Source: Paramesorhizobium deserti (GTDB lineage Bacteria; Pseudomonadota; Alphaproteobacteria; Rhizobiales; Rhizobiaceae). Taken from it: 64,000 nt of DNA. This document shows, in pieces, positions 1 through 64,000 of this stretch. Each line of letters opens with the position of its first letter. Positions within the stretch are counted from its first letter, which is position 1. The stretch lies in the NCBI RefSeq assembly GCF_001558695.1, contig NZ_LNTU01000001.1, positions 310,001 to 374,000 on the forward strand, written 5' to 3'. The translations under genes and the position numbers were made by a program. A model generated the notes under the pieces. The model ran no database searches and had not been told where the DNA came from. It saw only the letters and a list, made by a program, of their open reading frames with translations.

Positions 1-1982
1 CCCGGCGCCTTGAGCCGCCAGGCCATGTAAGGTCGCTGGTGTGGATCGAGATACATATGCTGGATCTTGCCGGTCCAGGCGAAGGGCTGGCCGGTGACCA
101 GATCGTCGGCCTCAATGGTCGCGTCATCGGGCAGGCCGAACTCCCACAGGGGCACCTCGAAATGGGCGGCCTGCGGATGGTGCGGGTCCAGATTGGCGGC
201 AAAGAGCAGGAAATCGGAGAAATCGTCGGTGAATTTGCCGTAATAAAGGATGGAATCGTTCCAGGCATTGTAGAAATTCAGATTGATGAACTGCTGGAGC
301 GCCGGATTTTCCTGCCGCAGACGATTGATGAAGGCGATATCGGACTTGATATTGCCCGGCCGATCCCAGTCCCAGGCGCGGATCTCGTATTTCTCGGAAT
401 TGAGATATTCCTCCTTGCCCGGCATGGCGGCGGCTTCACAGAGCTCGAAGCCGCTATAGACGCCGTAATTCGCACCCAGCGTCGCCGCCAGGAAGAGCCG
501 CACCTGAAAGCCCGGCCGGCCGCTCGTCTGGAGGTAGCTTGGGTTGATGTCGGGCGTGTTGACGAAGAAGTTCGGCCGCATGGTGTAGCGGCACTCCTCG
601 CGGGTGAGCTCGGTGAGGTACTCCGTCAGTTCCTGCTTGGTGTTGCGCCAAGTGAAATAGGAATAGGACTGGTTGAAGCCCACCTTGGCGAGCCGCTTCA
701 TCATCTTGGGCCGGGTGAAGGCCTCGGCGAGAAAGATAACGCCGGGATCGACCTGCCGCACCTCCTCAATCAGCCATTCCCAGAAGGGCAAGGGCTTGGT
801 GTGGGGATTGTCGACGCGGAAGATGCGCACGCCGTGCTCCAGCCAGAAGAGCACGACATCGCGCAGCGCATACCAGAGGCCGGGGATAGCATCGCGGTAG
901 AAATGGACATTGACAATGTCCTCATATTTCTTCGGCGGGTTCTCGGCGAATTTGATGGTTCCATCCGGCCGCCAGTCGAACCATTCGGGATGCTCCCTGA
1001 TCCAGGGATGGTCCGGCGAGCACTGAATGGCGAAGTCGAGCGCGATCTCCAGCCCATGCTGGCGTGCCGCCTCCACCAGGCGGCGGAAGTCATCCAATGT
1101 GCCGAGTTCGGGGTGGATGGCGTCGTGTCCGCCCTCCTCAGAGCCGATCGCATAGGGACTGCCGGGATCATCCGGCCCGGGCGTCAGGCTATTGTTGCGG
1201 CCCTTGCGGTTGGTGCGGCCGATCGGGTGAATCGGCGGGAAATAGAGAACGTCGAAGCCGAGCCCCTCCACGTAAGGAAGCCTCGCTATCACATCATCGA
1301 ATGTGCCGTGCCGGTCCGGGCTGCCGGATTGGGAGCGCGGCATCAGCTCGTACCAGGCGCTGAAGGCCGCCCGCTCACGGTCGACGAAGACCGGGAAAGC
1401 GGTTTCGGTCTCGCTCAGGTTCACCCGGACAGCGAAGCGCGCCATCAGCGCCGCCATGTCGTCGCTCATCAGGACGGCCAGCCTATCGCCTTCCGACGCG
1501 GATGATCTGACTTCTTCCAGAAGCGCCTCGAGCACCGACCAGCCACCCCCTTCCCTGCCTCCGTGCGCGGCCAGCGTCTGTTCGACCAGATGCTTGCCCT
1601 CTTCCAGCTCCAGAATGATCTTCTGTCCTGCCTCGTGCTTCTTGGCGACCTCCTCCCGCCAGGAGGCAAAGAGATCGCGCCAAGCGATGATGCTGAATTC
1701 GTGGTGGCCGGGCTCGGTGAAAACGATAGCCGCGCGCCAGCGGTCGTTTACCAGCCGTCGCATCGGCGTTTCGCGCCATTGCTGATCGCCACGGCGGCGG
1801 TGAAGAAGTGCTGCGGCGATGACGTCATGGCCGTCGCAGAAGATATCCGCCTCCACCCGGAACGGCATGCCGGCGACCGCCTTTGCGGCAAACCGTCCTC
1901 CATCGATCGCGGGTTCAACCGCCTCGATGGCGACACGGCTTGCGGCAAGCTTCTGCAGAAGCGGATGGCTCGGACGGTCCAT
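1..1982 (-). CDS. glgE: Alpha-1,4-glucan:maltose-1-phosphate maltosyltransferase (3' end outside window)
   Basis: GlgE transfers maltose from maltose-1-phosphate onto alpha-1,4-glucan in the cytoplasmic trehalose-to-glycogen route. The reverse strand is open from an ATG at 1982 to the window edge (about 660 codons; the C-terminus is missing). After an N-terminal beta-sandwich region the GH13_3 barrel is recognisable: YFPPIHPIGR near residue 245, nucleophile Asp in RVDNPHTKP, acid Glu in FLAEAFTRP and the NTPDINP segment. The start is preceded by GGAGGAGAGG on the coding strand and by an EcfG-like promoter. Partners such as treS and glgB would be expected beyond the left edge (inference). Product identity is strong; completeness cannot be judged. 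Confidence 0.93.
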   Translation of the reverse strand, partial: MDRPSHPLLQKLAASRVAIEAVEPAIDGGRFAAKAVAGMPFRVEADIFCDGHDVIAAALLHRRRGDQQWRETPMRRLVNDRWRAAIVFTEPGHHEFSIIAWRDLFASWREEVAKKHEAGQKIILELEEGKHLVEQTLAAHGGREGGGWSVLEALLEEVRSSASEGDRLAVLMSDDMAALMARFAVRVNLSETETAFPVFVDRERAAFSAWYELMPRSQSGSPDRHGTFDDVIARLPYVEGLGFDVLYFPPIHPIGRTNRKGRNNSLTPGPDDPGSPYAIGSEEGGHDAIHPELGTLDDFRRLVEAARQHGLEIALDFAIQCSPDHPWIREHPEWFDWRPDGTIKFAENPPKKYEDIVNVHFYRDAIPGLWYALRDVVLFWLEHGVRIFRVDNPHTKPLPFWEWLIEEVRQVDPGVIFLAEAFTRPKMMKRLAKVGFNQSYSYFTWRNTKQELTEYLTELTREECRYTMRPNFFVNTPDINPSYLQTSGRPGFQVRLFLAATLGANYGVYSGFELCEAAAMPGKEEYLNSEKYEIRAWDWDRPGNIKSDIAFINRLRQENPALQQFINLNFYNAWNDSILYYGKFTDDFSDFLLFAANLDPHHPQAAHFEVPLWEFGLPDDATIEADDLVTGQPFAWTGKIQHMYLDPHQRPYMAWRLKAP

Positions 1983-2027
1983 CTTTGGCTTTACCTCTCC
2001 TCCACTGGGCATTCCCCGATGCGCCCC

Positions 2028-2053
2028 AACGCCCGGCAGCGGGCGCAAGTTCC
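2028..2053 (-). promoter_or_regulatory. EcfG/RpoE2-type promoter of glgE
   Basis: On the reverse strand GGAAC is followed after 17 nt by CGTT, matching the alphaproteobacterial general-stress sigma consensus (GGAAC-N16/17-CGTT). It lies about 45 bp upstream of the glgE start. Sequence match only; no expression evidence. Confidence 0.7.
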
Positions 2054-2116
2054 CGAAACGCGGCCGCGATCGTTAAATCTTTCGATAATTTTCGTCCTGA
2101 AGGAATTGCACCCACG

Positions 2117-2141
2117 GGAACGTTGCCGGGCGCCGAACGTT
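2117..2141 (+). promoter_or_regulatory. EcfG/RpoE2-type promoter of host-attachment-family gene
   Basis: GGAAC, 16 nt spacer, CGTT, ending about 40 bp before the ATG at 2182. It is back to back with the divergent glgE promoter. Confidence 0.7.
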
Positions 2142-2181
2142 TTGCGGCCATGTAAAGGCATGATCGCAGATGGAGGAAATC

Positions 2182-2628
2182 ATGGCGGAGATCCGGCTCG
2201 AGCACGATATCTGGCTTTTGGTGGCGGATGGGGAAAAGGCGCTTTTCCTGCGCAACGAAGGGGATGCTGCGCATCCCAACCTGAAGGTGGTGCAGGAGGT
2301 TCATGACGAGAACCCGCCTACCCGCGAGCAGGGAACAGACACGCCGGGCCGGTATTACGATGGACAGGGCACGCACAAGAGCGGCTTCGAGGAAACGGAC
2401 TGGCACCGGCTGGGGAAGGAGCGTTTCGCCGACGATCTCGCCGATTGGCTCTACAAGCTCGCTCATCGCGACCGGTTCCAGAAGATCGTCCTCGTCGCCC
2501 CGCCGTTGGTTCTCGGCACCCTTCGCAAGGAGTTGCACAAGGAGGTGAGCGCGCGGGTGGCGGGCGAAATACCGAAGACGCTCACCAACCATTCGGTCAC
2601 GGATATCGAGCAGATACTGGCCGCATGA
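2182..2628 (+). CDS. Host attachment family protein
   Basis: A 148-residue cytoplasmic protein resembling the 'host attachment protein' family (Pfam Host_attach), named from an Agrobacterium plant-attachment locus and related to eRF1-like folds; its biochemical role is not established. Seen here: N-terminal WLLVADGEKALFLRN, the EQGTDTPGR segment typical of the family, and a C-terminal LVAPPLVLGTLR strand-loop. The ATG at 2182 is chosen because GGAGGA (2172-2177) sits just upstream; the ATG at 2170 would overlap that ribosome site. An EcfG-like promoter upstream suggests a stress role. It stands alone on this strand. Confidence 0.85.
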   Translation: MAEIRLEHDIWLLVADGEKALFLRNEGDAAHPNLKVVQEVHDENPPTREQGTDTPGRYYDGQGTHKSGFEETDWHRLGKERFADDLADWLYKLAHRDRFQKIVLVAPPLVLGTLRKELHKEVSARVAGEIPKTLTNHSVTDIEQILAA

Positions 2629-2742
2629 TCAGCAAGACAGAAATTTCCAAACAAGCCGGGAATTTTAGTTCAACGTTCCATGCTTAATCCGTAGGCATTG
2701 TGCTAACAAAAAACGCAGCTCCTATCGTTCGCTTCGGGTTTC

Positions 2743-3939
2743 ATGTCCACTGCCATTACGTTCATCCGACGGCTCGTCCCCGCGCTTGTCCCCGTCAGCC
2801 ATGTCGAGCGCCTGCGCTCCTCACTGGGCGCGCTGGTCGGCATTCTCCTGACCGGAACGGTCAGCAAGCTGGCGCTCGGTTCCGAAGTGAACCTCCCCCT
2901 TCTGATCGCACCGATGGGCGCATCGGCGGTGCTGCTCTTCGCGGTGCCGACGAGCCCGCTCGCCCAGCCCTGGTCGATCCTCGGCGGCAATATCGTATCG
3001 GCGCTGATCGGCGTCACCTCGGCGCTGTTCATCCCCGATCCGGTGCTGGCGGCGGCGATCGCGGTGGCCCTATCGATCGGAACCATGCTCTTGCTCGGCT
3101 GCCTGCACCCGCCGAGCGGCGCTGTGGCGCTGACCGCCGTCCTGGGCGGCGCCTCCATCCATGAAGCGGGATACTGGTTCGCGCTGACGCCCGTCGGCAT
3201 CAATTCGGCCCTGTTGCTTATGGTAGCGCTCGCCTTCAACAATCTGACCGGACGGCGCTACCCGCACCTGGCGCCGATGGCGGGCAATCCGCATCACACG
3301 GCGGACCCGCTGCCGAGCCAGCGGATCGGCATCGTGCCGGACGATCTGCAGGCCGTGCTCGCCCAATATGACGAGATCATCAATATCAGCCCCGACGAGT
3401 TGGACGCGCTGCTGCATCAGGCGCAGATCCGCGCCTATAATCGTCGCTCGGGTGAAATCACCTGCGGCGAGATCATGTCCAGGGATGTGCTGACGGTCAC
3501 GCCCGGTACCTCGCTTCGCGATGCCTGGCGGATGCTGCTCGACCATCACATCAAGGCGCTGCCGGTGATCACGGAAGACGATGGGCTGGTCGGGATCGTC
3601 ACGCAGACCGATTTCATGCGCAATTCAGTGCTCACGGAAGACGGGCGCCTCAATATCAGCTTCCGCGACCGGCTGCGCACCGCTTTCGGGCGGCCGCGCC
3701 GCTCACCGCGGAACGTTTCCGAGATCATGACGCGGCGCGTCCAGTCGGCCCTGCCGGAAACGATGATCGGCAAGCTGGTGCCGCCGATGGCGGATATGGG
3801 CCTGCATCACATGCCGGTGGTGGACGATGCCAATCGGGTGGTCGGCATCGTCACGCAATCCGATCTCATCGCCGCCCTCTTCCAGGGCAAGATCGCGGGC
3901 CTGCGCGGCGCGGCGGCTCAGGCAGCCGACGCAGCCTGA
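2743..3939 (+). CDS. HPP family membrane protein with CBS domain pair
   Basis: A 398-residue inner-membrane protein. Residues about 20-175 hold four or five hydrophobic segments with the HPP-family signatures PLLIAPMGASAVLLFAVP and HPPSGAVALTAVLGG. Residues about 235-380 form two CBS repeats, each ending in VGIVTQxD. HPP proteins have been linked to nitrite or other anion transport in plastids and bacteria; the substrate here is unknown. CBS domains usually sense adenine nucleotides. The ribosome site is weak (CGGGTTTC). Its end overlaps the convergent DHDPS-family gene by 22 bp. Confidence 0.88.
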   Translation: MSTAITFIRRLVPALVPVSHVERLRSSLGALVGILLTGTVSKLALGSEVNLPLLIAPMGASAVLLFAVPTSPLAQPWSILGGNIVSALIGVTSALFIPDPVLAAAIAVALSIGTMLLLGCLHPPSGAVALTAVLGGASIHEAGYWFALTPVGINSALLLMVALAFNNLTGRRYPHLAPMAGNPHHTADPLPSQRIGIVPDDLQAVLAQYDEIINISPDELDALLHQAQIRAYNRRSGEITCGEIMSRDVLTVTPGTSLRDAWRMLLDHHIKALPVITEDDGLVGIVTQTDFMRNSVLTEDGRLNISFRDRLRTAFGRPRRSPRNVSEIMTRRVQSALPETMIGKLVPPMADMGLHHMPVVDDANRVVGIVTQSDLIAALFQGKIAGLRGAAAQAADAA

Positions 3940-4859
3940 GCGGCACGCGGGTCGCGACGGGCGAGCCGCGCCAGCAGATAATCCACCTCGGCACGCGCCG
4001 TAGGACTCAGCGCCGCTCCCGGCTTGCGCTGCGCGTCGGAGGTGATGATCCCGCGCCGCAACAGCACATGCTTGCGCACGGCGAGGCCGACGCCAAGCTG
4101 CTGCTCATAGCGGATGAGCGGCAGATGGGCGTCGAAGAGATCATGCGCCTCGTCGCGCCTGCCAGCCTGATGGAGGCCGATCAGCTCGACCAGCATGTCG
4201 GGGAAGCCATAGCCGGTCATGGCGCCATCGGCGCCACGCTCCGGCTCGAAATCTAGGAACATGCCGCCATTGCCGCAGAGGATCGGGAAAGGCCGGAGTT
4301 CGCCCGCCTCCTGCATGGCGCGCAGCTTCGAGATCTTCTCAAGGCCCGGCCAATCTTCATGCTTGAGCATGACGCAGGAAGGCAGAGCCGCGACGATTCT
4401 GGCGATGACGGACGGGGACATGACAACCGACAGCGTCAGCGGATAATCCTGCAGCACGAAGGGCACGTCCGCGCCGACCGCTTCCACTGCCTGCGTGAAA
4501 TAACCGACGATCTGCTCGTCGGTCCTGAGTGAAGGCGTCGGCGCGATCATCACGCCGGCCGCGCCCATCTCCATCGCATCGCGCGCCAGCGAGTGCATGG
4601 CGGCGAAGCCCGGCGCGGAGACGCCGACGACCACCGGCACCCTGGCTCGCTTGACCACCTGGCGGATGATGGTGCGCGATTCATCCGGCTCGAGCTTGGG
4701 CGCCTCGCCCATGATGCCGAGGATGGTGAGGCCGCTCGCCCCGCATTCCTGATAGAAATCCGTCAGCCGATCGACCGAGGGAAGATCGAGCGAACCGTCG
4801 GGAAGGAAGGGTGTCGTGGCAATGGAATAGACGCCCTTGGCGTCGTCCGCAAAACTCAT
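3918..4859 (-). CDS. Dihydrodipicolinate synthase/N-acetylneuraminate lyase family aldolase
   Basis: A 313-residue class I aldolase of the DapA/NanA superfamily. The Schiff-base lysine is probably Lys166 (VMLKHEDW) and the partner tyrosine Tyr139 (QDYPLT). The usual GGTGE-like pyruvate-binding turn is altered to GIMGEAPKL (about residues 48-56), which argues against biosynthetic DapA and for a catabolic 2-keto-acid aldolase or dehydratase. It is translationally coupled to the upstream RraA-family gene (overlap 4856-4859), suggesting a two-step pathway for a sugar acid or 4-hydroxy-2-oxo acid. The substrate cannot be read from sequence. Confidence 0.85.
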   Translation of the reverse strand: MSFADDAKGVYSIATTPFLPDGSLDLPSVDRLTDFYQECGASGLTILGIMGEAPKLEPDESRTIIRQVVKRARVPVVVGVSAPGFAAMHSLARDAMEMGAAGVMIAPTPSLRTDEQIVGYFTQAVEAVGADVPFVLQDYPLTLSVVMSPSVIARIVAALPSCVMLKHEDWPGLEKISKLRAMQEAGELRPFPILCGNGGMFLDFEPERGADGAMTGYGFPDMLVELIGLHQAGRRDEAHDLFDAHLPLIRYEQQLGVGLAVRKHVLLRRGIITSDAQRKPGAALSPTARAEVDYLLARLARRDPRAAQAASAA

Positions 4860-5560
4860 TTCCCGTCCTTCCAGGCCTTGTAGCGGGCCTTCGTCTCGTC
4901 ATTCATCGGATAAAGGCCCGGCAGCGGCACGCCGCGATCGACCTCGGTCATGATCCAGGCTTCCATCCGCTCCTGCTCGGGCGCTTCGGCGAGCACGGCA
5001 TCGAGGAATTTGGCGGGAATGAGCACTGCCCCGTCCTCATCGACCACGACGATATCATCGGGGAAGACGGCGACGCCGCCGCAGGCGACCGGCTGCTGCC
5101 AGGCGACGAAGGTGAGGCCCGCGACGGAGGGAGGAGCGGCGACGCCGTTGCACCAGATCGGCAGTCCCGTGCCCAGCACGCCTTCGGCATCGCGCATCAC
5201 GCCATCAGTGACGAGGGCCGCCACGCCGCGCTTCTTCATGCGCGAGCAGAGGATATCGCCGAAAATGCCGGCATCGAGCACGCCCATGGCGTCCGCCACT
5301 GCGACGCAGCCCTCCGGCATCGCCTCGATCGCCGCGCGGGTGGAGATGGGCGAGGCCCAGCTTTCCGGCGTGGCGAGATCCTCGCGGGCGGGCACGAAGC
5401 GCAAGGTGAAGGCCGGGCCGACCACCCTGCCCTGGCTCGGCTGCAGCGGCTTGGTGCCGCGCATCCAGACATTGCGCAGGCCCTTCTTCAGAAGCACCGT
5501 GGTCAGCGTAGCGGTGGAAACGCCTTTCAGCGTCTCCACGATTTTCGGATCGAGAGACAT
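4856..5560 (-). CDS. RraA family protein (4-hydroxy-4-methyl-2-oxoglutarate aldolase-like)
   Basis: A 234-residue RraA/HMG-aldolase-fold protein. The family motif with Arg-Asp is seen as LVTDGVMRDAEG (about residues 119-130), followed by GLPIWCNG and a PDDIVVVDEDGAVLIP strand pair. Family members are metal-dependent aldolases/decarboxylases of 4-hydroxy-2-oxo acids; only enterobacterial RraA inhibits RNase E. Coupling with a DapA-superfamily aldolase favours a catabolic role over RNase regulation. The ribosome site AAGGAG lies about 8 nt before the ATG. Confidence 0.85.
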   Translation of the reverse strand: MSLDPKIVETLKGVSTATLTTVLLKKGLRNVWMRGTKPLQPSQGRVVGPAFTLRFVPAREDLATPESWASPISTRAAIEAMPEGCVAVADAMGVLDAGIFGDILCSRMKKRGVAALVTDGVMRDAEGVLGTGLPIWCNGVAAPPSVAGLTFVAWQQPVACGGVAVFPDDIVVVDEDGAVLIPAKFLDAVLAEAPEQERMEAWIMTEVDRGVPLPGLYPMNDETKARYKAWKDGK

Positions 5561-5732
5561 AGAAACTCCTTGATATCGGCGTGGCTGGTGCCCGCGCGGG
5601 GCGCATCATGCCCGCCGCGAACGAAAATGCAATCCTGTGCTGTAGCGCAACTTCAGGGGATCGAAAGAGTTTGGGCCTGATGACGCGGTTTTGAAAAAGG
5701 CGTGCCACGACGCCCAAGCATAGGGAGAAATA

Positions 5733-6572
5733 ATGGCTTTCGAACAGCGCTCTTCATCACGCAGGGAAAGGTTCACATTCGGCGTTCCGCTGATCGCGCG
5801 GGAGGCGGCATGCGATTGGGGGCGCGTCAACGATCTCATTTCTCTAACGCTGCGCTCGGTGCTCGCCCAGGGCGACCGCGACTTCCGCCTTATCCTTGCC
5901 GGCCACGACCTGCCGCCGTGCTGGCACGAGCTCACACGGGGCGATCCGCGCTTCCATTTTCTGCAGGCCGATTGGCCAGTTGAGCGCCCGAGCGCCGCCA
6001 ATGACGATGGCGGAAGCAAGAAGTGGCGGATCAAGGAGGCGGTCAGGCGGGAGGGCGGCGGCCTGCTGATGTATCTCGATGCCGATGATCTCGTCGGGCG
6101 AAACCTGGTGGAGACGGCGCGCCGGCTGATCGGCCCGGGCCAGGTCGGTGGGGTGATCGACAAAGGATTTGTAATCGATTTCACCTCCTTATGCGCCGCC
6201 AAACTGCCTGACTCCCGCATTTTCGACGGTGATTTCCATCATCTCTGCGGGTCGAGCACCATCGCGAGGATCGAGCCGGACAGCCTCGATGCGATGCGGC
6301 GCGACCCGCATCGGGAATTGGGCTCCCATCATGTCTGGCTTGAAACGGCGGCGGAGGCGGGCGTCGATATCGTCCGTCTACCGGTGCCGGTCGGCTATCT
6401 CGTCAATACCGACGAGAACCATTCGGAAAATCACGGACCCTATGCCGGATGGCGCCGCGACTTCAACAGGGCCGTGCGAACGTTCGGCCGGCCGATCGAG
6501 GACGATATCGCCACGCGTTTCGGGCTGAGCCGCGCGCTCCTGGAAGCCAAAGCCTTCGCCCGCGCCCTGTGA
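5733..6572 (+). CDS. Putative GT2-like glycosyltransferase
   Basis: A 279-residue soluble protein with features of a GT-A fold. Residues about 15-60 hold TFGVPLIAREAACDWGRVNDLISLTLRSVL and the DxD-like metal site is LMYLDADDLVG near residue 115. A later HENHSENHG-type segment may bind substrate. The ribosome site AGGGAGAA lies 5 nt before the ATG. It sits just upstream of the inositol cluster on the same strand but is separated from it by a promoter at 6601. Acceptor and donor are unknown; it could work with the cluster or alone. Confidence 0.6.
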   Translation: MAFEQRSSSRRERFTFGVPLIAREAACDWGRVNDLISLTLRSVLAQGDRDFRLILAGHDLPPCWHELTRGDPRFHFLQADWPVERPSAANDDGGSKKWRIKEAVRREGGGLLMYLDADDLVGRNLVETARRLIGPGQVGGVIDKGFVIDFTSLCAAKLPDSRIFDGDFHHLCGSSTIARIEPDSLDAMRRDPHRELGSHHVWLETAAEAGVDIVRLPVPVGYLVNTDENHSENHGPYAGWRRDFNRAVRTFGRPIEDDIATRFGLSRALLEAKAFARAL

Positions 6573-6600
6573 ACCGCCGAAAGGGCAAACCTTCTACTCA

Positions 6601-6625
6601 GGAACAATGAGACCGTTCAGCGGTT
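6601..6625 (+). promoter_or_regulatory. EcfG/RpoE2-type promoter of the inositol cluster
   Basis: GGAAC followed after 17 nt by GTT, about 150 bp before the ino1 start. It fits the looser GGAAC-N17-GTT form of the general-stress consensus. Confidence 0.5.
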
Positions 6626-6773
6626 TGGAGGCTGCTTGATGGCTTCGGCCGCTTTTTGAGCGCCACGGCCCTCGGCAGCGAGAGATTTTCACGCAAGTCC
6701 GATGGGAAAGCGGTTCCGGCTTTTCCTGGGAAAAGCACTTCGGTTTTTCCTCGACTTGCTCTGGAGGTGGAGC

Positions 6774-7877
6774 ATGCAGGATACGAATTTGAGAGTGGGA
6801 ATCGTCGGCGTCGGCAACTGCGCATCGTCGTTCGTGCAAGGGCTCAGCCACTATAGCGGGATCAATTCGCCCGAGCCGGTGCCCGGCCTGATGAGCACGG
6901 AACTCGGCGGCTACAAGGTCGACGACATCGTCATCTCCTCGGCCTTCGACGTCAGCGCGGCCAAGGTCGGCCGCGACGTCTCGGAGGCGATCTTCGCGCC
7001 GCCCAACAACACCATGCGCTTCGCCGACGTAGCCCCGACCGGCGTCAGGGTCGAACGCGGCAGGACGCTCGACGGCATCGGGCAATATGTCCGGCACCTG
7101 GTCGAGGAATCCGACGAGCCGGAGGCGGATGTGACGGAGGTGCTCAGCCGCAGCCGCACCGACATCCTCGTCTCCTACCTGCCGGTCGGCTCGGAGCGCG
7201 CCTCGCTCTGGTATGCCGAGCGGGCGCTGGAAGCCGGCTGCGCCTTCGTCAACTGCATTCCCGTCTTCATCGCCTCGCGTCCGGAATGGCGCAAGCGCTT
7301 CGAGGAACGCGGCCTGCCGCTGATCGGCGACGACATCAAGAGCCAGGTGGGGGCGACCATTGTCCACCGCGTGCTCACCAATCTCTTCCGGGAAAGGGGC
7401 ATCAGGCTCGACCGCACCTATCAGTTGAATTTCGGCGGAAACACCGATTTCCAGAACATGCTGGAGCGGGAACGGCTGGAATCGAAGAAAATCTCCAAGA
7501 CACAGTCCGTGACAAGCCAGCTTGGCGTGCCAATGCCGGCGGAGAATGTGCATGTCGGCCCGAGCGACCACGTGCCGTGGCTGACCGACCGCAAATGGGC
7601 CTATATCCGCATGGAGGGCACGGCCTTCGGCGGCGTCCCCATCAATGCCGAAGTGAAGCTCGAAGTTTGGGATTCGCCCAATTCGGCGGGCGTGGTGATC
7701 GATGCGGTGCGCTGCGCGAAACTGGCGCTCGATCGCGGCATCGGCGGCGCACTGGTTGGGCCGTCGAGCTATTTCATGAAGTCGCCACCCGAACAGTTCA
7801 CGGATGCGGAAGCGCGGGCGCGGACCCTCGATTTCGTTTCCGGCAAAGGTGGCCAGCCGATCAGGGTCCGACAGTGA
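6774..7877 (+). CDS. ino1: myo-Inositol-1-phosphate synthase
   Basis: A 367-residue NAD-dependent enzyme that converts glucose-6-phosphate to L-myo-inositol-1-phosphate. It is the short actinobacterial/archaeal form, not the ~530-residue eukaryotic form. Seen: Rossmann motif [23 protein letters not shown], a central [16 protein letters not shown] segment and [12 protein letters not shown], the family's active-site region. The ATG at 6774 is chosen for its GGAGGTGGAG ribosome site; upstream in-frame codons look non-coding. It is the first gene of a tight run (overlaps of 4 nt), implying that inositol phosphate feeds the following enzymes. De novo inositol synthesis is uncommon in proteobacteria. 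Confidence 0.92.
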
Positions 7878-8494
7878 GCACCATGTTCCACCTGTTGCGG
7901 CATGCCGATCACGGGCATGTCGGCAAAATCCTGACCGGGCGCATGCCGGGAATACATCTTTCCGAGACGGGGCACATCCAGGCCGAAGCGATGGCCAGCC
8001 GCATGGCCGCAATGGGTCTCGATGCGCTCTACAGCAGCCCGCAGCCGCGCGCGCGGGAAACGGCCGAATGCATAGCGTCGGTTACCGGACTTGAAATCGG
8101 GATAGCGGAGGAGTTGGACGAGATCGATTTCGGGCGCTGGGCGGGCCAGACATTCGATGCGCTGGAGGAAGACCCGAACTGGCGGCACTGGAACGCCGAG
8201 CGCGAGACCACCTGCACGCCAGCCGGAGAGACGATGAACGATGCCGCCGCGCGGCTGACCGGCTTGATCGACCGGCTGAGCGTGATGTTCCCCAGCGGCT
8301 CGGTCTGCCTCGTCAGCCACAGCGACGTTATCAAGGCGGGCATCTGCCGCTATCTCGGCAAATCCTTTCAGACGATCCATGATTTCGAGATCGCTCCCGC
8401 TTCCGTCGCCACGCTTCTCATCGACGAGAGGCACGAGACGATGCTGGCGCTCGACGGGAACCGCTTTCCGGAACCGAAGGAGGCAGTCCCGTGA
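7874..8494 (+). CDS. Histidine phosphatase family protein
   Basis: A ~206-residue phosphoglycerate-mutase-like phosphatase. The catalytic histidine is in LLRHADHG (usual RHG, here RHAD), with ARETAE, the acid GEETM-like AGETMND and the second histidine in [10 protein letters not shown]. The GTG at 7874 overlaps the ino1 stop (GTGA); ATG 7883 is the alternative start. The 4-nt overlaps on both sides put it inside the inositol operon. A plausible role is dephosphorylating inositol-1-phosphate or a phosphorylated glycoside, as in glucosylglycerate/mannosylglycerate-type pathways (inference). Confidence 0.82.
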
Positions 8495-9597
8495 AAATGG
8501 TGATCTTCGGCCTGACGATCTCGTCATCCTGGGGAAACGGCCACGCCACGCTGTGGCGCGGGATGGTTCGGGCGCTGGCGCGGCGGGGCTGGACAGTCGC
8601 CTTCTTCGAGCACGACGCGCCCTATTATGCCGGCACGCGCGATCTCTACGCGATCGAAAAAGGCGAGCTCATCCTTTACCAGGATTGGCAGGAGGTTCTG
8701 CCGGCCGCGCAACGGCACCTGCGCGACGCAGACGTCGCGATGGTCACCTCCTATTGCCCCGACGGCATTGCGGCTTCCGAGCTTGCTCTATCGGCCCAAC
8801 GGCCGGTGAAGGTGTTCTATGATCTCGACACGCCGATGACGCTCTCGGCCCTCGAGCGGGGAGAGAGCCTCACCTATATCGGGCCGCGGGGCCTCAGGGA
8901 TTTCGACCTGGTGCTGAGCTATACCGGCGGCGGCGCACTGAGCGAATTGCGCGAGCGGCTGGGCGGCCGGCGGGTGAAAGCGCTGTTCGGCCATGTAGAC
9001 CCCGCCACGCACCGGCCGACGGCGGCGCGCAGGAACTATGCCGCCGATCTCTCCTATATCGGCACTTATGCCGCCGACCGGCAGCAGGCGCTGGAGGAGC
9101 TGCTGGTCGCCGCCGCCCGCCAGCGGCCGGAGGCGCGTTTCGTCATCGCGGGCGCGCAATATCCGGAAGATTTTCCCTGGGCCGACAATATCTTCTTCGT
9201 CCGCCACCTGCCGCCGGACGAACATCCCCCCTTCTATTCGTCAGCACGGCTGACGCTCAACATTACCCGGCGCGCCATGGCCGAGATGGGCTGGTGCCCC
9301 TCCGGCCGGCTGTTCGAGGCGGCAGCCTGCGGCGTGCCTGTCCTCTCGGACCGGTGGCGGGGGCTCGACCATTTCTTCGAGCCGGGCAGCGAGATCCTGG
9401 TGGCGCAAAGCACTGCCGATACGCTGGCCGCGCTCGGCCGCGACGACGCGGAGCTGAAGCGTATCGCCGCCCGCGCCCGCGAAAGGGTGCTCACGGAGCA
9501 CACTTCCGACCGGCGCGCGGAGGAGCTGGAATCCTATCTCAATCAGATTTCATCCGCGAGAAGTGGCAAACCGGAACTCCAGATGCAGGAGAGTTGA
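8491..9597 (+). CDS. CgeB-type glycosyltransferase
   Basis: A 368-residue GT-B protein. N-terminal MVIFGLTISSSWGNGHATLWRG resembles the CgeB family named from a Bacillus spore-crust gene. The C-terminal donor site is recognisable as CPSGRLFEAAACGVPVLSDRW (E-x7-like GT-B signature). The GTG start overlaps the phosphatase stop by 4 nt. Third gene of the inositol operon; a natural proposal is sugar transfer to inositol or an inositol glycan (inference). Donor sugar unknown. Confidence 0.8.
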   Translation: MKMVIFGLTISSSWGNGHATLWRGMVRALARRGWTVAFFEHDAPYYAGTRDLYAIEKGELILYQDWQEVLPAAQRHLRDADVAMVTSYCPDGIAASELALSAQRPVKVFYDLDTPMTLSALERGESLTYIGPRGLRDFDLVLSYTGGGALSELRERLGGRRVKALFGHVDPATHRPTAARRNYAADLSYIGTYAADRQQALEELLVAAARQRPEARFVIAGAQYPEDFPWADNIFFVRHLPPDEHPPFYSSARLTLNITRRAMAEMGWCPSGRLFEAAACGVPVLSDRWRGLDHFFEPGSEILVAQSTADTLAALGRDDAELKRIAARARERVLTEHTSDRRAEELESYLNQISSARSGKPELQMQES

Positions 9598-9601
9598 ACC
9601 A

Positions 9602-10453
9602 ATGTGGGGCATCATTCCTGCCGCGGGCGCCGGCAGCCGGATCCAGCCGCTGGCATTCTCCAAGGAGCTCCTGCCTGTCGGCAGCAGACATGATGGCGGC
9701 TCCGAACGGCCCTGCGCCGTCAGCGAGTATCTATGCGAGCGCATGATCCGCGGTGGTGCGGACAAGCTCTGCTTCGTAATCGCGCCGGGCAAATCCGACA
9801 TCATGGAATATTATGGCGGCGGCTACGGACCTGCCTCCGTCGCCTATGTCGTGCAGCCGCAGCCGGCGGGCCTGTGCGACGCGATCTTCTGCGTGGCGCC
9901 GCTGATTGCGCCGGACGAAGAGGTGCTTATCGGGCTGCCCGACACGATCTGGCTGCCGGTGGACGGGTTTCTGGCGCTGCCTGAAGACAAGCTGGCCTTC
10001 CTGCTCTTCCCCGTCGACAATCCCTCCGCCTTCGATGCGGTTGAAACGGACGAAGCGGGCCGGGTGCGCGAGATCCAGGTGAAAGCCGCCCGCCCCTCCA
10101 CCCATTGGGTGTGGGGCGCCTTCCGGATGCCGGGGCGGATCCTGCACGACCTCAGGCAGCTCTGGATCGAGCGCCGGCGCGCCGACGAATATATGGGAAC
10201 GCTCGTCAACGCCTATCTGGCGCAAGGCGGCGAGGCCGTCGGCGTCAGGGCCGGCGCGCGCTATGTCGATGTCGGCACGCTGGAGGGCTATCGCGCCGCC
10301 GGCGACCTGCTCCGCAAACCCGACACCGATCCAGCACTGGCGAACGGCTCCAACGTGACCGTCGCCACCCCGGCGGGACGACGGCTGTTCGGCCCGAGAC
10401 GGATGACCAGGCCCGTTCATCCCGCATCAAGGACTGAAACACAACAGAGGTGA
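9602..10453 (+). CDS. Sugar-phosphate nucleotidylyltransferase
   Basis: A 283-residue nucleotidyltransferase (RmlA/GalU-like). The N-terminal nucleotide loop is WGIIPAAGAGSRIQPLAFSKELLPVG, where GAGSR replaces the commoner GxGTR; VVQPQPAGLCDAI and GLPDTIW follow. The ATG at 9602 starts exactly at the conserved loop, 4 nt after the glycosyltransferase stop. It should supply an NDP-sugar, or possibly an NDP-inositol as CTP:inositol-1-phosphate cytidylyltransferases do in archaea; sequence does not decide. The last ~35 residues are low-complexity and basic. Confidence 0.83.
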   Translation: MWGIIPAAGAGSRIQPLAFSKELLPVGSRHDGGSERPCAVSEYLCERMIRGGADKLCFVIAPGKSDIMEYYGGGYGPASVAYVVQPQPAGLCDAIFCVAPLIAPDEEVLIGLPDTIWLPVDGFLALPEDKLAFLLFPVDNPSAFDAVETDEAGRVREIQVKAARPSTHWVWGAFRMPGRILHDLRQLWIERRRADEYMGTLVNAYLAQGGEAVGVRAGARYVDVGTLEGYRAAGDLLRKPDTDPALANGSNVTVATPAGRRLFGPRRMTRPVHPASRTETQQR

Positions 10454-10457
10454 GAGA

Positions 10458-11375
10458 ATGATCGAAGCTGCGATGATATGGAACGAGCCCAACAACAAGT
10501 CCCATTGGGATATCGAGATCGATCCGGACTGGTCGCTCTTCGCCGATATGGCCATCGTGGCCGCCGATGCCGTTCGCGACACCAATCCCGATGTCGTCAC
10601 CGTTCTCGGCGGCATTTCGCCGATCGATCCGCTCTTTATCCAGAACATGCAGGGGCGCGGGGTGCTCGATCATGTGGACGCGATCGCCGTCCACGGGTTC
10701 CCGCTCGACTGGAATCTCTGGTCCATTCACGACTGGCCGAAAAAACTGGCTGAAATCCAGGCCGTGACCGATTTGCCGGTCTGGGTCAGCGAAGTCGGCG
10801 TCTCGACCTTCGGCGCCGAGGAGGTGCAGCTCTGGGGCTTGAAGCGAACCGCCGAACTCCTGAAGGGACGCGCCCAGCGCATCCAGTGGTACAGCCTGTT
10901 CGACCTGCCGCAGGAATGGGGCGCGACGACGCGGCACAAGGAGGCCGAGGGCTCCTCATATTATCGGCATTTCTACATGGGGCTGATCCGCGAGGACGGT
11001 ACGCCAAAGCCGGCACTCCGGGAGTTCGCCCGCCACACCCCGGATCTCGGCCTCTGCCAGTGGTTCCATTTCGAGGACCCGCGCCTCGACGAGGGCGTCG
11101 CCTGGCTGAAACGGCTCGGCGTGAAATCGCTCAGGACCGGGCTTTCCTGGGCGGACAGCTTCCGCCCCAATGCGCTCGCCTGGTTCGACCGGCAGATGGA
11201 AGCGCTCGAGGATTTCGACGTGACGCTGACCTTCTGCTTCACGCCCGAACATCGCGGCATCGAACCCCATCACACCAGTCCGCCGCTGGTGAAGGAGGAA
11301 TTCGCCGAGTTCTGCGCCAACATGATCGAACGCTATGCCGGCACCGGCGCGCGCCGCCTGCGAGATTTCGCATGA
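10458..11375 (+). CDS. Clan-A glycoside hydrolase (beta-xylosidase/GH39-like), apparently circularly permuted
   Basis: A 305-residue protein. Residues 5-13 (AMIWNEPNN) are the acid/base strand of a GH-A barrel, Glu10, and VSEVG carries the probable nucleophile Glu112. In ordinary clan-A enzymes WNEPN lies near strand 4, after about 120 residues of strands 1-3. Here those elements appear to follow instead: LGVKSLRTGLSW, LTFCFTPEHRG, HHTSPP and EFAEFCANMIERYAG fill residues about 220-297. The start has a good ribosome site (AGAGGTGAGAGA) and no coding sequence for strands 1-3 precedes it. It may trim or transfer sugars of the cluster's product. Confidence 0.75.
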   Translation: MIEAAMIWNEPNNKSHWDIEIDPDWSLFADMAIVAADAVRDTNPDVVTVLGGISPIDPLFIQNMQGRGVLDHVDAIAVHGFPLDWNLWSIHDWPKKLAEIQAVTDLPVWVSEVGVSTFGAEEVQLWGLKRTAELLKGRAQRIQWYSLFDLPQEWGATTRHKEAEGSSYYRHFYMGLIREDGTPKPALREFARHTPDLGLCQWFHFEDPRLDEGVAWLKRLGVKSLRTGLSWADSFRPNALAWFDRQMEALEDFDVTLTFCFTPEHRGIEPHHTSPPLVKEEFAEFCANMIERYAGTGARRLRDFA

Positions 11376-11445
11376 ACTTCCATGCCGGGCAGGAGAAGCA
11401 ATCCGACCGCGAAAGGTTCCTCTGCCCGGAACTCCGGCTTCCCCG

Positions 11446-12489
11446 ATGGTTCTGACGGTCCTCAGTGTCGCCTATCCGTTTGCTCCGGTCGGCCCCGACG
11501 CGGTGGGCGGTGCCGAACAGGTGCTCTCGGCGCTGGACCATGCGCTGGTCGAACATGGACATCGCTCTCTCGTGATCGCCTGCCGGGGATCGCTCACCGC
11601 TGGCGAACTCATCGCCGTTGATACACTTGCGGAGACGGTGGACGATCAGGTCCGCGAGCGCGTCTGGGCCGCCTGGCGCGCGAGAATCCGGGAGGTATTG
11701 CGACGCGTGCCTGACGCGATCGTTCATCTGCACGGCATCGATTTTCCCGCCTATATTCCCGAATACGCTTCGACGCTGGCGACGCTGCACCTGCCGCTCG
11801 ACTGGTATCCCGCGTGGATCTTCCGGCCGCGCGCCAATCTGTGGCTCAACTGCGTATCGGAGGCGCAACACGCGACGCGACCGGCCGGCGCGCAGTTGCT
11901 GGCGCCGGTTCCCAACGGCGTTTCGCACGCGCTGTTCGAGACCTCGCTGCGCAAGCGCGAGCATGCCATCATGCTGAGCCGCATCTGCCCGGAAAAGGGC
12001 GTGCATATCGCGCTTGAAGCCTGCCATATGGCCGATGCACCACTGCTGATCGGCGGCCAGGTGTTCGCTTACGAAGCGCATCGGCGCTATTTCGAGGAGA
12101 GCGTCGCACCACTGCTCGACAAGAGACGCCGTTTCCTCGGCCCGCTCGGCTTTCACGCCAAGCGCCGGCTGCTCGCATCGGCGCGCTGCGCGTTGATCCC
12201 GAGTCTCGTCGCCGAAACCAGCTCGCTGACAGCGATCGAGGCCCTCGCCTGCGGCACGCCTGTTATCGCCTTTGCCAATGGCGCGCTGCCCTCGGTCATC
12301 GAGCATGGCCGGACCGGCTTCATCGTCCATGACGCGCGGGAGATGGCGGAGGCGATCGCCGCCGCCGAGACGCTCGATCCAGCCATCTGCAAGGCCGCGG
12401 CAGCGGAGCGTTTTTCGCTGGAGAAGATGACCGGGCGATATTTCCGCGTCTATGAGCAGATGGCGAAACAGCTGCAGGCTTCAGCCTGA
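11446..12489 (+). CDS. GT4-family glycosyltransferase
   Basis: A 347-residue GT-B retaining glycosyltransferase. N-terminal VLTVLSVAYPFAPVGPDAVGGAEQ is the glycine-rich acceptor loop. The C-terminal donor signature is AETSSLTAIEALACGTPVIAF, with GRTGFIV near the end. An in-frame extension to 11335 overlaps the hydrolase gene and reads like noise, so ATG 11446 is preferred although its ribosome site is weak. Last rightward gene of the inositol cluster, convergent with the methyltransferase 8 bp away. Acceptor unknown. Confidence 0.82.
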   Translation: MVLTVLSVAYPFAPVGPDAVGGAEQVLSALDHALVEHGHRSLVIACRGSLTAGELIAVDTLAETVDDQVRERVWAAWRARIREVLRRVPDAIVHLHGIDFPAYIPEYASTLATLHLPLDWYPAWIFRPRANLWLNCVSEAQHATRPAGAQLLAPVPNGVSHALFETSLRKREHAIMLSRICPEKGVHIALEACHMADAPLLIGGQVFAYEAHRRYFEESVAPLLDKRRRFLGPLGFHAKRRLLASARCALIPSLVAETSSLTAIEALACGTPVIAFANGALPSVIEHGRTGFIVHDAREMAEAIAAAETLDPAICKAAAAERFSLEKMTGRYFRVYEQMAKQLQASA

Positions 12490-12496
12490 ACATGCC

Positions 12497-13258
12497 CTAC
12501 CCGCAAGGCGGAGGCTCGACACTTTCCGGTCGCTCGGCCCTGCGGCAGAGGTAAACCTCGCGCTCGGGATGCGCTTTGATAGCGAAGCCGGCGCTTCGGA
12601 GCATCGCTTCCACCGCCGCACGGTTGGGGATGAACCAGTTGGTGGGATCGCCGCAATAGTGATCCTCGACAAAATGGAGCTTGGGATAGGCATATCGGTC
12701 GAAGACGTCTTCATTCTCGAAGGGATAATCGCGTTCGAGAACTGGAATATCGTTGCTCCCGCGCTGCATACTCTGGAACAGGAGCAGATCGCCGGCGACA
12801 TGTTCATAGATCATGTCGAGCGCCAGAAGCGGGTGGCGCAGGTGATAGAGGACGCCGGTGAAGATCACGAGATCGAATTTCCGCTTGAGCTTCGCCACGT
12901 CATAGACGGACATGCGGTGCAGTTCGAGGTCGATGCCCTCCTGCTCGGCGGCGAAAGCGGCCTGGCGCAGATAATGCGGGTCATGGTCGATACCGACGAC
13001 ATGGGCGGCATTGCGCCGCTTCATCTCCAGCGAGTAGAAGCCGGCATTGCAGCCGATGTCGAGCACCGTCCTGTCCGTCAGGTCCTTCGGCAGCACTTCG
13101 GCGAAGGTCTGCCATTTGCAAGCGGGGTAATTGCCGAGGAAGTGATCGGGCGCAGTCTCGATGCCGCCTATGCGCATATTGTGGAACCAGGGCCCAAGCT
13201 CCTCAATGCGCCTGCGGATCTCGCTCTTCTCGTCCACGCCTGCAACAGCCGCCGTCAT
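12497..13258 (-). CDS. Class I SAM-dependent methyltransferase (TIGR04290-like/CmoB-like)
   Basis: A 253-residue methyltransferase. Motif I is TVLDIGCNAGFYSLEMKRR (about residues 63-81) and the acidic end of strand 2 is VVGIDHD. The opening WFHNMRIGGIETAPDHF and GCNAGFY resemble CmoB-type enzymes and the TIGR04290 family, which occurs beside glycosyltransferases (recalled, not searched). AGGCTGAGGAGACGAAG supplies the ribosome site. It has its own EcfG-like promoter at 13315-13339. Likely modifies the glycoconjugate made by the convergent cluster (inference). Confidence 0.8.
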   Translation of the reverse strand: MTAAVAGVDEKSEIRRRIEELGPWFHNMRIGGIETAPDHFLGNYPACKWQTFAEVLPKDLTDRTVLDIGCNAGFYSLEMKRRNAAHVVGIDHDPHYLRQAAFAAEQEGIDLELHRMSVYDVAKLKRKFDLVIFTGVLYHLRHPLLALDMIYEHVAGDLLLFQSMQRGSNDIPVLERDYPFENEDVFDRYAYPKLHFVEDHYCGDPTNWFIPNRAAVEAMLRSAGFAIKAHPEREVYLCRRAERPESVEPPPCG

Positions 13259-13314
13259 CTTCGTCTCCTCAGCCTTTCGATCAACATCTTTGATGCTGCT
13301 CCTTTTCCTTCCAG

Positions 13315-13339
13315 AACCTTTTGCGGCAGCAAGTGTTCC
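13315..13339 (-). promoter_or_regulatory. EcfG/RpoE2-type promoter of methyltransferase gene
   Basis: Reverse strand GGAAC, 17 nt spacer, GTT, about 57 bp upstream of the start at 13258. It points away from the queC riboswitch on the other strand. Confidence 0.55.
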
Positions 13340-13396
13340 CGCGCCGGTTCGCCATTCACAATCCGCCGCCTTTGCTGTAATGAGCCCTCACCGAAA

Positions 13397-13426
13397 CCGG
13401 TCGCAGCCTACCCGGACAAAACAAGG
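13397..13426 (+). ncRNA. preQ1-I riboswitch upstream of queC
   Basis: CCGGTCGCAGCCTACCCGG forms a 4-bp P1 stem closing the conserved GTCGCAG loop, followed by the A-rich tail ACAAAACAAGG. This matches the Thermoanaerobacter-type preQ1-I aptamer closely. The AAGG of the tail is also the ribosome site of queC (ATG 13435), so ligand binding should mask the ribosome site and reduce translation of queuosine genes when preQ1 is plentiful. Confidence 0.88.
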
Positions 13427-13434
13427 ACACAGCC

Positions 13435-14145
13435 ATGAAGACCCTCGTCATCTGCTCCGGCGGACTGGATTCCGTCTCGCTCGCCCACAAGGTCGCGGCG
13501 GAGCATGAACTCGTCGGCCTCCTGTCGTTCGACTATGGGCAAAGGCACAAGAAGGAACTGGACTTTGCCGCGGCCTGCGCGAAGCGGCTGAAGGTGCCGC
13601 ACCGGATTATCGATATCGGCGCAATCGGCCGCGCCCTGTCCGGCTCCGCACTCACCGATAATGTCGACGTGCCCGACGGGCACTATGCCGAGGAGACGAT
13701 GCGCATCACCGTGGTGCCGAACCGCAATGCGATCATGCTGGCGATCGCCTTCGGTGTCGCTGCGGCGGAAAATGCCGATGCGGTGGCGGTCGCCGTTCAT
13801 GGCGGCGACCATTTCATCTATCCCGACTGCCGCCCCGGTTTCATCGATGCGTTCCAGACCATGCAGCAGCACGCGCTGGACGGTTATGCCGATATCAAGC
13901 TCCTTGCGCCTTACGTGAACATCTCTAAGGCCGACATCGTCACCGACGGGGCAAAGCACGGCACGCCCTTTGCCGAGACCTGGTCCTGCTACAAGGGCGG
14001 CGAGCGCCATTGCGGGCGCTGTGGCACATGCGTCGAACGGCGCGAGGCTTTCCACCTCGCCGGAATAGAAGATCCGACCGTTTACGAGGACCACGATTAC
14101 TGGCTGGAAGCGGTTCGGAAGGGGCCGGGGCCGCAGGGCGGCTAG
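13435..14145 (+). CDS. queC: 7-cyano-7-deazaguanine synthase
   Basis: A 236-residue QueC that makes preQ0 from 7-carboxy-7-deazaguanine with ATP and ammonia, in the queuosine (tRNA modification) pathway. The PP-loop is SGGLDSVS at residues 8-15, with FDYGQRH after it. Four zinc-binding cysteines lie in CYKGGERHCGRCGTC near residues 183-197. The ribosome site is inside the preQ1 aptamer tail. No other queuosine gene is adjacent; queD lies 50 kb away at the right edge behind a second copy of the riboswitch. Confidence 0.95.
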   Translation: MKTLVICSGGLDSVSLAHKVAAEHELVGLLSFDYGQRHKKELDFAAACAKRLKVPHRIIDIGAIGRALSGSALTDNVDVPDGHYAEETMRITVVPNRNAIMLAIAFGVAAAENADAVAVAVHGGDHFIYPDCRPGFIDAFQTMQQHALDGYADIKLLAPYVNISKADIVTDGAKHGTPFAETWSCYKGGERHCGRCGTCVERREAFHLAGIEDPTVYEDHDYWLEAVRKGPGPQGG

Positions 14146-14172
14146 CACGTCGCTGCCAATAAGCCCGGTACG

Positions 14173-14197
14173 GGAACGAAATCGCCTGCCGGATGTT
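14173..14197 (+). promoter_or_regulatory. EcfG/RpoE2-type promoter of the fusion gene
   Basis: GGAAC, 17 nt spacer, GTT, about 37 bp before the ATG at 14234; good spacing for the general-stress consensus. Confidence 0.6.
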
Positions 14198-14233
14198 CCG
14201 TCGAGGGACATCGGCAATCATGCGGGGAACGGC

Positions 14234-16768
14234 ATGAGCAATGGCAGGGAAACGGTTCTCGTCACCGGCGGCAGCGGCTTTATCGGGCGCGCCCTGGTCG
14301 GGAAGCTTGCCGCGGCTTACAACGTCGTCGGCCTCGACCTGCAGAAGCCGGGGGAACTGCCGCCTTCAGCCGAATTCGAGAAGATCGACCTCACATCCGA
14401 GAAAAACATCCGTGACGCTCTGGAGCGCATCGGCAAGCGGCATGGCCGCCGCATCGCCTCCGTCATCCATCTCGCCGCCTATTTCGACCTCACGGGGGAG
14501 CCGAACCCGAAATATGAAGAGATTACCCTGCGCGGCACCGAAAGGCTGCTCAGCGTGCTTCAGGATTTCGAGGTGGAGCAATTCGTCTTCGCAAGCTCAA
14601 TGCTGGCGCATCGCGCCACCGGACCCGGCGAAAAGATCAACGAGAATACGCCGCTTGAGCCGCAACTTCCCTATCGCAATTCGAAGATCGTGACGGAACA
14701 GGCGATCCATGAACAGCGAGGCTCTATACCGGTCGTCTATCTGCGCCCCGCCGGCGTTTACGACGACCGGGGAAGCAACGTGTTCCTCGCCAACCAGATA
14801 TCGCGCATCTATGAGCGCGATCCGACGGCCCGCGTCTATCCCGGCGACCTGCGGACCGGGCAGTCCTATCTGCATCTCGATGACCTTGCCGACGCCGTCT
14901 TGAAGCTCGTGCGGCAAAGAAAGGACCTGCCGACGGAATTGCCGCTGCTGCTCGGCGAGCCGGAGGCGATCGGCTATGGCGAATTGCAACGCGAGATCGG
15001 CCGCCTCATCCATGGCGAGGAATGGCAGACCTGGGAGGTGCCGAAGCCGCTCGCCAAGGCCGGCGCCTGGGTGCAGACGGATATTCTGGGCGAGGACACC
15101 TTCATTCGCCCCTGGATGGTCGACATCGCCGACGACCATTACGACCTCGATATCTCACGGGCGCGTACGCTGCTCGGCTGGAAACCCAAACATTCGCTGC
15201 GCGCCGCCCTGCCTGAAATGATCAGGGCGCTGAAGGCCGATCCATCCGGCTGGTACCGCATCAACAAGCTCAATGCGGCCAAGGTGGCCGGGCGGGGCGG
15301 CAAGGCCCGCGCCAGGGCGGCAGGCCTTCAGGCCCGGCAGGAGAAGATGAAATCCGGGCATATGACGGATATGAAAGCGATGCACGGGCATATGCTGTGG
15401 ACGCATTGTCTGGTGATCGCCCTCGGCGCATGGCTTCTCACCAGCCCGTTGCAGTTCGCCCTGTTCGACCCGGCGGGCGCGGCGATGGTGCGCGACCTCA
15501 CCCTGGAGCGTTCGCTCTGGGAGCCGGCCCTGCGCAATGCGCTTACCGGCTGGAACGATATCGTCTGCGGCCTTCTCCTGATGCTCTTCGGCGCGCTCGC
15601 GCTGTCGCCGCGCTTTGCGCCCGTGCAGTGGGGCACGACGGTGGTCGGCCTGTGGCTCCTGTTCGCGCCGCTCATCTTCTGGACACCGAGTGCCGCCGCC
15701 TATGCCAACGACACCATCGTCGGCGCGCTCGCCATCGCCTTCTCCGTGCTGGTGCCGATGATGCCGGGCATGAGCCACGAAGGCATGATGGACGAAAGCA
15801 CGGTGCCACCGGGCTGGAGCTATTCGCCGTCGAGCTGGCTGCAGCGCCTGCCGATCATCGCGCTCGGCTTCTTCGGCTTCCTGATCGCGCGTTATCTCAC
15901 GGCTTACCAGATGGGCCAGATCGACGGCATATGGGAGCCATTCTTCTCCGGTGATGCGGCGAAGAACGGCACGGAATTCATCATCACCTCTGACGTTTCC
16001 CGCGCCTGGCCCATTCCCGATGCCGGGCTGGGCGCCACCAGCTACATGATAGAGGCGCTGATGGGGGCGATGGGCACAGCCTCACGCTGGCGCACCATGC
16101 CGTGGATGGTGACCTTCTTCTTCATCCTGGTGGTGCCGCTCGGCGGCGTCTCGATCTTCTTCATCATCATCCAGCCGATCATGATCGGCACCTATTGCAC
16201 GCTCTGCCTGATCGCCGCCTTCGCCATGCTGATCATGATCCCGCTGACGCTCGACGAGGTGGTGGCGATGGGCCAGTACATGCTCCGCAGCCATCGGGCG
16301 GGACAGCCCTTCTGGCGGACATTCTTCATGGGTGGCGCGGAGCCCTCCGGCGGCAAGGACGAAAAGGACCCCGGCTTCGCCGCTCCCGTCAAAAGCCAGG
16401 CGATCGCCGCGGTGCGCGGGGTCACACTGCCATGGCCGCTCCTTGCAAGCTGCGTTATCGGCGCCTGGCTGATGTTCTCGCGTCTGATCTTCGACACGGA
16501 AGGCGCAATCGCCGACAGCGACCATCTGACGGGTGCGATGATCATCACCGTTGCCGTCTGCGCCATGGCCGAGGTGGGACGGCCTTTGCGCTTCATCAAT
16601 GTGCTCTTCGGTCTCTGGCTTATCGTCGCGCCGTGGCTGCTCGCAGGAGCGGCGGCCGGGGCGATCCTGAACGACGTCGTCGCCGGTCTCCTCATCATCG
16701 CGCTCAGCCTGCCGCGCGGCGCGCGCAGCAACGAGCATTACGGGGCCTGGGACCGGTTCGTCGTCTGA
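14234..16768 (+). CDS. Three-module fusion: NAD-dependent epimerase, SPW repeats, VKOR-like domain
   Basis: An 844-residue protein. Residues 1-330 are an extended SDR/NDP-sugar epimerase with TGGSGFIG at 11-18 and YxxxK at Tyr147/Lys151. After a basic linker (about 340-375) come hydrophobic SPW-type repeats (LTSPLQF, GWNDIVCGLLL). Residues about 535-690 form a vitamin K epoxide reductase-like unit with ITSDVSRAWPIPD, RWRTMPWMVTFFF and a CxxC in GTYCTLCL. A second SPW pair ends the chain. VKOR enzymes oxidise thiols in the envelope; the loop cysteine pair of classical VKOR is not seen. A redox or membrane-stress role is inferred from its stress promoter. Confidence 0.82.
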   Translation: MSNGRETVLVTGGSGFIGRALVGKLAAAYNVVGLDLQKPGELPPSAEFEKIDLTSEKNIRDALERIGKRHGRRIASVIHLAAYFDLTGEPNPKYEEITLRGTERLLSVLQDFEVEQFVFASSMLAHRATGPGEKINENTPLEPQLPYRNSKIVTEQAIHEQRGSIPVVYLRPAGVYDDRGSNVFLANQISRIYERDPTARVYPGDLRTGQSYLHLDDLADAVLKLVRQRKDLPTELPLLLGEPEAIGYGELQREIGRLIHGEEWQTWEVPKPLAKAGAWVQTDILGEDTFIRPWMVDIADDHYDLDISRARTLLGWKPKHSLRAALPEMIRALKADPSGWYRINKLNAAKVAGRGGKARARAAGLQARQEKMKSGHMTDMKAMHGHMLWTHCLVIALGAWLLTSPLQFALFDPAGAAMVRDLTLERSLWEPALRNALTGWNDIVCGLLLMLFGALALSPRFAPVQWGTTVVGLWLLFAPLIFWTPSAAAYANDTIVGALAIAFSVLVPMMPGMSHEGMMDESTVPPGWSYSPSSWLQRLPIIALGFFGFLIARYLTAYQMGQIDGIWEPFFSGDAAKNGTEFIITSDVSRAWPIPDAGLGATSYMIEALMGAMGTASRWRTMPWMVTFFFILVVPLGGVSIFFIIIQPIMIGTYCTLCLIAAFAMLIMIPLTLDEVVAMGQYMLRSHRAGQPFWRTFFMGGAEPSGGKDEKDPGFAAPVKSQAIAAVRGVTLPWPLLASCVIGAWLMFSRLIFDTEGAIADSDHLTGAMIITVAVCAMAEVGRPLRFINVLFGLWLIVAPWLLAGAAAGAILNDVVAGLLIIALSLPRGARSNEHYGAWDRFVV

Positions 16769-16815
16769 GGCTTGTTTCAACTGGACAGCGCGCGAGAACG
16801 GCGTAGCATAGCATC

Positions 16816-17154
16816 ATGGGCCGCCTTGTTCGCATTTTCGCAATCCTGCTTCTCGCCATGTTCGCCACGGGCACCATCGCGCATGCAGCGCAGACGGCGG
16901 GCATGTCGGCAACCATGTCCGCCGCGGTGATGGCCAAGATGGATATGGTGGATTGCGAAGGCTGTCCAAAGGACCACGGCAAAGCGCCGGTATGCGAACA
17001 AGGCTGTCTCATGCCTTTCGCCGGGATTACAGCAGCGGCAGGGATTCGACTTCCTGTTCTCGCGAGCGATCGAGCGGATTTCCTGCTGATAGAGACGGAC
17101 GGCGATGCCAGTCCGCCTGATCTCGCCCCTCCGCGAAGCAGCATCACGCGCTGA
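16816..17154 (+). CDS. Small secreted Cys-containing protein
   Basis: A 112-residue protein with an N-terminal signal peptide (IFAILLLAMFATGTIAHA, probable cleavage near residue 24). A segment with four cysteines (CEGCPKDHGKAPVCEQGC, about residues 47-64) and a Met-rich stretch before it suggest metal, possibly copper, binding (inference). No enzyme domain recognised. It precedes a DUF411 protein and a Met-rich membrane peptide, both typical of copper-handling loci. The ribosome site is poor, so the start is not certain. Confidence 0.6.
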   Translation: MGRLVRIFAILLLAMFATGTIAHAAQTAGMSATMSAAVMAKMDMVDCEGCPKDHGKAPVCEQGCLMPFAGITAAAGIRLPVLASDRADFLLIETDGDASPPDLAPPRSSITR

Positions 17155-17273
17155 CGCCGGCAGGGTCTGCCCCGCGGGCTTCGGCTACCATATTCCATGA
17201 AAGCCACCGATACGGGATCGCGGCATGGCGGAGGTCATGCGCCGCCCAAGATCAGAATTCAGAGGAAACGAAT

Positions 17274-17714
17274 ATGTCCAATTTCGCGAAAACTTTTGCC
17301 CTCGCCTCGTTCATCCTGAGCAGCGCTCCGGCCATGGCCGGTGAAAAGGATGTCACGCTCTACAAGGACCCGTATTGCGGCTGCTGCACGGGCCATGCCG
17401 ATTATCTCAAGGAAAACGGTTTCAACGTCACCGTGAAGCCCACCGACGACGTCGCGGAAATGAGCCGCAAGGCGGGCATTCCGGAAGGCGCGGAGGGATG
17501 CCACATAGCCTTCATTGATGGTTATTTCGTCAGCGGCCATGTGCCGGTCGGCGCTATCAACAAGCTGCTGACGGAACGGCCTGATATCAAGGGTATCACC
17601 TTGCCCGGCATGCCCGCGGGCTCGCCCGGAATGGGCGGCACGAAGGAAGCGCCCTTCGAGGTCATGGAAATCCGGAAGCCGGGTGAATTGGGCGGCGTCT
17701 ACGCCAAGGAGTAG
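17274..17714 (+). CDS. DUF411 domain-containing metal-binding protein
   Basis: A 146-residue exported protein (signal peptide ending PAMA, about residue 22). The DUF411 signature is LYKDPYCGCCTGHADYL (about residues 28-44), a thioredoxin-like fold with a CGCC site, then a third conserved Cys in GAEGCHIAFIDGYFVSGHVP. DUF411 proteins usually accompany copper resistance genes and are thought to bind the metal in the periplasm. The ribosome site AGAGGAAACGA is strong. The next small gene starts 10 nt after its stop. Confidence 0.88.
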   Translation: MSNFAKTFALASFILSSAPAMAGEKDVTLYKDPYCGCCTGHADYLKENGFNVTVKPTDDVAEMSRKAGIPEGAEGCHIAFIDGYFVSGHVPVGAINKLLTERPDIKGITLPGMPAGSPGMGGTKEAPFEVMEIRKPGELGGVYAKE

Positions 17715-17724
17715 GAGCAGTCCA

Positions 17725-17838
17725 ATGATGGATGGTATGAGCGGAATGATGATGTGGGGGATGGGGCTGGTCTGGCTGCTTTTCGTGCTGGTGCTTGTCC
17801 TCGGCGTCGCCGCACTCGTCAAGTATCTGTTCCGTTAG
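17725..17838 (+). CDS. 37-residue Met-rich single-span membrane peptide
   Basis: ATG at 17725 preceded by TAGGAGCAGTCCA, 10 nt after the DUF411 stop. The product has a Met/Gly-rich head (MMDGMSGMMMWGMG) and one hydrophobic segment (about residues 15-33) ending in KYLFR. The Met cluster fits Cu(I) contact. It sits between the DUF411 gene and an intrinsic terminator, completing the operon. Too short for database-like recognition; judged real from ribosome site, spacing and composition. Confidence 0.6.
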   Translation: MMDGMSGMMMWGMGLVWLLFVLVLVLGVAALVKYLFR

Positions 17839-17897
17839 AAGCATGAGAAGGGATCTCGGCAAAACCGGACTCCCGCCCTTGACGTACGACCAAGCAT

Positions 17898-17934
17898 AAA
17901 CCTGCCGGGTGCTCAGAAGCGGCCGGCGGGTTTT
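17898..17934 (+). terminator. Intrinsic terminator after the metal-related operon
   Basis: An 11-bp stem (AAACCTGCCGG pairing with CCGGCGGGTTT) with a 14-nt loop and a short T tract. Closes the 16.8-17.8 kb operon. Confidence 0.7.
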
Positions 17935-17940
17935 AAACAT

Positions 17941-18071
17941 ACAGACTGAACACTTCTAATATTGAATCAATAAACAGGTATAATTATTTGCTTTTAAACA
18001 ATATTGGAAAGCAATATTGAGACAATTCTTCATGTATAGATTCAATTACTTCATGTAACGATTCAAGCAAA
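17941..18071. repeat. AT-rich intergenic patch with short repeats
   Basis: About 130 bp far richer in A/T than the surroundings. It holds two copies of the palindrome CAATATTG (17999-18006 and 18012-18019) and a 21-bp-period imperfect tandem repeat built on CTTCATGTAxxGATTCAA (about 18028-18067). No ORF. It lies between two terminators, so it may be a foreign insertion scar or a protein-binding patch. Confidence 0.5.
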
Positions 18072-18097
18072 GAGCCCGTCGCTGGCGCGGCGGGCTC
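18072..18097 (-). terminator. Intrinsic terminator of the SPW gene
   Basis: An 11-bp stem (GAGCCCGTCGC with GCGGCGGGCTC) and TGGC loop. Read leftward it is followed by TCTTTGCTT. It lies 20 bp past the stop of the leftward SPW gene. Confidence 0.65.
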
Positions 18098-18116
18098 ATC
18101 TTCACTGCCTGATGGC

Positions 18117-18464
18117 TCAGGCATGGACGTGCGGGTTATGCCTGTAGTCCCAGACCGCCCAGGCCGACATCACCGCAGCGATTACGCCAAGGATCAGATG
18201 GGTCCATGTCGCACCGGCATTGCCCGTGAATGCGAGCACCCAGGGCGATACGATCAGCCAGAGGCCGAGGACGAGATTTGCCCATTCCTCCCATTCGGCA
18301 AATGCCGAAAGGGTGGCGATCGCCAGGCCGCCGAGAATAACGGCCACTATCCAGGCATTCCAGGCTGGGACCGTTTCGGCGGAAAAGCCGATCACCCATG
18401 GGGAAACGAACAGGCAGATTGCCAGGAGCAGATTGATCCAGTCCTGTGTTTTTCTGTTTTCCAT
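18117..18464 (-). CDS. SPW repeat membrane protein
   Basis: A 115-residue membrane protein with two SPW repeats (LFVSPWVIGF and LIVSPWVLAF), each followed by a helix, giving about four spans; the tail is HNPHVHA. The SPW family has no known function. The ATG at 18464 is chosen for its AGGAGG-like site (GGAGGTTGTT); the longer ORF to 18599 is unlikely. The same repeat occurs in the 844-residue fusion 1.4 kb away. A TATAAT-like box on its strand lies near 18600. Confidence 0.82.
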   Translation of the reverse strand: MENRKTQDWINLLLAICLFVSPWVIGFSAETVPAWNAWIVAVILGGLAIATLSAFAEWEEWANLVLGLWLIVSPWVLAFTGNAGATWTHLILGVIAAVMSAWAVWDYRHNPHVHA

Positions 18465-18773
18465 AACAACCTCCACGAATGAAGCGTGCACGGCACACTT
18501 GCGGATCGAGGCAGTTCTGGCCGGCCGGCGGATAAGCGTTCGACCGGCTTTCCGACAGCGCGTCACCGATCTTGGCACGCATTCCGCTGTCTTCAACATT
18601 ATACCGCCGGATCGCCGGAAAGCATATCGCTAAACACATACCGCACCGGCCGAGGGGTGGGGCCGGCGATCAAGGCCCTGCCTTCCCAACCAGCAGAACA
18701 ATTGTTTCCACAACATGCCGGCCTGTGCTTGCGGGCTGGTATCAATTCTTGTTATAGAACTTATATATCAGAT

Positions 18774-19583
18774 ATGTCAGGGAACGACGTGCCGGAAGAT
18801 CGCCCACAGGATGAACAGCACGCCGGGTCTGCGAAGGCCAGGGGCGAGTTCGGACTCGCCGGCCGCCGGAATGCCTGGTTCTCGGGCAATGCCCAGAAGA
18901 TCGCGACCGCCGTGCACAAGCGGCTGCGTGACGACATCCTTGCACTGATCCTGAAACCCGGCACGGTTGTTTCGGAAAAGGAGCTGTCGGCGGCCTACGG
19001 CATCGGACGCACGCCTGTGCGAGAAGCGCTTCTGCGGCTTTCCGATGAAGGGCTGGTCGAGATCATCCCGAAATCCGGCACCAGGGTCACGCCCATTCCC
19101 ACGCATCGGCTGCCCGAAGCGATCCTGGTGCGCAAATCGCTTGAAGATATCACCACCCGCGCCGCCGCCGAGCGCGCCAGCGTCAGCGATCTCATGAGCC
19201 TGCGCATGTTGATCCAGCGCCAGACCGAAGCCGCCGAGCGTGGCGACGAGGAGGCGTTTCATACCGCCGACGAGGCTTTCCACGCTGAGATAGCCCGCGT
19301 GGCGGGTTATCCCGGCATCTGGTCGCTCGTCCAGCAGGTCAAGACGCAGCTCGACCGCTATCGCCGCCTGACTTTGCCGCAGGAGGGGCGAATGGCGCGT
19401 GTGCAGAGCGATCACGAGGCCATTCTGGCGGGCATAGAAGCGCGGGACGCCGACGCCGCAGCCGCGGCAATGGCCGCCCATATCGATCAGTTGCGGCTCG
19501 ATATGGCCACGATCATGAAAAACTACCCCGATTATTTCGCCGACGAAGGGGAATTCGACGGATGGCGGGAGGCAACGGGGTAG
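18774..19583 (+). CDS. GntR family (FCD-type) transcriptional regulator
   Basis: A 269-residue repressor-like protein. Residues about 45-105 form the winged helix (RDDILALILKPGTVVSEKELS, GIGRTPVREALLRL) and residues about 115-250 the all-helical FCD ligand domain with a metal-site pattern (EAFHAEIARVAGYPG, DHEAILAGI). An unusual ~40-residue polar leader precedes the DNA-binding domain. The AT-rich stretch just upstream (18741-18773) probably holds its promoter and operator. It lies directly before the TRAP genes in the same direction and probably controls them in response to the transported acid. Confidence 0.87.
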   Translation: MSGNDVPEDRPQDEQHAGSAKARGEFGLAGRRNAWFSGNAQKIATAVHKRLRDDILALILKPGTVVSEKELSAAYGIGRTPVREALLRLSDEGLVEIIPKSGTRVTPIPTHRLPEAILVRKSLEDITTRAAAERASVSDLMSLRMLIQRQTEAAERGDEEAFHTADEAFHAEIARVAGYPGIWSLVQQVKTQLDRYRRLTLPQEGRMARVQSDHEAILAGIEARDADAAAAAMAAHIDQLRLDMATIMKNYPDYFADEGEFDGWREATG

Positions 19584-19636
19584 GCAACAGATGCCCGGTG
19601 GGAGCCGGGCCGGTCCAACACAGGGAGGAGACTGTC

Positions 19637-20620
19637 ATGACCAAAAGCATCCTGAAATTCACTTTCGCCGCCATCGCGGCGGTGGCGGCGTTCGCCGCCG
19701 GTCCGTCATCGGCCGAGACCGTATTGAAATGGGCGCATGTCTACGAGACGGGCGAACCCTATCACACCCAGGCCCTGTGGGCCGGCGAGGAGATCGCCAA
19801 GCGGACGGACGGCCGATACAAGATCGAGGTCTTTCCGGCCTCGCAGCTCGGCAATGAGAACCAGATCAACGAGGCGCTGACGCTCGGCACCGTCGACATG
19901 ATCTATACAGGCGTGGCCTTCGCCGGCTCCATCTACGGGCCGCTGTCGATGACCAATGCGCCCTTCATCCTGCGCGATTTCGATCATTGGAAGGCCTATC
20001 GCGATTCCCCGCTCTTCCAGGAACTGGCCAAGGGCTATGACGACAAGACGGGCCATCACGTCGTCTCGCTCACCTATTACGGCCAGCGCCACGTGACCGC
20101 CAACAAGGAGATCACGAAGCCGGAGGACATGAAGGGCATGAAGCTGCGCGTGCCGCCGGCGCCGCTGTTCCAGATGTTCACCAAATCGGTGGGCGCCAAC
20201 GCCACGCCGATCGCCTTCGCCGAAGTCTACCTCGCCCTGCAGCAAGGCACCGTCGACGGCCAGGAGAACCCGCTGCCCACCATCATGGCCAAGAAATTCT
20301 ACGAAGTGCAGAGCCATATCATGCTGACCGGCCATATCACAGAATCGCTCGTCAGCATCGTCGGCGGGCATGTCTGGAGCGGCATGAGCGACGAGGACAA
20401 GCAGATCTTCACGGATGTGCTGAAGGAGGCGGCGGCGCGCTGCACCGATCAGATCCGCACGCAGGAGCAGGAGCTTGCCGACAAGTTCCGCGAGTTGGGC
20501 AAAACGGTGGTCGAGGTCGATCGCGGGCCGTTCATCCAAGCCGCGCAGCCGCTGCACAACGATCCGGATTCCGGCGCGGTCTGGACCAAGGAGCAGTATG
20601 ACGCGCTGCAGGCGCTGTAG
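19637..20620 (+). CDS. dctP: TRAP transporter substrate-binding protein (DctP family)
   Basis: A 327-residue periplasmic binding protein with a signal peptide (cleavage likely after SSAE, about residue 26). Family landmarks: NEALTLGTVDMIYTG, KGMKLRVPPAPLFQ with the substrate-carboxylate Arg, and EVYLALQQGTVDGQENPLPTI. Ribosome site GGGAGGAG. It binds a small organic acid and hands it to the two permease subunits encoded next. The ligand cannot be named; a C4-dicarboxylate or sugar acid is typical. Confidence 0.92.
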   Translation: MTKSILKFTFAAIAAVAAFAAGPSSAETVLKWAHVYETGEPYHTQALWAGEEIAKRTDGRYKIEVFPASQLGNENQINEALTLGTVDMIYTGVAFAGSIYGPLSMTNAPFILRDFDHWKAYRDSPLFQELAKGYDDKTGHHVVSLTYYGQRHVTANKEITKPEDMKGMKLRVPPAPLFQMFTKSVGANATPIAFAEVYLALQQGTVDGQENPLPTIMAKKFYEVQSHIMLTGHITESLVSIVGGHVWSGMSDEDKQIFTDVLKEAAARCTDQIRTQEQELADKFRELGKTVVEVDRGPFIQAAQPLHNDPDSGAVWTKEQYDALQAL

Positions 20621-20692
20621 CCCGAAGGAAGCGGCTTTCCACCGCCGGCCGCATCATTGCGGCCGGATGCCTCTCATCAAGGATTATCGGAA

Positions 20693-21241
20693 ATGACTGA
20701 CGACAAGCACGGTGCCGGAGCGCAGTTCGTCGTGCCGGAGGAGCCCGATCCCGTGATCGACCATCACCCGGAGGACTGGCTGGCCTTTGCGATCTTCTGG
20801 GGCATGGCGGTAATCGTGTTCCTGCAGTTCTTCACCCGGTATATCCTCAATGACTCGTTCGCCTGGACGGAGGAGATCGCGCGCTACCTGCTGATGTGGA
20901 TCACCTTCATCGGCGCGGCGATCGCGATGCGGCGCGGCACGCATATCTCCGTCGAGGTGGCGCATATGTTCCTGCCCGCACGGTTCATCCCCATTCTCAA
21001 TTTCACGATCGATTTCCTTGTCGTCGGCTTCGTCGGGCTTCTGTGCTGGTTTTCGATCTCGATCACCCAGCGGATGCAGATCCAGACCATGACGGTGTTT
21101 CCCTGGCCGATGAGCATCGTCTATGGCGGCGTCGCCCTCGGCTGCTTCCTGATGTTGTGGCGCGCCGTGCAGCGCTTCATCGCCGATATGCGGCGCGGCT
21201 GGCGCCCTGCCCCATCCCACCCCGAACTCCCCATCGATTGA
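20693..21241 (+). CDS. dctQ: TRAP transporter small permease (DctQ family)
   Basis: A 182-residue inner-membrane protein with four hydrophobic segments (about residues 29-48, 62-80, 100-121, 138-155) and the DctQ pattern FTRYILNDSFAWTEEIARYLLMWITFIGAA. ATG 20693 is used; an upstream in-frame ATG lacks a ribosome site. Forms the membrane complex with DctM, whose gene begins 15 nt downstream. Confidence 0.9.
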   Translation: MTDDKHGAGAQFVVPEEPDPVIDHHPEDWLAFAIFWGMAVIVFLQFFTRYILNDSFAWTEEIARYLLMWITFIGAAIAMRRGTHISVEVAHMFLPARFIPILNFTIDFLVVGFVGLLCWFSISITQRMQIQTMTVFPWPMSIVYGGVALGCFLMLWRAVQRFIADMRRGWRPAPSHPELPID

Positions 21242-21255
21242 AGCCGGACGAAACG

Positions 21256-22530
21256 ATGCTCCTACTTTTCCTGGCCCTTTTTGCCCTGCTCCTGATCGGC
21301 GCGCCGATCTTCGTCGCGCTTGGCGGCGCTTCGCTGGTCTATACGGCGTTCCTCTCCAACATCCCGGATTTCGTGGTGCTGCACCGCATGGCGGGCGGCG
21401 TCGATTCCTTCCCGCTGCTCGCCGTGCCGTTCTTCATCCTCGCCGGCAATCTGATGAATACGGCGGGGATCACCAACCGCATCTTCGAGTTCGCTGCCGC
21501 CGCGGTCGGCTGGCTGCGCGGCGGCCTCGGCCATGTCAACGTCGTCGGCTCGATCATCTTCGCCGGCATGTCCGGCACGGCGGTGGCGGACGCCGGCGGT
21601 CTCGGCAATATCGAGATCAAGGCGATGCGCGACCATGGCTATGATCACGAATTCTCGGTCGGGGTCACCGCGGCGTCCTCCACCATCGGACCGATCATTC
21701 CGCCTTCGCTGCCGATGGTGGTGTTCGGCGTGATGGCCAATGTGTCGATCGGGCAGCTCTTCGCGGGCGGGATCATTCCAGGCCTGGTGGTGGCGCTGGC
21801 GCTGATGATCTATGTCAGCTGGTATGCGCGCCGCAACGGCGTCGGCCGCGACCAGGCGTTCAACTGGCGCATGCTCGGCACCTCCTTCCTACGTGCGGTA
21901 CCGGCATTGCTGACGCCCGTCATCATCATCGGCGGCATGACCTCGGGCGCCTTCACGCCCACGGAAGCAGCGGTCGCAGCCTGCGCCTGGGCGCTGATCC
22001 TCGGCATCTTCCTCTACCGTTCGCTGAACCTGAAGCAGTTCTACCGCATCACGCTCGAAACCATCGAGACCACGGCAAGCGTGCTGATCATCGTCGGCGC
22101 CGCCTCGCTGTTCGGCTGGGTGCTGACGACGACGCGCGTGACGGAACATGTCGCCACGGCGCTTCTGTCGATCACCGAGAACCCGCTACTCCTGCTCCTG
22201 ATCATCAACATCATCCTGCTGGTCATCGGCAGTTTCATGGAGACGATTGCGGCGATCTCGATCCTGGTGCCGATCCTCATGCCCGTGGTCAACCAGGTCG
22301 GCATCGACCCGGTGCAGTTCGGCATCGTCATGGTGCTCAATCTGATGATCGGCCTCCTCACCCCACCGGTCGGCATGGTGCTGTTCGTGCTGTCACGCGT
22401 TGGCAAGCTCTCCTTCGACCGCACGGTGATGGCGGTGCTGCCGTTCCTGATCCCGCTGATCCTCGTGCTGGTGCTGGTTTCCACGATCCCGGCGCTGACG
22501 CTCTATCTGCCGACGCTATGGTATCGATAA
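21256..22530 (+). CDS. dctM: TRAP transporter large permease (DctM family)
   Basis: A 424-residue polytopic membrane protein with about 12 hydrophobic segments; ion-coupled translocation subunit. Family motifs: AVPFFILAGNLMN, FAGMSGTAVADAGGLG, PIIPPSLPMVVFGV and the C-terminal LNLMIGLLTPPVGMVLFV. Full length. Ends the TRAP operon just before a hairpin terminator. Confidence 0.93.
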   Translation: MLLLFLALFALLLIGAPIFVALGGASLVYTAFLSNIPDFVVLHRMAGGVDSFPLLAVPFFILAGNLMNTAGITNRIFEFAAAAVGWLRGGLGHVNVVGSIIFAGMSGTAVADAGGLGNIEIKAMRDHGYDHEFSVGVTAASSTIGPIIPPSLPMVVFGVMANVSIGQLFAGGIIPGLVVALALMIYVSWYARRNGVGRDQAFNWRMLGTSFLRAVPALLTPVIIIGGMTSGAFTPTEAAVAACAWALILGIFLYRSLNLKQFYRITLETIETTASVLIIVGAASLFGWVLTTTRVTEHVATALLSITENPLLLLLIINIILLVIGSFMETIAAISILVPILMPVVNQVGIDPVQFGIVMVLNLMIGLLTPPVGMVLFVLSRVGKLSFDRTVMAVLPFLIPLILVLVLVSTIPALTLYLPTLWYR

Positions 22531-22540
22531 AACAAGAGGC

Positions 22541-22567
22541 GTCGCCCCGGCCTTAAACCGGGGCGAC
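22541..22567. terminator. Terminator hairpin between dctM and the convergent 2H gene
   Basis: Perfect 10-bp stem GTCGCCCCGG/CCGGGGCGAC with a 7-nt loop, without a clear T tract. It probably serves both convergent genes. Confidence 0.55.
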
Positions 22568-22570
22568 GGA

Positions 22571-23164
22571 TCAACCCTGCAGCGGCCAGCGCTTGATGAC
22601 GTGATATTCCGTAAGCCACAGTTTGCTGTGAACCAGTGCAAATTCATTGACGGCGAAGCGGATCGGCTCGGTTGGCTGCAAAGGAACCGGCTTTGAGCCG
22701 TAGAACAATGTTACATGGGGCACGAAATTCTCGGCTGCCCGCAAACCATTCTTCCGCATGGCGGCACCAAGGATTCTATGAAGCTCCAACAGCGGATCGC
22801 TCTCGCCCACCAGGACCAGCGGGTGTCTGCGCTGTCTGCCGGCAGCAGGCGGAGCTCCCTCGAAGCTCATGATGCGCCGGCAAGTGATCTCGAACGGGCT
22901 CATCGAAACAGCTTTTGCAGCCAGCCCTGCCGCATAAATGAACTTTTCCCGCAGGCGCGTAAAATCCCCAAGATGATGCAGCGTCATATGAAGACGGTTC
23001 GGCTGAAGTAGATACCCCTTCAAATGATTTTTCCAAACGAGCTGCTCTGCGAACTGCCGTGTGTAAATGGATGTTTCGAAATCCGGAAACAGGCCGAAGA
23101 ACAGCCGCTCAGGCCGTTTTGGCCGGGGCGGTAAAACCTCTAAAAACTCAAACGCGCCTTGCAT
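22571..23164 (-). CDS. 2H phosphoesterase (2'-5' RNA ligase-like)
   Basis: A 197-residue protein of the 2H superfamily. The two catalytic histidine motifs are HMTLHHLG (about residue 59) and HVTLFYG (about residue 149). RLFFGLFPD near the start is the usual first strand. Such proteins hydrolyse 2',3'-cyclic phosphates or ligate RNA in vitro; the physiological role is unclear. Stands alone, convergent with dctM. The start region is somewhat ambiguous because no strong ribosome site is seen. Confidence 0.82.
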   Translation of the reverse strand: MQGAFEFLEVLPPRPKRPERLFFGLFPDFETSIYTRQFAEQLVWKNHLKGYLLQPNRLHMTLHHLGDFTRLREKFIYAAGLAAKAVSMSPFEITCRRIMSFEGAPPAAGRQRRHPLVLVGESDPLLELHRILGAAMRKNGLRAAENFVPHVTLFYGSKPVPLQPTEPIRFAVNEFALVHSKLWLTEYHVIKRWPLQG

Positions 23165-23323
23165 GGGACACCTTACACCTGCATGCCCCCCTCTCGCTCA
23201 AGGGCCAAGATAATAGAACATATAGTGAACACAGCGCAAGAGCCGCGCAAGCCTGACCAGCCGGCCCAGCTATCGACTTCACGTCGGATTGCCATATCTG
23301 CTGAGGTCGAAAGGATGAGAAAT

Positions 23324-23668
23324 ATGGTGCCGAGCCAAGCCTATACGCTGTTCGCCCAGGCGATGAAGGAGCGCAAGCAGATCCACTGTACCTATGATGG
23401 CTACAAACGGGCGATCTGCCCGATCATCCTGGGCCACAGCAAGGGTGAGGAGATGGCGCTGGTCTATCAGTTTGCCGGTAAGAGCAGGAGCGGCCTTCCG
23501 CCCGAAGGTCAGTGGAAATGCTTCCGGCTTGCCAAAGTGAGCCATATTCAACTGCGCGACGGCCCCTGGCATGCGGGATCCAGCCACCGGCAGGCGCAGG
23601 CCTGCGTGGAAGACGTCGATATCGACGTCAACCCGTCAAGCCCTTACAATCCACGACGGCAGGTTTAA
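23324..23668 (+). CDS. WYL-domain-like hypothetical protein
   Basis: A 114-residue protein resembling an isolated WYL-type ligand-sensing domain: AMKERKQIHCTYDGYKRAICPIILG, LVYQFAG, WKCFRLAKVSHIQL. No DNA-binding part, so it is not a complete WYL regulator. The start is taken at 23324 (AAGGATGAGAA upstream); 23315 is an alternative. The C-terminal DVDIDVNPSSPYNPRRQ is polar. Function unknown. Confidence 0.6.
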   Translation: MVPSQAYTLFAQAMKERKQIHCTYDGYKRAICPIILGHSKGEEMALVYQFAGKSRSGLPPEGQWKCFRLAKVSHIQLRDGPWHAGSSHRQAQACVEDVDIDVNPSSPYNPRRQV

Positions 23669-23794
23669 GCCTTGTTGCCTATCGTAAATAACACCATTGC
23701 CGATTTCACGCCGTCCGCTATAAAGCGCGCTAATGCGGGATGACCTTCCACTGCCCATCGATCTCAATTTTCCCAGCAACCCGGAGGCGGCATC

Positions 23795-25252
23795 ATGACG
23801 AAGGAGCGAGCTTACTTCGTCCTGTTCCTGAACGGTCTGTTCCTTCTGCCGGTTGGCGCGGCAATGCTTGTTCCCGCGATCGTCGACATCGTATCCGCCA
23901 GCGGTGGCGACGATGCCGTCAATTTCCTCACCAGCGCGGCAGTCGTCGGCGGGGTTGCTGCCTTGCTGGTGGCGGCATTCCGGCGGCCGGATTTCCGCCT
24001 GCCGGACCGGCGGACGGGCTATCTCGTCACCGTCTCGGCATGGCTTTCGGTCAGCATGTGCGGCGCCATACCGCTTTACGGGTCGCTCGATATCAGCTTC
24101 ACGGATGCGCTTTTCGAGTCGGTTTCGGCGCTGACGACGACCGGGGCGACCGTGCTGACCGGGCTTGACGACATGCCCCAGGGACTACTGCTGTGGCGCT
24201 CGCTCCTGCAGTGGATCGGCGGCGTCGGGATCATCGTCATGGCGCTCAGCGTACTGCCTGCGCTCAGCGTCGGCGGCATGCAGTTCTTCCGCTCCGAATC
24301 ATCCGACGTATCCGAAAAGCCGTTTCCGAAGGTGCGCCAGCTCGCCCAGGCCATTGCGGCGGTCTATGTCTCGCTGACGCTCGCCTGCGCCATAGCGCTC
24401 ATTTTCGCCGGCATGCCGGTCTTCGATGCGATCAACCATGCCATGACCACGATTGCGACCGGCGGATTTTCCATCAAGGACGCGTCGATCGGCTTTTACA
24501 ATTCGCTGCCGATCGAGCTCGTCACGGAAGTGTTCATGGTCGCCGGCGCTCTGCCGCTCGCCTTCTATGCGGTGTTTCTAACGCAGCGCGGACGCAATCG
24601 CGTCGTCGATCAGCAGATCGGCGCTTTCCTGCTCATTCTGTCGCTTGCCATCTCCCTTTGCACCGCGTGGAACATTTCGCAAGGAATGACCCCGCAAGAG
24701 GCCCTGCGGCTCTCGGCCTTCAACGTGACCTCGATCATCACCGATACGGGTTTTGCCACAACGGATTTCTCGACTTGGGGAAGCTTCGCTATCGGCCTGT
24801 TCTTTATGCTCTATCTCGTCGGCGGCTGCGCCGGCTCCACCGCCGGCGCGATCAAGATCTTCCGCTGGCAGCTCCTGTTTTCCGGATCGGTGGCGGGCCT
24901 GCGCAGAATGCTCCACCCCAATGTCGTCGTCAGCATGCGCTATCAGGAGAAGGCCGTGAGCGACGATGCGATCAGCGCCGTGCGGAACTTCTTCTTCCTG
25001 TACCTGATGACGCTTCTCGTCCTGTCCCTGCTGGTGATGGCCACCGGGCTCGATTTCCTTTCCGCCACTTCGGCGGTGGCGCAGGGCATGGCCAATGCCG
25101 GTCCGGGCCTCGGCCCCGTCGTCGGACCGGGCACGAATTTTGCCGCCATTCCCGAGACGGCAAAATGGTTAATCATGCTCGCCATGGTGCTCGGACGGCT
25201 CGAGCTCGTGACCTTCTATGTGGTGTTGCTGCCGAGCTTCTGGATGCGTTAA
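23795..25252 (+). CDS. trkH: TrkH family potassium uptake protein
   Basis: A 485-residue ion-channel subunit of the Trk/Ktr system; K+ uptake across the inner membrane with the cytosolic TrkA ring (not in this window). Four pore-loop repeats can be traced: SALTTTGATVLTG, TTIATGGFS, SIITDTGFATTDF and GMANAGPGLGPV. AGMP-type linker helices lie between them. Ribosome site CGGAGGCGGC. Its end overlaps the convergent aldo/keto reductase gene by 4 nt. Confidence 0.93.
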   Translation: MTKERAYFVLFLNGLFLLPVGAAMLVPAIVDIVSASGGDDAVNFLTSAAVVGGVAALLVAAFRRPDFRLPDRRTGYLVTVSAWLSVSMCGAIPLYGSLDISFTDALFESVSALTTTGATVLTGLDDMPQGLLLWRSLLQWIGGVGIIVMALSVLPALSVGGMQFFRSESSDVSEKPFPKVRQLAQAIAAVYVSLTLACAIALIFAGMPVFDAINHAMTTIATGGFSIKDASIGFYNSLPIELVTEVFMVAGALPLAFYAVFLTQRGRNRVVDQQIGAFLLILSLAISLCTAWNISQGMTPQEALRLSAFNVTSIITDTGFATTDFSTWGSFAIGLFFMLYLVGGCAGSTAGAIKIFRWQLLFSGSVAGLRRMLHPNVVVSMRYQEKAVSDDAISAVRNFFFLYLMTLLVLSLLVMATGLDFLSATSAVAQGMANAGPGLGPVVGPGTNFAAIPETAKWLIMLAMVLGRLELVTFYVVLLPSFWMR

Positions 25253-26121
25253 GCGGAGCGCCCCAGCCCGTCCAGCTCTTCGAGCGCATCGTCCGGCAGA
25301 TCGAGTTCGGCCGAAGCGAGATTTTCCTTCAGATGCGCAACGGACGAAGTGCCGGGGATCAGCAGGATGTTCGGCGCGCGGCGCAAGAGCCAGGCAAGCG
25401 CCACCTGCATGGGCGTTGCGCCGAGGCGCCGGGCCACATCCGACAGGGTGGAGGACTGCAGCGGCGTGAAGCCGCCGAGCGGGAAGAACGGCACATAGGC
25501 GATGCCGTCTCGGGCTAGATCATCGATCAGCGCATCATCGGCCCGGTGCACCAGATTATACTGGTTCTGGACGCAGACGATGTCGCAGATCCGCCGCCCT
25601 TCCGCAACCTGTGCCGGCGTGACGTTGCTCAGGCCGATATGGCGCACCAATCCTTGCCGCTGGAGTTCGGCCAGAATGGTGAGCGGCGCCTCTATCGAGC
25701 CTTCGGCCGGGCCGTGCGGATCGAACATGATGCGCAAATTGACGACATCCAGCACATTCAGGCCAAGATTGTGCAGATTGTCGTGAACGGCCTGAGCGAG
25801 CTCCTCGGACGAGAAGGCCGGCAACCAGGAGGCATCCTGCCCCCGCCGAGCACCGATCTTGGTGACGATGACGAGATCGTCGGGATAGGGATGGAGTGCT
25901 TCGCGGATCAGCTGATTGGTGACGTGGGGTCCATAGAAATCGCTGGTGTCGATATGATTGACGCCGCTCTCCACCGCCTCGCGCAGCACCGCCAGGGCGG
26001 CATCGCGATCCCTGGGCGGGCCGAATACGCCGGGGCCCGCAAGCTGCATGGCGCCATAGCCGAGCCGCTTCACGGTGCGGTCGCCGAGGGTGAAGGTATC
26101 TGATAGCTCGATATTGGACAT
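25249..26121 (-). CDS. Aldo/keto reductase
   Basis: A 290-residue NAD(P)H-dependent carbonyl reductase. Catalytic tetrad positions: Asp in HIDTSDFYG with Tyr, Lys in IVTKIGARR, and the loop near VNLRIMFDP where the usual His is replaced or shifted. RHIGLSN and IPGTSSVAHLKEN are the cofactor site. The start at 26121 has an AGGAG site. It is divergent from a LysR gene with a palindrome between them, so it is probably that regulator's target. Substrate unknown. Confidence 0.88.
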   Translation of the reverse strand: MSNIELSDTFTLGDRTVKRLGYGAMQLAGPGVFGPPRDRDAALAVLREAVESGVNHIDTSDFYGPHVTNQLIREALHPYPDDLVIVTKIGARRGQDASWLPAFSSEELAQAVHDNLHNLGLNVLDVVNLRIMFDPHGPAEGSIEAPLTILAELQRQGLVRHIGLSNVTPAQVAEGRRICDIVCVQNQYNLVHRADDALIDDLARDGIAYVPFFPLGGFTPLQSSTLSDVARRLGATPMQVALAWLLRRAPNILLIPGTSSVAHLKENLASAELDLPDDALEELDGLGRSA

Positions 26122-26176
26122 GATCTGTCTCCTTTCGTGATGCGACAGAAATATGCATTGTCCACCCTCGCGATAA

Positions 26177-26192
26177 TCCAGTACAAACTGGA
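26177..26192. promoter_or_regulatory. Palindromic operator between reductase and LysR genes
   Basis: TCCAGT-ACAA-ACTGGA is a perfect 16-bp inverted repeat, 24 bp before the LysR start. Likely LysR autoregulatory/activation site for the divergent pair. Confidence 0.55.
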
Positions 26193-26215
26193 CAGGCTGT
26201 ACGGAAAAGCGGACA

Positions 26216-27115
26216 ATGAAAGTCGATCTCGGTGATCTCAACGCTTTCGTCGCAGTGGCGCGGGCCGGCGGCTTTCGCGACGGAGCGCGGGCGAGCGGCA
26301 TGAGCGCCTCGGGCCTCTCCGAGGCGGTGCGCCGGCTGGAGGCGCAGCTTGGCGTCAGGCTCTTCAACCGGACGACACGCAGCGTTGTCCTGACCGAAGC
26401 GGGTCAAGGGCTGATGGAGCGGCTCGGGCCGGCCCTGACCGAGATGGAAGCCGCACTCGACGTAGTCAACCGTTACCGCGACAAACCGGCGGGCGTGTTG
26501 CGCCTCAATGTGCCGGTGAGTGCAGCGCGGCTGGTGCTGCCCGATATCGTACCGCCGTTCCTAGCCGCCTATCCCGATATCCGGCTGGAGGTGATCACCG
26601 AAGAGAGCTTCGTCGACGTGCTTGCCGCGGGATGCGATGCCGGCATCCGCTATGAGGAACGGCTGGAGCAGGACATGATCGCGGTGCCGATCGGCCCACG
26701 CTTGCAACGCTACGCCACCGCCGCCTCCCCCGCCTATCTCGATGCGCGTGGACGGCCCGAGCACCCGCGAGACCTCTTGGGACACGCCTGCCTGCGCGCC
26801 CGCTTTCCGAGCGGCACAATGGCACCCTGGGAGTTTGAGCGCGAGGACGAGACGATCCTGATCGAACCCAAGGGGCCGCTGATCGTGCAGGCCGGCGAGG
26901 CGAGCAACCTTGCTGTCGACGCGGCACTCGCGGGTCTCGGCATCGTCGGGCTGTTCGAGGACTGGCTGCGTCCGCATTTCGACAGCGGCGCTCTCGAACC
27001 GGTGCTGGAACCCTGGTGGCAGCGCTTCTCCGGACCGTTCCTCTATTATCCCGGACGGCGCCTCGTGCCTGCGCCACTCCGGGCGTTCATCGATTTCATC
27101 AAGAAGCCGACCTGA
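26216..27115 (+). CDS. LysR family transcriptional regulator
   Basis: A 299-residue LTTR. The N-terminal winged helix reads LGDLNAFVAVARAGGFRDGARASGMSASGLSEAVRRLEAQLGVRLFNRTTRSVVLTEAG in separate canonical blocks, followed by a periplasmic-binding-like effector domain (about residues 90-295). Subfamily resembles the regulators that sit divergent from oxidoreductases. Probably controls the neighbouring aldo/keto reductase. Confidence 0.9.
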   Translation: MKVDLGDLNAFVAVARAGGFRDGARASGMSASGLSEAVRRLEAQLGVRLFNRTTRSVVLTEAGQGLMERLGPALTEMEAALDVVNRYRDKPAGVLRLNVPVSAARLVLPDIVPPFLAAYPDIRLEVITEESFVDVLAAGCDAGIRYEERLEQDMIAVPIGPRLQRYATAASPAYLDARGRPEHPRDLLGHACLRARFPSGTMAPWEFEREDETILIEPKGPLIVQAGEASNLAVDAALAGLGIVGLFEDWLRPHFDSGALEPVLEPWWQRFSGPFLYYPGRRLVPAPLRAFIDFIKKPT

Positions 27116-27146
27116 GCCGCGGGACACCGCTGAGACCGCACCCCCT

Positions 27147-27940
27147 CTATTTGGCGTCCAGCACCTCACCGCCCTCCAGGCGATGACGGATAAGGACGAG
27201 GCCGATCAGCGTCAGGACGGCAAATGAAGCGCCGGCCAGGAACGTGCCCTGCGGCCCGACGATATCCCAAAAGGCGCCAGCAATAATGCTGGCCAGGAGA
27301 AGCGCAACGCCGGCGACGAGGTTGAAGAGACCGAAGGCCGTGCCGCGCAGCTCGGGCGGAGCCGCATCGGCGATCAGGGCGGAGAGCAGCCCCTGGGTAA
27401 AGCCCATATGCAGGCTCCAGAGCGTGACGCCGATCATGACGGCTGCCAGGCCGGATGCAAAGGCGAGCACGATATCGGCTGCGAGCAGCAGGATAAGGCC
27501 GAAAACAAGCAGCATCTTGCGGCCCAGGCTGTCGGAGAGAATGCCGACGGGATAAGCCGACAATGAATAGGCGATGTTCATAACGACCAGCACGGCGGGG
27601 ATCAGCATCACAGGCAAGCCGATCGACTGGGCGCCAACGGAAAGACCGGTTTTGTAAACGCTGCGAGCCCATAGCCCAATGCGGCGAGCAGCTTGCGTTT
27701 TCCCAGCCAATCGCTCAACGCGCCGGAGAAGACCTTGACGATCGAGGCGGTCGCTTCGGCAATGCCTTCGATGATGCCCACGGCGAGGGTCGAGGTGCCG
27801 AGCACCGTCACCATATAGACCGGCAGCAGGGCGTGGATCATCTCGGAGGAGACATCCATCAGCAGCGAAACAAAGCCCAGCACCCAGATGCCAGCGGGAA
27901 CGGACCGGCCCGCAGGCGTTTGCGAAATATCAGCCGCCAT
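27147..27940 (-). pseudogene. MFS transporter remnant with internal deletion and frameshift
   Basis: Two reverse-strand frames cover one broken major facilitator gene. The N-terminal part (start 27940) codes about four spans and the LGKRKLLAALGYGLAAFTKPVFPLAPS loop, then runs into a stop near 27608. The C-terminal half continues in another frame from about 27660 (AQSIGLPVMLIPAVLVVMN, GTAFGLFNLVAGVALLLAS). The family's middle block, with RIGKGIRGAPRDAL-type sequence, is missing between them, roughly 150 residues. Net length is about 260 codons against about 400 for the family. Not expected to make a working transporter. Confidence 0.82.
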
Positions 27941-28093
27941 TCAACCGTTCCCTTCAGCGCCGTGCGATGCTGCATACCTATCGGACAGCGGTTTCACGTT
28001 CAATGCACCAAGAAAACCCAATCGCGTAGCGCCGATAGCGCGACCTGTTACTCTTTGAAACAAGCTTGGAAAACAGCCTTGACGGAGCCAGCC

Positions 28094-29146
28094 ATGACCG
28101 ATGCTTCCTTTCAATGGGATCCGCATTCTGATCAGACCTATAATGAGGACAACGACCTGCCTTTGACCGGCTCCGCAGCCAGCTTCAACAAAGATCCGGG
28201 CAAATCATTCACCATGGATGCTCCCGGACGGACACTGACGCTGCTGACGTCTTTTGGCGACGGTAAGACGGAATGGGGAGGCCTCGCCACTTCAACGGCC
28301 ACTCCGCCGACCATTTTCAACATTGCGAATGGCACCCTTGTTTACGACGGAGCACAGCAGCACGCGCTCTACATGTCGCAAAACCCCCAGTCGACGATGC
28401 AATTCACCGTACAAAATCAAGCTCAATTCCGGCTCCAAAACGCAGCAGGCGCCCTGTTCGAATGGCCCCTCACCATAAACATCACGCAGAATGGCTCTTT
28501 TGAAATTTTCGACACTGAAGGTTTGGTCCTTGAAGGCAGCGACACCCATATCACCCTGACGGACGCGGCGAAGATGTCTGCGCGCGTTCGGAATGTCATG
28601 CAGCTGGGCTGGACACAAATCGACGTCAGCACATCTTCAGCATCATCGCCCAACGGCGCGTATGCACTGGATCTGGCGGCAGGCAGCAGGCTTATCACCT
28701 ATAAGGCGAAGCTGAATTTTTCCGCAGCCTCGATGGTTCGCATAAGCGCGGCTTCGCTGCAAATGGACGAGGAGACGCTGATCTCCGCAAGCGAATCGGC
28801 CGTGTCGCATTTCCAGTTTGACGCTTCCTCTACCCCTCCCCCCGCCGAAGGCTCAGGTTACGTGCTTGGCCCAGGCTCGGCCAGGATGCGGTTTGACGGC
28901 TATTCCGGAAACAATCCCTTCGATATTCCCAATAAGGATTACTGGCCAAAGCTTTTCACGATCGTATCGAACGGGACCGTCAATGGCGGCAAAATCATGA
29001 TCCAAAATCCCATCGGAGATGCAGGCGTCGCTTTCATGCTGCAACAAGGGCTCATTGCAATCGACGACGAGATCCAGACCGGTACGAGCCGATTGAACAT
29101 CACCAACGATTCGCAAGGATACACCCATATCAGCCAGAAGAACTGA
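28094..29146 (+). CDS. Hypothetical 350-residue acidic beta-rich protein
   Basis: No family recognised. The chain is acidic, rich in Thr/Ser/Asn and alternating hydrophobic strands (QFTVQNQAQFRLQNA, FEIFDTEGLVLEG, FTIVSNGTVNGGKIMIQN), the look of a beta-helix or stacked-strand protein. No signal peptide or membrane span. A few cysteine-free, tryptophan-poor repeats of ~20-25 residues can be imagined but not aligned by eye. The ATG at 28094 follows GACGGAG. The DNA is less GC-biased than its neighbours, hinting at recent acquisition. Confidence 0.6.
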   Translation: MTDASFQWDPHSDQTYNEDNDLPLTGSAASFNKDPGKSFTMDAPGRTLTLLTSFGDGKTEWGGLATSTATPPTIFNIANGTLVYDGAQQHALYMSQNPQSTMQFTVQNQAQFRLQNAAGALFEWPLTINITQNGSFEIFDTEGLVLEGSDTHITLTDAAKMSARVRNVMQLGWTQIDVSTSSASSPNGAYALDLAAGSRLITYKAKLNFSAASMVRISAASLQMDEETLISASESAVSHFQFDASSTPPPAEGSGYVLGPGSARMRFDGYSGNNPFDIPNKDYWPKLFTIVSNGTVNGGKIMIQNPIGDAGVAFMLQQGLIAIDDEIQTGTSRLNITNDSQGYTHISQKN

Positions 29147-29182
29147 ACCGCCAGTTCGGCATCGCCCGGCCGACAGCCTGAA

Positions 29183-30745
<1,563 letters not shown>

Positions 30746-30815
30746 GCGGAGCCTCTAGAGAAAAAGCCGATTCGATGCAACGGCTTATACGCCGGAGCTG
30801 GCAAACTGATTCCAC

Positions 30816-30838
30816 TTCCTGACAAACTGAGTCAGGAA
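30816..30838. repeat. Inverted repeat upstream of guaA
   Basis: TTCCTGAC-N7-GTCAGGAA, perfect 8-bp arms, in the 127-bp gap between the nucleosidase stop and guaA. Could be a leader hairpin or attenuation-type terminator; no T tract follows on the coding strand. Confidence 0.4.
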
Positions 30839-30872
30839 CCTCATACTTTTTGCGAAGAAATGGCCGGAAATT

Positions 30873-31511
30873 TCACAATGTCACCGCGCCGTCGACGAGT
30901 GCCTTTTCCAGCCTGCCGACGGCGAGGGCCAGCTTTTCGTCGATGATATGGAGATATTCCGTCCAGTCGTCAATGTGGTGCAGTTCGGCAGCGCCGTCGG
31001 AGATACCGCGCAGGCCGATCAGCGGCAGGCCGAAACGTTGGCAGGCGCGCAGAACGGCGAAGGTTTCCATGTCGACCATGTCGGCCGCGATGCCGTCATA
31101 GGCGGCGCCGGAAACGATGTTGCCGCCGGTCGAGAGCGATGCTTCCCGGATTTCGGGGATGGAATGGAGCAGCGGCACGACGGCGGGCAGATCGAGAAAC
31201 GGCGTCCGCCCCTTCTCGAAGCCGAGCGGCGACGCATCGATGTCGCGATAGGCGACGCTCGTCGCCTGATAGACCTCCGCCTGTTCCAGGGAGCGCGAGC
31301 CGGCGGAGCCGAGCGAAACGACGAGGTCAGGCAGGCTGCCTGAAACGGCCATCGGCGCCAGGGTGGAGGAAAGCGCTACGGCGGCCTCCACCGGGCCGAC
31401 ACCCGTCATAAGCGGCTGGAACAGCCGGCGCAGATGCGGACCATATTCCGCCTCGACGGCCATGACAAAAAGAACGTTCCTGCCGCCGACCGGCGTCAAA
31501 GGCGCGGTCAT
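30873..31511 (-). CDS. 5'-methylthioadenosine/S-adenosylhomocysteine nucleosidase-like phosphorylase family protein
   Basis: A 212-residue protein of the MTAN/nucleoside phosphorylase superfamily. VMAVEAEYGPHL near the start, the glycine-rich VSLGSAGSR, GNIVSGAAYD and the ribose/base-binding DMVDMETFAVLRACQRFGLPLIGLRGISD are all present. It should cleave adenine from MTA or SAH. The start at 31511 overlaps the thioesterase stop (ATGA), so the two are cotranslated. Confidence 0.85.
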   Translation of the reverse strand: MTAPLTPVGGRNVLFVMAVEAEYGPHLRRLFQPLMTGVGPVEAAVALSSTLAPMAVSGSLPDLVVSLGSAGSRSLEQAEVYQATSVAYRDIDASPLGFEKGRTPFLDLPAVVPLLHSIPEIREASLSTGGNIVSGAAYDGIAADMVDMETFAVLRACQRFGLPLIGLRGISDGAAELHHIDDWTEYLHIIDEKLALAVGRLEKALVDGAVTL

Positions 31512-31963
31512 CCCTGCAGCCCCTTGCGGTCCTGCACAACCATCAGCGTTGCGGTCATGGTGGCGATCAGCTTTGCCTCGGTATCGGCGACGGCAAAAGC
31601 CTGCCCGTCGCTGACCATGATGGTGCGGCCCGGCTTCGTCACCTCGCCACGAAACAGGAACCGCTCTCCCTTTCCCAGCGCAAGCAGATTGACCTTGAAC
31701 TCGATCGTGAGAACGGCAGCGCCCTGCGGCATCAGCGAAAAGGCGGCGTAGCCGCAAGCGGCATCAAGCGCCGCCGAAATGATGCCGGCATGAAGAAAAT
31801 TATGCTGCTGGGTCAGATCCTCGCGGAAAGGCAGTTCGATCTCGACGATGCCCGGTTCACACAGCGTCAGTTCGGCGCCGATCAGTTTCATCGCGGCCTG
31901 GCGCGCGAAGCTCTCCTCGACCCGCTCGCGAAAATCCGGTTCTGCTATGCGCGCCTGTGGCAT
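31508..31963 (-). CDS. PaaI family hot-dog thioesterase
   Basis: A 151-residue hot-dog-fold acyl-CoA thioesterase. The signature QHNFLHAGIISAALDAACGYAA (about residues 53-74) supplies the catalytic helix with HAG and Asp. FKVNLLAL and a GRTIMVSDGQAF strand complete the fold. Coupled by 4 nt to the downstream nucleosidase. Acyl substrate unknown. Confidence 0.87.
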   Translation of the reverse strand: MPQARIAEPDFRERVEESFARQAAMKLIGAELTLCEPGIVEIELPFREDLTQQHNFLHAGIISAALDAACGYAAFSLMPQGAAVLTIEFKVNLLALGKGERFLFRGEVTKPGRTIMVSDGQAFAVADTEAKLIATMTATLMVVQDRKGLQG

Positions 31964-32016
31964 GTCTTCTCCTATTCAGTCATGCCAGCATAGCGCCAGT
32001 TTTTCGCACTGCAATA

Positions 32017-33303
32017 TCAACCGGCTCGTTGCAGGACGCTGATGTAGAAGCCGTCGGTCGACGTCCGCTCGGGGGAAAGCACCATGCCATGCGAGGGGAA
32101 GACGGGCGTGGCTTCACCGGCCGGCGCGGCTGCCTGCCAGAGGGGCCTCGCGTCAACCTCGGAATAGTCCGCATTATTCCGAAGGAAAGCCTCTATCTGC
32201 AGATTGTTTTCGGAGGCGAAGAGCGAGCAGGTGACATAGACGAGGCGGCCGCCCGGCTTGACATAGCGTTTTGCGGCGTCGAGCACCTCGCGCTGCTCGG
32301 TCTCGCGTCTTTCCAGCTGCTGCGGCGACAAGCGCCATTTCGCGTCGGGACGCCTGCGCCAGGTACCTGACCCCGTGCAGGGCGCATCGGTGAGAACCAC
32401 ATCCATCTGGGCTTCGAGCGGGGTCAGATCCTCCGGATTGGCGTGGACCTGCGTGTTGCGGACGCCGGCCCGCTTCAGGCGTTCGAAGATCGGCGCAAGC
32501 CGCGGCTTTTCGGCATCGAAGGCGTGGATCTGCCCACGATTCTCCATCTCGGCGGCGAGCGCCAGCGTCTTGCCGCCGGCGCCGGCGCAATAGTCCAAAA
32601 CCTGCTGGCCCGGCTCAACCGCCGCAACCCGCGCGGCGATCTGCGAACCCAGATCCTGTACCTCGAACCAGCCTTTCTGAAACGCCGGTTCGGCCTGGAC
32701 GTTGGGATGGCGGCCGAGCGCGCGCAGTGGTGGGACACGGACAGCGCCGGGGAGAAGCGGGGCTTCGCCCGCCCCTGCCCGCGCTAATTCCTTCAGGACC
32801 TTGGCCCGGCTCGCCTTCAAGGTGTTCACCCGCAGATCGACCGGCGGACGGGCGGCAAGGGCCGCCCCTTCGCGCACCCAATCGGCGCCGAACAGCGCCT
32901 CCAGATGCGGAGCGCACCATTCCGGCACGTCGGCACGGACATGATCGGGCGCGGCGGCCAGGTCACGGCTCTCCCAGGCGGCAAGACGGTCGGCATCGAG
33001 CGGTGCGGGGGCGAATTTGTCATCAGCGAGAGCGGCAACGATCCCCTCGGCACTCATCTCGGCATCGGAAAGAAGCGCGCCATAGGCAATGTCGCGGGCA
33101 TCCGCGCTGTCCATGCGCCAGGCGATGGAGAGTTTGCGGCGCAGGACGTCATAGACGATATTGCCGATGACCGCGCGATCGCCGGCGCCGGCGAAGCGAT
33201 GCGCCAGGCCCCAATCCTTCAGTGCATCGGAAGCAGGGCGCTTTCGTGTTTCGATATCGTCCAAGATTTCGATCGCCGCCTGGAGGCGTCCGCCTAGCCG
33301 CAT
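32017..33303 (-). CDS. RsmB/NOP-family RNA (cytosine-5) methyltransferase
   Basis: A 428-residue SAM-dependent methyltransferase. An N-terminal NusB-like helical region (about 1-140) is followed by a catalytic domain with VLDYCAGAGGKTLALAAEM (motif I), DAPCTGSGTWRRRPDAKWR (motif IV with Cys) and YVTCSLFASENNLQIEAFL (motif VI with the nucleophile Cys). Probably 16S rRNA C967-type RsmB, though RsmF/Trm4 relatives cannot be excluded. ATG 33303 has GAAGGAAGAG upstream. Lies between guaB and guaA, an arrangement I associate with Rhizobiales. Confidence 0.9.
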   Translation of the reverse strand: MRLGGRLQAAIEILDDIETRKRPASDALKDWGLAHRFAGAGDRAVIGNIVYDVLRRKLSIAWRMDSADARDIAYGALLSDAEMSAEGIVAALADDKFAPAPLDADRLAAWESRDLAAAPDHVRADVPEWCAPHLEALFGADWVREGAALAARPPVDLRVNTLKASRAKVLKELARAGAGEAPLLPGAVRVPPLRALGRHPNVQAEPAFQKGWFEVQDLGSQIAARVAAVEPGQQVLDYCAGAGGKTLALAAEMENRGQIHAFDAEKPRLAPIFERLKRAGVRNTQVHANPEDLTPLEAQMDVVLTDAPCTGSGTWRRRPDAKWRLSPQQLERRETEQREVLDAAKRYVKPGGRLVYVTCSLFASENNLQIEAFLRNNADYSEVDARPLWQAAAPAGEATPVFPSHGMVLSPERTSTDGFYISVLQRAG

Positions 33304-33498
33304 GTCTCTTCCTTCTTTATTCCCTTGCGATCCGCATAACCTCCCCGGTGCATAAAAGAAAGCCGGGGTATGAGTTCCGGCCTCAATCACGGGGATTTAT
33401 TCGGCAGTATCGCGTTTTGCGCATCAGCCGGACCAATCATGGTCGGGAACCACAACACCGGCCATCATAATTTCCAATTGAATTTCCGCTCGCTTTTG

Positions 33499-33513
33499 AT
33501 AAGTCATTCCTAT
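33499..33513 (+). promoter_or_regulatory. OxyR-type operator overlapping the oxyR leader
   Basis: ATAA-N7-CTAT, one base from the OxyR core ATAG-N7-CTAT, ending one base before the ATG at 33515. Its position over the ribosome-binding region suits negative autoregulation. Confidence 0.45.
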
Positions 33514-33514
33514 C

Positions 33515-34444
33515 ATGTTCACCGTCAGGCAAATGCGCTATTTCGATGCGCTGGCAACCACGCTGCACTTCCGCAAGGCTGCGGAAATGGCGCATGTCTC
33601 GCAGCCCGCGCTCTCCGCCCAGATCGCCGAAATGGAGGAGATTGCCGGCGCGCAATTGTTCGAGCGGACACGGAAATCAGTCGTCCTGAGCGAGATGGGA
33701 CAGCGTCTCCTGCCGCGTATCCGCAACATATTGCGCGAAATCCGCTCGCTGGAAGAGATCGCCGCCCAAAAGCGTGGGCTTCTGCACGCGCGCATCAGGC
33801 TCGGCATCATTCCGACCATCGCGCCCTATCTGGTGCCGGTGCTGATCCCGATGTTGCGCGAGCGCTATCCCACGCTGAAGACGGAGCTGAAGGAGGCGGT
33901 CACGTCGAAGCTGATCGAGGATCTGCGCGCGGGCGAGCTCGATGCCATCGTGGCGGCCCTGCCTGTCGAAGACGATATGCTGACGGTCGAGCCGGTCTTC
34001 CACGACCGTTTCCTGATCGCCACATCCGCGAACGACAATGACGTCCTTTCCTCACCCATGACGCAGGACAATATGGCGGTGGAGCGCCTGCTGCTCCTCG
34101 AAGAAGGCCATTGCCTGCGGGAGCAGGCGCTTGCGGTCTGTTCGGTGACCAGGCCGCGGCAACTCATCAATTACGGCGCAACCAGCATGGCGACGCTATT
34201 GCAGATGGTCAGCCACGGCATGGGGCTGACCTTGATCCCGGAGATCGCGGTGCGCGCCGAAGCCGGCCACACGAAAATGCGGATCGTCCCGTTCGCCGAC
34301 GGCGAGCCCCGGCGCGAGATCGGCCTGATCTGGCGCAGGCAGAGCGAGCGGCAGGACGATTTTCGCGCACTGGCGCAGTGTATCAGCGAGAGCGCGGATA
34401 CTTTGCGGCTTAATTCGGAGGAATTGTCGGCGTTGGCGCAATAG
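33515..34444 (+). CDS. oxyR: OxyR-like LysR regulator of peroxide response
   Basis: A 309-residue LTTR. DNA-binding part: MRYFDALATTLHFRKAAEMAHVSQPALSAQIAEMEE. The effector domain has LLEEGHCLREQALAVC, in which both redox cysteines of OxyR occur with the nine-residue spacing of Cys199/Cys208 in E. coli, followed by RATS-like GATSMATLLQMVSHGMGLTLIPEIA. It should sense hydrogen peroxide by disulfide formation and activate antioxidant genes; no catalase is nearby. The start is ATG 33515; no strong ribosome site. Confidence 0.86.
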   Translation: MFTVRQMRYFDALATTLHFRKAAEMAHVSQPALSAQIAEMEEIAGAQLFERTRKSVVLSEMGQRLLPRIRNILREIRSLEEIAAQKRGLLHARIRLGIIPTIAPYLVPVLIPMLRERYPTLKTELKEAVTSKLIEDLRAGELDAIVAALPVEDDMLTVEPVFHDRFLIATSANDNDVLSSPMTQDNMAVERLLLLEEGHCLREQALAVCSVTRPRQLINYGATSMATLLQMVSHGMGLTLIPEIAVRAEAGHTKMRIVPFADGEPRREIGLIWRRQSERQDDFRALAQCISESADTLRLNSEELSALAQ

Positions 34445-34449
34445 GCGCG

Positions 34450-34866
34450 TCAAAGCCGCAGCAGCCATATCACCAGCCAGACCCACAGCAGCACATTGAT
34501 GACGAACCCTGCGATGAACAGCGGGCGGCGCAGCCTCAGATCATTCGAGGTAACGTGCACGGCGGCATGCAGGATGCGGGCGATGACGAAAGCCCAGGCC
34601 AGAACAACCGCCACGAGCGTCGCGCCGTTCAGCACGTAGAGCGACAGGCAGACCACGTAGAAGAGCACCGGTAGTTCGAACTGGTTCGACAGATTGCGGA
34701 TCGCCGTTGCGCTCGGCGCCGGCTCCGTGAAGGGAAGCTTGTAATCCCCTGCCCGTGCGGCGCCACTCTTGACAGCCTGGAGGCGGCGGAGAGAGGTGAT
34801 GAGATAAATGACGAAGATCAGCCCGGTCTGGGCAATCATCGGCCAGAAAATCGCAGTCTGCGACAT
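34450..34866 (-). CDS. MAPEG family membrane protein
   Basis: A 138-residue integral protein with four hydrophobic segments and the MAPEG landmark NLSNQFELPVLFYVVC, then RILHAAVHVTSND. MAPEG proteins include membrane glutathione transferases/peroxidases; many bacterial members are uncharacterised. Convergent with the OxyR-like gene (5 bp apart), so a link to peroxide defence is possible but unproven. Confidence 0.85.
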   Translation of the reverse strand: MSQTAIFWPMIAQTGLIFVIYLITSLRRLQAVKSGAARAGDYKLPFTEPAPSATAIRNLSNQFELPVLFYVVCLSLYVLNGATLVAVVLAWAFVIARILHAAVHVTSNDLRLRRPLFIAGFVINVLLWVWLVIWLLRL

Positions 34867-34906
34867 GAGGTCCCCCTTAACATGACCTGGTGGCCGGGGC
34901 GCTATT

Positions 34907-35017
34907 GCCCCTCATCCTTACCCTCTCCCCGCAAGCGGGGCGAGGGGGATATAGACGTTGCCGTATCTTCCTTCTCCCCGCGCGCGGGGAGAAGGTACCG
35001 GCAGGCGGATGAGGGGC
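34907..35017. repeat. Rhizobial-type intergenic palindromic repeat
   Basis: A 111-bp unit with inverted termini GCCCCTCATCC/GGATGAGGGGC and two inner hairpins (CTCCCCGCAAGCGGGGCGAG and TTCTCCCCGCGCGCGGGGAGAA). The GGCAGGCGGATGAGGGGC end is familiar from dispersed elements in rhizobial genomes. Lies between the MAPEG gene and the guaB stop; may form an mRNA-stabilising or terminating structure. Confidence 0.7.
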
Positions 35018-35040
35018 ACGTCACGCCGCGCCGTTTTGGA

Positions 35041-36627
<1,587 letters not shown>

Positions 36628-36718
36628 TTATGTCGAAATGGGAAGACACGAAAACGCTATACGTTGTTTTCATTCCTTTCATCCATGGTACACGAGCCGT
36701 AGGAACAGGGGGTAGACC

Positions 36719-38095
36719 GTGCATCCGGCTTATAAACGCGTTCGTGTGCTCAGACGTTCTCATGCGATGTGGATGTCGCCGCGTCTGTGGCGACCCCGTC
36801 TGGTCTTCTGGGCGGGCGCGATCGCGATCGGCGTCATCAGCGTGATCTTCGCCGAGGTTGCGGATATCGCCCAGCAGTTCTTCCGCAACGTCACCACCGG
36901 CAGCGGATGGCAATCGTGGCTTCCCCTGCTGATCACGCCGGTCGGCTTCACCTTCTGCGCCTGGATCGCCTATTCCTACTTCCCCAATTCCGAAGGCAGC
37001 GGCATCCCGCAAGCCATCGCGGCGCGCCACCTGACGCATGACGAGGATCGGACGCGTCTTCTGTCGCTCAGGCTCGCTTTCGGCAAAATCCTTCTGACCA
37101 TCGTCGGACTGTTTTCCGGCGCCTCGATCGGCCGCGAGGGCCCGACCGTGCAGGTCGGCGCAGCCATCATGCTGCAATCGGCCCGCATTGGCGGCATGAC
37201 GCAGGCGCGCGGGCTTATCCTCGCCGGGTCCGCCGCCGGCATTTCGGCGGCCTTCAACACGCCGCTCGCCGGCATCGTCTTCGCCATAGAGGAGATGGGC
37301 CGCGCCTATGCCGCCCGTACCAACGGGCTCGTGCTTTCCGCCGTCATCCTGGCGGGCCTCGCCTCGCTCGGCCTCGTCGGCAATTACACCTATTTCGGCA
37401 CGACGGCGGTCATGGCTTCCAGCCATGCCGAATGGGTCCTTGTGCTCGTCTGCGGTGTTTGCGGCGGCGCAGTCGGCGCGATCTTCAGCGCAATCGTGCT
37501 CAAGGCATCGCGCCGGATCAAGCGGATGATCCAGCCGCAGCCCTTGCGCGGCATACTCGCGATCGCGGCTGGCTGCGGGTTTCTGGTGGCGCTGATCGGC
37601 CTCATTTCGGGCGGACAGACCTTCGGCACCGGCTATGAGCAGGCGCGCAGTGCCATCGAAGGCACGGCGCTGCCGCCGCTCTTCTTCCTGCAGAAATTCC
37701 TGGCAGGCCTGCTTTCGACGATCTCCGGCATTCCGGGCGGCATCTTCGCCCCCTCGCTGGCGGTCGGCGCCGGGCTCGGCAGTTCGCTGGGCCTCGTCTT
37801 CGGCGCCAGTGCAAGCCTTGCCGCCGTGCTCGGCATGGCGGGCTATTTCGCAGGCGTGGTGCAGGCGCCGATGACCGCCTTCGTCATCATCCTGGAGATG
37901 ACCGGCAACCACGACAACGTCATTCCGCTAATGTGCGCCTCGATGCTCGGCTACGGCACGGCGCGGCTGATCTCGCACGAGCCGCTCTATCACGGGCTCT
38001 CGCGCGGCTATGTCGCCGAAGCGCTACGCATGAGGCGCGCCAGGGACCGGACGGAAAGCGAACCGGTCGGTACTGTGCAATCCGCGGCAAAGTAG
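36719..38095 (+). CDS. ClC-type chloride channel/antiporter
   Basis: A 458-residue polytopic protein with the ClC signatures SEGSGIPQ, GREGPTVQVG (containing the gating glutamate of H+/Cl- exchangers) and GIPGGIFAPSLAVGAGLG. No C-terminal CBS domains. The GTG at 36719 starts the frame; a later ATG is possible. Together with TauE-like and CrcB genes nearby it belongs to a set of anion-handling genes, but no operon links them except the next gene 12 nt downstream. Confidence 0.9.
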   Translation: MHPAYKRVRVLRRSHAMWMSPRLWRPRLVFWAGAIAIGVISVIFAEVADIAQQFFRNVTTGSGWQSWLPLLITPVGFTFCAWIAYSYFPNSEGSGIPQAIAARHLTHDEDRTRLLSLRLAFGKILLTIVGLFSGASIGREGPTVQVGAAIMLQSARIGGMTQARGLILAGSAAGISAAFNTPLAGIVFAIEEMGRAYAARTNGLVLSAVILAGLASLGLVGNYTYFGTTAVMASSHAEWVLVLVCGVCGGAVGAIFSAIVLKASRRIKRMIQPQPLRGILAIAAGCGFLVALIGLISGGQTFGTGYEQARSAIEGTALPPLFFLQKFLAGLLSTISGIPGGIFAPSLAVGAGLGSSLGLVFGASASLAAVLGMAGYFAGVVQAPMTAFVIILEMTGNHDNVIPLMCASMLGYGTARLISHEPLYHGLSRGYVAEALRMRRARDRTESEPVGTVQSAAK

Positions 38096-38106
38096 CGGCG
38101 GAAAGC

Positions 38107-38895
38107 ATGATATTCGAGCATATGCCCGTCTTTCTGCAAACCGCCTTCGCGAGCTATTCGAACGGGCAAATCCTGTTCCTGATGGGGTCGGCATTCATCG
38201 CCGGACTCGCACGCGGCTTTTCCGGCTTTGGTGGCGCCCTCATCTTCGTGCCGCTGGCAAGCTCCGTCATCGGCCCGAAACTAGCCGCGCCGCTGCTTCT
38301 GATCATCGATACCGTCGGCGCATTGGGATTGATTCCGGATGCCGCCAGGCGGGCCAACCGGCGGGAAGTCGTGACGATGGCCTTGGGTGCGCTGATTGGC
38401 GTTCCACTCGGCGTTCTGGCGCTGACCGCGACCGACCCGCTCATCGTGCGCTGGGCCATCGCCCTGACGGTTATCCTTTTTCTGGCGCTGCTTGTATCGG
38501 GGTGGCGCTACAAGGATCAGCCCTCGCCCTTGCTGACGGTCGGCGTTGGCAGCCTCGCGGGCTTCTTCGGCGGCGCGGCCCAGATCGCCGGCCCACCCGT
38601 CATCGCCTATTGGCTCGGCGGTGCGATACCGGTCGGTATCGTGCGTGCCAATCTCGTGCTGTATTTCGCCATTTCCACGGCTATCACCACAGTGAGCTAT
38701 CTCATCGGCGGACTTTTCGTGGCGTCGGTCGTCGCCTTTGCCTTGGCGGTGGGCCCAAGCTACGCTTTTGGGCTCTATCTCGGATCGCTGCTCTTCGGTC
38801 GAGCCAGCGATCGGACCTTCCGCCGCATCTGCTACTGGATGATCGGGGCGGCGGCCCTGATCAGCCTGCCCCTTCTCGATTCATTCCTGCGATAG
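38107..38895 (+). CDS. TauE/SafE family membrane transporter
   Basis: A 262-residue protein with about eight hydrophobic segments. GLARGFSGFGGALIFVPL near residue 33 and the second-half counterpart GSLAGFFGGAAQIAGPPVIAYW mark the TauE/SafE fold. Family members export or import sulfite, sulfoacetate or similar anions. The start lies 12 nt after the ClC stop, suggesting cotranscription. Confidence 0.88.
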   Translation: MIFEHMPVFLQTAFASYSNGQILFLMGSAFIAGLARGFSGFGGALIFVPLASSVIGPKLAAPLLLIIDTVGALGLIPDAARRANRREVVTMALGALIGVPLGVLALTATDPLIVRWAIALTVILFLALLVSGWRYKDQPSPLLTVGVGSLAGFFGGAAQIAGPPVIAYWLGGAIPVGIVRANLVLYFAISTAITTVSYLIGGLFVASVVAFALAVGPSYAFGLYLGSLLFGRASDRTFRRICYWMIGAAALISLPLLDSFLR

Positions 38896-38902
38896 GCCTG
38901 TC

Positions 38903-39886
38903 TTAAAGCTCCATCTGATAACTCACCGGCACGAAGCGATAGCCGGTGTCGAGCTTCTCGACATAGCCCATTGCGGGGAACGGCATATGATAGCCGATGA
39001 AGGGCAGCCGGTCGGCGGCGATCATGTCGAAGACCCGCTTGCGCGTTTCCGCTCCCTGGGCCTTGTCGACATCGAACACCACGTGCCAGTCGGGCCGCTG
39101 CAGCGACGCCACATAATGGTTCGCGGTATCCGCCGTCAGCAGCAGTTGCTTGCCGCCCGATTCGAGCCGGAAGATCATGTGTCCCGGCGTATGCCCGAAC
39201 GCCTCCTCGCTGGTGATGCCTGAGACGACCGCATCGCCCGGCTTGATGAAGGAGGTCTTCTCCGCCAGCGGCTTGACCTTGGCATCGACCATCTTGGCGC
39301 CGTTTTCGGCAGGCGTTCCCGCCCGGTCAGGACTGGTCCAGAAATCATATTCGATCTGGCCGGCGACATAGCGCGCATTGGGAAAGGCCGGCTTATCGCC
39401 CTCCGTCAGCCCGCCGATATGGTCGCCATGCATGTGGGTCAGGACCACGATGCTGACCTGATCGGGCGAATAGCCCGCGGCCTGCATGGTGGCGGCGAGC
39501 TGGCCGAGGCCGTTTGCGCGGCCGCCTTCGCCGAAGCCGGTGTCGAAGAGGACGAGCTCCGAACCGGTGTTGACCAGGGTGGGCGTGAAGCCGTTGACGA
39601 ACTTCGTCTCGGGCAGAAAATTCTGCCGCATCAGATCGGCCATGGCTTCCTGGCTCTGATCCGCGCCGAAGGTCGGGTAAGGCCCGTCGCCGGGGCGCAG
39701 GCCGTCCAGAATGGTGGCCACCTCGAAATCGCCCAGCCTGAAGCGGTTGAAGCGCGGCAGCTCGGCATCCGAAAATGGCACGGCCGCTTCGGCGGCGCGG
39801 ATCATGATCTGCGGTGTGGCCAGGCCGCCGGCAATGACGGCAGACGCCTGAAACAAGGTGCGGCGGGAGATCGTGACGGGCGGCAT
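38903..39886 (-). CDS. Exported MBL-fold metallo-hydrolase
   Basis: A 327-residue metallo-beta-lactamase-fold hydrolase with a twin-arginine signal (SRRTLFQASAVIAGGLA, residues about 7-25). The metal site is LTHMHGDHIGG, with downstream AFGHTPGHMIF and ADTANHY. ATG 39886 has an AGGAGG site; the long upstream extension is non-coding. Such Tat-exported MBL proteins include lactonases; substrate not deducible. Confidence 0.88.
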   Translation of the reverse strand: MPPVTISRRTLFQASAVIAGGLATPQIMIRAAEAAVPFSDAELPRFNRFRLGDFEVATILDGLRPGDGPYPTFGADQSQEAMADLMRQNFLPETKFVNGFTPTLVNTGSELVLFDTGFGEGGRANGLGQLAATMQAAGYSPDQVSIVVLTHMHGDHIGGLTEGDKPAFPNARYVAGQIEYDFWTSPDRAGTPAENGAKMVDAKVKPLAEKTSFIKPGDAVVSGITSEEAFGHTPGHMIFRLESGGKQLLLTADTANHYVASLQRPDWHVVFDVDKAQGAETRKRVFDMIAADRLPFIGYHMPFPAMGYVEKLDTGYRFVPVSYQMEL

Positions 39887-40073
39887 GGCATCCTCCTGGT
39901 CCGTTGAGATATTCCTAAGCATGAATGACGGTAGCGGGATGGCAATAGAAAGCCGATGCGTTAAGAAGGAAATCACCGGATTGTGAGATGAACTAAGAGG
40001 GGATTGCAGCGATAAGCGGGCTCGCGCGCTGCAATTTCTTCGATATTCTGTCTTCCACGATTGGATTTCAGTC

Positions 40074-41498
40074 TTGAACCGCATCATTCCCCTCGTCCTG
40101 GCCGTCGCGCTCTTCATGGAGCAGATGGATTCAAGCGTCATCGCCACCTCGCTTCCGGCGATCGCGGCCGACATCGGCACAAGCCCGATCGCATTGAAGC
40201 TGGCGCTGACCGCCTATCTCGTCTCGCTGGCGGTGTTCATTCCGGTAAGCGGCTGGATGGCGGACCGTTTCGGTGCGAAGAACGTCTTCCGCTGGGCGAT
40301 CGCCGTTTTCATCATCGGTTCTGTGGCCTGTGCGGCATCCAACTCGCTCTTCGCCTTTGTGGTATCACGCTTCCTGCAGGGCATGGGCGGGGCGATGATG
40401 ACGCCGGTCGGGCGGCTGGTGCTGGTGCGCTCGACACCGCGCCACCAGCTTGTCTCGGCCATGGCGTGGCTCTCCATTCCCGCGCTCATCGGCCCGATGG
40501 TCGGGCCGCCCGTCGGCGGCTTCATCACGACCTATTTCACCTGGCACTGGATCTTCCTGATCAACGTGCCGATCGGCCTCATCGGCATCTGGTTCGCGAC
40601 GCAGTTCCTGCCGGACAATCTGGAGCGCTCGCTGCGTCCGCTCGACTGGCCGGGATTCATCCTTTCCGGCGTCGGCATGTCGGCGGTCGTCTTCGGGCTT
40701 TCCGTGGTGAGCCTGCCCTATCTGCCGCCGGTCATCGGCTTCGCGACCATCGCTGTCGGCATGGTCTCAAGCAGCCTTTACATACGGCATGCACGCAAGA
40801 CGCCCAATCCGCTTCTCGACCTGTCGCTGTTCAACAACCAGGTGTTCCGCTCCGCCGTCATCGGCGGCAGCGTGTTCCGGCTGGGCATCGGCGCCATTCC
40901 GTTCCTGCTGCCCCTGATGTTCCAGATCGGCTTCGGCCTCAGCCCCTTCCAGTCGGGGATGATCACCTTCATCTCGGCGATCGGCGCGATGGGGATGAAA
41001 TTCGGCGCCAACCGGGTGTTCGCCCGCTTCGGCTTCCGCAATACGCTGATGTTCGGTTCGCTGATTTCCGCAGGGTTCATCGCCATCAACGGCCTGTTCA
41101 CGCCCGCCACATCCTATGCGCTCATCCTGACGCTGCTTCTGATCAGCGGTTTCCTGCGCTCGCTTTTCTTCACCGGCGTCAATGCGCTCGCCTATGCGGA
41201 AATCCCCGACGCGCAAACCAGCCAGGCGACGCCGATCACCGCCGTGGCGCAGCAGGTCTCCATCGCGCTCGGCGTGGCGTTGGCCGGCGGCATTCTCGAA
41301 GTGAGCACCGCGATCCATGGCGGATCGCTGCGCCTTGCCGACTTCCACACGGGTTTCTTCATCGTGGCGGCAGTATCGGCGCTCGCGTTCTTCATCTTTG
41401 CCAGGCTCGCGCCGGCCGCCGGCCGCGAGCTGTCGCAGAAAGAGATGGAACAGGATCCCGCGCCGAACGACGCGCCCTCCACCATGGCTGTGAAATAG
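40074..41498 (+). CDS. MFS transporter, DHA2 (14-span) drug-efflux family
   Basis: A 474-residue transporter with about 14 hydrophobic segments. Motifs: MEQMDSSVIATSLPAIAADI (motif D1), GWMADRFGAKNVFRWAI (motif A), RFLQGMGGAMMTPVGRLVL (motif B) and GPMVGPPVGGFITTYFTWHWIFLINVPIG (motif C). The frame begins at TTG 40074 (CAGTCTTGAACCGC); no good ATG fits. Likely proton-driven export of toxic organics. Confidence 0.88.
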   Translation: MNRIIPLVLAVALFMEQMDSSVIATSLPAIAADIGTSPIALKLALTAYLVSLAVFIPVSGWMADRFGAKNVFRWAIAVFIIGSVACAASNSLFAFVVSRFLQGMGGAMMTPVGRLVLVRSTPRHQLVSAMAWLSIPALIGPMVGPPVGGFITTYFTWHWIFLINVPIGLIGIWFATQFLPDNLERSLRPLDWPGFILSGVGMSAVVFGLSVVSLPYLPPVIGFATIAVGMVSSSLYIRHARKTPNPLLDLSLFNNQVFRSAVIGGSVFRLGIGAIPFLLPLMFQIGFGLSPFQSGMITFISAIGAMGMKFGANRVFARFGFRNTLMFGSLISAGFIAINGLFTPATSYALILTLLLISGFLRSLFFTGVNALAYAEIPDAQTSQATPITAVAQQVSIALGVALAGGILEVSTAIHGGSLRLADFHTGFFIVAAVSALAFFIFARLAPAAGRELSQKEMEQDPAPNDAPSTMAVK

Positions 41499-41499
41499 A

Positions 41500-42210
41500 T
41501 CACCCCTTGAAGTCGCGGGCCAGCAGATAGAGCTCGACGGATTCGGCCCGCGAGGCCGGTGGCTTCACGTGATGGACGGATTTGAAGTTCTGCTTCAAAA
41601 GCGTGAGCAGCTCGTTTTCAGTGCCGCCCTGGAAGGTCTTGGTGAGGAAATGGCCGCCGGGCTTTAACACGGAGATGGCGAAATCGGCGGCGACCTCGCA
41701 GAGATGCGCGGTGCGCAAATGGTCCGTGCGGCGGTGGCCGGTGGTGGGAGCCGCCATATCCGACAGCACCACATCCGGCTGACCGCCGAGCGCCTCGATC
41801 AGCTTATCCGGCGCATCCTCGTCGAGGAAATCCATCTTCAGCATGATGACGCCGGGCAAGGGATCGACATCGAGATAATCGATGCCGACGACCTGCGGGT
41901 CGTCGTTGGTCGAGCCGACGATGCCTGCCGCGATCTGGCTCCAGCCGCCGGGGGCGGCGCCGAGATCGATGATCTTCTGCCCCTTCTTCAGGATCTTGTA
42001 GCGATCGTTTATCTCGATCAGCTTGAAGGCGGCGCGCGAGCGGTAGCCCTCCTGCTTGGATTTCTGCACGTAAGGGTCGTTCAGATGACGCTCCAGCCAG
42101 CGGCGCGACGATTCCTTGATCGTTCCCGCCTTCTTCTTGACGCGCGTATGCAGGCCGCGCGTGCCTGCACCGCCCCTGCCGCCGGTTTTGGTTCCGCCCG
42201 GTTTCTTCAT
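41500..42210 (-). CDS. rlmE: 23S rRNA (uridine-2'-O)-methyltransferase RlmE/FtsJ
   Basis: A 236-residue methyltransferase. SAM motif [15 protein letters not shown] is present as [14 protein letters not shown], the catalytic K-D-K-E includes [18 protein letters not shown] and [10 protein letters not shown] ~30-residue Gly/Arg/Lys-rich tail at the N-terminus suits ribosome binding. Start overlaps the stop of the upstream Ppx/GppA gene by 4 nt. Confidence 0.93.
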
Positions 42211-43754
42211 GATATGTGTCTGTTGTTGGAACGAGGATGGCGACGGTCGCGCCAGGCGCCGTCCCGTGACATGAGTTCTGTGAGAATGCCCTCGCGCAGG
42301 CCGCGGTCGGCGACGCGCAGCTTCTGGCTCGGCCAGACATTGCGGATGGCATCGAGGATGGCGCAGCCCGCCAGCACCAGATCGGCCCGGTCGGCGCCGA
42401 TGCAGGGATTGGCGACGCGCGCATCGAAATCCCAGGAAAGGAGCCGGCTGGTCATGCTGGTCACGTCGCCCTCATCCATCCACATGCCGTCTATGCGCTT
42501 GCGGTCATAGCGCTCGAGCCCGAGATGGATGCCGGCGAGCGTCGTTACCGTGCCCGACGTGCCTATCAGATGAAAACGCGGGCTCCTCGCCAGTTCGCCG
42601 AGCTTGTGCCGGTCATTGAAGGATTCGATCAGTTCCGAGACATGGCCGACCATGGCGGCGAAGCTTTCGCGCGTCACCTCACGGCCGCCGAAGCGCTCTG
42701 CCAGCGTGACGACGCCGACGGGCAGCGAGGTCCAGGCGATGATGTGCTCGGCCAGGCGCGGCGAGCGGCGGCGCGAAACGTCGATCAGCGCGATCTCCGA
42801 AGAGCCGCCGCCGATATCGAATAGCACGATGGCATCCGTATCGCGGTCGACCAGCGTGCCGCAGCCGGAGACGGCAAGGCGGGCCTCGGTCTGGCGATCG
42901 ACGATCTCGAGATCCAGTCCGGTTTCCTCGCGCACACGGCCCAGGAAATCCGCGCCGTTCTCGGCCGAGCGGCAGGCCTCGGTGGCGATCAGCCGCGATC
43001 TGCGCAGTGTTTTCGACGCGAGCTTGTCGCGGCAGATTTTGAGCGCCTCGACGGCGCGATCCATCGCCTTGTCGCCGAGCCTGCCCGTCGCGCTCAGCCC
43101 CTCGCCCAGCCGGACGATGCGCGAGAAGGCATCGACGACGCGGAACTGGCCGGGCCGCGTCGGCGCAGCGACGAGAAGCCGGCAATTGTTGGTGCCGAGG
43201 TCGAGTGCGGCATAGAGCGGCTGGAGGGCATCGCTGCGCGCGGAGAAGGGCCGTGGACGCTGCTGCTCCTGCGGGCGCGGCGTTCCGCCCTGCCCTGCCT
43301 GCAGCTCGGCCGCCTGTTTGGGCGCCGCCTGCGCGCGGGCCTGCTTGTTGCGCCTTGAACGGCGGCGACGGTTTGAGAGTTTCGATGCCGGCTTGGCGGT
43401 CGAAGGGCCTGCGGGCTGGGCATCCGTTTGCGCGGGCATGGTGGCCGCCGCCGCTGCCCCGTTTCGCAATTTGGCCTTGCCGCGTCTACGGCGGCGCGCA
43501 CGCTTCTTCTGGCTGGTATCGAGGCGTCCCGAATCGGAAGCCGGTTGCGGCTCCGCCGATGCGGCTGCGGGCGGACGGTTCTCCCGTTTCCCGTTTTCGG
43601 AGGGATTACGGGCGTCTTTACGAGCCCAATTCCCACCTGACGCCCCGTCATGCGACGCGATCCTCGCGTCATCCTCGGGGTTCTTCAAAGTCTTGTCCTT
43701 CACAAGCGCCGCGCGAACCTCTGGAGGACGCTGGCAGGCGCTGTCATCTTTCAC
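42207..43754 (-). CDS. Ppx/GppA phosphatase with long polybasic N-terminal tail
   Basis: An exopolyphosphatase/guanosine pentaphosphatase-family protein of about 515 residues. The ASKHA core starts at [17 protein letters not shown] and includes [13 protein letters not shown] and [15 protein letters not shown]. Before it lies a ~170-residue low-complexity extension with two arginine clusters ([13 protein letters not shown] and [10 protein letters not shown]) that may bind polyphosphate or RNA. The open frame continues to 43868, but that part reads like non-coding; GTG 43754 or GTG 43703 are the likely starts. Coupled to rlmE. Confidence 0.85.
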
Positions 43755-43860
43755 GTTGCCGCTAATGTAACAGCGCTTTGTGAAATAACCAAGGGCTTGA
43801 GCAGGATCAGGAGCAACTCGGGCGGCAAGCAAGCCGTAGCGGGAACCGACAGCGATGTTC

Positions 43861-44199
43861 CTAATCACCGTTGCCGTAGCGGATGACCTGCACCTTCTCG
43901 GTGGTGATCAGGCAGCTCTGGGTCATCTTCGTGATCGCGGGGATCAGTTCCTCGATCTTCTCCGGCGCATCGACGATTTCCACCACGATCGGCAGGTCCT
44001 GCGAGAGGCGCAGGATCTTGGCCGTGTGCAGGACGCTGGAACGGCCGAAGCCCATCGGCCCGCGCAGGACGGTCGCCCCGGCCATCTGCATCTCGCGCGC
44101 CTTCATGACGATTGCCTCGTAGAGCGGGGTGCCATCGGCAATCACGTCGCTTTCTCCGAAAAAGATCCGCAAAAGCATCGATTCCCTGGGAAGCGTCAT
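43861..44199 (-). CDS. DUF190 domain-containing protein
   Basis: A 112-residue ferredoxin-like protein of the DUF190 family (LLRIFFGESD, PLYEAIVMKAREMQMAGATVLRGPMGFG). DUF190 genes commonly accompany CrcB fluoride channels. Third gene of the leftward crcB operon, 15 nt after the second crcB. Its role in fluoride resistance is not established. Confidence 0.88.
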   Translation of the reverse strand: MTLPRESMLLRIFFGESDVIADGTPLYEAIVMKAREMQMAGATVLRGPMGFGRSSVLHTAKILRLSQDLPIVVEIVDAPEKIEELIPAITKMTQSCLITTEKVQVIRYGNGD

Positions 44200-44214
44200 G
44201 TCGTTCTTCTCCGA

Positions 44215-44631
44215 TTACCTGTTGATCCGCATGGCACATGCATAGCCCACCCAGGCGGCGGCGAGCGAAAAGAATATCACGGCTGTGAGATAGAGCACTG
44301 CCTGAACCGGACCGCCATGCAGCGCCAGCAGGAACGCGTCGAGGCTCATGGCGGAAAAAGTGGTGAAACCGCCGCAGATACCCCCCATCACGAATTGCCG
44401 TGCCGTCGGCCCCACCATCCAGCGCCCGTCGGGGCCGGTGATGGTGGCAAAGAGCATGATGACGAAGGATCCGACGACATTCACGAAACCGGTCGCCCAG
44501 AGCGCGCCAGCGCCCATCCCGGAAACGATGAAGAAGCCCGAAACGAAGCGCAGCAGCGCGCCGAGGGCCGCGCCACACCCGACCGCCAGATAGAGCCGCA
44601 ATGCTTCAGTCTTGCGCGAGGCCTGCTTCAT
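44215..44631 (-). CDS. crcB: CrcB/Fluc fluoride channel subunit
   Basis: A 138-residue protein with four hydrophobic segments and the Fluc features [23 protein letters not shown]-like [10 protein letters not shown] and [16 protein letters not shown], where the Phe/Thr/Ser of the fluoride pore are seen. Fluc channels are dual-topology dimers that let fluoride leak out. The two adjacent non-identical crcB genes imply a heterodimer. Confidence 0.9.
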
Positions 44632-45029
44632 TGCCCCTGCCCCAGCATCCCGGCGACCATGGCGAAGCCGCCGCCGACCGCAACAACGCCGAGAACGGCC
44701 GAAGCGACGATGTTGAACAGCGCCTGCCGCTGCTGCCCACCCAAGGCCAGATTGAGGCTCTGCAGGGCGTAGGACGAAATAGTCGTATAGCCGCCGAGCA
44801 GCCCGACCATCAGGAAATCGCGGACCATTTCACCGGCAAGGAAGCCCTGCGACGCCTGTGCCAGCCCGGCAACGACGCCAATGAGGAACGCACCCGTGAT
44901 ATTGACGACGAATGTGCCCCAGGGGAAGATTTCCCCGATCCGCCTGCCGACGAAACCCGACAGGAAAAAACGGGCGATACCGCCGATGAAGCCGCCTGCA
45001 AGCACGAGGACGCATGCTTCAAGGCTCAT
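44628..45029 (-). CDS. crcB: CrcB/Fluc fluoride channel subunit
   Basis: A 133-residue Fluc subunit: [35 protein letters not shown] and [15 protein letters not shown]. Here the pore Phe of GGFTTF is Tyr, so the pair is asymmetric. Start ATG 45029 is preferred over 45068. Overlaps the next crcB by 4 nt. I looked for a fluoride (crcB) riboswitch upstream and did not find the conserved core. Confidence 0.9.
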
Positions 45030-45532
45030 GGAAACACCCGGGAAAACCACGCGGACCAAGCTCGGCAATCCCGGCGGTGGATCACCGTAGACGGTTTCAG
45101 AACGGGGATTCGCAGTGAAAGAAAATCGGGCTCGGACATGACTCTACGCTTTCGCTCAACGGCAAATGAGCAGGAGTCATCAGCTTCATCGGGGAAGCGG
45201 TTCGGCCATTTCCGGCCCGGCAGAATCCATTGCCGCATCGATTACAGCCAATCGCGTACAATAACGGCGGGATTTCTGTCAATATCGACCGTACTGTCGG
45301 TCGCACAGCCGGCCGGCATCTTCTCGCGCGAATTCAGGGATTTGCCGGTCCACAAACGGCCGGAACCGGCTGATCATAATTCTGGGTGCGAAGCCGTTTC
45401 AGGGGCTTGATTGAAACGGCAAATGTGCTAGAAGGCGGCACCGAACGGGACGCGGTTCACCGAACCGCCCCCAAAAAGCGTACCCAACCCGCTTTTCCCG
45501 TTCCGTCTAAAACGTTGAAGGCATTGGCGTTT
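45030..45532. other. Intergenic region between crcB operon and tRNA-Gln
   Basis: About 500 bp without a convincing gene. It should hold the leftward crcB promoter and, at its right end, the tRNA promoter (45407-45434). Several short inverted repeats (CTCAACGGCAAATGAG, CGGTTCACCGAACCG) are present, but nothing that I can name. Confidence 0.5.
45407..45434 (+). promoter_or_regulatory. Candidate tRNA-Gln promoter
   Basis: TTGATT, 16 nt, TAGAAG, resembling alphaproteobacterial tRNA promoters with a -10 of the TAGAAG type. The tRNA begins about 98 bp downstream. Confidence 0.45.
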
Positions 45533-45606
45533 TGGGGGATAGTTTAAGGGTAGAACAGCGGACTCTGACTCCGTTAGTCTTGGTTCGAATCCAGGTCCCC
45601 CAGCCA
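45533..45606 (+). tRNA. tRNA-Gln (CTG)
   Basis: Complete cloverleaf: acceptor TGGGGGA/TCCCCCA with discriminator G and encoded CCA, anticodon stem GCGGA/TCCGT around loop CTCTGAC (anticodon CTG), and T-arm with canonical TTCGAAT loop. Its 3' half is the integration site of the downstream element. Confidence 0.95.
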
Positions 45607-45607
45607 C
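45562..45607 (+). repeat. attL: 46-bp repeat in tRNA-Gln 3' half
   Basis: Matches 61930-61975 in 43 of 46 positions by eye. It runs from the anticodon loop to one base past CCA. The intact tRNA is on this side. Confidence 0.88.
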
Positions 45608-45764
45608 AACAAAATCAATGACTTAGCGGCCGTTTTGCCTGATTTCCTTGTCGCAATCCTGTGAAATTCGATGCAACATAACGCATTGATTTGTAACAGG
45701 TTGCAACAAACGCAGGCAGCGGAACGCGACATGACTGCGACATGGAATCGCCTCCAGCGCACAC

Positions 45765-45789
45765 AAAAAAACCCCGCCGACAGCGAGGT
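45765..45789 (-). terminator. Intrinsic terminator of the tRNA-like gene
   Basis: Read leftward: 7-bp stem ACCTCGC/GCGGGGT, 5-nt loop, then a run of seven T. It lies about 25 bp past the CCA end of the tRNA-like gene, as expected for a transcribed RNA gene. Confidence 0.75.
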
Positions 45790-45813
45790 TTTCTTGGTGG
45801 TGCCGTTTATAGA

Positions 45814-45890
45814 TGGTGCCCGTGGCAGGGATCGAACCTGCATGATCCGTTTACGGCTCACGCTTTAGAAGAGCGCGCCGGTACACGGGC
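45814..45890 (-). tRNA. tRNA-Arg(TCT)-like gene lacking a D-arm
   Basis: A 77-nt sequence with a perfect 7-bp acceptor (GCCCGTG/CACGGGC), discriminator A and encoded CCA, a perfect T-arm (GCAGG/CCTGC) with loop TTCGATC, and an anticodon arm GCGCT-CTTCTAA-AGCGT with anticodon TCT. Between acceptor and anticodon stem only seven nucleotides (TACCGGC) remain, so no D-arm can form. An 18-nt variable region holds GCCG, which can pair with CGGC to extend the anticodon helix, or fold as CCG-TAAA-CGG. Followed by a strong terminator. May be a real odd tRNA, a mimic or a degraded gene. Confidence 0.6.
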
Positions 45891-45895
45891 AAACT

Positions 45896-46150
45896 TTATG
45901 CTGCGGCGAGGCGCTCCCCCTTCTCGGCAGCTAACTCTGCCCACAGGGCGCTCAGTGAATCCTCGGCCTCAGCGGCCAACGCCCTTAGAGTGCGCAGGAG
46001 CATGTTTGCCTTCCTACAATTGCCTCTCGCCTTCTCATCCAAGATTTCCAGAAGGTCAGCAACTGCGGAGATGTCCCCGAGCGCGGCGGTTAGACGATCC
46101 TCGGCACTCGATGATCCGACGTCCCCAATCTGAAACGACCTGTTAAGCAT
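45896..46150 (-). CDS. Small element-encoded hypothetical protein
   Basis: An 84-residue, mostly helical, acidic protein (AEDRLTAALGDISAVADLLEILDEKARG, LRALAAEAEDSLSALWAELAAEKGERLAA). ATG 46150 has GAGGAG 8 nt upstream; the longer frame to 46252 runs through the operator region. It stops 5 nt before the tRNA-like gene on the same strand, so the two are probably cotranscribed. No family recognised. Confidence 0.5.
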   Translation of the reverse strand: MLNRSFQIGDVGSSSAEDRLTAALGDISAVADLLEILDEKARGNCRKANMLLRTLRALAAEAEDSLSALWAELAAEKGERLAAA

Positions 46151-46187
46151 GCGGCACACTCCTCGTTGCACTTGTGTTCGATGTACG

Positions 46188-46240
46188 ACATAATGTCCAA
46201 CATCGAATTCCATGTCAACACAAAATCCAACGTTGGACTT
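46188..46240. promoter_or_regulatory. Operator region between divergent small genes
   Basis: A perfect 12-bp palindrome TCCAACGTTGGA (46226-46237) and a second site sharing GTCCAAC (about 46194-46202) lie between the leftward 84-residue gene and the XRE regulator at 46242. Likely binding sites of that regulator. Confidence 0.5.
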
Positions 46241-46241
46241 A

Positions 46242-46484
46242 ATGTCGATCACACCATCTCAGTGCAGGGCAGCGAGAAGCCTGATAAACTTAGATCAGAA
46301 CGACCTTGCGAAGGCCGCGTCAGTATCTCGCGGCGTCATTATTGATTTTGAAAAAGAGCGGCGCACACCAGGTAAGAACAACCTAGCCGCCATTCGCGCT
46401 GCCCTCGAAAGCGCTGGGGTCATTTTTCTCGCGGACGGCGAGACAACGACGGGCGGTCCAGGGGTAAGGCTGGAGAGTTCGTAG
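46242..46484 (+). CDS. XRE family helix-turn-helix regulator
   Basis: An 80-residue single-domain DNA-binding protein: QCRAARSLINLDQNDLAKAASVSRGVIIDFEKERRTPGKNNLAAIRAALESAGVIF read as the standard five-helix XRE fold. Such small regulators act as phage or island repressors or antitoxins. It starts just past a palindromic operator and probably controls itself and the divergent gene. Confidence 0.82.
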   Translation: MSITPSQCRAARSLINLDQNDLAKAASVSRGVIIDFEKERRTPGKNNLAAIRAALESAGVIFLADGETTTGGPGVRLESS

Positions 46485-46490
46485 GCACCC

Positions 46491-46982
46491 ATGGTGGAAA
46501 TCGTTTCGGACACCGTGCTGGTCATTCGACGGGAAGGCGATGACGAGTTCGACCTTGAGACGACACTCAAACTGTCGGACATGCACAACAATGTTCCCGG
46601 TTTTGGGGACAGGATTTCATTATTGCTGGACGAAGGCGGCCTCCGCTTGATGGAGGTAGTTGGTCGGCACTTTCTTGAATATGTCGAAGAGAAAACCAAC
46701 GATCGGTGGCTCACCTGGTTCGTCATCGTGGAAGAAGTGGACCCGCCATACAGAGATAATCTTGACGAGTGGCTAATGGGTTATTTCAAGGACGAGTTTC
46801 GGTTTCCGGATGTGCTACATCACGGCAAACCCACGGGCGAAAGCATATTGGCAGAAGAACTGGATAGAGAGAATCGCGACCCTGCTTACTGGACGCCAAA
46901 GCGTAAAGAAATATTGCGCCAGGAGCGGGAAGCGAGGCTAGCCACGATCCGGGCCGAAGAGGAGCGAGAACGGAAGGAATGA
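46491..46982 (+). CDS. Hypothetical protein
   Basis: A 163-residue acidic protein that starts 7 nt after the XRE stop, hence probably cotranscribed with it. N-terminal half beta-rich with DETTLKL-like strands (DFDLETTLKLSDM is seen as EFDLETTLKLSDM); C-terminal third a charged helix (RKEILRQEREARLATIRAEEERERKE). No toxin motif recognised, although its place after a small XRE gene would fit a toxin-antitoxin-like pair (inference). Confidence 0.55.
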   Translation: MVEIVSDTVLVIRREGDDEFDLETTLKLSDMHNNVPGFGDRISLLLDEGGLRLMEVVGRHFLEYVEEKTNDRWLTWFVIVEEVDPPYRDNLDEWLMGYFKDEFRFPDVLHHGKPTGESILAEELDRENRDPAYWTPKRKEILRQEREARLATIRAEEERERKE

Positions 46983-47055
46983 CCAAGCAAGATTCCGTCC
47001 GGCATTCCCTTAATGCACCGTTAATCCTGTACCTGACTTCACGCCGAGTGAGAGG

Positions 47056-47852
47056 GTGGCAATTGCACGGGCGGTCGAAGTACAGATTGGCGAAAGACGC
47101 GGTCGGGATAATCCCCAAAATTTTGGGGAATTAAAGGGAACTGAAACCTCGACTATAGCTTCCAAGAAAGCAGGTTTCGGAAATCCAGAGACCTACCGAC
47201 AAGCCAAAGCAGTAGTCCAGCAAGGCGCTCCCGAGCTTGTCGCCGCAATGGAATCGAGGAGTCGCCACAATGGCGAAGTCAAACAACACGCCAGATCGCT
47301 TCACGCTCGCCACCGCGAAGTAGATGACCTCCGCGCCGAACTGATGGAGATCGACGAGAACCTAGCGCGGTCTGAGTTGTCGCCTGCCGAAGAGGCGGCG
47401 CATATTGCGAGGCGCAAGGTGATTTGGGAGGATATAAGGTCTGGTCGTATTCAATCGGGAGAAATTCTCCCGATTGAAAGCAAGCGCGAAGATGGGCGCG
47501 GACACCGTCAAAAGGAATTTGCAGCCGAAGTCGCCGCAGTTGTCGGTAATGGGCGCAATCCAGAATCGGTTAAGCGCGACGTCAATCTCAAGATAGCTCG
47601 TGCCGAAAACCTCGGCCCAGATATCAACCGCATCGTCGGCACCAGCCTTGATAAGGGCGTGGAGATGGATGCGCTTATCGCGCCGTAAAGGTCGCGTCCC
47701 TAACTGACGAAGCGAAGGAAACAGCAAAACAGCTTAGCCTAGAAAACAACCGTACTGCGCTTGACTCTCATCGTCTGCCAGAACAAAATAAGAACATCGC
47801 AGGGGCCGCGATTGAAAAAAACGGACGCAAGGGACGTTGCGCCCGCTTATGA
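47056..47852 (+). pseudogene. ParB-like protein remnant with frameshift
   Basis: The open frame 47056-47688 carries ParB-like stretches (TIASKKAGFGNPETYRQAKAVVQQGAPELV and IVGTSLDKGVEMDAL) but lacks the N-terminal GERRxxA nuclease/CTPase box of a full ParB. Near 47685 coding continues in another frame (VASLTDEAKETAKQLSLENN) to a stop at 47852, as in the C-terminus of phage ParB-like proteins. Truncation plus frameshift indicates decay. Confidence 0.65.
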
Positions 47853-47864
47853 GCGGAGACACGA

Positions 47865-48056
47865 ATGAACACGGCTGCCCGGCAATATGACGACGAGATA
47901 GAGGAAGTGTTGGCCTATCACGGCGGTGATGCGCGCGCCGCCATCAAAGCCCTCTTGGAGGATCGCCATTTTCTCATTCGAGAGGTCGAGCTGGCTTCCC
48001 TCGCTATGTCGACGGGTTATGCCCGAGGCTGGAAACCATCGGTGTTTTCGCGATGA
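47865..48056 (+). CDS. Small hypothetical protein
   Basis: A 63-residue helical protein (DDEIEEVLAYHGGDARAAIKALLEDRHFLIREVELAS) resembling small proteins common on rhizobial islands. ATG 47865 with AGCGGAGAC upstream; its stop overlaps the next gene's start by 4 nt. Confidence 0.6.
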   Translation: MNTAARQYDDEIEEVLAYHGGDARAAIKALLEDRHFLIREVELASLAMSTGYARGWKPSVFSR

Positions 48057-48349
48057 GCCGGTCCCGCGGCGATTGGCCGAAAACGCTGATCGATGAGAAG
48101 TACCCGTTTCAGGTGGTGATTCACCTGACGGACTGGCATCGAACGAACCTGGTCCAGTTGATCCACGATCGCCAGCGTCTCGGCGGGTATCGCCTGGATG
48201 GCTCAGCCCACCATGAAGGTCACTACTTCTCGATTGTGAGACTGCCGACAGAGGAAAGCCAGACGGAATTTATACGGCTGTATGGCGGCGTTCCTTATGA
48301 TCCCACTGACAAGAAGAGCAAGCCGTGGGAAAGCTATTTTGATCGGTGA
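48053..48349 (+). CDS. Hypothetical protein
   Basis: A 98-residue soluble protein, Trp/Tyr-rich, with no recognised motif. Coupled by ATGA overlap to the 63-residue gene before it. The two form a small two-gene unit between the ParB remnant and a lipoprotein gene. Confidence 0.55.
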   Translation: MSRSRGDWPKTLIDEKYPFQVVIHLTDWHRTNLVQLIHDRQRLGGYRLDGSAHHEGHYFSIVRLPTEESQTEFIRLYGGVPYDPTDKKSKPWESYFDR

Positions 48350-48430
48350 GTAGCGATCAACCCTCACGAGTTCCTATTGCCGTCCTGCAACCATTATGCA
48401 AAATGGCCGCGGGCAATCTAGGGGGCTGCA

Positions 48431-48874
48431 ATGAGTATCAAGATTTCCGCTATCCTTGCGCCGGTCGCGTTGACCGGGTGCATGTCTGCGAACGTGAATA
48501 TGTATCCGATCGAAGGACCGTACGCACAAATCGTCCCGCGTCCGGTCGTCAAAGCCGTTGCTCAAGGTGTCGAGGGTAACAGCGGCCCGATAAAGGCAAC
48601 TCTTCCAGATGGGCAAACCTGCATCGGAACGTGGTCGTCAGTTGCCCCGAGAACCGGATATGTTTCGACTGGAGCGCTGTTCACGCAATATGGCGCTGTG
48701 TTCGGTTCGACGGTCACACAGGGCATTCTGCCAGGCGTCAACAAGGGGCAGGCCTTTATGACGTGCTCACGCGGAACATCTGTGGATGCCGAGTTCTTCA
48801 CCGGCAGCGGAACAGCAAACGGCTATGGGATCGCTAAGGACAGCACAGGCAACGTGTACAAGATGCTGTTTTGA
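48431..48874 (+). CDS. Putative lipoprotein
   Basis: A 147-residue protein with a short hydrophobic leader and lipobox VALTGC (Cys17), so probably outer-membrane or periplasm anchored. The rest is Gly/Thr-rich with TCIGTW and AFMTC cysteines that could form one disulfide. On a phage-like element, surface lipoproteins often alter infection by other phages (lysogenic conversion), an inference here. Confidence 0.6.
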   Translation: MSIKISAILAPVALTGCMSANVNMYPIEGPYAQIVPRPVVKAVAQGVEGNSGPIKATLPDGQTCIGTWSSVAPRTGYVSTGALFTQYGAVFGSTVTQGILPGVNKGQAFMTCSRGTSVDAEFFTGSGTANGYGIAKDSTGNVYKMLF

Positions 48875-48898
48875 GGTCACCCATTCTTGGAAAGCTCC

Positions 48899-49528
48899 AT
48901 GGACGTGGAAATCAACAATACCACCGGATTGAAACTTCTCATCGCCCGCGCGCAACTCGGTAGCGCACTATCATTGTTTATCAAAGACAGAGATCCGTTC
49001 TCCGTCCATTCCTTGGCCTGTGCAGGATGCGAGCTTATGGAAGGCATCGCGGAAAGCTCGGGAATTGGGTCGTTTTCCACCCACATCTTAGAGGAGCATC
49101 CGGCAATCGACTTAAAAACGATACGACGATTGCGTAATAAATACTGGAACGCGCTGAAGCACTTTCATGATCGTGACGGAAAGACAGCGCGCGACGACGC
49201 GGACCTGCTATCCACATTCAGCGATAAGCATAATGACGCGCCCCTGTTCATGGGGTGGCACGACTACCAAGCCGTAACGGGACGGCTTCCAGTTGAGGTG
49301 CAGGTCTTCCAGGTGTGGTGGTACGCTGTCTACGAGGACAAACTTGCTGGCGATGCAGACCTGCCGACCATCCGGGGGCTCTTTCCAAGCATCAGGTCAG
49401 TAGACAGGACGGAGCAGAAAAGGCGCCTGCGTCGTGTGATAGAAAAGTATCGGCGCCAAAAGGATCTCTTATCCGATACCCGAACCGAGGTAGCGCCACT
49501 GGTGGGCCGCATCAGATATATCGATTAG
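48899..49528 (+). CDS. Hypothetical protein
   Basis: A 209-residue soluble, helix-rich protein (LLIARAQLGSALSLFIKDRDPFSVHSLACAGCELMEG; RLRNKYWNALKHFHDRDGKTARDD). The last part is basic (RLRRVIEKYRRQKDLL). ATG 48899 chosen over a TTG at 48887 because GGAAAG precedes it. No family recognised; the gene occurs among cargo genes of the element. Confidence 0.55.
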   Translation: MDVEINNTTGLKLLIARAQLGSALSLFIKDRDPFSVHSLACAGCELMEGIAESSGIGSFSTHILEEHPAIDLKTIRRLRNKYWNALKHFHDRDGKTARDDADLLSTFSDKHNDAPLFMGWHDYQAVTGRLPVEVQVFQVWWYAVYEDKLAGDADLPTIRGLFPSIRSVDRTEQKRRLRRVIEKYRRQKDLLSDTRTEVAPLVGRIRYID

Positions 49529-49533
49529 AAGAG

Positions 49534-50307
49534 CTAGAATGGAATCTCTTCGTCTAGATCACGACCAAAGCCGCGGCCAAAGTCTGCTTTTGAGTTCGTC
49601 TTTTTTTCTTTAATACGGGGCGGCATTAGCGCGGCGGGTTGTTCCATCGGCGGCAATTGCCGTCTCTCATCTTCGCTAAGCTTTTCCTCGCCGACTGTCT
49701 GCATTATCTGATTGATTAGTTTGAGGGATGCGTCGTATGAGCCCATTAAGGCACCAGGAGTGGCGAGAATTTCGATTGCGACCCAAGCTACAGCCACAAT
49801 GTTGATTCTGCTCTTCTCCAATTCCTTCTCGAATTCATCTAAACGGGCCCTCAATCGATTGCGGGTTCGCTCATCGTAGTCTGATTTTTCAAGAGCTTCT
49901 CGTAGATGAAATAGCTTGGAACGAATTTTTGTTTTTGCGTCGTCGGACAGGCCGACGGTCTGCCTCCTGCTGGTCGAGCGGCCATCGAAAAGCATCTGCG
50001 TCATATAGTGATCTACATCGGCAATAAACTGGCGATAATCCTCGTAGGATAGGTCTCTGACCCTAGGCACCTCCATTGAGGCGAATGGTTCAATATGTAG
50101 TCGGCGAGCAGTTGCGGTAACTACATTGACGAAGCCGTGCCGGGCATCGTGGGCAACCTCGGAATCATTTTCGTCCTGCGGATCTAGCTCGCTAATTCGA
50201 GTTTGCAGCTTACGACGAGCAATGCGAACGAATTCCAAAAAAGCTGCGCTCTCATCTTCCGGAAGCTCGTCCAACTCTTCCTTACTGATAAAATCGAATA
50301 TCTGCAT
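49534..50307 (-). CDS. Hypothetical protein ending in an SSB-like DLDEEIPF tail
   Basis: A 257-residue protein with three parts: an acidic helical N-terminus (DFISKEELDELPEDES), a central helical domain with a hydrophobic helix (RINIVAVAWVAIEILATPGALMGSYD), and a disordered Lys/Gly/Arg tail ending FGRGFGRDLDEEIPF. That last octapeptide closely imitates the C-terminal tip of bacterial SSB, the docking site for DNA repair and replication enzymes. ATG 50307 has GAGGTGGGCAAT upstream. Convergent with the preceding cargo gene. A defence or anti-host role is speculation. Confidence 0.6.
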   Translation of the reverse strand: MQIFDFISKEELDELPEDESAAFLEFVRIARRKLQTRISELDPQDENDSEVAHDARHGFVNVVTATARRLHIEPFASMEVPRVRDLSYEDYRQFIADVDHYMTQMLFDGRSTSRRQTVGLSDDAKTKIRSKLFHLREALEKSDYDERTRNRLRARLDEFEKELEKSRINIVAVAWVAIEILATPGALMGSYDASLKLINQIMQTVGEEKLSEDERRQLPPMEQPAALMPPRIKEKKTNSKADFGRGFGRDLDEEIPF

Positions 50308-50417
50308 ATTGCCCACCTCTTTTCTCAATCTGGCGGGCAACGATGCTTATCGCAAGCCCAAGAAGATCAATGAGGCAGCTTTCCGCAGCAAAATGTGCGC
50401 CCGTTTTACGCTTCACA

Positions 50418-50441
50418 GCCCGGCAACTCGCGCTGCCGGGC
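50418..50441 (-). terminator. Hairpin after the phage tail genes
   Basis: 8-bp stem GCCCGGCA/TGCCGGGC with 8-nt loop, 9 bp past the stop at 50450, at the end of the leftward phage operon. No T tract. Confidence 0.5.
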
Positions 50442-50449
50442 ACCCTCCA

Positions 50450-50785
50450 TCAATAGCTTTCCCACCCGGTACCGTTCCAGCGCTTCCGGATCGACGCGGC
50501 GGCGTACATTTGGTCAATCCTTTGCTGGCGCACGGCGGCCGATAGCGAAGGCCATGGCGGTTCGATATAAACCCCGTTCGCCTCCAGATGATGCAAATCA
50601 TCGAGCGAGCTGTAGCCCCAGTCCGAATCCCATTTGCTTGGTGGGTAGTCGTACCAATTACTTCCTTGATCGACGTAGAACTGTCGCTCCAAAACGCCGG
50701 ACCCCTTGACCATCCCCCCCCATGACATCCAGCCGGTGCCAACTGAGGGGGCGCGATTTTGAAAGAATACGAGGGTGAATGTCAC
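50450..50785 (-). CDS. Hypothetical phage tail-end protein
   Basis: A 111-residue Trp-rich protein (GTGWMSWGGMVKG, WYDYPPSKWDSDWGYSS, RKRWNGTGWESY). The GTG at 50785 has a textbook AAGGAGG ribosome site that overlaps the tape-measure stop. Last gene of the leftward phage operon. Position suggests a minor tail component; no family recognised. Confidence 0.6.
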   Translation of the reverse strand: MTFTLVFFQNRAPSVGTGWMSWGGMVKGSGVLERQFYVDQGSNWYDYPPSKWDSDWGYSSLDDLHHLEANGVYIEPPWPSLSAAVRQQRIDQMYAAASIRKRWNGTGWESY

Positions 50786-50795
50786 AGCTGCCTCC

Positions 50796-52796
50796 TTAGA
50801 ATGGGCGCGTGCGTGGCTGCGACACACGCATATCGGCTTGCGCCCATGCGTGCGATTTGAAGTCCGAGCTATTTTTCCAGATGTTGATTCCTTGCGAAAC
50901 GCCCTGCTGCACCATCGCCATGATCTCCTGATTGCCATTTGCGCCGGAGACATTGACATTGATTGTAGGGGAATTCGTCGTAGAGTTGTTCGTGGTCATG
51001 TTCGCCAAGCTTGGTATTCGCGGCGCCTGTAAGGGAGAACCTCCTGCAACCAATCCACCGTTAGCTAGAGCAATATCCTTCCCGGAATTGATTGCATTCA
51101 GAAGCTTGAGATTCTGCTTTGTCGCTGCGGCATTTACCACGAACTCCCCATCGCTGAGGCGCGCCGGTATACTGTCGCTGCGAGGGCCTCCGGGACCGCG
51201 GATCTGGCCTCCTGTAGCCGCGTGGACGATACCGCCTTTGTCGAAGCCGAGGAGTTTCAGGAAACTGAAACCTGCTCCCCCGCTGGCCTTTGTGTCAAAC
51301 AGGCCGTCGAACGCCAGATCAAGCAGCTTGTCACCGATCTTCGAAAGCGCATCTGCAAATACGTCAGCTGCCTTTCGTCCCTCAATAAATCCGTCCACGA
51401 TGCCGCGCGTGAGCCCCTTCTGGAACTCGGCCATTTCTTCGGCTTTTTCTGCAGCCTTGTCGATCGCAATCGATAGGTTGGCATACTCCCCCGCAAGGGT
51501 CTTCAACTGCGCCGTTTGCTCTGGCGTCAGCTTGATTCCGCGCTGTGCGGCGGCATTCAAAAGATCCTGCTCGAAGCGAAGTTTCTCCGCCTCGACCTCC
51601 GTGAGGCCAAGCGCTTGTTGTTCTACCTTCAAGGTCTCGATACGGCCGCGCGCGGCGATGACGATCTGATTGTAACTTTTGGCAAGTCTCTCAGCCGCAA
51701 GAGCGTTTTTATCGCTCTTCGAACCGCCACTACCGCCAGGCGGGAGGATGGAAGGTTTCCCCGGTTTTTCTGGATCGGCGGTCGGTAATTCAACGGCCTT
51801 CATCGAGGCCAGCGTCGTTTTGAGCCCTTCCAGCTCATCACGATAGCGGGCGATGGCGGCCGTGTTCCCCTCGAACGCGGAAGGCAAGGCGTTCGGGAAC
51901 TGTGCACGCGCATCAGCTTCGAGCTTCTGCAGCCGGTCGATCTCGCTTTGAATCGTGGAAATGCGTGACTCAATCTGCTCGGCGGTACGGGCGCCGATAA
52001 GCTGAGGCGAATTGGCGAAGTCCCGCAGCGCCGCAACCACCGAAACGATAGCTCCCTTTACCTGCGTGCCAACCGTTCGTGCGATTTCGGCAAATTTGTC
52101 GTTTATCTCCTGCGCCTTGGCGATCAGTTCGTCATCCAAGACGGCACCAGCGTCTTGCGCACGCTGCATTAACGCCTCGATGCCGCCGCTTCCCTCCTTC
52201 AACAGGCCAAGAAGTTCTGGCCCGGCCGCACGGCCGAAGGCGCGCACTGCGAATTCGAGTTGTTCCTGTGGCGTGCGCGCGTTTTTTACGAGATCCGCAT
52301 AGGATTTGAAAAGATCGAGCGTAGGTTTGATCTTGCCTTCTGAATCCTGGAAGGCGACGCCATTAGCCCTCAAAACCTTATAAAGTTCGCCACCCTCACC
52401 GGACGCATCGGCGAGGCCGGAGGCAAACCTCACCAGACCGGTTGTAACCGCCTCTGCGCTGCCCTTCGCCTGTTCTGCGGAGAATTGCAATGCCTGGAGT
52501 GTCGACGCTGTAACTCCGACGCGCTGCGCCTCATCACCTATTTTAGCCAGTGCTGATGCAGCTGACTGCGCACCAGAGACAATCGCGCCAAAACTCAACC
52601 CACCAGCCACGCCGGCGAGGAGGCCCTTGCCGAAATTTGACATCGATGCGGATATGGTTTTGTTGAGCTTTGAAAATCGATTTTCGATTTGCTTAGCGCG
52701 CCGGTTCGTCTCACCATTTGCTCTGGCAAGGGCGCGTTCGTAGCCTTTGATATCCGCGCTAAGCTGGACAACCAGCCGTTCGATGTCAGTTGCCAT
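50796..52796 (-). CDS. Phage tail tape measure-like protein
   Basis: A 666-residue protein of the tape-measure class. It opens with ERLVVQLSADIKGYERALARA, then long alanine-rich coiled coils, a glycine-rich hydrophobic patch (GKGLLAGVAGGLSFGAIVSG), and a C-terminal FDKGGIVHAATGGQIRGPGG..SDSIPARLSDGEFVVNAAA, a pattern found in many tail length proteins. Short for a siphophage tape measure, so it would set a short tail if used. ATG 52796 chosen; its start overlaps the 65-residue gene upstream. Confidence 0.85.
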   Translation of the reverse strand: MATDIERLVVQLSADIKGYERALARANGETNRRAKQIENRFSKLNKTISASMSNFGKGLLAGVAGGLSFGAIVSGAQSAASALAKIGDEAQRVGVTASTLQALQFSAEQAKGSAEAVTTGLVRFASGLADASGEGGELYKVLRANGVAFQDSEGKIKPTLDLFKSYADLVKNARTPQEQLEFAVRAFGRAAGPELLGLLKEGSGGIEALMQRAQDAGAVLDDELIAKAQEINDKFAEIARTVGTQVKGAIVSVVAALRDFANSPQLIGARTAEQIESRISTIQSEIDRLQKLEADARAQFPNALPSAFEGNTAAIARYRDELEGLKTTLASMKAVELPTADPEKPGKPSILPPGGSGGSKSDKNALAAERLAKSYNQIVIAARGRIETLKVEQQALGLTEVEAEKLRFEQDLLNAAAQRGIKLTPEQTAQLKTLAGEYANLSIAIDKAAEKAEEMAEFQKGLTRGIVDGFIEGRKAADVFADALSKIGDKLLDLAFDGLFDTKASGGAGFSFLKLLGFDKGGIVHAATGGQIRGPGGPRSDSIPARLSDGEFVVNAAATKQNLKLLNAINSGKDIALANGGLVAGGSPLQAPRIPSLANMTTNNSTTNSPTINVNVSGANGNQEIMAMVQQGVSQGINIWKNSSDFKSHAWAQADMRVSQPRTRPF

Positions 52797-52983
52797 GCAT
52801 GCGCTCCTCGCCCCAGACCTCCAGGAGGGCATCCGCTGCGGCATGCCTGCCGGTGGCAACCGAATATATTGCGAGCGCTTGGCAAATCAGCGTGTCGGCC
52901 ACTTCTGCGGCAGGTATGCCAGCCGTCAGCATGGCACGCGTCAGCGTATGCATGGCGGTACGCGCAGTTTCTTTAATATCCAT
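52786..52983 (-). CDS. Small phage protein upstream of tape measure
   Basis: A 65-residue helical protein (ETARTAMHTLTRAMLTAGIPAAEVADTLICQALAIY) that overlaps the tape-measure start by 11 nt. In phages this slot holds the tail assembly chaperone. ATG 52983 with AGGAAAATCC. Assignment from position only. Confidence 0.6.
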   Translation of the reverse strand: MDIKETARTAMHTLTRAMLTAGIPAAEVADTLICQALAIYSVATGRHAAADALLEVWGEERMHGN

Positions 52984-52996
52984 GGATTTTCCTATT

Positions 52997-53020
52997 GAAA
53001 AAGCCCGCACGTGGCGGGCT
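52997..53020 (-). terminator. Intrinsic terminator upstream of the tail genes
   Basis: 7-bp stem AGCCCGC/GCGGGCT with ACGTG loop; on the leftward strand a T5 tract follows. It would stop transcription coming from the terminase side, so the tail genes may need their own promoter or antitermination. Confidence 0.6.
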
Positions 53021-53086
53021 GAAATTCTCAATTTTGATTTATTGCTAGCTTTTGGCGGCGGGTGGTCTGCGGCCGATCAGAAAAAG

Positions 53087-53115
53087 TTGTCGACACACCC
53101 CCGGTGTGCGATACG
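53087..53115 (+). promoter_or_regulatory. Candidate promoter with operator for the SieB-like gene
   Basis: TTGTCG, 17 nt, GATACG, with a CACACC-N3-GGTGTG inverted repeat filling the spacer. A repressor bound there would block polymerase. About 40 bp before the ATG at 53156. Confidence 0.45.
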
Positions 53116-53155
53116 CTCGACTGTAATCGGTGCTTTCCACCAGAGGTGATGAGCA

Positions 53156-53659
53156 ATGCCCGAATGGCTGACGAAACTATTTTCACTATCTCAAGAGATC
53201 AGTTCCAAAGTGGCGCTTCCCATGTTTTTGGCCACGACTGCCATTCTATTTCTTCCCGACGAATACGCTTCGCGAATTGGCATTGACGAACTGCGCGGGC
53301 AATATCGGCTCTACATCGGATTGATATTGGTTATTGGGGGGACAGCGCTTGCGTCCAATTTACTTTGGGCGATAGGCGGCTTTATAAAACCGTATCTCAA
53401 GGAAAGGGTTTGGCTTTATCATCGTCGCAAAGTTCTATTAGATCTCACGAATGATGAAAAGGCAATACTACGCTGCTTCATCTTTGATGGTCGCTCAGAG
53501 GTACATGCGGATATATCCAACGGCACAATAAATCTGTTGGAAGGAAAAAAGATTGTCACGCGTGCGTCAAGTGTATCATCGCTTAACATGAAGTGGGCGT
53601 ATTTAATACATCCATGGGCAAGAACGTACCTTAAGAAGCATCCAGAACTTCTTCATTAA
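53156..53659 (+). CDS. Superinfection exclusion protein B-like (SieB family)
   Basis: A 167-residue membrane protein with two N-terminal hydrophobic segments (about residues 19-35 and 51-75), then a soluble part beginning LLDLTNDEKAILRCFIFDG, the region typical of SieB-type proteins. SieB aborts lytic growth of some competing phages from a lysogen. It is the only rightward gene inside the leftward phage operon and has its own candidate promoter, as expected for a lysogenic-conversion gene. The DNA is more AT-rich than its neighbours. Confidence 0.72.
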   Translation: MPEWLTKLFSLSQEISSKVALPMFLATTAILFLPDEYASRIGIDELRGQYRLYIGLILVIGGTALASNLLWAIGGFIKPYLKERVWLYHRRKVLLDLTNDEKAILRCFIFDGRSEVHADISNGTINLLEGKKIVTRASSVSSLNMKWAYLIHPWARTYLKKHPELLH

Positions 53660-53855
53660 TTATCTAAACCCACCTTCCTGTCTGATGTTCTTCCGACGAT
53701 TGCACAGCCCGTTGTAGGGCCGCCAATTGCTGCGATCTCAAAATAAGCGCATAGTACCCCGTAGGATTGTAGGCTGGTCTGCCGCAACCGCATTGCGCAG
53801 GTAATGGCCCCAACCTATTCTTCACTATTGGGATTTTCCTGCGCGAAAGCCCGCA

Positions 53856-54092
53856 CTATGCCGTCCCAAAAACACGGTCGGCCTCGGCCATCACGGCCGG
53901 ATCAAGCACGCGAACTGTCGTCGCTCGCGGACTGTTGCGGCCTTCCTGTGTCGTCTCGTAACGAACCGTATCGCCAGCCTTAGGAGTAGCGCTTTCAAGG
54001 GCGGAACGATGGAAAAACACGGCTATTGGATCTGACTGTATGAGGCCGTAGCCCTTCGTGTCATTGTATGCAATTACTCTTCCAGTCGGCAT
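53856..54092 (-). CDS. Divergent cold-shock-domain protein
   Basis: A 78-residue single CSD. RVIAYNDTKGYGLIQSD corresponds to RNP1 (usually KGFGFI) and AVFFHRSAL to RNP2 (VFVHFSAI); VRYETTQEGRNSPRATTV is the last strand. It should bind single-stranded nucleic acid. Unlike host Csp proteins it carries an extra C-terminal helix (AVMAEADRVF). Next to the small terminase gene. Confidence 0.75.
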   Translation of the reverse strand: MPTGRVIAYNDTKGYGLIQSDPIAVFFHRSALESATPKAGDTVRYETTQEGRNSPRATTVRVLDPAVMAEADRVFGTA

Positions 54093-54127
54093 AGATTGCT
54101 CCGAATTGGGCGCGCCATAGCGTTGGG

Positions 54128-54496
54128 TCAGTCGAGGAGGTCATCAACTTCCTCTGGCTGCTGCATCGAGACCTTGGCAGCCGAAACTGGGGTGGCGCAC
54201 ATCTGGCCAAGGCACTGGCGCAGCAACTGCATGCCGGGCACGCCGAGCGTTCCCCTGGCCATCCGCGCTGATAAGACAGAGGCAATCCCCGTGATACACC
54301 GGTGGCTTTTATTGAGCCATGGAAGCCGAGAAGCAAAATCGTTCCAGGCGTCAATCTCGGCAGCTTGCAGCCATTTCGGTGGCTTCCCAAGCGGTTCTGT
54401 AACCAAGGGCTCCGCGCGGTTTCTGTAACGCTGCGGATTTTTGTTAATGGCGCCCGTCAAGCGCGCATATGCTAGGCTTTTTCGTGGGTTTGGCAC
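54128..54496 (-). CDS. Phage small terminase-like protein (P27 family-like)
   Basis: A 122-residue protein. RKSLAYARLTGAINKNPQRYRNRAEP and LGKPPKWLQAAEIDAWNDFASRLPWL follow the pattern of P27-type small terminases (basic start, PLGxPPxxLxxxExxAWxxF). The small subunit recognises pac/cos DNA; the large terminase gene expected next is not present. It ends in an acidic EEVDDLLD tail. Downstream gap 54497-54605 has long C and G runs. Confidence 0.72.
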   Translation of the reverse strand: MPNPRKSLAYARLTGAINKNPQRYRNRAEPLVTEPLGKPPKWLQAAEIDAWNDFASRLPWLNKSHRCITGIASVLSARMARGTLGVPGMQLLRQCLGQMCATPVSAAKVSMQQPEEVDDLLD

Positions 54497-54605
54497 TTAG
54501 ACCCCCCATGTTTTGAAATGTGGATGCGTACGCGAGGGTCCCCCGCCGTTCCTGCGGGTCGACGGGTCGGTCCGTCTAGCCCACCCCCCCCCGGTGGCTT
54601 GGCGG

Positions 54606-54848
54606 TCAGGAGGCGTCCAGCGCTGCCATTCCGGCCCGCAGGCTGGCATTCAGCCACTCATCCATCTCGGCATTCCTGCGGTCCCTATGCGCCGCCAGCT
54701 CGTCGGCTGTGGCGCCATGGGCGCGCAGCAGTTCGAGATCACTTTCGAGCGCGGCATGCGCAATCCTAGCCAATGCCACGGCCATGGCCACGCGCTCGCG
54801 CGGCACGCCCTCTTCGGCTATGAGCCGTTCAACCGCATCTCGGTTCAT
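54606..54848 (-). CDS. Small helical phage protein, paralogue A
   Basis: An 80-residue alpha-helical protein. Aligns end to end with the next gene's product: LRAHGATADELAAHRDRRNAEMDEWLNASL against LDAVGASGNDVEAALDAKWQEIDTWLTDSL. Overlaps that gene by 4 nt. Tandem duplicates in the capsid/terminase region; function unknown. Confidence 0.6.
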   Translation of the reverse strand: MNRDAVERLIAEEGVPRERVAMAVALARIAHAALESDLELLRAHGATADELAAHRDRRNAEMDEWLNASLRAGMAALDAS

Positions 54849-55174
54849 GGCGCAGCCTGCGTGCCGTGGCTAGCCTCTAAGGCGTCCAGTCTCGCCGCGA
54901 TCAATGCGATGCGGCTGTCCGCATAAGCAAGGGCATGGCGCGCCGCGGCAGCAATCGTGTCTAGGCTGTCGGTAAGCCAAGTGTCGATTTCCTGCCACTT
55001 TGCGTCCAACGCGGCTTCAACATCGTTGCCAGAGGCGCCAACGGCATCCAGCTTCGCGGCCTCGTCATCTAGCAACTGCTGCGCCCATCGTGCAGCGCTG
55101 ACGGCGGCGATTGCCCACGCCGGTTCGTCGCCGTCGGCTATCAATTGATCTATCTCACTCATTGCTGTGCTCAT
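54845..55174 (-). CDS. Small helical phage protein, paralogue B
   Basis: A 109-residue protein related to the following 80-residue product, with an extra C-terminal helix (DSRIALIAARLDALEASHG). Coupled by 4-nt overlaps to the prohead protease upstream and to its paralogue downstream. Function unknown. Confidence 0.62.
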   Translation of the reverse strand: MSTAMSEIDQLIADGDEPAWAIAAVSAARWAQQLLDDEAAKLDAVGASGNDVEAALDAKWQEIDTWLTDSLDTIAAAARHALAYADSRIALIAARLDALEASHGTQAAP

Positions 55175-55779
55175 CCTTTGTCTCCCAATCTGACAACGCG
55201 GCCTGTCTTCACACCACGGACAACGTGCGGATTGATCCGCGGCGGCTGTTTGTCGAGTTTAACGACACGGTCGTTTCGCAGTTTCACAACGTGAACACGC
55301 TCGATACGCGCGGTGGCCTTCCTGGCGGCTCTATCCATGGCTTTGACTGAAGTAAGCGTGGCCTCAGCGTTCGCGGGGATGGTCACACTGGATAGCTCAA
55401 GCCACTCCCATTTTGTGAATTTGACTCCAAACGATCCAGGAATAGCTTCGGTTTCCAAGCCCCTGAAGCCTATCGACAGACCTTGCACCAGCCCGGCTTT
55501 AATCAGTCTCCACGCCCGATCGATCTCTTCGGACACGTTTTTGGCAACGTGCGCGACGATCTCGATTCCGGCCGTGGTTATTTTGGCCTTGGTGACATGA
55601 CCGATGGGCTCCGAATGATTGTGCTGCCAAAGCAACGGAAGCGGCAGCTTGAAAACCGCACCCTCCGGGAGGACAATATCGTCCATCCGATCTGGCGACG
55701 GGGTGGATGCAATCCCGGTAATGACGCGCTGGTCGTCGTCAATGTTTTTGATGTCTAGAAGTGAATAAGCTCGATTCAT
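55171..55779 (-). CDS. HK97-family prohead protease
   Basis: A 202-residue serine protease of the HK97 prohead type (herpesvirus assemblin fold). Conserved blocks: GIASTPSPDRMDDIVLPEG, LPLLWQHNHSEPIGHV with the catalytic His, GLVQGLSIGFRG with the catalytic Ser, and WEWLELSSVTIPANAEATL. ATG 55779 has GGAAGGGACG upstream. It normally trims capsid and scaffold; the major capsid gene that usually follows is missing. Confidence 0.9.
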   Translation of the reverse strand: MNRAYSLLDIKNIDDDQRVITGIASTPSPDRMDDIVLPEGAVFKLPLPLLWQHNHSEPIGHVTKAKITTAGIEIVAHVAKNVSEEIDRAWRLIKAGLVQGLSIGFRGLETEAIPGSFGVKFTKWEWLELSSVTIPANAEATLTSVKAMDRAARKATARIERVHVVKLRNDRVVKLDKQPPRINPHVVRGVKTGRVVRLGDKG

Positions 55780-56363
55780 TTTGCGTCCCTTCCATCGCGG
55801 CCGGCTTTGACCATGAGTTGCCAACCATCGGACGCGCCGGGCCTCTCACCCTCCGGCACATCCTTTACCGCACACCAAGCGCTGCCGCCGTCCGTGACGA
55901 CGCTGCCTTGTTTGTAGGCCATGGCCTTCTGATGAACGCCCATGTATTTCAACGCCCCGCTCGTCGCGGCAAACGACCGGTCCACATAGCCCTTGACAGC
56001 ATCGCCCAGCTTGTCGAGTCCCTCCTCCAGCGCCTTCATCTGACTTGCCTTATGTGCCGCGAAGTTTTTTTCCCAGACGGCGCTCATGGCCGCGATTCTG
56101 CGCTCTACTACGCCGGCAAGATCGATGGGTGGCGTAATTCCAAGATCCTCGGGCAGACCCGCCGCAACGTTGGCGCGTTTGGTGCGCAGAATATCCACCT
56201 GTTCTTCCAATGCTTCGGCTCGCATTGAAGCGGCGCGCTGGGCGACTTCGCCCTCGTTTTCGCCGGCCTCTCTGGCGGCGGCGGTGCGCGCGTGGTCCGC
56301 CCAGAACGCCTCATCGGCGGCTTTTATTTGGCGGTCGAGTTCCGCCAGTCTCTTTGTATCCAC
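55776..56363 (-). CDS. Phage coiled-coil protein with C-terminal binding module
   Basis: A 195-residue protein. The N-terminal two-thirds is helical/coiled coil (ELDRQIKAADEAFWADHART, EALEEQVDILRTKRANV, KALEEGLDKLGDAVKGYVDRS). The last ~50 residues (YKQGSVVTDGGSAWCAVKDVPEGERPG..DGWQLMVKAGRDG) resemble the small carbohydrate- or surface-binding module seen at the ends of phage structural proteins. Coupled by 4 nt to the protease. Confidence 0.6.
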   Translation of the reverse strand: MDTKRLAELDRQIKAADEAFWADHARTAAAREAGENEGEVAQRAASMRAEALEEQVDILRTKRANVAAGLPEDLGITPPIDLAGVVERRIAAMSAVWEKNFAAHKASQMKALEEGLDKLGDAVKGYVDRSFAATSGALKYMGVHQKAMAYKQGSVVTDGGSAWCAVKDVPEGERPGASDGWQLMVKAGRDGRDAK

Positions 56364-56759
56364 TTAATTTCCCATTTGTTTTTTGCGTTCAGCGATCGCC
56401 GCCCACAGCGGGCCGAGCGCGATTGTCACGACCGCGTGGCCGGTCAGGTCTAGGGTGTCGCTGGGAATGAGCAGCGGCGAACGCAGGGGATCGAGCGACA
56501 CGACTGCGACCAATGCGTGATCGCGGGCGCGATCGACTATCACAGGGGCCTTCTTGGCGGCTGCGTTCGGCGGCATTCCGTGGGCGACCAGCGCTTGCAT
56601 CAATGCGAGGCACCGTACGTCCCGTTCCGAAAATCTGATACGTCCGCTAGCGGTACGCTGGCCGAATTCGAAAGCCGAGCGCTGGATCCAGCCCCTGATT
56701 GAGGATTCGGGTATGTCGACAAGCAACGCCGCCTGCGCGACCGTGTAGTCGGTTTTCAT
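56364..56759 (-). CDS. MerR-like helix-turn-helix protein
   Basis: A 131-residue protein. TVAQAALLVDIPESSIRGWIQRSAFEFGQRTASGRIRFSERDVRCLALMQAL is a MerR/terminase-type winged HTH; MQALVAHGMPP follows. The rest is a beta-rich domain with SLDPLRSPLLIPSDTLDLTG. It could be a regulator of the structural operon. Abuts the coiled-coil gene with no gap. Confidence 0.65.
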   Translation of the reverse strand: MKTDYTVAQAALLVDIPESSIRGWIQRSAFEFGQRTASGRIRFSERDVRCLALMQALVAHGMPPNAAAKKAPVIVDRARDHALVAVVSLDPLRSPLLIPSDTLDLTGHAVVTIALGPLWAAIAERKKQMGN

Positions 56760-56944
56760 TTGCGACCTATGTTGAATGAGAAGAACAAAAAAGAGAACGC
56801 AGGCGCGCCGCCTGCAAGGAAAACAAGCGACGCGCGCGATCGAGCGCCGGATCGCCCCGGCGCGATGTGGAAATAGATGGCGGCGGGGAACTCCACAGAA
56901 CACCGCCGCCCATTCCCGCCGAGCACATGGAACGGCGCGAAATG

Positions 56945-56969
56945 AAAACGGGCAGCCGAAGCCGCCCGT
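56945..56969 (-). terminator. Intrinsic terminator after the early leftward operon
   Basis: Leftward stem ACGGGCGGC/GCTGCCCGT with a TTCG tetraloop, followed by TTTTC. About 50 bp past the stop at 57021. Separates replication genes from structural genes. The gap 56760-57020 otherwise holds nothing that I can name. Confidence 0.7.
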
Positions 56970-57020
56970 GAATTCATAAGACCATTATAGCATAACCATG
57001 CCGACCGACTCCTACCCCCT

Positions 57021-57866
57021 CTACGCCACGGCGCGGATGCTCCGCATATTGGAGTTCGCCGCTTGATTGATGAAGTCTGGAATCTCGCCGGCTTTGCGTC
57101 CGAGTGCGAATGTGTTCCGCGTCGGTAACGGTCCATCAGCCATACTGTTCGCGGCATCCTCGCGAGCAAAGGTGCGCAGATCCCAAAACACCTCTCTGGC
57201 GAAGATCAGGGCGTCGATGACCTTCTGGCGCCCCAGCTTGGCCGCATCTTCACTGTTGCCGCCATATTCGCGTCCGATGTCACCCATCTTCTTTCCAAAG
57301 ACGCAGGCATCAATCAGCGGGCGCCATAGATGCATCAAACGATACCGCATCATCTGGCATGCACGATGTGCAAGAATACGGCGCTCCATGCTCACGGCAT
57401 TACCCGCGTCATGACCGTACCATCGCGTAGTAATCACTGGCGCATTCGCCGTCTCGTAGCATTCTCTAACGTCTGCAGCGACCTCCCAGAGATAACCCGC
57501 AATGCGACCAGATTTGATTTCATGCTCAACGGGCAGACCTTCGCCGGCACACTTTTTGTCATGCTTCGTCGGCGCTCTGCCGGTGCGAGAAGGACCGTTG
57601 TCATTGACGGGCGCGGGCGGTGTTTTGATGTCCGGCCAGCGGACAGACGCAAAGCGGGAAACGATCTGCCTCGGGCGCTCCCGATATGGGTGGGGTTCGG
57701 ATCCTGTAAAGCCCTTTCCGCGGTCCATATAACCGAGCCAGTGATTAACGTCACAGACAGGAATGTCTTTCTGATCAATCTCAGGATGGTTGTCATTCGC
57801 CGCGATCTTCCGATCCGCGAGCAGCTTCTGAAGTTTCGTCATTACAGGTACAGCTTTGGTAGCCAT
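57021..57866 (-). CDS. Hypothetical phage protein
   Basis: A 281-residue protein with a basic, disordered first third (NDNHPEIDQKDIPVCDVNHW) and a helical second half (HRACQMMRYRLMHLWRPLIDACVFGKKMGDIGREYGGN) that looks like a late regulator/antiterminator-style HTH (inference from GDIGREYGG..DAAKLGRQKVIDAL). Last gene before an intrinsic terminator. No family named. Confidence 0.55.
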   Translation of the reverse strand: MATKAVPVMTKLQKLLADRKIAANDNHPEIDQKDIPVCDVNHWLGYMDRGKGFTGSEPHPYRERPRQIVSRFASVRWPDIKTPPAPVNDNGPSRTGRAPTKHDKKCAGEGLPVEHEIKSGRIAGYLWEVAADVRECYETANAPVITTRWYGHDAGNAVSMERRILAHRACQMMRYRLMHLWRPLIDACVFGKKMGDIGREYGGNSEDAAKLGRQKVIDALIFAREVFWDLRTFAREDAANSMADGPLPTRNTFALGRKAGEIPDFINQAANSNMRSIRAVA

Positions 57867-57915
57867 GGGTGTGGAGTTCCCTTCATAGTGCGCCAGCTAT
57901 AGCCGGCTGTGTAGG

Positions 57916-58059
57916 TTAGGCCGCTTGCTCGCGCTTGGCGTTGTCGTTGCTTGGCTTCAGGTCGGGGAAAAGTTTGTAGAATTCCGTCCACGAAATACGC
58001 CGCCCGCGGTGGGCGCCGTCCAGGCGGGGGGTGGTGGTGTCGGTGGTGCTGTCGGTCAT
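57916..58059 (-). CDS. 47-residue phage protein
   Basis: ATG 58059 with TTGGAGAAAGC upstream, stop at 57916. The product starts with a Thr-rich head (TDSTTDTTT) and has RRISWTEFYKLFPDLKPSNDN. The ribosome site and placement inside the leftward operon support it. Function unknown. Confidence 0.5.
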   Translation of the reverse strand: MTDSTTDTTTPRLDGAHRGRRISWTEFYKLFPDLKPSNDNAKREQAA

Positions 58060-58277
58060 GCTTTCTCCAAAAAAATTTATACGGGTTAGCAAAGGGGGGC
58101 ACCCTCATATTTTGAATTGGAAAACTCTACGCGTTTGCCCCACACCGGTCCGCCGTATGGCGCCTGCGTGGGGTAAGAGGTGCCCCGGTTAGGCTGGGCT
58201 GGCCATCATGTCACATCTCTCTGTATACCCCCATTAGACTGGTTAGACTGGTTAGACTCTTCTGAACTCTTACCGGT

Positions 58278-59651
58278 CTAACCAGTCTTTCCGGGGTGCA
58301 TATAAAGTCCGTAGGCCACTTTGATGGCCTCGCCGTCCTTCACCATCTTAGTCAGGAGCACATTGAGGTTGCCCTTTGGCTTCCCTATTACCTTGGCAAT
58401 CTCTGCCGGCGACATGGGGCTGATAGCATCGTCAAGGGCGGCAAGCACAGCGCGCCTTTCGGCGCTCCGCTTCACATCGTCAGCATCACCCAGAACCGAC
58501 CACTTGCCGTTGTCGAAGCGCAGGGCTTTTTCCAGTTCCTCGATGTCTCGTCCGCGGCCGTAAAGCTTCGGCCCGTCTGTGTCACGGTTGAGCACCAGGA
58601 TGCTGTCGGCCGCGCCGGTCAGGCCGTTCGTGCCGCTGATCATCTCCAGCGGGTCGCTGGCTTCCATTTTTCGGACGTGCGTAACGACCACCACGGCAAC
58701 GCGATGCTCACCGGCCCATTTCTGGAGCGGGGAAAGCGCGGCGTAATCGGCTTCATAAGAATCCTGCGTCCGCTTCTTGGCGGGGCGCACCATGGCGAGC
58801 GTATCGACGACGACGAGACGGGGCTTGCTCGCCTGCATGCGCCAGGCATCGAGGCGCCCAATCAGACCGGCATCGATCTTCGGCGCTTCCGTGTCGAGTT
58901 CCAGCCGCAAGAGGTCGGGTTGTAAAGACTTCAATGGAGGCAGCAGCGTTCGCAATCGGTCCTGCAGGCGCCGCTGGTTGTCCTCTAGCGCCAAGTACAG
59001 CGCGTCTCCTTTTTCGCATTCGGCGCCAAGGACGTGCCCGCCACTTGCCACAGCGATGCACATATCCAGTGCCAGCCAGCTTTTACCCAGCTTTGGTCGA
59101 CCACCCAGGATGGTCAGGCCTTCGGCTATGACGCCGGGAACCACATACACAACCGGTGGGAATTCCATCGACAGGAGATGTTGCGCGTTGACCGCAGTTG
59201 CGGGGCGATTATCGTTTGCCGCAATCGGTGCTGCACGGGGCGTCTCTCGCAATAACTTCCTGGCAGGCTCATCGCGCTGCTCGGCCTTCAAATCTCGCGC
59301 GACAATGCGAATGGCAACATTGTGATCGTGGGCGGGACCGCTAAGGGCGGTAATCACCATTTTCCCAGTGTCGCTGTCCAGGTACATTAACGCCTTCGTA
59401 TCCGGATCGCATTCCGGAATATCATCGACCAGCACGCACCAGCGCATGGCATCGTCTACGTCGGTGGGATCCGCTTCGGCAGGCTTAAGCTTGTCCGCGG
59501 CCAGGGTGTAATCTTCCCAGCCTATTTCGGCCGGCCGTACCATTAGGCGCCCGTGGCATTTCTCGGCGCTAGTGCGAAAGAAGTCACCAATTCGCTCTAG
59601 GTCGCGGGTTTGAATTACCGCGAGGAGCGGACTAGGCTGCGGCTGCGTCAA
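58278..59651 (-). CDS. RepA-like AAA ATPase/helicase with C-terminal winged helix
   Basis: About 457 residues. After a ~160-residue N-terminal region comes an AAA_25/RecA-like core: Walker A GGRPKLGKSW, Walker B LVVVDTLAMV, sensor region VVVVTHVRK and SGTNGLTGAADSILVL. The final ~75 residues (LDDAISPMSPAEIAKVIGKPKGNLNVLLTKMVKDG) form a winged helix. This is the hexameric RepA-type replicative helicase common on phages and islands. Start uncertain: TTG 59651 has GGGAG upstream; it overlaps the gene before by 20 nt. Confidence 0.83.
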   Translation of the reverse strand: MTQPQPSPLLAVIQTRDLERIGDFFRTSAEKCHGRLMVRPAEIGWEDYTLAADKLKPAEADPTDVDDAMRWCVLVDDIPECDPDTKALMYLDSDTGKMVITALSGPAHDHNVAIRIVARDLKAEQRDEPARKLLRETPRAAPIAANDNRPATAVNAQHLLSMEFPPVVYVVPGVIAEGLTILGGRPKLGKSWLALDMCIAVASGGHVLGAECEKGDALYLALEDNQRRLQDRLRTLLPPLKSLQPDLLRLELDTEAPKIDAGLIGRLDAWRMQASKPRLVVVDTLAMVRPAKKRTQDSYEADYAALSPLQKWAGEHRVAVVVVTHVRKMEASDPLEMISGTNGLTGAADSILVLNRDTDGPKLYGRGRDIEELEKALRFDNGKWSVLGDADDVKRSAERRAVLAALDDAISPMSPAEIAKVIGKPKGNLNVLLTKMVKDGEAIKVAYGLYMHPGKTG

Positions 59652-59895
59652 AACTATCACTCCCAACGGCGGCAAGCGCCATCTCAATTATTTCGCGACG
59701 AGCCGTCGGCGACACCGAAAGCGTGTTGCCTTCCCGGCCCGGGCCGTAAAGAAGAATACGGCCGTCAGGTGCCTCAACAAGGCTGCAGTCATAGATGGTG
59801 ACCTCGTCTGTCACCTGAAAATTAAACTTCGCAAGCGTGCGAAATCCCCGCGGCGACGGTGCTTGACGCACCGGCCGCGCTGATCTGATGCGCAT
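59632..59895 (-). CDS. SpoVG-like small protein
   Basis: An 87-residue protein. FNFQVTDEVTIYDCSLVEAPDGRILLYGPG resembles the short SpoVG-like nucleic-acid-binding proteins found before RepA-like helicases on rhizobial elements (pattern recalled, not searched). ATG 59895 with AGGATTGATTATT. Cotranscribed with the ATPase. Confidence 0.6.
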   Translation of the reverse strand: MRIRSARPVRQAPSPRGFRTLAKFNFQVTDEVTIYDCSLVEAPDGRILLYGPGREGNTLSVSPTARREIIEMALAAVGSDSFDAAAA

Positions 59896-59975
59896 AATAA
59901 TCAATCCTAGTGGAAGTATGGGGTTAGGCCGGTTGTCCGGCTCTTGCTTGTTGGCGCCCGTGGCGCGGGGAGTGG

Positions 59976-60209
59976 CTAGGCGTTAGCCAGCGAAGCTCGG
60001 ATGTTCGCTATGAACTGATTGTGTTTCGCAAGCTCTTCGCTGTCCATGTCTGATGTATCGACGGCAAGTTGGGTGGCGAGTTCTTTCTCCAATGCCTCGA
60101 TAAGCATGAGATATAAACCTTCGGCCGCCCTCTCTCCCCGACGCTTCGCTGGCAGGGCATCGATATACCGATCTATTTGGCGGATATCGGCTTCGCTGAA
60201 CTCGCTCAT
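59976..60209 (-). CDS. Small acidic hypothetical protein
   Basis: A 77-residue helical protein (EADIRQIDRYIDALPAKRRGERAAEGLYLMLIEALEKEL). ATG 60209 has GGAGGGGAGGGCAGC. Overlaps the excisionase-like gene by 4 nt. No family recognised. Confidence 0.58.
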   Translation of the reverse strand: MSEFSEADIRQIDRYIDALPAKRRGERAAEGLYLMLIEALEKELATQLAVDTSDMDSEELAKHNQFIANIRASLANA

Positions 60210-60406
60210 GCTGCCCTCCCCTCCTGCATAGATATCCAATCAATCAGCGTTGATTTCCGTGCGCAAATTATATCTCCTACTTTGAAGGTCGGGATCGCGC
60301 CAGTTGCGGCGAGATGGTAGACGCTCCTGGGCTTGAATCCGGTATAGGCAGCGATGGCGGCGGCACCCTGGAGTATGTCGAGGGCGAGTGGTTTATTGTC
60401 GTTCAT
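60206..60406 (-). CDS. AlpA/excisionase-like DNA-binding protein
   Basis: A 66-residue protein with a MerR-type HTH of the excisionase class: DILQGAAAIAAYTGFKPRSVYHLAATGAIPTFKVGDIICARKSTLIDWI. First gene of the leftward operon, divergent from the integrase. Likely acts with the integrase in excision or controls early genes. ATG 60406 with GGAG 9 nt upstream. Confidence 0.75.
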   Translation of the reverse strand: MNDNKPLALDILQGAAAIAAYTGFKPRSVYHLAATGAIPTFKVGDIICARKSTLIDWISMQEGRAA

Positions 60407-60686
60407 TACCTGTCTCCTCTTGCTGTTAATTACACATGCATCGTAACTCACCGCATGGCGAATTGTGTTAAGGGTGTCGAAACTATTTTGGTTCGTGGAG
60501 ATTGATGGATGGCCATGGGCCGGTTTAGGCAGCCCGCTTCGACGGGCGGCCGTCAGTCACATAGACCGCAATCTTCATTGTGGGCGATTAGGATGGGCCG
60601 TCAACACTGAGTTCGATTTATTTTTCCGTGCTTCTCTCCATGTCGCATGTTACGCACATTCCGTTAGTCACAACTAGGAGACTCGA

Positions 60687-61868
60687 ATGGCTGTACGAGA
60701 ACGCGTATGGACAACCAAGGGCGTCGAGAAAAAGGCATGGGTGTGCGATTACTTCGACCAGAAAGGCAAGCGTCACCTCAAGACCTTCAGGACTAAAAAA
60801 GAAGCGGATGCATTCGATTCAAAAACCCATATCGAGGTGTTGGGCCGCATCCACGTCGCGGACGCTGATACCGTCACAGTCGAGAAGGCGGGCGAACTCT
60901 GGCTGGCGGCATGCGATGGCGACCTGGAGCGCTCGACGGTCGATCAATACAAACAACATGTCGAGCTTCACATTAACCCCTTCATCGGCAAGAAGCGGCT
61001 GAACGAGATGACCGTTCCAGCCGTGCGCCACTTCCTCGATACTCTGAAGAGCGAAGGCCGTTCCGTCGCGATGGTCCGCGCGGTTCGTGTGAACCTCGGC
61101 GCTATGCTTTCCGACGCCCAGGAGCGCGGCCTTGTTGTGGTGAATGCGGTGAAGGCAAAGGGGCGCGCAAAGGGGCGTCAGCACGCAGAGGCGCGACATA
61201 AGAAGAAGGTCGAGGTAGGAATAGACATTCCCACCTCCGCCGAACTCAAAGCCATCCTCGCCGCTGCAGAGGGCAAGGCCCGTGCCTTCATTTTGACAGC
61301 CGCCATGACGGGTATGCGCGCTTCTGAGTTGCGCGGGCTGCGATGGGGCGATGTCGATTTCGTCCGCGCTGAAATCACAGTCCGGCAACGCGCTGATGCC
61401 TATCTGGAGATGGGTAGCCCTAAATCCAAGAACGGTCGCCGCACAATCCCCCTCCCCGGCCCGCTCGTCGCGGCGCTGAAGGAATGGAAGCAGGATTGCC
61501 CGAAAGGTGAACTCGGGCTTGTTTTCCCATCGGGCACGGGCGCCATTGAGTATCACAGCAACATCGTGCACCGTTGGTATCATCCGCCCCAAATCGCCGC
61601 TGGCGTATCGATCGACACCGGAAAGCGGGACAAAGACGGAAGTCCGATACTGAAACCGAAATACACTGGCCTTCATGCGCTGCGTCACTTCTACGCAAGC
61701 TGGTGCATCAATCGACCGATTGACGGCGGCCTGGGGCTACCAGCGAAAGTTGTTCAAGATAGGCTTGGGCATTCCTCGATCACGGTCACATTGGACACCT
61801 ACAGCCACCTGTTCGAACGGGGGGACGATGGGTCATTGATGGACAAAGCCGCCGCCGCATTTTTGTAG
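60687..61868 (+). CDS. int: Tyrosine recombinase (integrase)
   Basis: A 393-residue phage-type integrase. N-terminal AP2-like arm-binding region (WVCDYFDQKGKRHLKTFRTKKEADAF), SAM-like core-binding domain (STVDQYKQHVELHINPFIGKKRLNEMTVPAVRHFLDTL) and catalytic domain with Arg in GMRASELRGLRWGDVD, HxxR in GLHALRHFYAS and Tyr in LGHSSITVTLDTYSHLF. GGAG ribosome site. Its stop lies 62 bp from attR. It should recombine the tRNA-Gln site. Confidence 0.95.
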   Translation: MAVRERVWTTKGVEKKAWVCDYFDQKGKRHLKTFRTKKEADAFDSKTHIEVLGRIHVADADTVTVEKAGELWLAACDGDLERSTVDQYKQHVELHINPFIGKKRLNEMTVPAVRHFLDTLKSEGRSVAMVRAVRVNLGAMLSDAQERGLVVVNAVKAKGRAKGRQHAEARHKKKVEVGIDIPTSAELKAILAAAEGKARAFILTAAMTGMRASELRGLRWGDVDFVRAEITVRQRADAYLEMGSPKSKNGRRTIPLPGPLVAALKEWKQDCPKGELGLVFPSGTGAIEYHSNIVHRWYHPPQIAAGVSIDTGKRDKDGSPILKPKYTGLHALRHFYASWCINRPIDGGLGLPAKVVQDRLGHSSITVTLDTYSHLFERGDDGSLMDKAAAAFL

Positions 61869-61929
61869 CGACTGCAACATGTGTGCGACAGATCAGGATT
61901 TCGATAATGATTTCAAAGGCTATGTAAAA

Positions 61930-61975
61930 ACTCTGACTCCGTTGGTCTTGGTTCGGCTCCAGGTCCCCCAGCCAC
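61930..61975 (+). repeat. attR: displaced copy of tRNA-Gln 3' half
   Basis: 46-bp match to 45562-45607 with three differences: one in the anticodon-stem side and two in the T-loop, where TTCGAATCC has become TTCGGCTCC. No tRNA 5' half precedes it. Confidence 0.88.
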
Positions 61976-62142
61976 CGCCGTCTTTGCCTGTTTTCCGCCA
62001 GCGAACAACATAACGCCTCGAATTTCGCTCCTTATTCCGGAACGGTAAGAGGCGGTTGCCGGGGGAAACACTGCAGAAAAATCAACAGGCCGGTCGCGAC
62101 GAGCGCGCCAGCCTGTCGGAATATCGGTGAAACCGGCCGTGC

Positions 62143-62910
62143 TTACTGCGCCGCTTCCTCGATGATATCGGCAACCTTTTGCGGCTGCGAGACCATCACG
62201 ACATGAGAGCCGCCTTCGATCACGACGGTGCGCTTGGAGCCGGCACGATCGGCCATGAAGCCCAGGGCTTTCGCCGGGATATTCTTGTCGCCGTCACCAT
62301 AGATGAACCAGGATGGCAGCGAAGTCCACGCCGGCTTGCCCGTCTGCTCGTTGAGCGCCGCCTCGGTGATCGGGCGCTGGCCTGCGGCCATCAGCGCCGT
62401 CTGCTCGGCCGGAACGTCATGGGCGAACTGCTCGCGGAACTTTGCCTGGTCGATATAGAGGTCGACGCCGCCATCGGCGAGCTTCACCGGAGCCGCGAGC
62501 GCCGCCCCCAGGGTTCCGCCGGGAAATTTGCCGGCCAGCCCGGCCGTGGTCTCTCCCGCCTGCGGAGCGAAAGCGGCGACATAGACAAGCGACTTGACGT
62601 TGTCATGGCCGTTTGCGGCGGCGGAAATGACCGTCCCGCCGTAGGAATGGCCAACGAGGACGACCGGACCTTCGATGCTTCCCACTACGTCCGAAACATA
62701 GGCCGCGTCATTGGTAACGCTGCGCAGCGGATTGGCGGCCGCGACGACGCGGTAGCCGTCCTTCTGCAATATCTCGGTGACGCCGTTCCAGCTCGATGAA
62801 TCGGCGAAGGCGCCATGGACGAGGACGACGGTCGGCTTGGCAGGCTCCGCCGTGGCAGAACCCGAAAGAAGTGCGCCGGCAATGGCGAGGGTGGCTGCGA
62901 ATTTAGACAT
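62143..62910 (-). CDS. Exported alpha/beta hydrolase
   Basis: A 255-residue hydrolase with a signal peptide (FAATLAIAGALLSGSATA, cleavage near residue 21). Oxyanion region VVLVHGAFADSSSW, nucleophile Ser in VGHSYGGTV, acid Asp in FIYGDGDKNIP and His in GGSHVVMVSQP. Resembles salicylate esterase/EstC-like serine hydrolases. ATG 62910 has AAGGAAATTGTC. Divergent from an OhrR-like regulator with shared operators, so induction by organic peroxide or an aromatic ester is plausible. Confidence 0.88.
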   Translation of the reverse strand: MSKFAATLAIAGALLSGSATAEPAKPTVVLVHGAFADSSSWNGVTEILQKDGYRVVAAANPLRSVTNDAAYVSDVVGSIEGPVVLVGHSYGGTVISAAANGHDNVKSLVYVAAFAPQAGETTAGLAGKFPGGTLGAALAAPVKLADGGVDLYIDQAKFREQFAHDVPAEQTALMAAGQRPITEAALNEQTGKPAWTSLPSWFIYGDGDKNIPAKALGFMADRAGSKRTVVIEGGSHVVMVSQPQKVADIIEEAAQ

Positions 62911-62976
62911 GACAATTTCCTTTCTCGGTTTGCGGTTGGGTTTTCCGGTTTGGTCACATATTAATTTGCTGGCGAT

Positions 62977-62992
62977 TAATTTGTGCACGATT
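62977..62992. promoter_or_regulatory. OhrR-type operator, hydrolase-proximal
   Basis: TAATTTGTGCACGATT; its exact reverse complement occurs at 63035-63050. The GTGCAC core is palindromic. Confidence 0.65.
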
Positions 62993-63034
62993 TAAATAGT
63001 ACAGCCAAAACATCCTGTCAATAGCTTGCAAAAC

Positions 63035-63050
63035 AATCGTGCACAAATTA
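63035..63050. promoter_or_regulatory. OhrR-type operator, regulator-proximal
   Basis: AATCGTGCACAAATTA, the perfect inverse of the site 42 bp to its left. It lies 24 bp before the MarR start and probably autoregulates it. Confidence 0.65.
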
Positions 63051-63074
63051 TTTTAGCGCGATAGGAGAAAGCCT

Positions 63075-63536
63075 ATGAACCAGATGACGCAGAACGCCGA
63101 TCCCGGCATCCCCGATGTCAGCGAAATGCTATGCTTTTCAATCTATTCCGCCGGGCATGCCTTTACCCAGCTATACCGGCCGCTGCTTGACGCGATCGGC
63201 CTCACCTACCCACAGTATCTCGTGATGGTGGCCCTCTGGCGCCGCGACGGGCGGACCGTGAAGGAATTGGGCGAGACGCTTTTCCTCGATTCCAGCACAC
63301 TGACGCCGCTTCTCAAGCGGCTGGAGACCGCCGGTTTCATCACCCGCACCCGCAATCCGCGGGACGAGCGCCAGGTGCTGCTACACCTGACCGAGGAAGG
63401 CAGAAGGTTGAAAGAAAGCACCGCAGAAGTATCCCGCTGCGTCCAGGAGGCCGTCGGCATCGACGCCGATACGGCAAACAAGATCCAGGCGGCAATCGAC
63501 GCCATCCGCGACGGCATACACAAGCGCAAACCGTGA
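63075..63536 (+). CDS. OhrR-like MarR family regulator
   Basis: A 153-residue winged-helix regulator. [40 protein letters not shown] carries the reactive cysteine of OhrR (Cys23); [39 protein letters not shown] is the wing region. OhrR repressors release DNA when organic hydroperoxide oxidises that Cys. Here the partner is a hydrolase, not an Ohr peroxidase. Confidence 0.85.
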
Positions 63537-63642
63537 ATTGGCCACGGCTACCTGACGCGGCAGCTTTTATCAAAACAACCTTGGCGCTTTTCATCATCCC
63601 TCATGTCTGATACAGCGCGCCTGCCGGAGGCGCTCTCCGGTG

Positions 63643-63675
63643 CCGGTCGCAGCCTACCCGGCAAACAAAACAAGG
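63643..63675 (+). ncRNA. Second preQ1-I riboswitch, upstream of queC remnant and queD
   Basis: CCGGTCGCAGCCTACCCGG is identical to the copy before queC; the tail is CAAACAAAACAAGG, with a slightly longer joiner. The AAGG again serves as ribosome site for the ORF at 63685. It is expected to control queD only indirectly, through translation of the remnant ORF, or by transcription effects. Confidence 0.85.
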
Positions 63676-63684
63676 AACGACATC

Positions 63685-63835
63685 ATGAGAACATCCTTTG
63701 TCCGCACCGGCGGGCAGGATTCCGTTTCGCCCGTGCGCAAGGCCGTGCGGGAGAAGGCGTTTGTCGGCCTCGTTTCCCCCGAACACGAACAAGGCTGCCG
63801 TGTGGGCGCGCGGCCGCACAAGACGAAGACGGATC
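63685..63835 (+). pseudogene. Decayed 5' end of queC between riboswitch and queD
   Basis: ATG 63685 opens a frame of about 82 codons (stop at 63930, overlapping queD). Its first 31 residues align without gaps to QueC from this same window: GG at 9-10, DSVS at 12-15, Lys19 and VGL at 27-29 coincide, and DNA identity is clear to about codon 36. The PP-loop SGGLDS has become TGGQDS, and the sequence after codon ~40 is unrelated. It cannot be an active synthase; it may persist as a leader ORF coupling the riboswitch to queD. Confidence 0.75.
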
Positions 63836-64000
63836 ATGTACCGTATCACCAAGGAATTCCATTTTTCGGCCTCGCACCGGCTGACCGGCCTGCCAGAGGA
63901 ACATCCCTGCGCACGCCTGCACGGGCATAACTATATGGTCGTGGTCGAACTCTCAGCGGCCGAACTCGACGCGCACGGCTTCGTCCGCGATTATCGCGAA
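63836..64000 (+). CDS. queD: 6-carboxy-5,6,7,8-tetrahydropterin synthase (5' part, cut by window edge)
   Basis: The first 55 codons are present. MYRITKEFHFSASHRL holds the first zinc-ligand His, and CARLHGHNYMVVVEL has the catalytic Cys and the two HGH zinc ligands typical of QueD/PTPS. It converts dihydroneopterin triphosphate to CPH4 in queuosine synthesis. Its start lies 150 nt into the queC-remnant ORF, in another frame. Confidence 0.92.
   Translation, partial: MYRITKEFHFSASHRLTGLPEEHPCARLHGHNYMVVVELSAAELDAHGFVRDYRE

Follow-up and report, generated by a model that had tools for sequence, protein, structure and literature searches.

The window, which is the stretch of 64,000 nucleotides analyzed here, contains on its minus strand a tRNA-Arg(UCU)-like gene without a D-arm, which is 77 nt long as read from the sequence and ends with an encoded CCA (Table 1). 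The acceptor stem, T-arm, CCA, CTTCTAA anticodon loop, and 7-nt linker claimed by the original prediction are all present. Both strands of the acceptor stem are encoded, and the anticodon stem, GCGCU/AGCGU, has five pairs including one G-U. Stem lengths of 7 bp in the acceptor, 5 bp in the anticodon arm, and 5 bp in the T-arm, together with loops of 7 nt, are those of a cloverleaf; between the acceptor and anticodon stems, the 7-nt linker is found instead of a D-arm. Folding gave a minimum free energy of −30.9 kcal/mol with a z-score of −2.9. The arginine identity elements C35 and U36 are present, and so is an A following a GG dinucleotide, but in a moved place.

Table 1. Coordinates of the D-armless tRNA gene, of its surroundings in the window, and of related genes overlapped by ARAGORN calls
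Feature	Position	Strand	Basis or remark
D-armless tRNA-Arg(UCU) gene with encoded CCA	45814-45890	−	5' end at 45890; sequence, fold, model R1, relatives
Acceptor stem, 5' strand GCCCGUG	45884-45890	−	Pairs 7/7 with 45818-45824 (CACGGGC); helix covaries
Linker UACCGGC, 7 nt, in the place of the D-arm	45877-45883	−	C11 G12 G13 (45880-45878) form a core helix strand and covary with 45856-45854
Anticodon arm, anticodon UCU (AGA codons)	45860-45876	−	Loop CUUCUAA
Variable region, 18 nt, GAGCCGUAAACGGAUCAU	45842-45859	−	Core strand CCG (45856-45854), UAA, GGA (45848-45846)
T-arm GCAGG-UUCGAUC-CCUGC	45825-45841	−	5/5 pairs; sequence and covariation
Acceptor stem, 3' strand, and ACCA	45814-45824	−	Sequence
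Terminator hairpin and run of U	45766-45797	−	Fold −27.6 kcal/mol, z −5.6
84-aa ORF	45896-46150	−	Ends 5 nt before the tRNA gene
Sigma-70-like promoter TTGACA-17-CATTAT, upstream of the 84-aa ORF	46190-46218	−	Consensus match only
Host tRNA-Gln(CTG), integration site	45533-45606	+	ARAGORN
Left attachment repeat, 3' half of tRNA-Gln	45562-45607	+	46-bp direct repeat, 93% identical
Right attachment repeat	61930-61975	+	46-bp direct repeat, 93% identical
Tyrosine integrase of the element	60687-61868	+	PF00589 6.7e-19, phrog_1 8e-68
Tail tape measure protein of the prophage	50796-52859	−	phrog_17300 5e-51
Prohead serine protease	55171-55824	−	PF04586 3e-11
D-armless genes overlapped by ARAGORN calls	L039:2807-2885, L110:5502-5574, L142:3192-3264, L196:983-1056, L249:1690-1763		ARAGORN on whole loci

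The mobile element on which the gene had been placed is a small prophage of 16.4 kb, and the D-armless tRNA gene is part of its cargo. It is bounded by the two attachment repeats and encodes an integrase, tail and head proteins, and a helicase-like ATPase. The G+C content is 56.2% in the prophage and 62.7% in the window outside it. AGA was expected to be commoner in phage genes, and its share of the arginine codons is 9.1% in the element (16 mechanical ORFs) and 3.9% elsewhere in the window (41 ORFs). The bacterial host genome of 5.5 Mb possesses ordinary tRNA-Arg genes for UCU, CCU, CCG, and ACG, and since UCU is among them, the prophage gene adds dosage there and not a new specificity. An integration-related mimic, as considered in the original prediction, or a tRNA fragment left by integration was rejected because the attachment repeats represent the 3' half of tRNA-Gln, a different gene. 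Two other features were observed in this region, a gene for a SieB-like superinfection exclusion protein in the prophage (53156-53659, plus strand; PF14163, 2.5e-27) and a fluoride riboswitch just before the prophage (45164-45243, minus strand; RF01734, 46.4 bits).

A terminator of its own had also been claimed for the gene and was located as a stable hairpin downstream, although this hairpin is absent from the list of a simple terminator scan. Because the 84-aa ORF ends so close upstream of the tRNA gene and a promoter-like site precedes it, both are probably transcribed together. This arrangement, the terminator, and a relative of the ORF on a Phyllobacterium salinisoli locus (tblastn E value of 6e-7, two pieces of 26 aa) would be in agreement with a regulatory tRNA mimic directed at the preceding small ORF, a T-box-like target, or ArgRS regulation. 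In the same tblastn search, the ORF had no match better than an E value of 3 in 17 other loci, some of them partial or copies, and at least one ordinary tRNA gene accompanies the D-armless genes on 140 of the 181 loci described below, which makes such a mimic very improbable.

Standard tools passed over the gene. ARAGORN reported only the tRNA-Gln in the window, and an Rfam scan of the window at the gathering threshold yielded only this tRNA-Gln and the fluoride riboswitch. When its own genome was searched directly with the Rfam tRNA model, the gene reached 35.6 bits (threshold, 29), the second-lowest of 45 matches. At a permissive threshold, tRNA-Sec (RF01852) was the Rfam family that matched best in the gene region. 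This identity was rejected: the 29.2 bits are below the gathering value of 47, the acceptor branch is 7/5 and not 8/5, the D-arm is missing, and the anticodon is the arginine anticodon UCU instead of UCA.

Relatives of the gene and their detection

The same build was found by blastn in four other genomes of the bacterial family, G005, G021, G023, and G055, with a 90% identical copy in the congeneric genome G005, and more distant copies, 79% identical over the match, occur in named phages. Limnohabitans phage DC31 and Mycobacterium phage Azrael100 carry the D-armless build unannotated, the latter between annotated tRNA-Gly and tRNA-Gln genes; phages Cosmo and EniyanLRS gave the same blastn match, at the level of the match only. 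A homologue with a normal D-arm would have spoken for a simple deletion in the window copy. The D-arm was absent in all six blastn relatives inspected, those of the genome loci L003, L004, L005, and L006 and of the phage loci L021 and L022, so a simple deletion does not explain the gene. A deletion copy of the host tRNA-Arg was likewise rejected, because the ordinary UCU gene of the host differs throughout the body and the relatives share the build. The D-armless Arg gene at L005:1501-1578 has an anticodon loop of eight nt (ACUUCUAG) if its stem is taken as five pairs.

Matches were present in 19 genomes, 14 of which had only matches of 29 to 37 nt over the T-arm and acceptor stem and were set aside. 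Two of these 14 were inspected (L007 and L020), and they and a similar match in the host itself (L002) proved to be ordinary tRNAs. The phage matches H5 to H10 were also short and set aside (H5 and H9 were inspected), and the plasmid collection contained no match to the window gene.

Pattern scans of viral contigs gave many more genes of this build, and the size of the family was assessed with a structural scanner on 309 sequences (2.59 Mb). It returned 372 raw matches, some of them misread ordinary tRNAs, compared to a single match in the reversed sequences. These included 223 distinct rows with two or more core pairs, which are pairs between the linker and the variable region, and 215 rows remained after removal of eight with odd anticodon loops. 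Thus, there are at least 215 distinct D-armless sequences in which the three ordinary stems (acceptor, anticodon, and T) occur together with two or all three of the core pairs. They are spread over at least 181 loci, composed of at least 173 viral contigs and eight other loci; with identical copies included, at least 222 viral loci carry a D-armless gene. Patterns and scanner required a short linker, and the missing D-arm in this set is by construction, so that the 215 sequences indicate how common the build is and not that D-armed relatives are absent. Moreover, related phages are not independent, and the loci are partial contigs.

The anticodons of these at least 215 sequences are TCT (108), CCT (42), TAT (27), CAT (14), CCG (11), ACG (5), TCG (4), GAT (3), and CTT (1), counts from scans that were not even-handed between anticodons. 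Some patterns chiefly caught the CCG group, in which C34 is combined with a purine at position 36, along with chance matches that were eliminated by the stem scanner. CCA is encoded in 112 of the 223 rows. The Streptomyces phages Gilson and Comrade contain one high-scoring D-armless gene each, which is not annotated while a neighboring tRNA-Arg is. Less common variants were a Lys(CTT) gene at L087:11004-11080 (minus strand), an Ile(TAT) gene at L040:1215-1290 (minus strand), Ile(GAT) genes at L108:4514-4589, L188:11632-11707, and L234:310-386 (plus strand), and 14 CAT genes with GGU and A73 on viral contigs, e.g., L188:11809-11884 and L225:4043-4118.

The family is rare in whole genomes. The covariance model R1 matched in 3 of 397 genomes of the order (G000, G097, and G318) and in 1 of 398 genomes of a phylum sample, that of the window itself, with stricter filters in these searches that can lose weak matches. 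Exact copies of D-armless genes were present in 8 of 21 stretches from the genome scan. Matches in Sulfurospirillum and others, which resemble 23S rRNA, had no tRNA stems and were dropped.

The R1 score of the window gene, 78.8 bits with an E value of 4e-18 in the window, is partly by construction because the gene is among the 87 rows of the model; in the host genome, it was followed by an ordinary tRNA with 33.3 bits. The Rfam tRNA model at its gathering threshold found 3 of 18 D-armless genes on six loci. ARAGORN in its bacterial mode called none of the 215 genes with the right 5' end, and two mitochondrial settings called 39 and 40. When run on whole loci, it overlapped 5 of the 215 with a tRNA-Arg call of the same anticodon but with other ends (Table 1); these five were counted as D-armless, and the overlapping calls were left out of the ordinary sets. 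Bacterial viruses contain a large family of D-armless tRNAs that seems to have gone unreported so far.

Core helix and GG motif

The 18-nt variable region had been considered able to pair with the linker. In the core helix, three nucleotides of the linker (positions 11 to 13) pair with the three nucleotides of the variable region that precede UAA or UAG. A fair test of this helix needs to be based on genes from a pattern that leaves both core strands free, with no core filter applied. This pattern had 74 distinct matches, and the scanner found all three ordinary stems in 67 of them. Three of three core pairs were formed in 51 of the 67 genes, two in 15, and one in a single gene, compared to a mean of 32.6 genes with three pairs and a maximum of 40 when the partners were shuffled 5,000 times. 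With the commonest core left out, 13 of 29 genes had all three pairs, and the shuffled sets had 3.1 with a maximum of 8. The cores include the pair types CGG/CCG, CTC/GAG, CCC/GGG, CAC/GTG, and CGT/ACG. A UGG/GCA subgroup, 14 of the 29 genes with less common cores, might also be interpreted as a helix of four pairs in which one G is bulged.

Columns 12-40 and 13-39 were paired in 87 of 87 representatives, with 14 and 26 double changes, respectively, and columns 14-38 in 71 of 87, with 18 double changes; the resulting 93.9% of paired core cells refers to a set in which some cores were fixed by the patterns and from which rows with no more than one core pair were left out. Compensatory changes, also seen in the genes whose core strands the pattern left free, indicate that the helix between linker and variable region is real and conserved, and the pairing proposed in the original prediction holds. 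They also bear on a possible decay of the genes, which would be functionless deletion copies of ordinary tRNA genes. Fragments of tRNA genes are described as common at integration sites in a passage of PMC9897764, but the attachment fragment of this prophage comes from tRNA-Gln and not from tRNA-Arg, the helices are maintained by compensatory change, and all three ordinary stems were present in the 67 of 74 matches to a pattern that fixed no stem. Decay is, with these data, hardly conceivable.

Downstream of the core strand and the UAA or UAG, the variable region continues a few bases on with GG. Among 160 genes collected with patterns that left this place open, 159 had the GG no more than 5 bases from CCGUA. 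The base following GG is an A in 111 of 118 genes with an Arg anticodon; in 42 Ile/CAT-type genes, it is U in 38, G in 4, and A in none, with two misregistered rows taken as Ile-type in this count. Position 73 is an A in 44 of 44 Ile/CAT-type genes, and U or C in 46 of 170 Arg-type genes; A or G at position 73 is listed for tRNA-Arg in a section of the review PMC9976931. The same source gives A20 as the main determinant for ArgRS of E. coli, unique among the tRNA families. The ordinary tRNA-Arg(UCU) of the host contains GAUGGAUAGAGC in its D-arm, with UGGAU as in the window gene. Because GG plus A matches G18 G19 A20, with A20 as the ArgRS determinant, the GGA of the variable region would represent these three bases in a new place, and the D-loop motif seems to have been moved. 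The parts of the D-arm look moved and not lost. For the functional minimal tRNA of the original prediction, this means that function is the best supported of the three readings offered there, but with a length of 77 nt, "rearranged" fits better than "minimal."

The following architecture may result. Nucleotides 11 to 13, the opening strand of the D-stem, would find their partners in the three nucleotides that follow the anticodon stem, and the D-stem would thereby merge with the anticodon stem into a single, longer hairpin. The D-loop motif known from ordinary tRNA-Arg would come next, as a segment of the form UAAn(n)UGGAU, and lead into the T-arm. Its GG is probably docked on the T-loop in the manner of G18 and G19, and the A after GG may act as A20, the main ArgRS determinant. 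Once charged by the ArgRS of the host and accepted by EF-Tu and the ribosome, the D-armless tRNA would decode AGA in phage genes. For this explanation, we infer transcription, processing, tertiary docking, charging, and decoding.

The docking could be probed at the 19-56 tertiary pair. GG was found in 213 of 213 genes with C56, a count for which rows had to show GG or GA, and the patterns behind most genes demanded C56. It had been predicted beforehand that genes with U56 should have A19. The one new gene, L363, did not follow this prediction but has U56 with GG kept, which leaves a possible G-U pair, and A19 together with U56 was present in only two similar genes. Alternatively, the tRNA may be used in decoding with a floppy core like mitochondrial D-armless tRNA-Ser, and GGA may be conserved for a reason besides docking on the T-loop. 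The case of L363 agrees with such a core, as does an engineered D-armless tRNA that works without a D-loop substitute, according to the part of PMC11551756 that deals with it. The GG close to CCGUA in nearly all genes, A19 in the two genes with U56, and the switch of the base after GG between Arg and Ile argue against it, and a floppy core seems unlikely but deserves some weight. The retained GG and T-loop speak for a contact resembling that between D-loop and T-loop in an ordinary tRNA.

Comparison with known tRNAs

Ordinary phage tRNA-Arg genes share with the D-armless genes the acceptor, anticodon, and T arms, often the CCA, the anticodon loop, and UGGAU. Both are often located beside other phage tRNA genes, with the decoding of AGA, AGG, or CGN as the apparent job. 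The difference is the missing D-arm, with the partner strand of the D-stem and the D-loop motif placed after the anticodon stem.

Mitochondrial D-armless tRNA-Ser (AGY/UCU), as outlined in parts of the review PMC7609411, also has a short linker for the D-arm and the other arms present. In contrast to it, the phage genes have anticodons of the Arg and Ile type, a conserved core helix, the GG motif, a canonical T-loop, and a normal overall length, and they originate from bacterial viruses; the window gene is encoded in the prophage of a bacterial genome and not in a mitochondrion. The phage genes are a variant of tRNA that is new here and not a member of the mitochondrial type. The engineered E. 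coli mini HisT likewise lacks the D-arm (Edelmann et al. 2024, PMC11551756), and its description there includes acceptance of this tRNA-His by HisRS, EF-Tu, and the ribosome of E. coli. Mini HisT, however, is a man-made 62-nt deletion for His with no substitute segment, and the window gene is natural, 77 nt long, and has a rearranged core.

The same 2024 paper states that every bacterial tRNA known so far is a cloverleaf and that only mitochondria possess tRNAs with missing arms. The words "phage" and "virus" do not occur in the main texts of this paper and of PMC7609411, a 2020 review of non-canonical tRNAs, and the papers listed in searches of open-licence PMC full texts included no report of D-armless phage tRNAs. 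If phages possess a large family of natural D-armless tRNAs, the published statement would be overturned and need revision. Such a family would also show how a tRNA can be built with another order of strands, and it would provide a natural test of which recognition parts of ArgRS and IleRS are geometric.

Anticodon sets and decoding

The 181 loci differ in their content of ordinary tRNA genes, with five or more on 69 and none on 41. Both kinds of Arg genes occur together on 51 loci, and only 1 of 71 D-armless Arg genes there repeats an ordinary Arg anticodon of its own locus. When the sets were permuted among the loci 20,000 times, a mean of 24.3 repeats and a minimum of 12 resulted. Reduced to 28 distinct combinations, 1 of 42 was a repeat compared to 13.0 expected, and the permuted sets never had fewer than 4. 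The sole duplicate is on L159. Ordinary Arg anticodons were repeated among themselves in 0 of 95 cases. Since the loci are parts of contigs, a repeat located elsewhere could be missed by these counts. From their sequences, the D-armless Arg genes appear to supply the missing Arg anticodon of phage tRNA sets.

This picture of filled slots is weaker for Ile than for Arg. The three D-armless GAT genes all duplicate an ordinary GAT gene on the same locus, and the CAT genes cannot be separated from Met by the anticodon. By analogy, the D-armless CAT genes are probably isoleucine tRNAs that need lysidine. A TAT tRNA was absent in six of the seven CAT-gene loci with five or more ordinary tRNAs.

Codon usage was counted in mechanical ORFs of at least 150 aa over three whole named phages. 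Comrade uses AGA 264 times and AGG 174 times; its D-armless gene has the anticodon UCU, and its 34 ordinary tRNAs include Arg GCG, TCG, and CCT but no UCU. In Azrael100, AGG (150) is more frequent than AGA (49), the D-armless gene has CCU, and the Arg gene among the 23 ordinary tRNAs has ACG. DC31 possesses 172 AGA and 24 AGG codons, a UCU D-armless gene, and six ordinary tRNAs, none of them for Arg. Counts of phage tRNA genes would have to be corrected, with genes overlooked in annotation filling apparent AGA/AGG gaps such as those of Comrade and Azrael100.

Phages carry tRNAs against tRNA-cleaving defenses. The D-armless genes could serve as decoys or sponges, another possibility raised in the original prediction: processed like tRNAs, they would absorb anticodon nucleases, tRNA-cleaving defenses, or ArgRS without decoding. 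The conservation of the anticodon arm and, in half of the rows, of an encoded CCA while the body has changed would fit this function. Missing Arg slots that are filled with duplicates avoided, anticodons matching the preferred AGA or AGG codon in three phages, and the switch between A and U after GG with the amino acid are expected of decoders, and a decoy leaves the slot filling and this switch unexplained, so that decoys are improbable. The D-armless genes most likely encode working decoding tRNAs, and the window gene very probably represents a working phage tRNA-Arg that reads AGA on a rearranged D-armless plan.

With a good, somewhat lower probability, cytoplasmic tRNAs have two natural plans. 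The second would be present on at least about 200 phage contigs and comprise tRNAs for Arg with five anticodons, for Ile with UAU, GAU, and probably lysidine-CAU, and perhaps for Lys. In this second plan, the partner strand of the D-stem and the D-loop identity motif would be located 3' of the anticodon stem, with docking and synthetase identity kept, and its tRNAs would be normal members of the decoding set that standard finders miss.

Several D-armless genes may occur on one contig. Three of them are arranged in tandem on L042 (UCU, CCU, and CCG), and L081 contains four (UCG, ACG, UCU, and CCU). L042 also encodes on its plus strand (2182-2254) a tRNA of the ordinary fold with the anticodon TCA, which reached 63.4 bits, was named SeC by ARAGORN, and may read UGA there. 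On the viral contig L081, a bacterial class A RNase P RNA was found at positions 5521-5849 of the minus strand with 146.8 bits.
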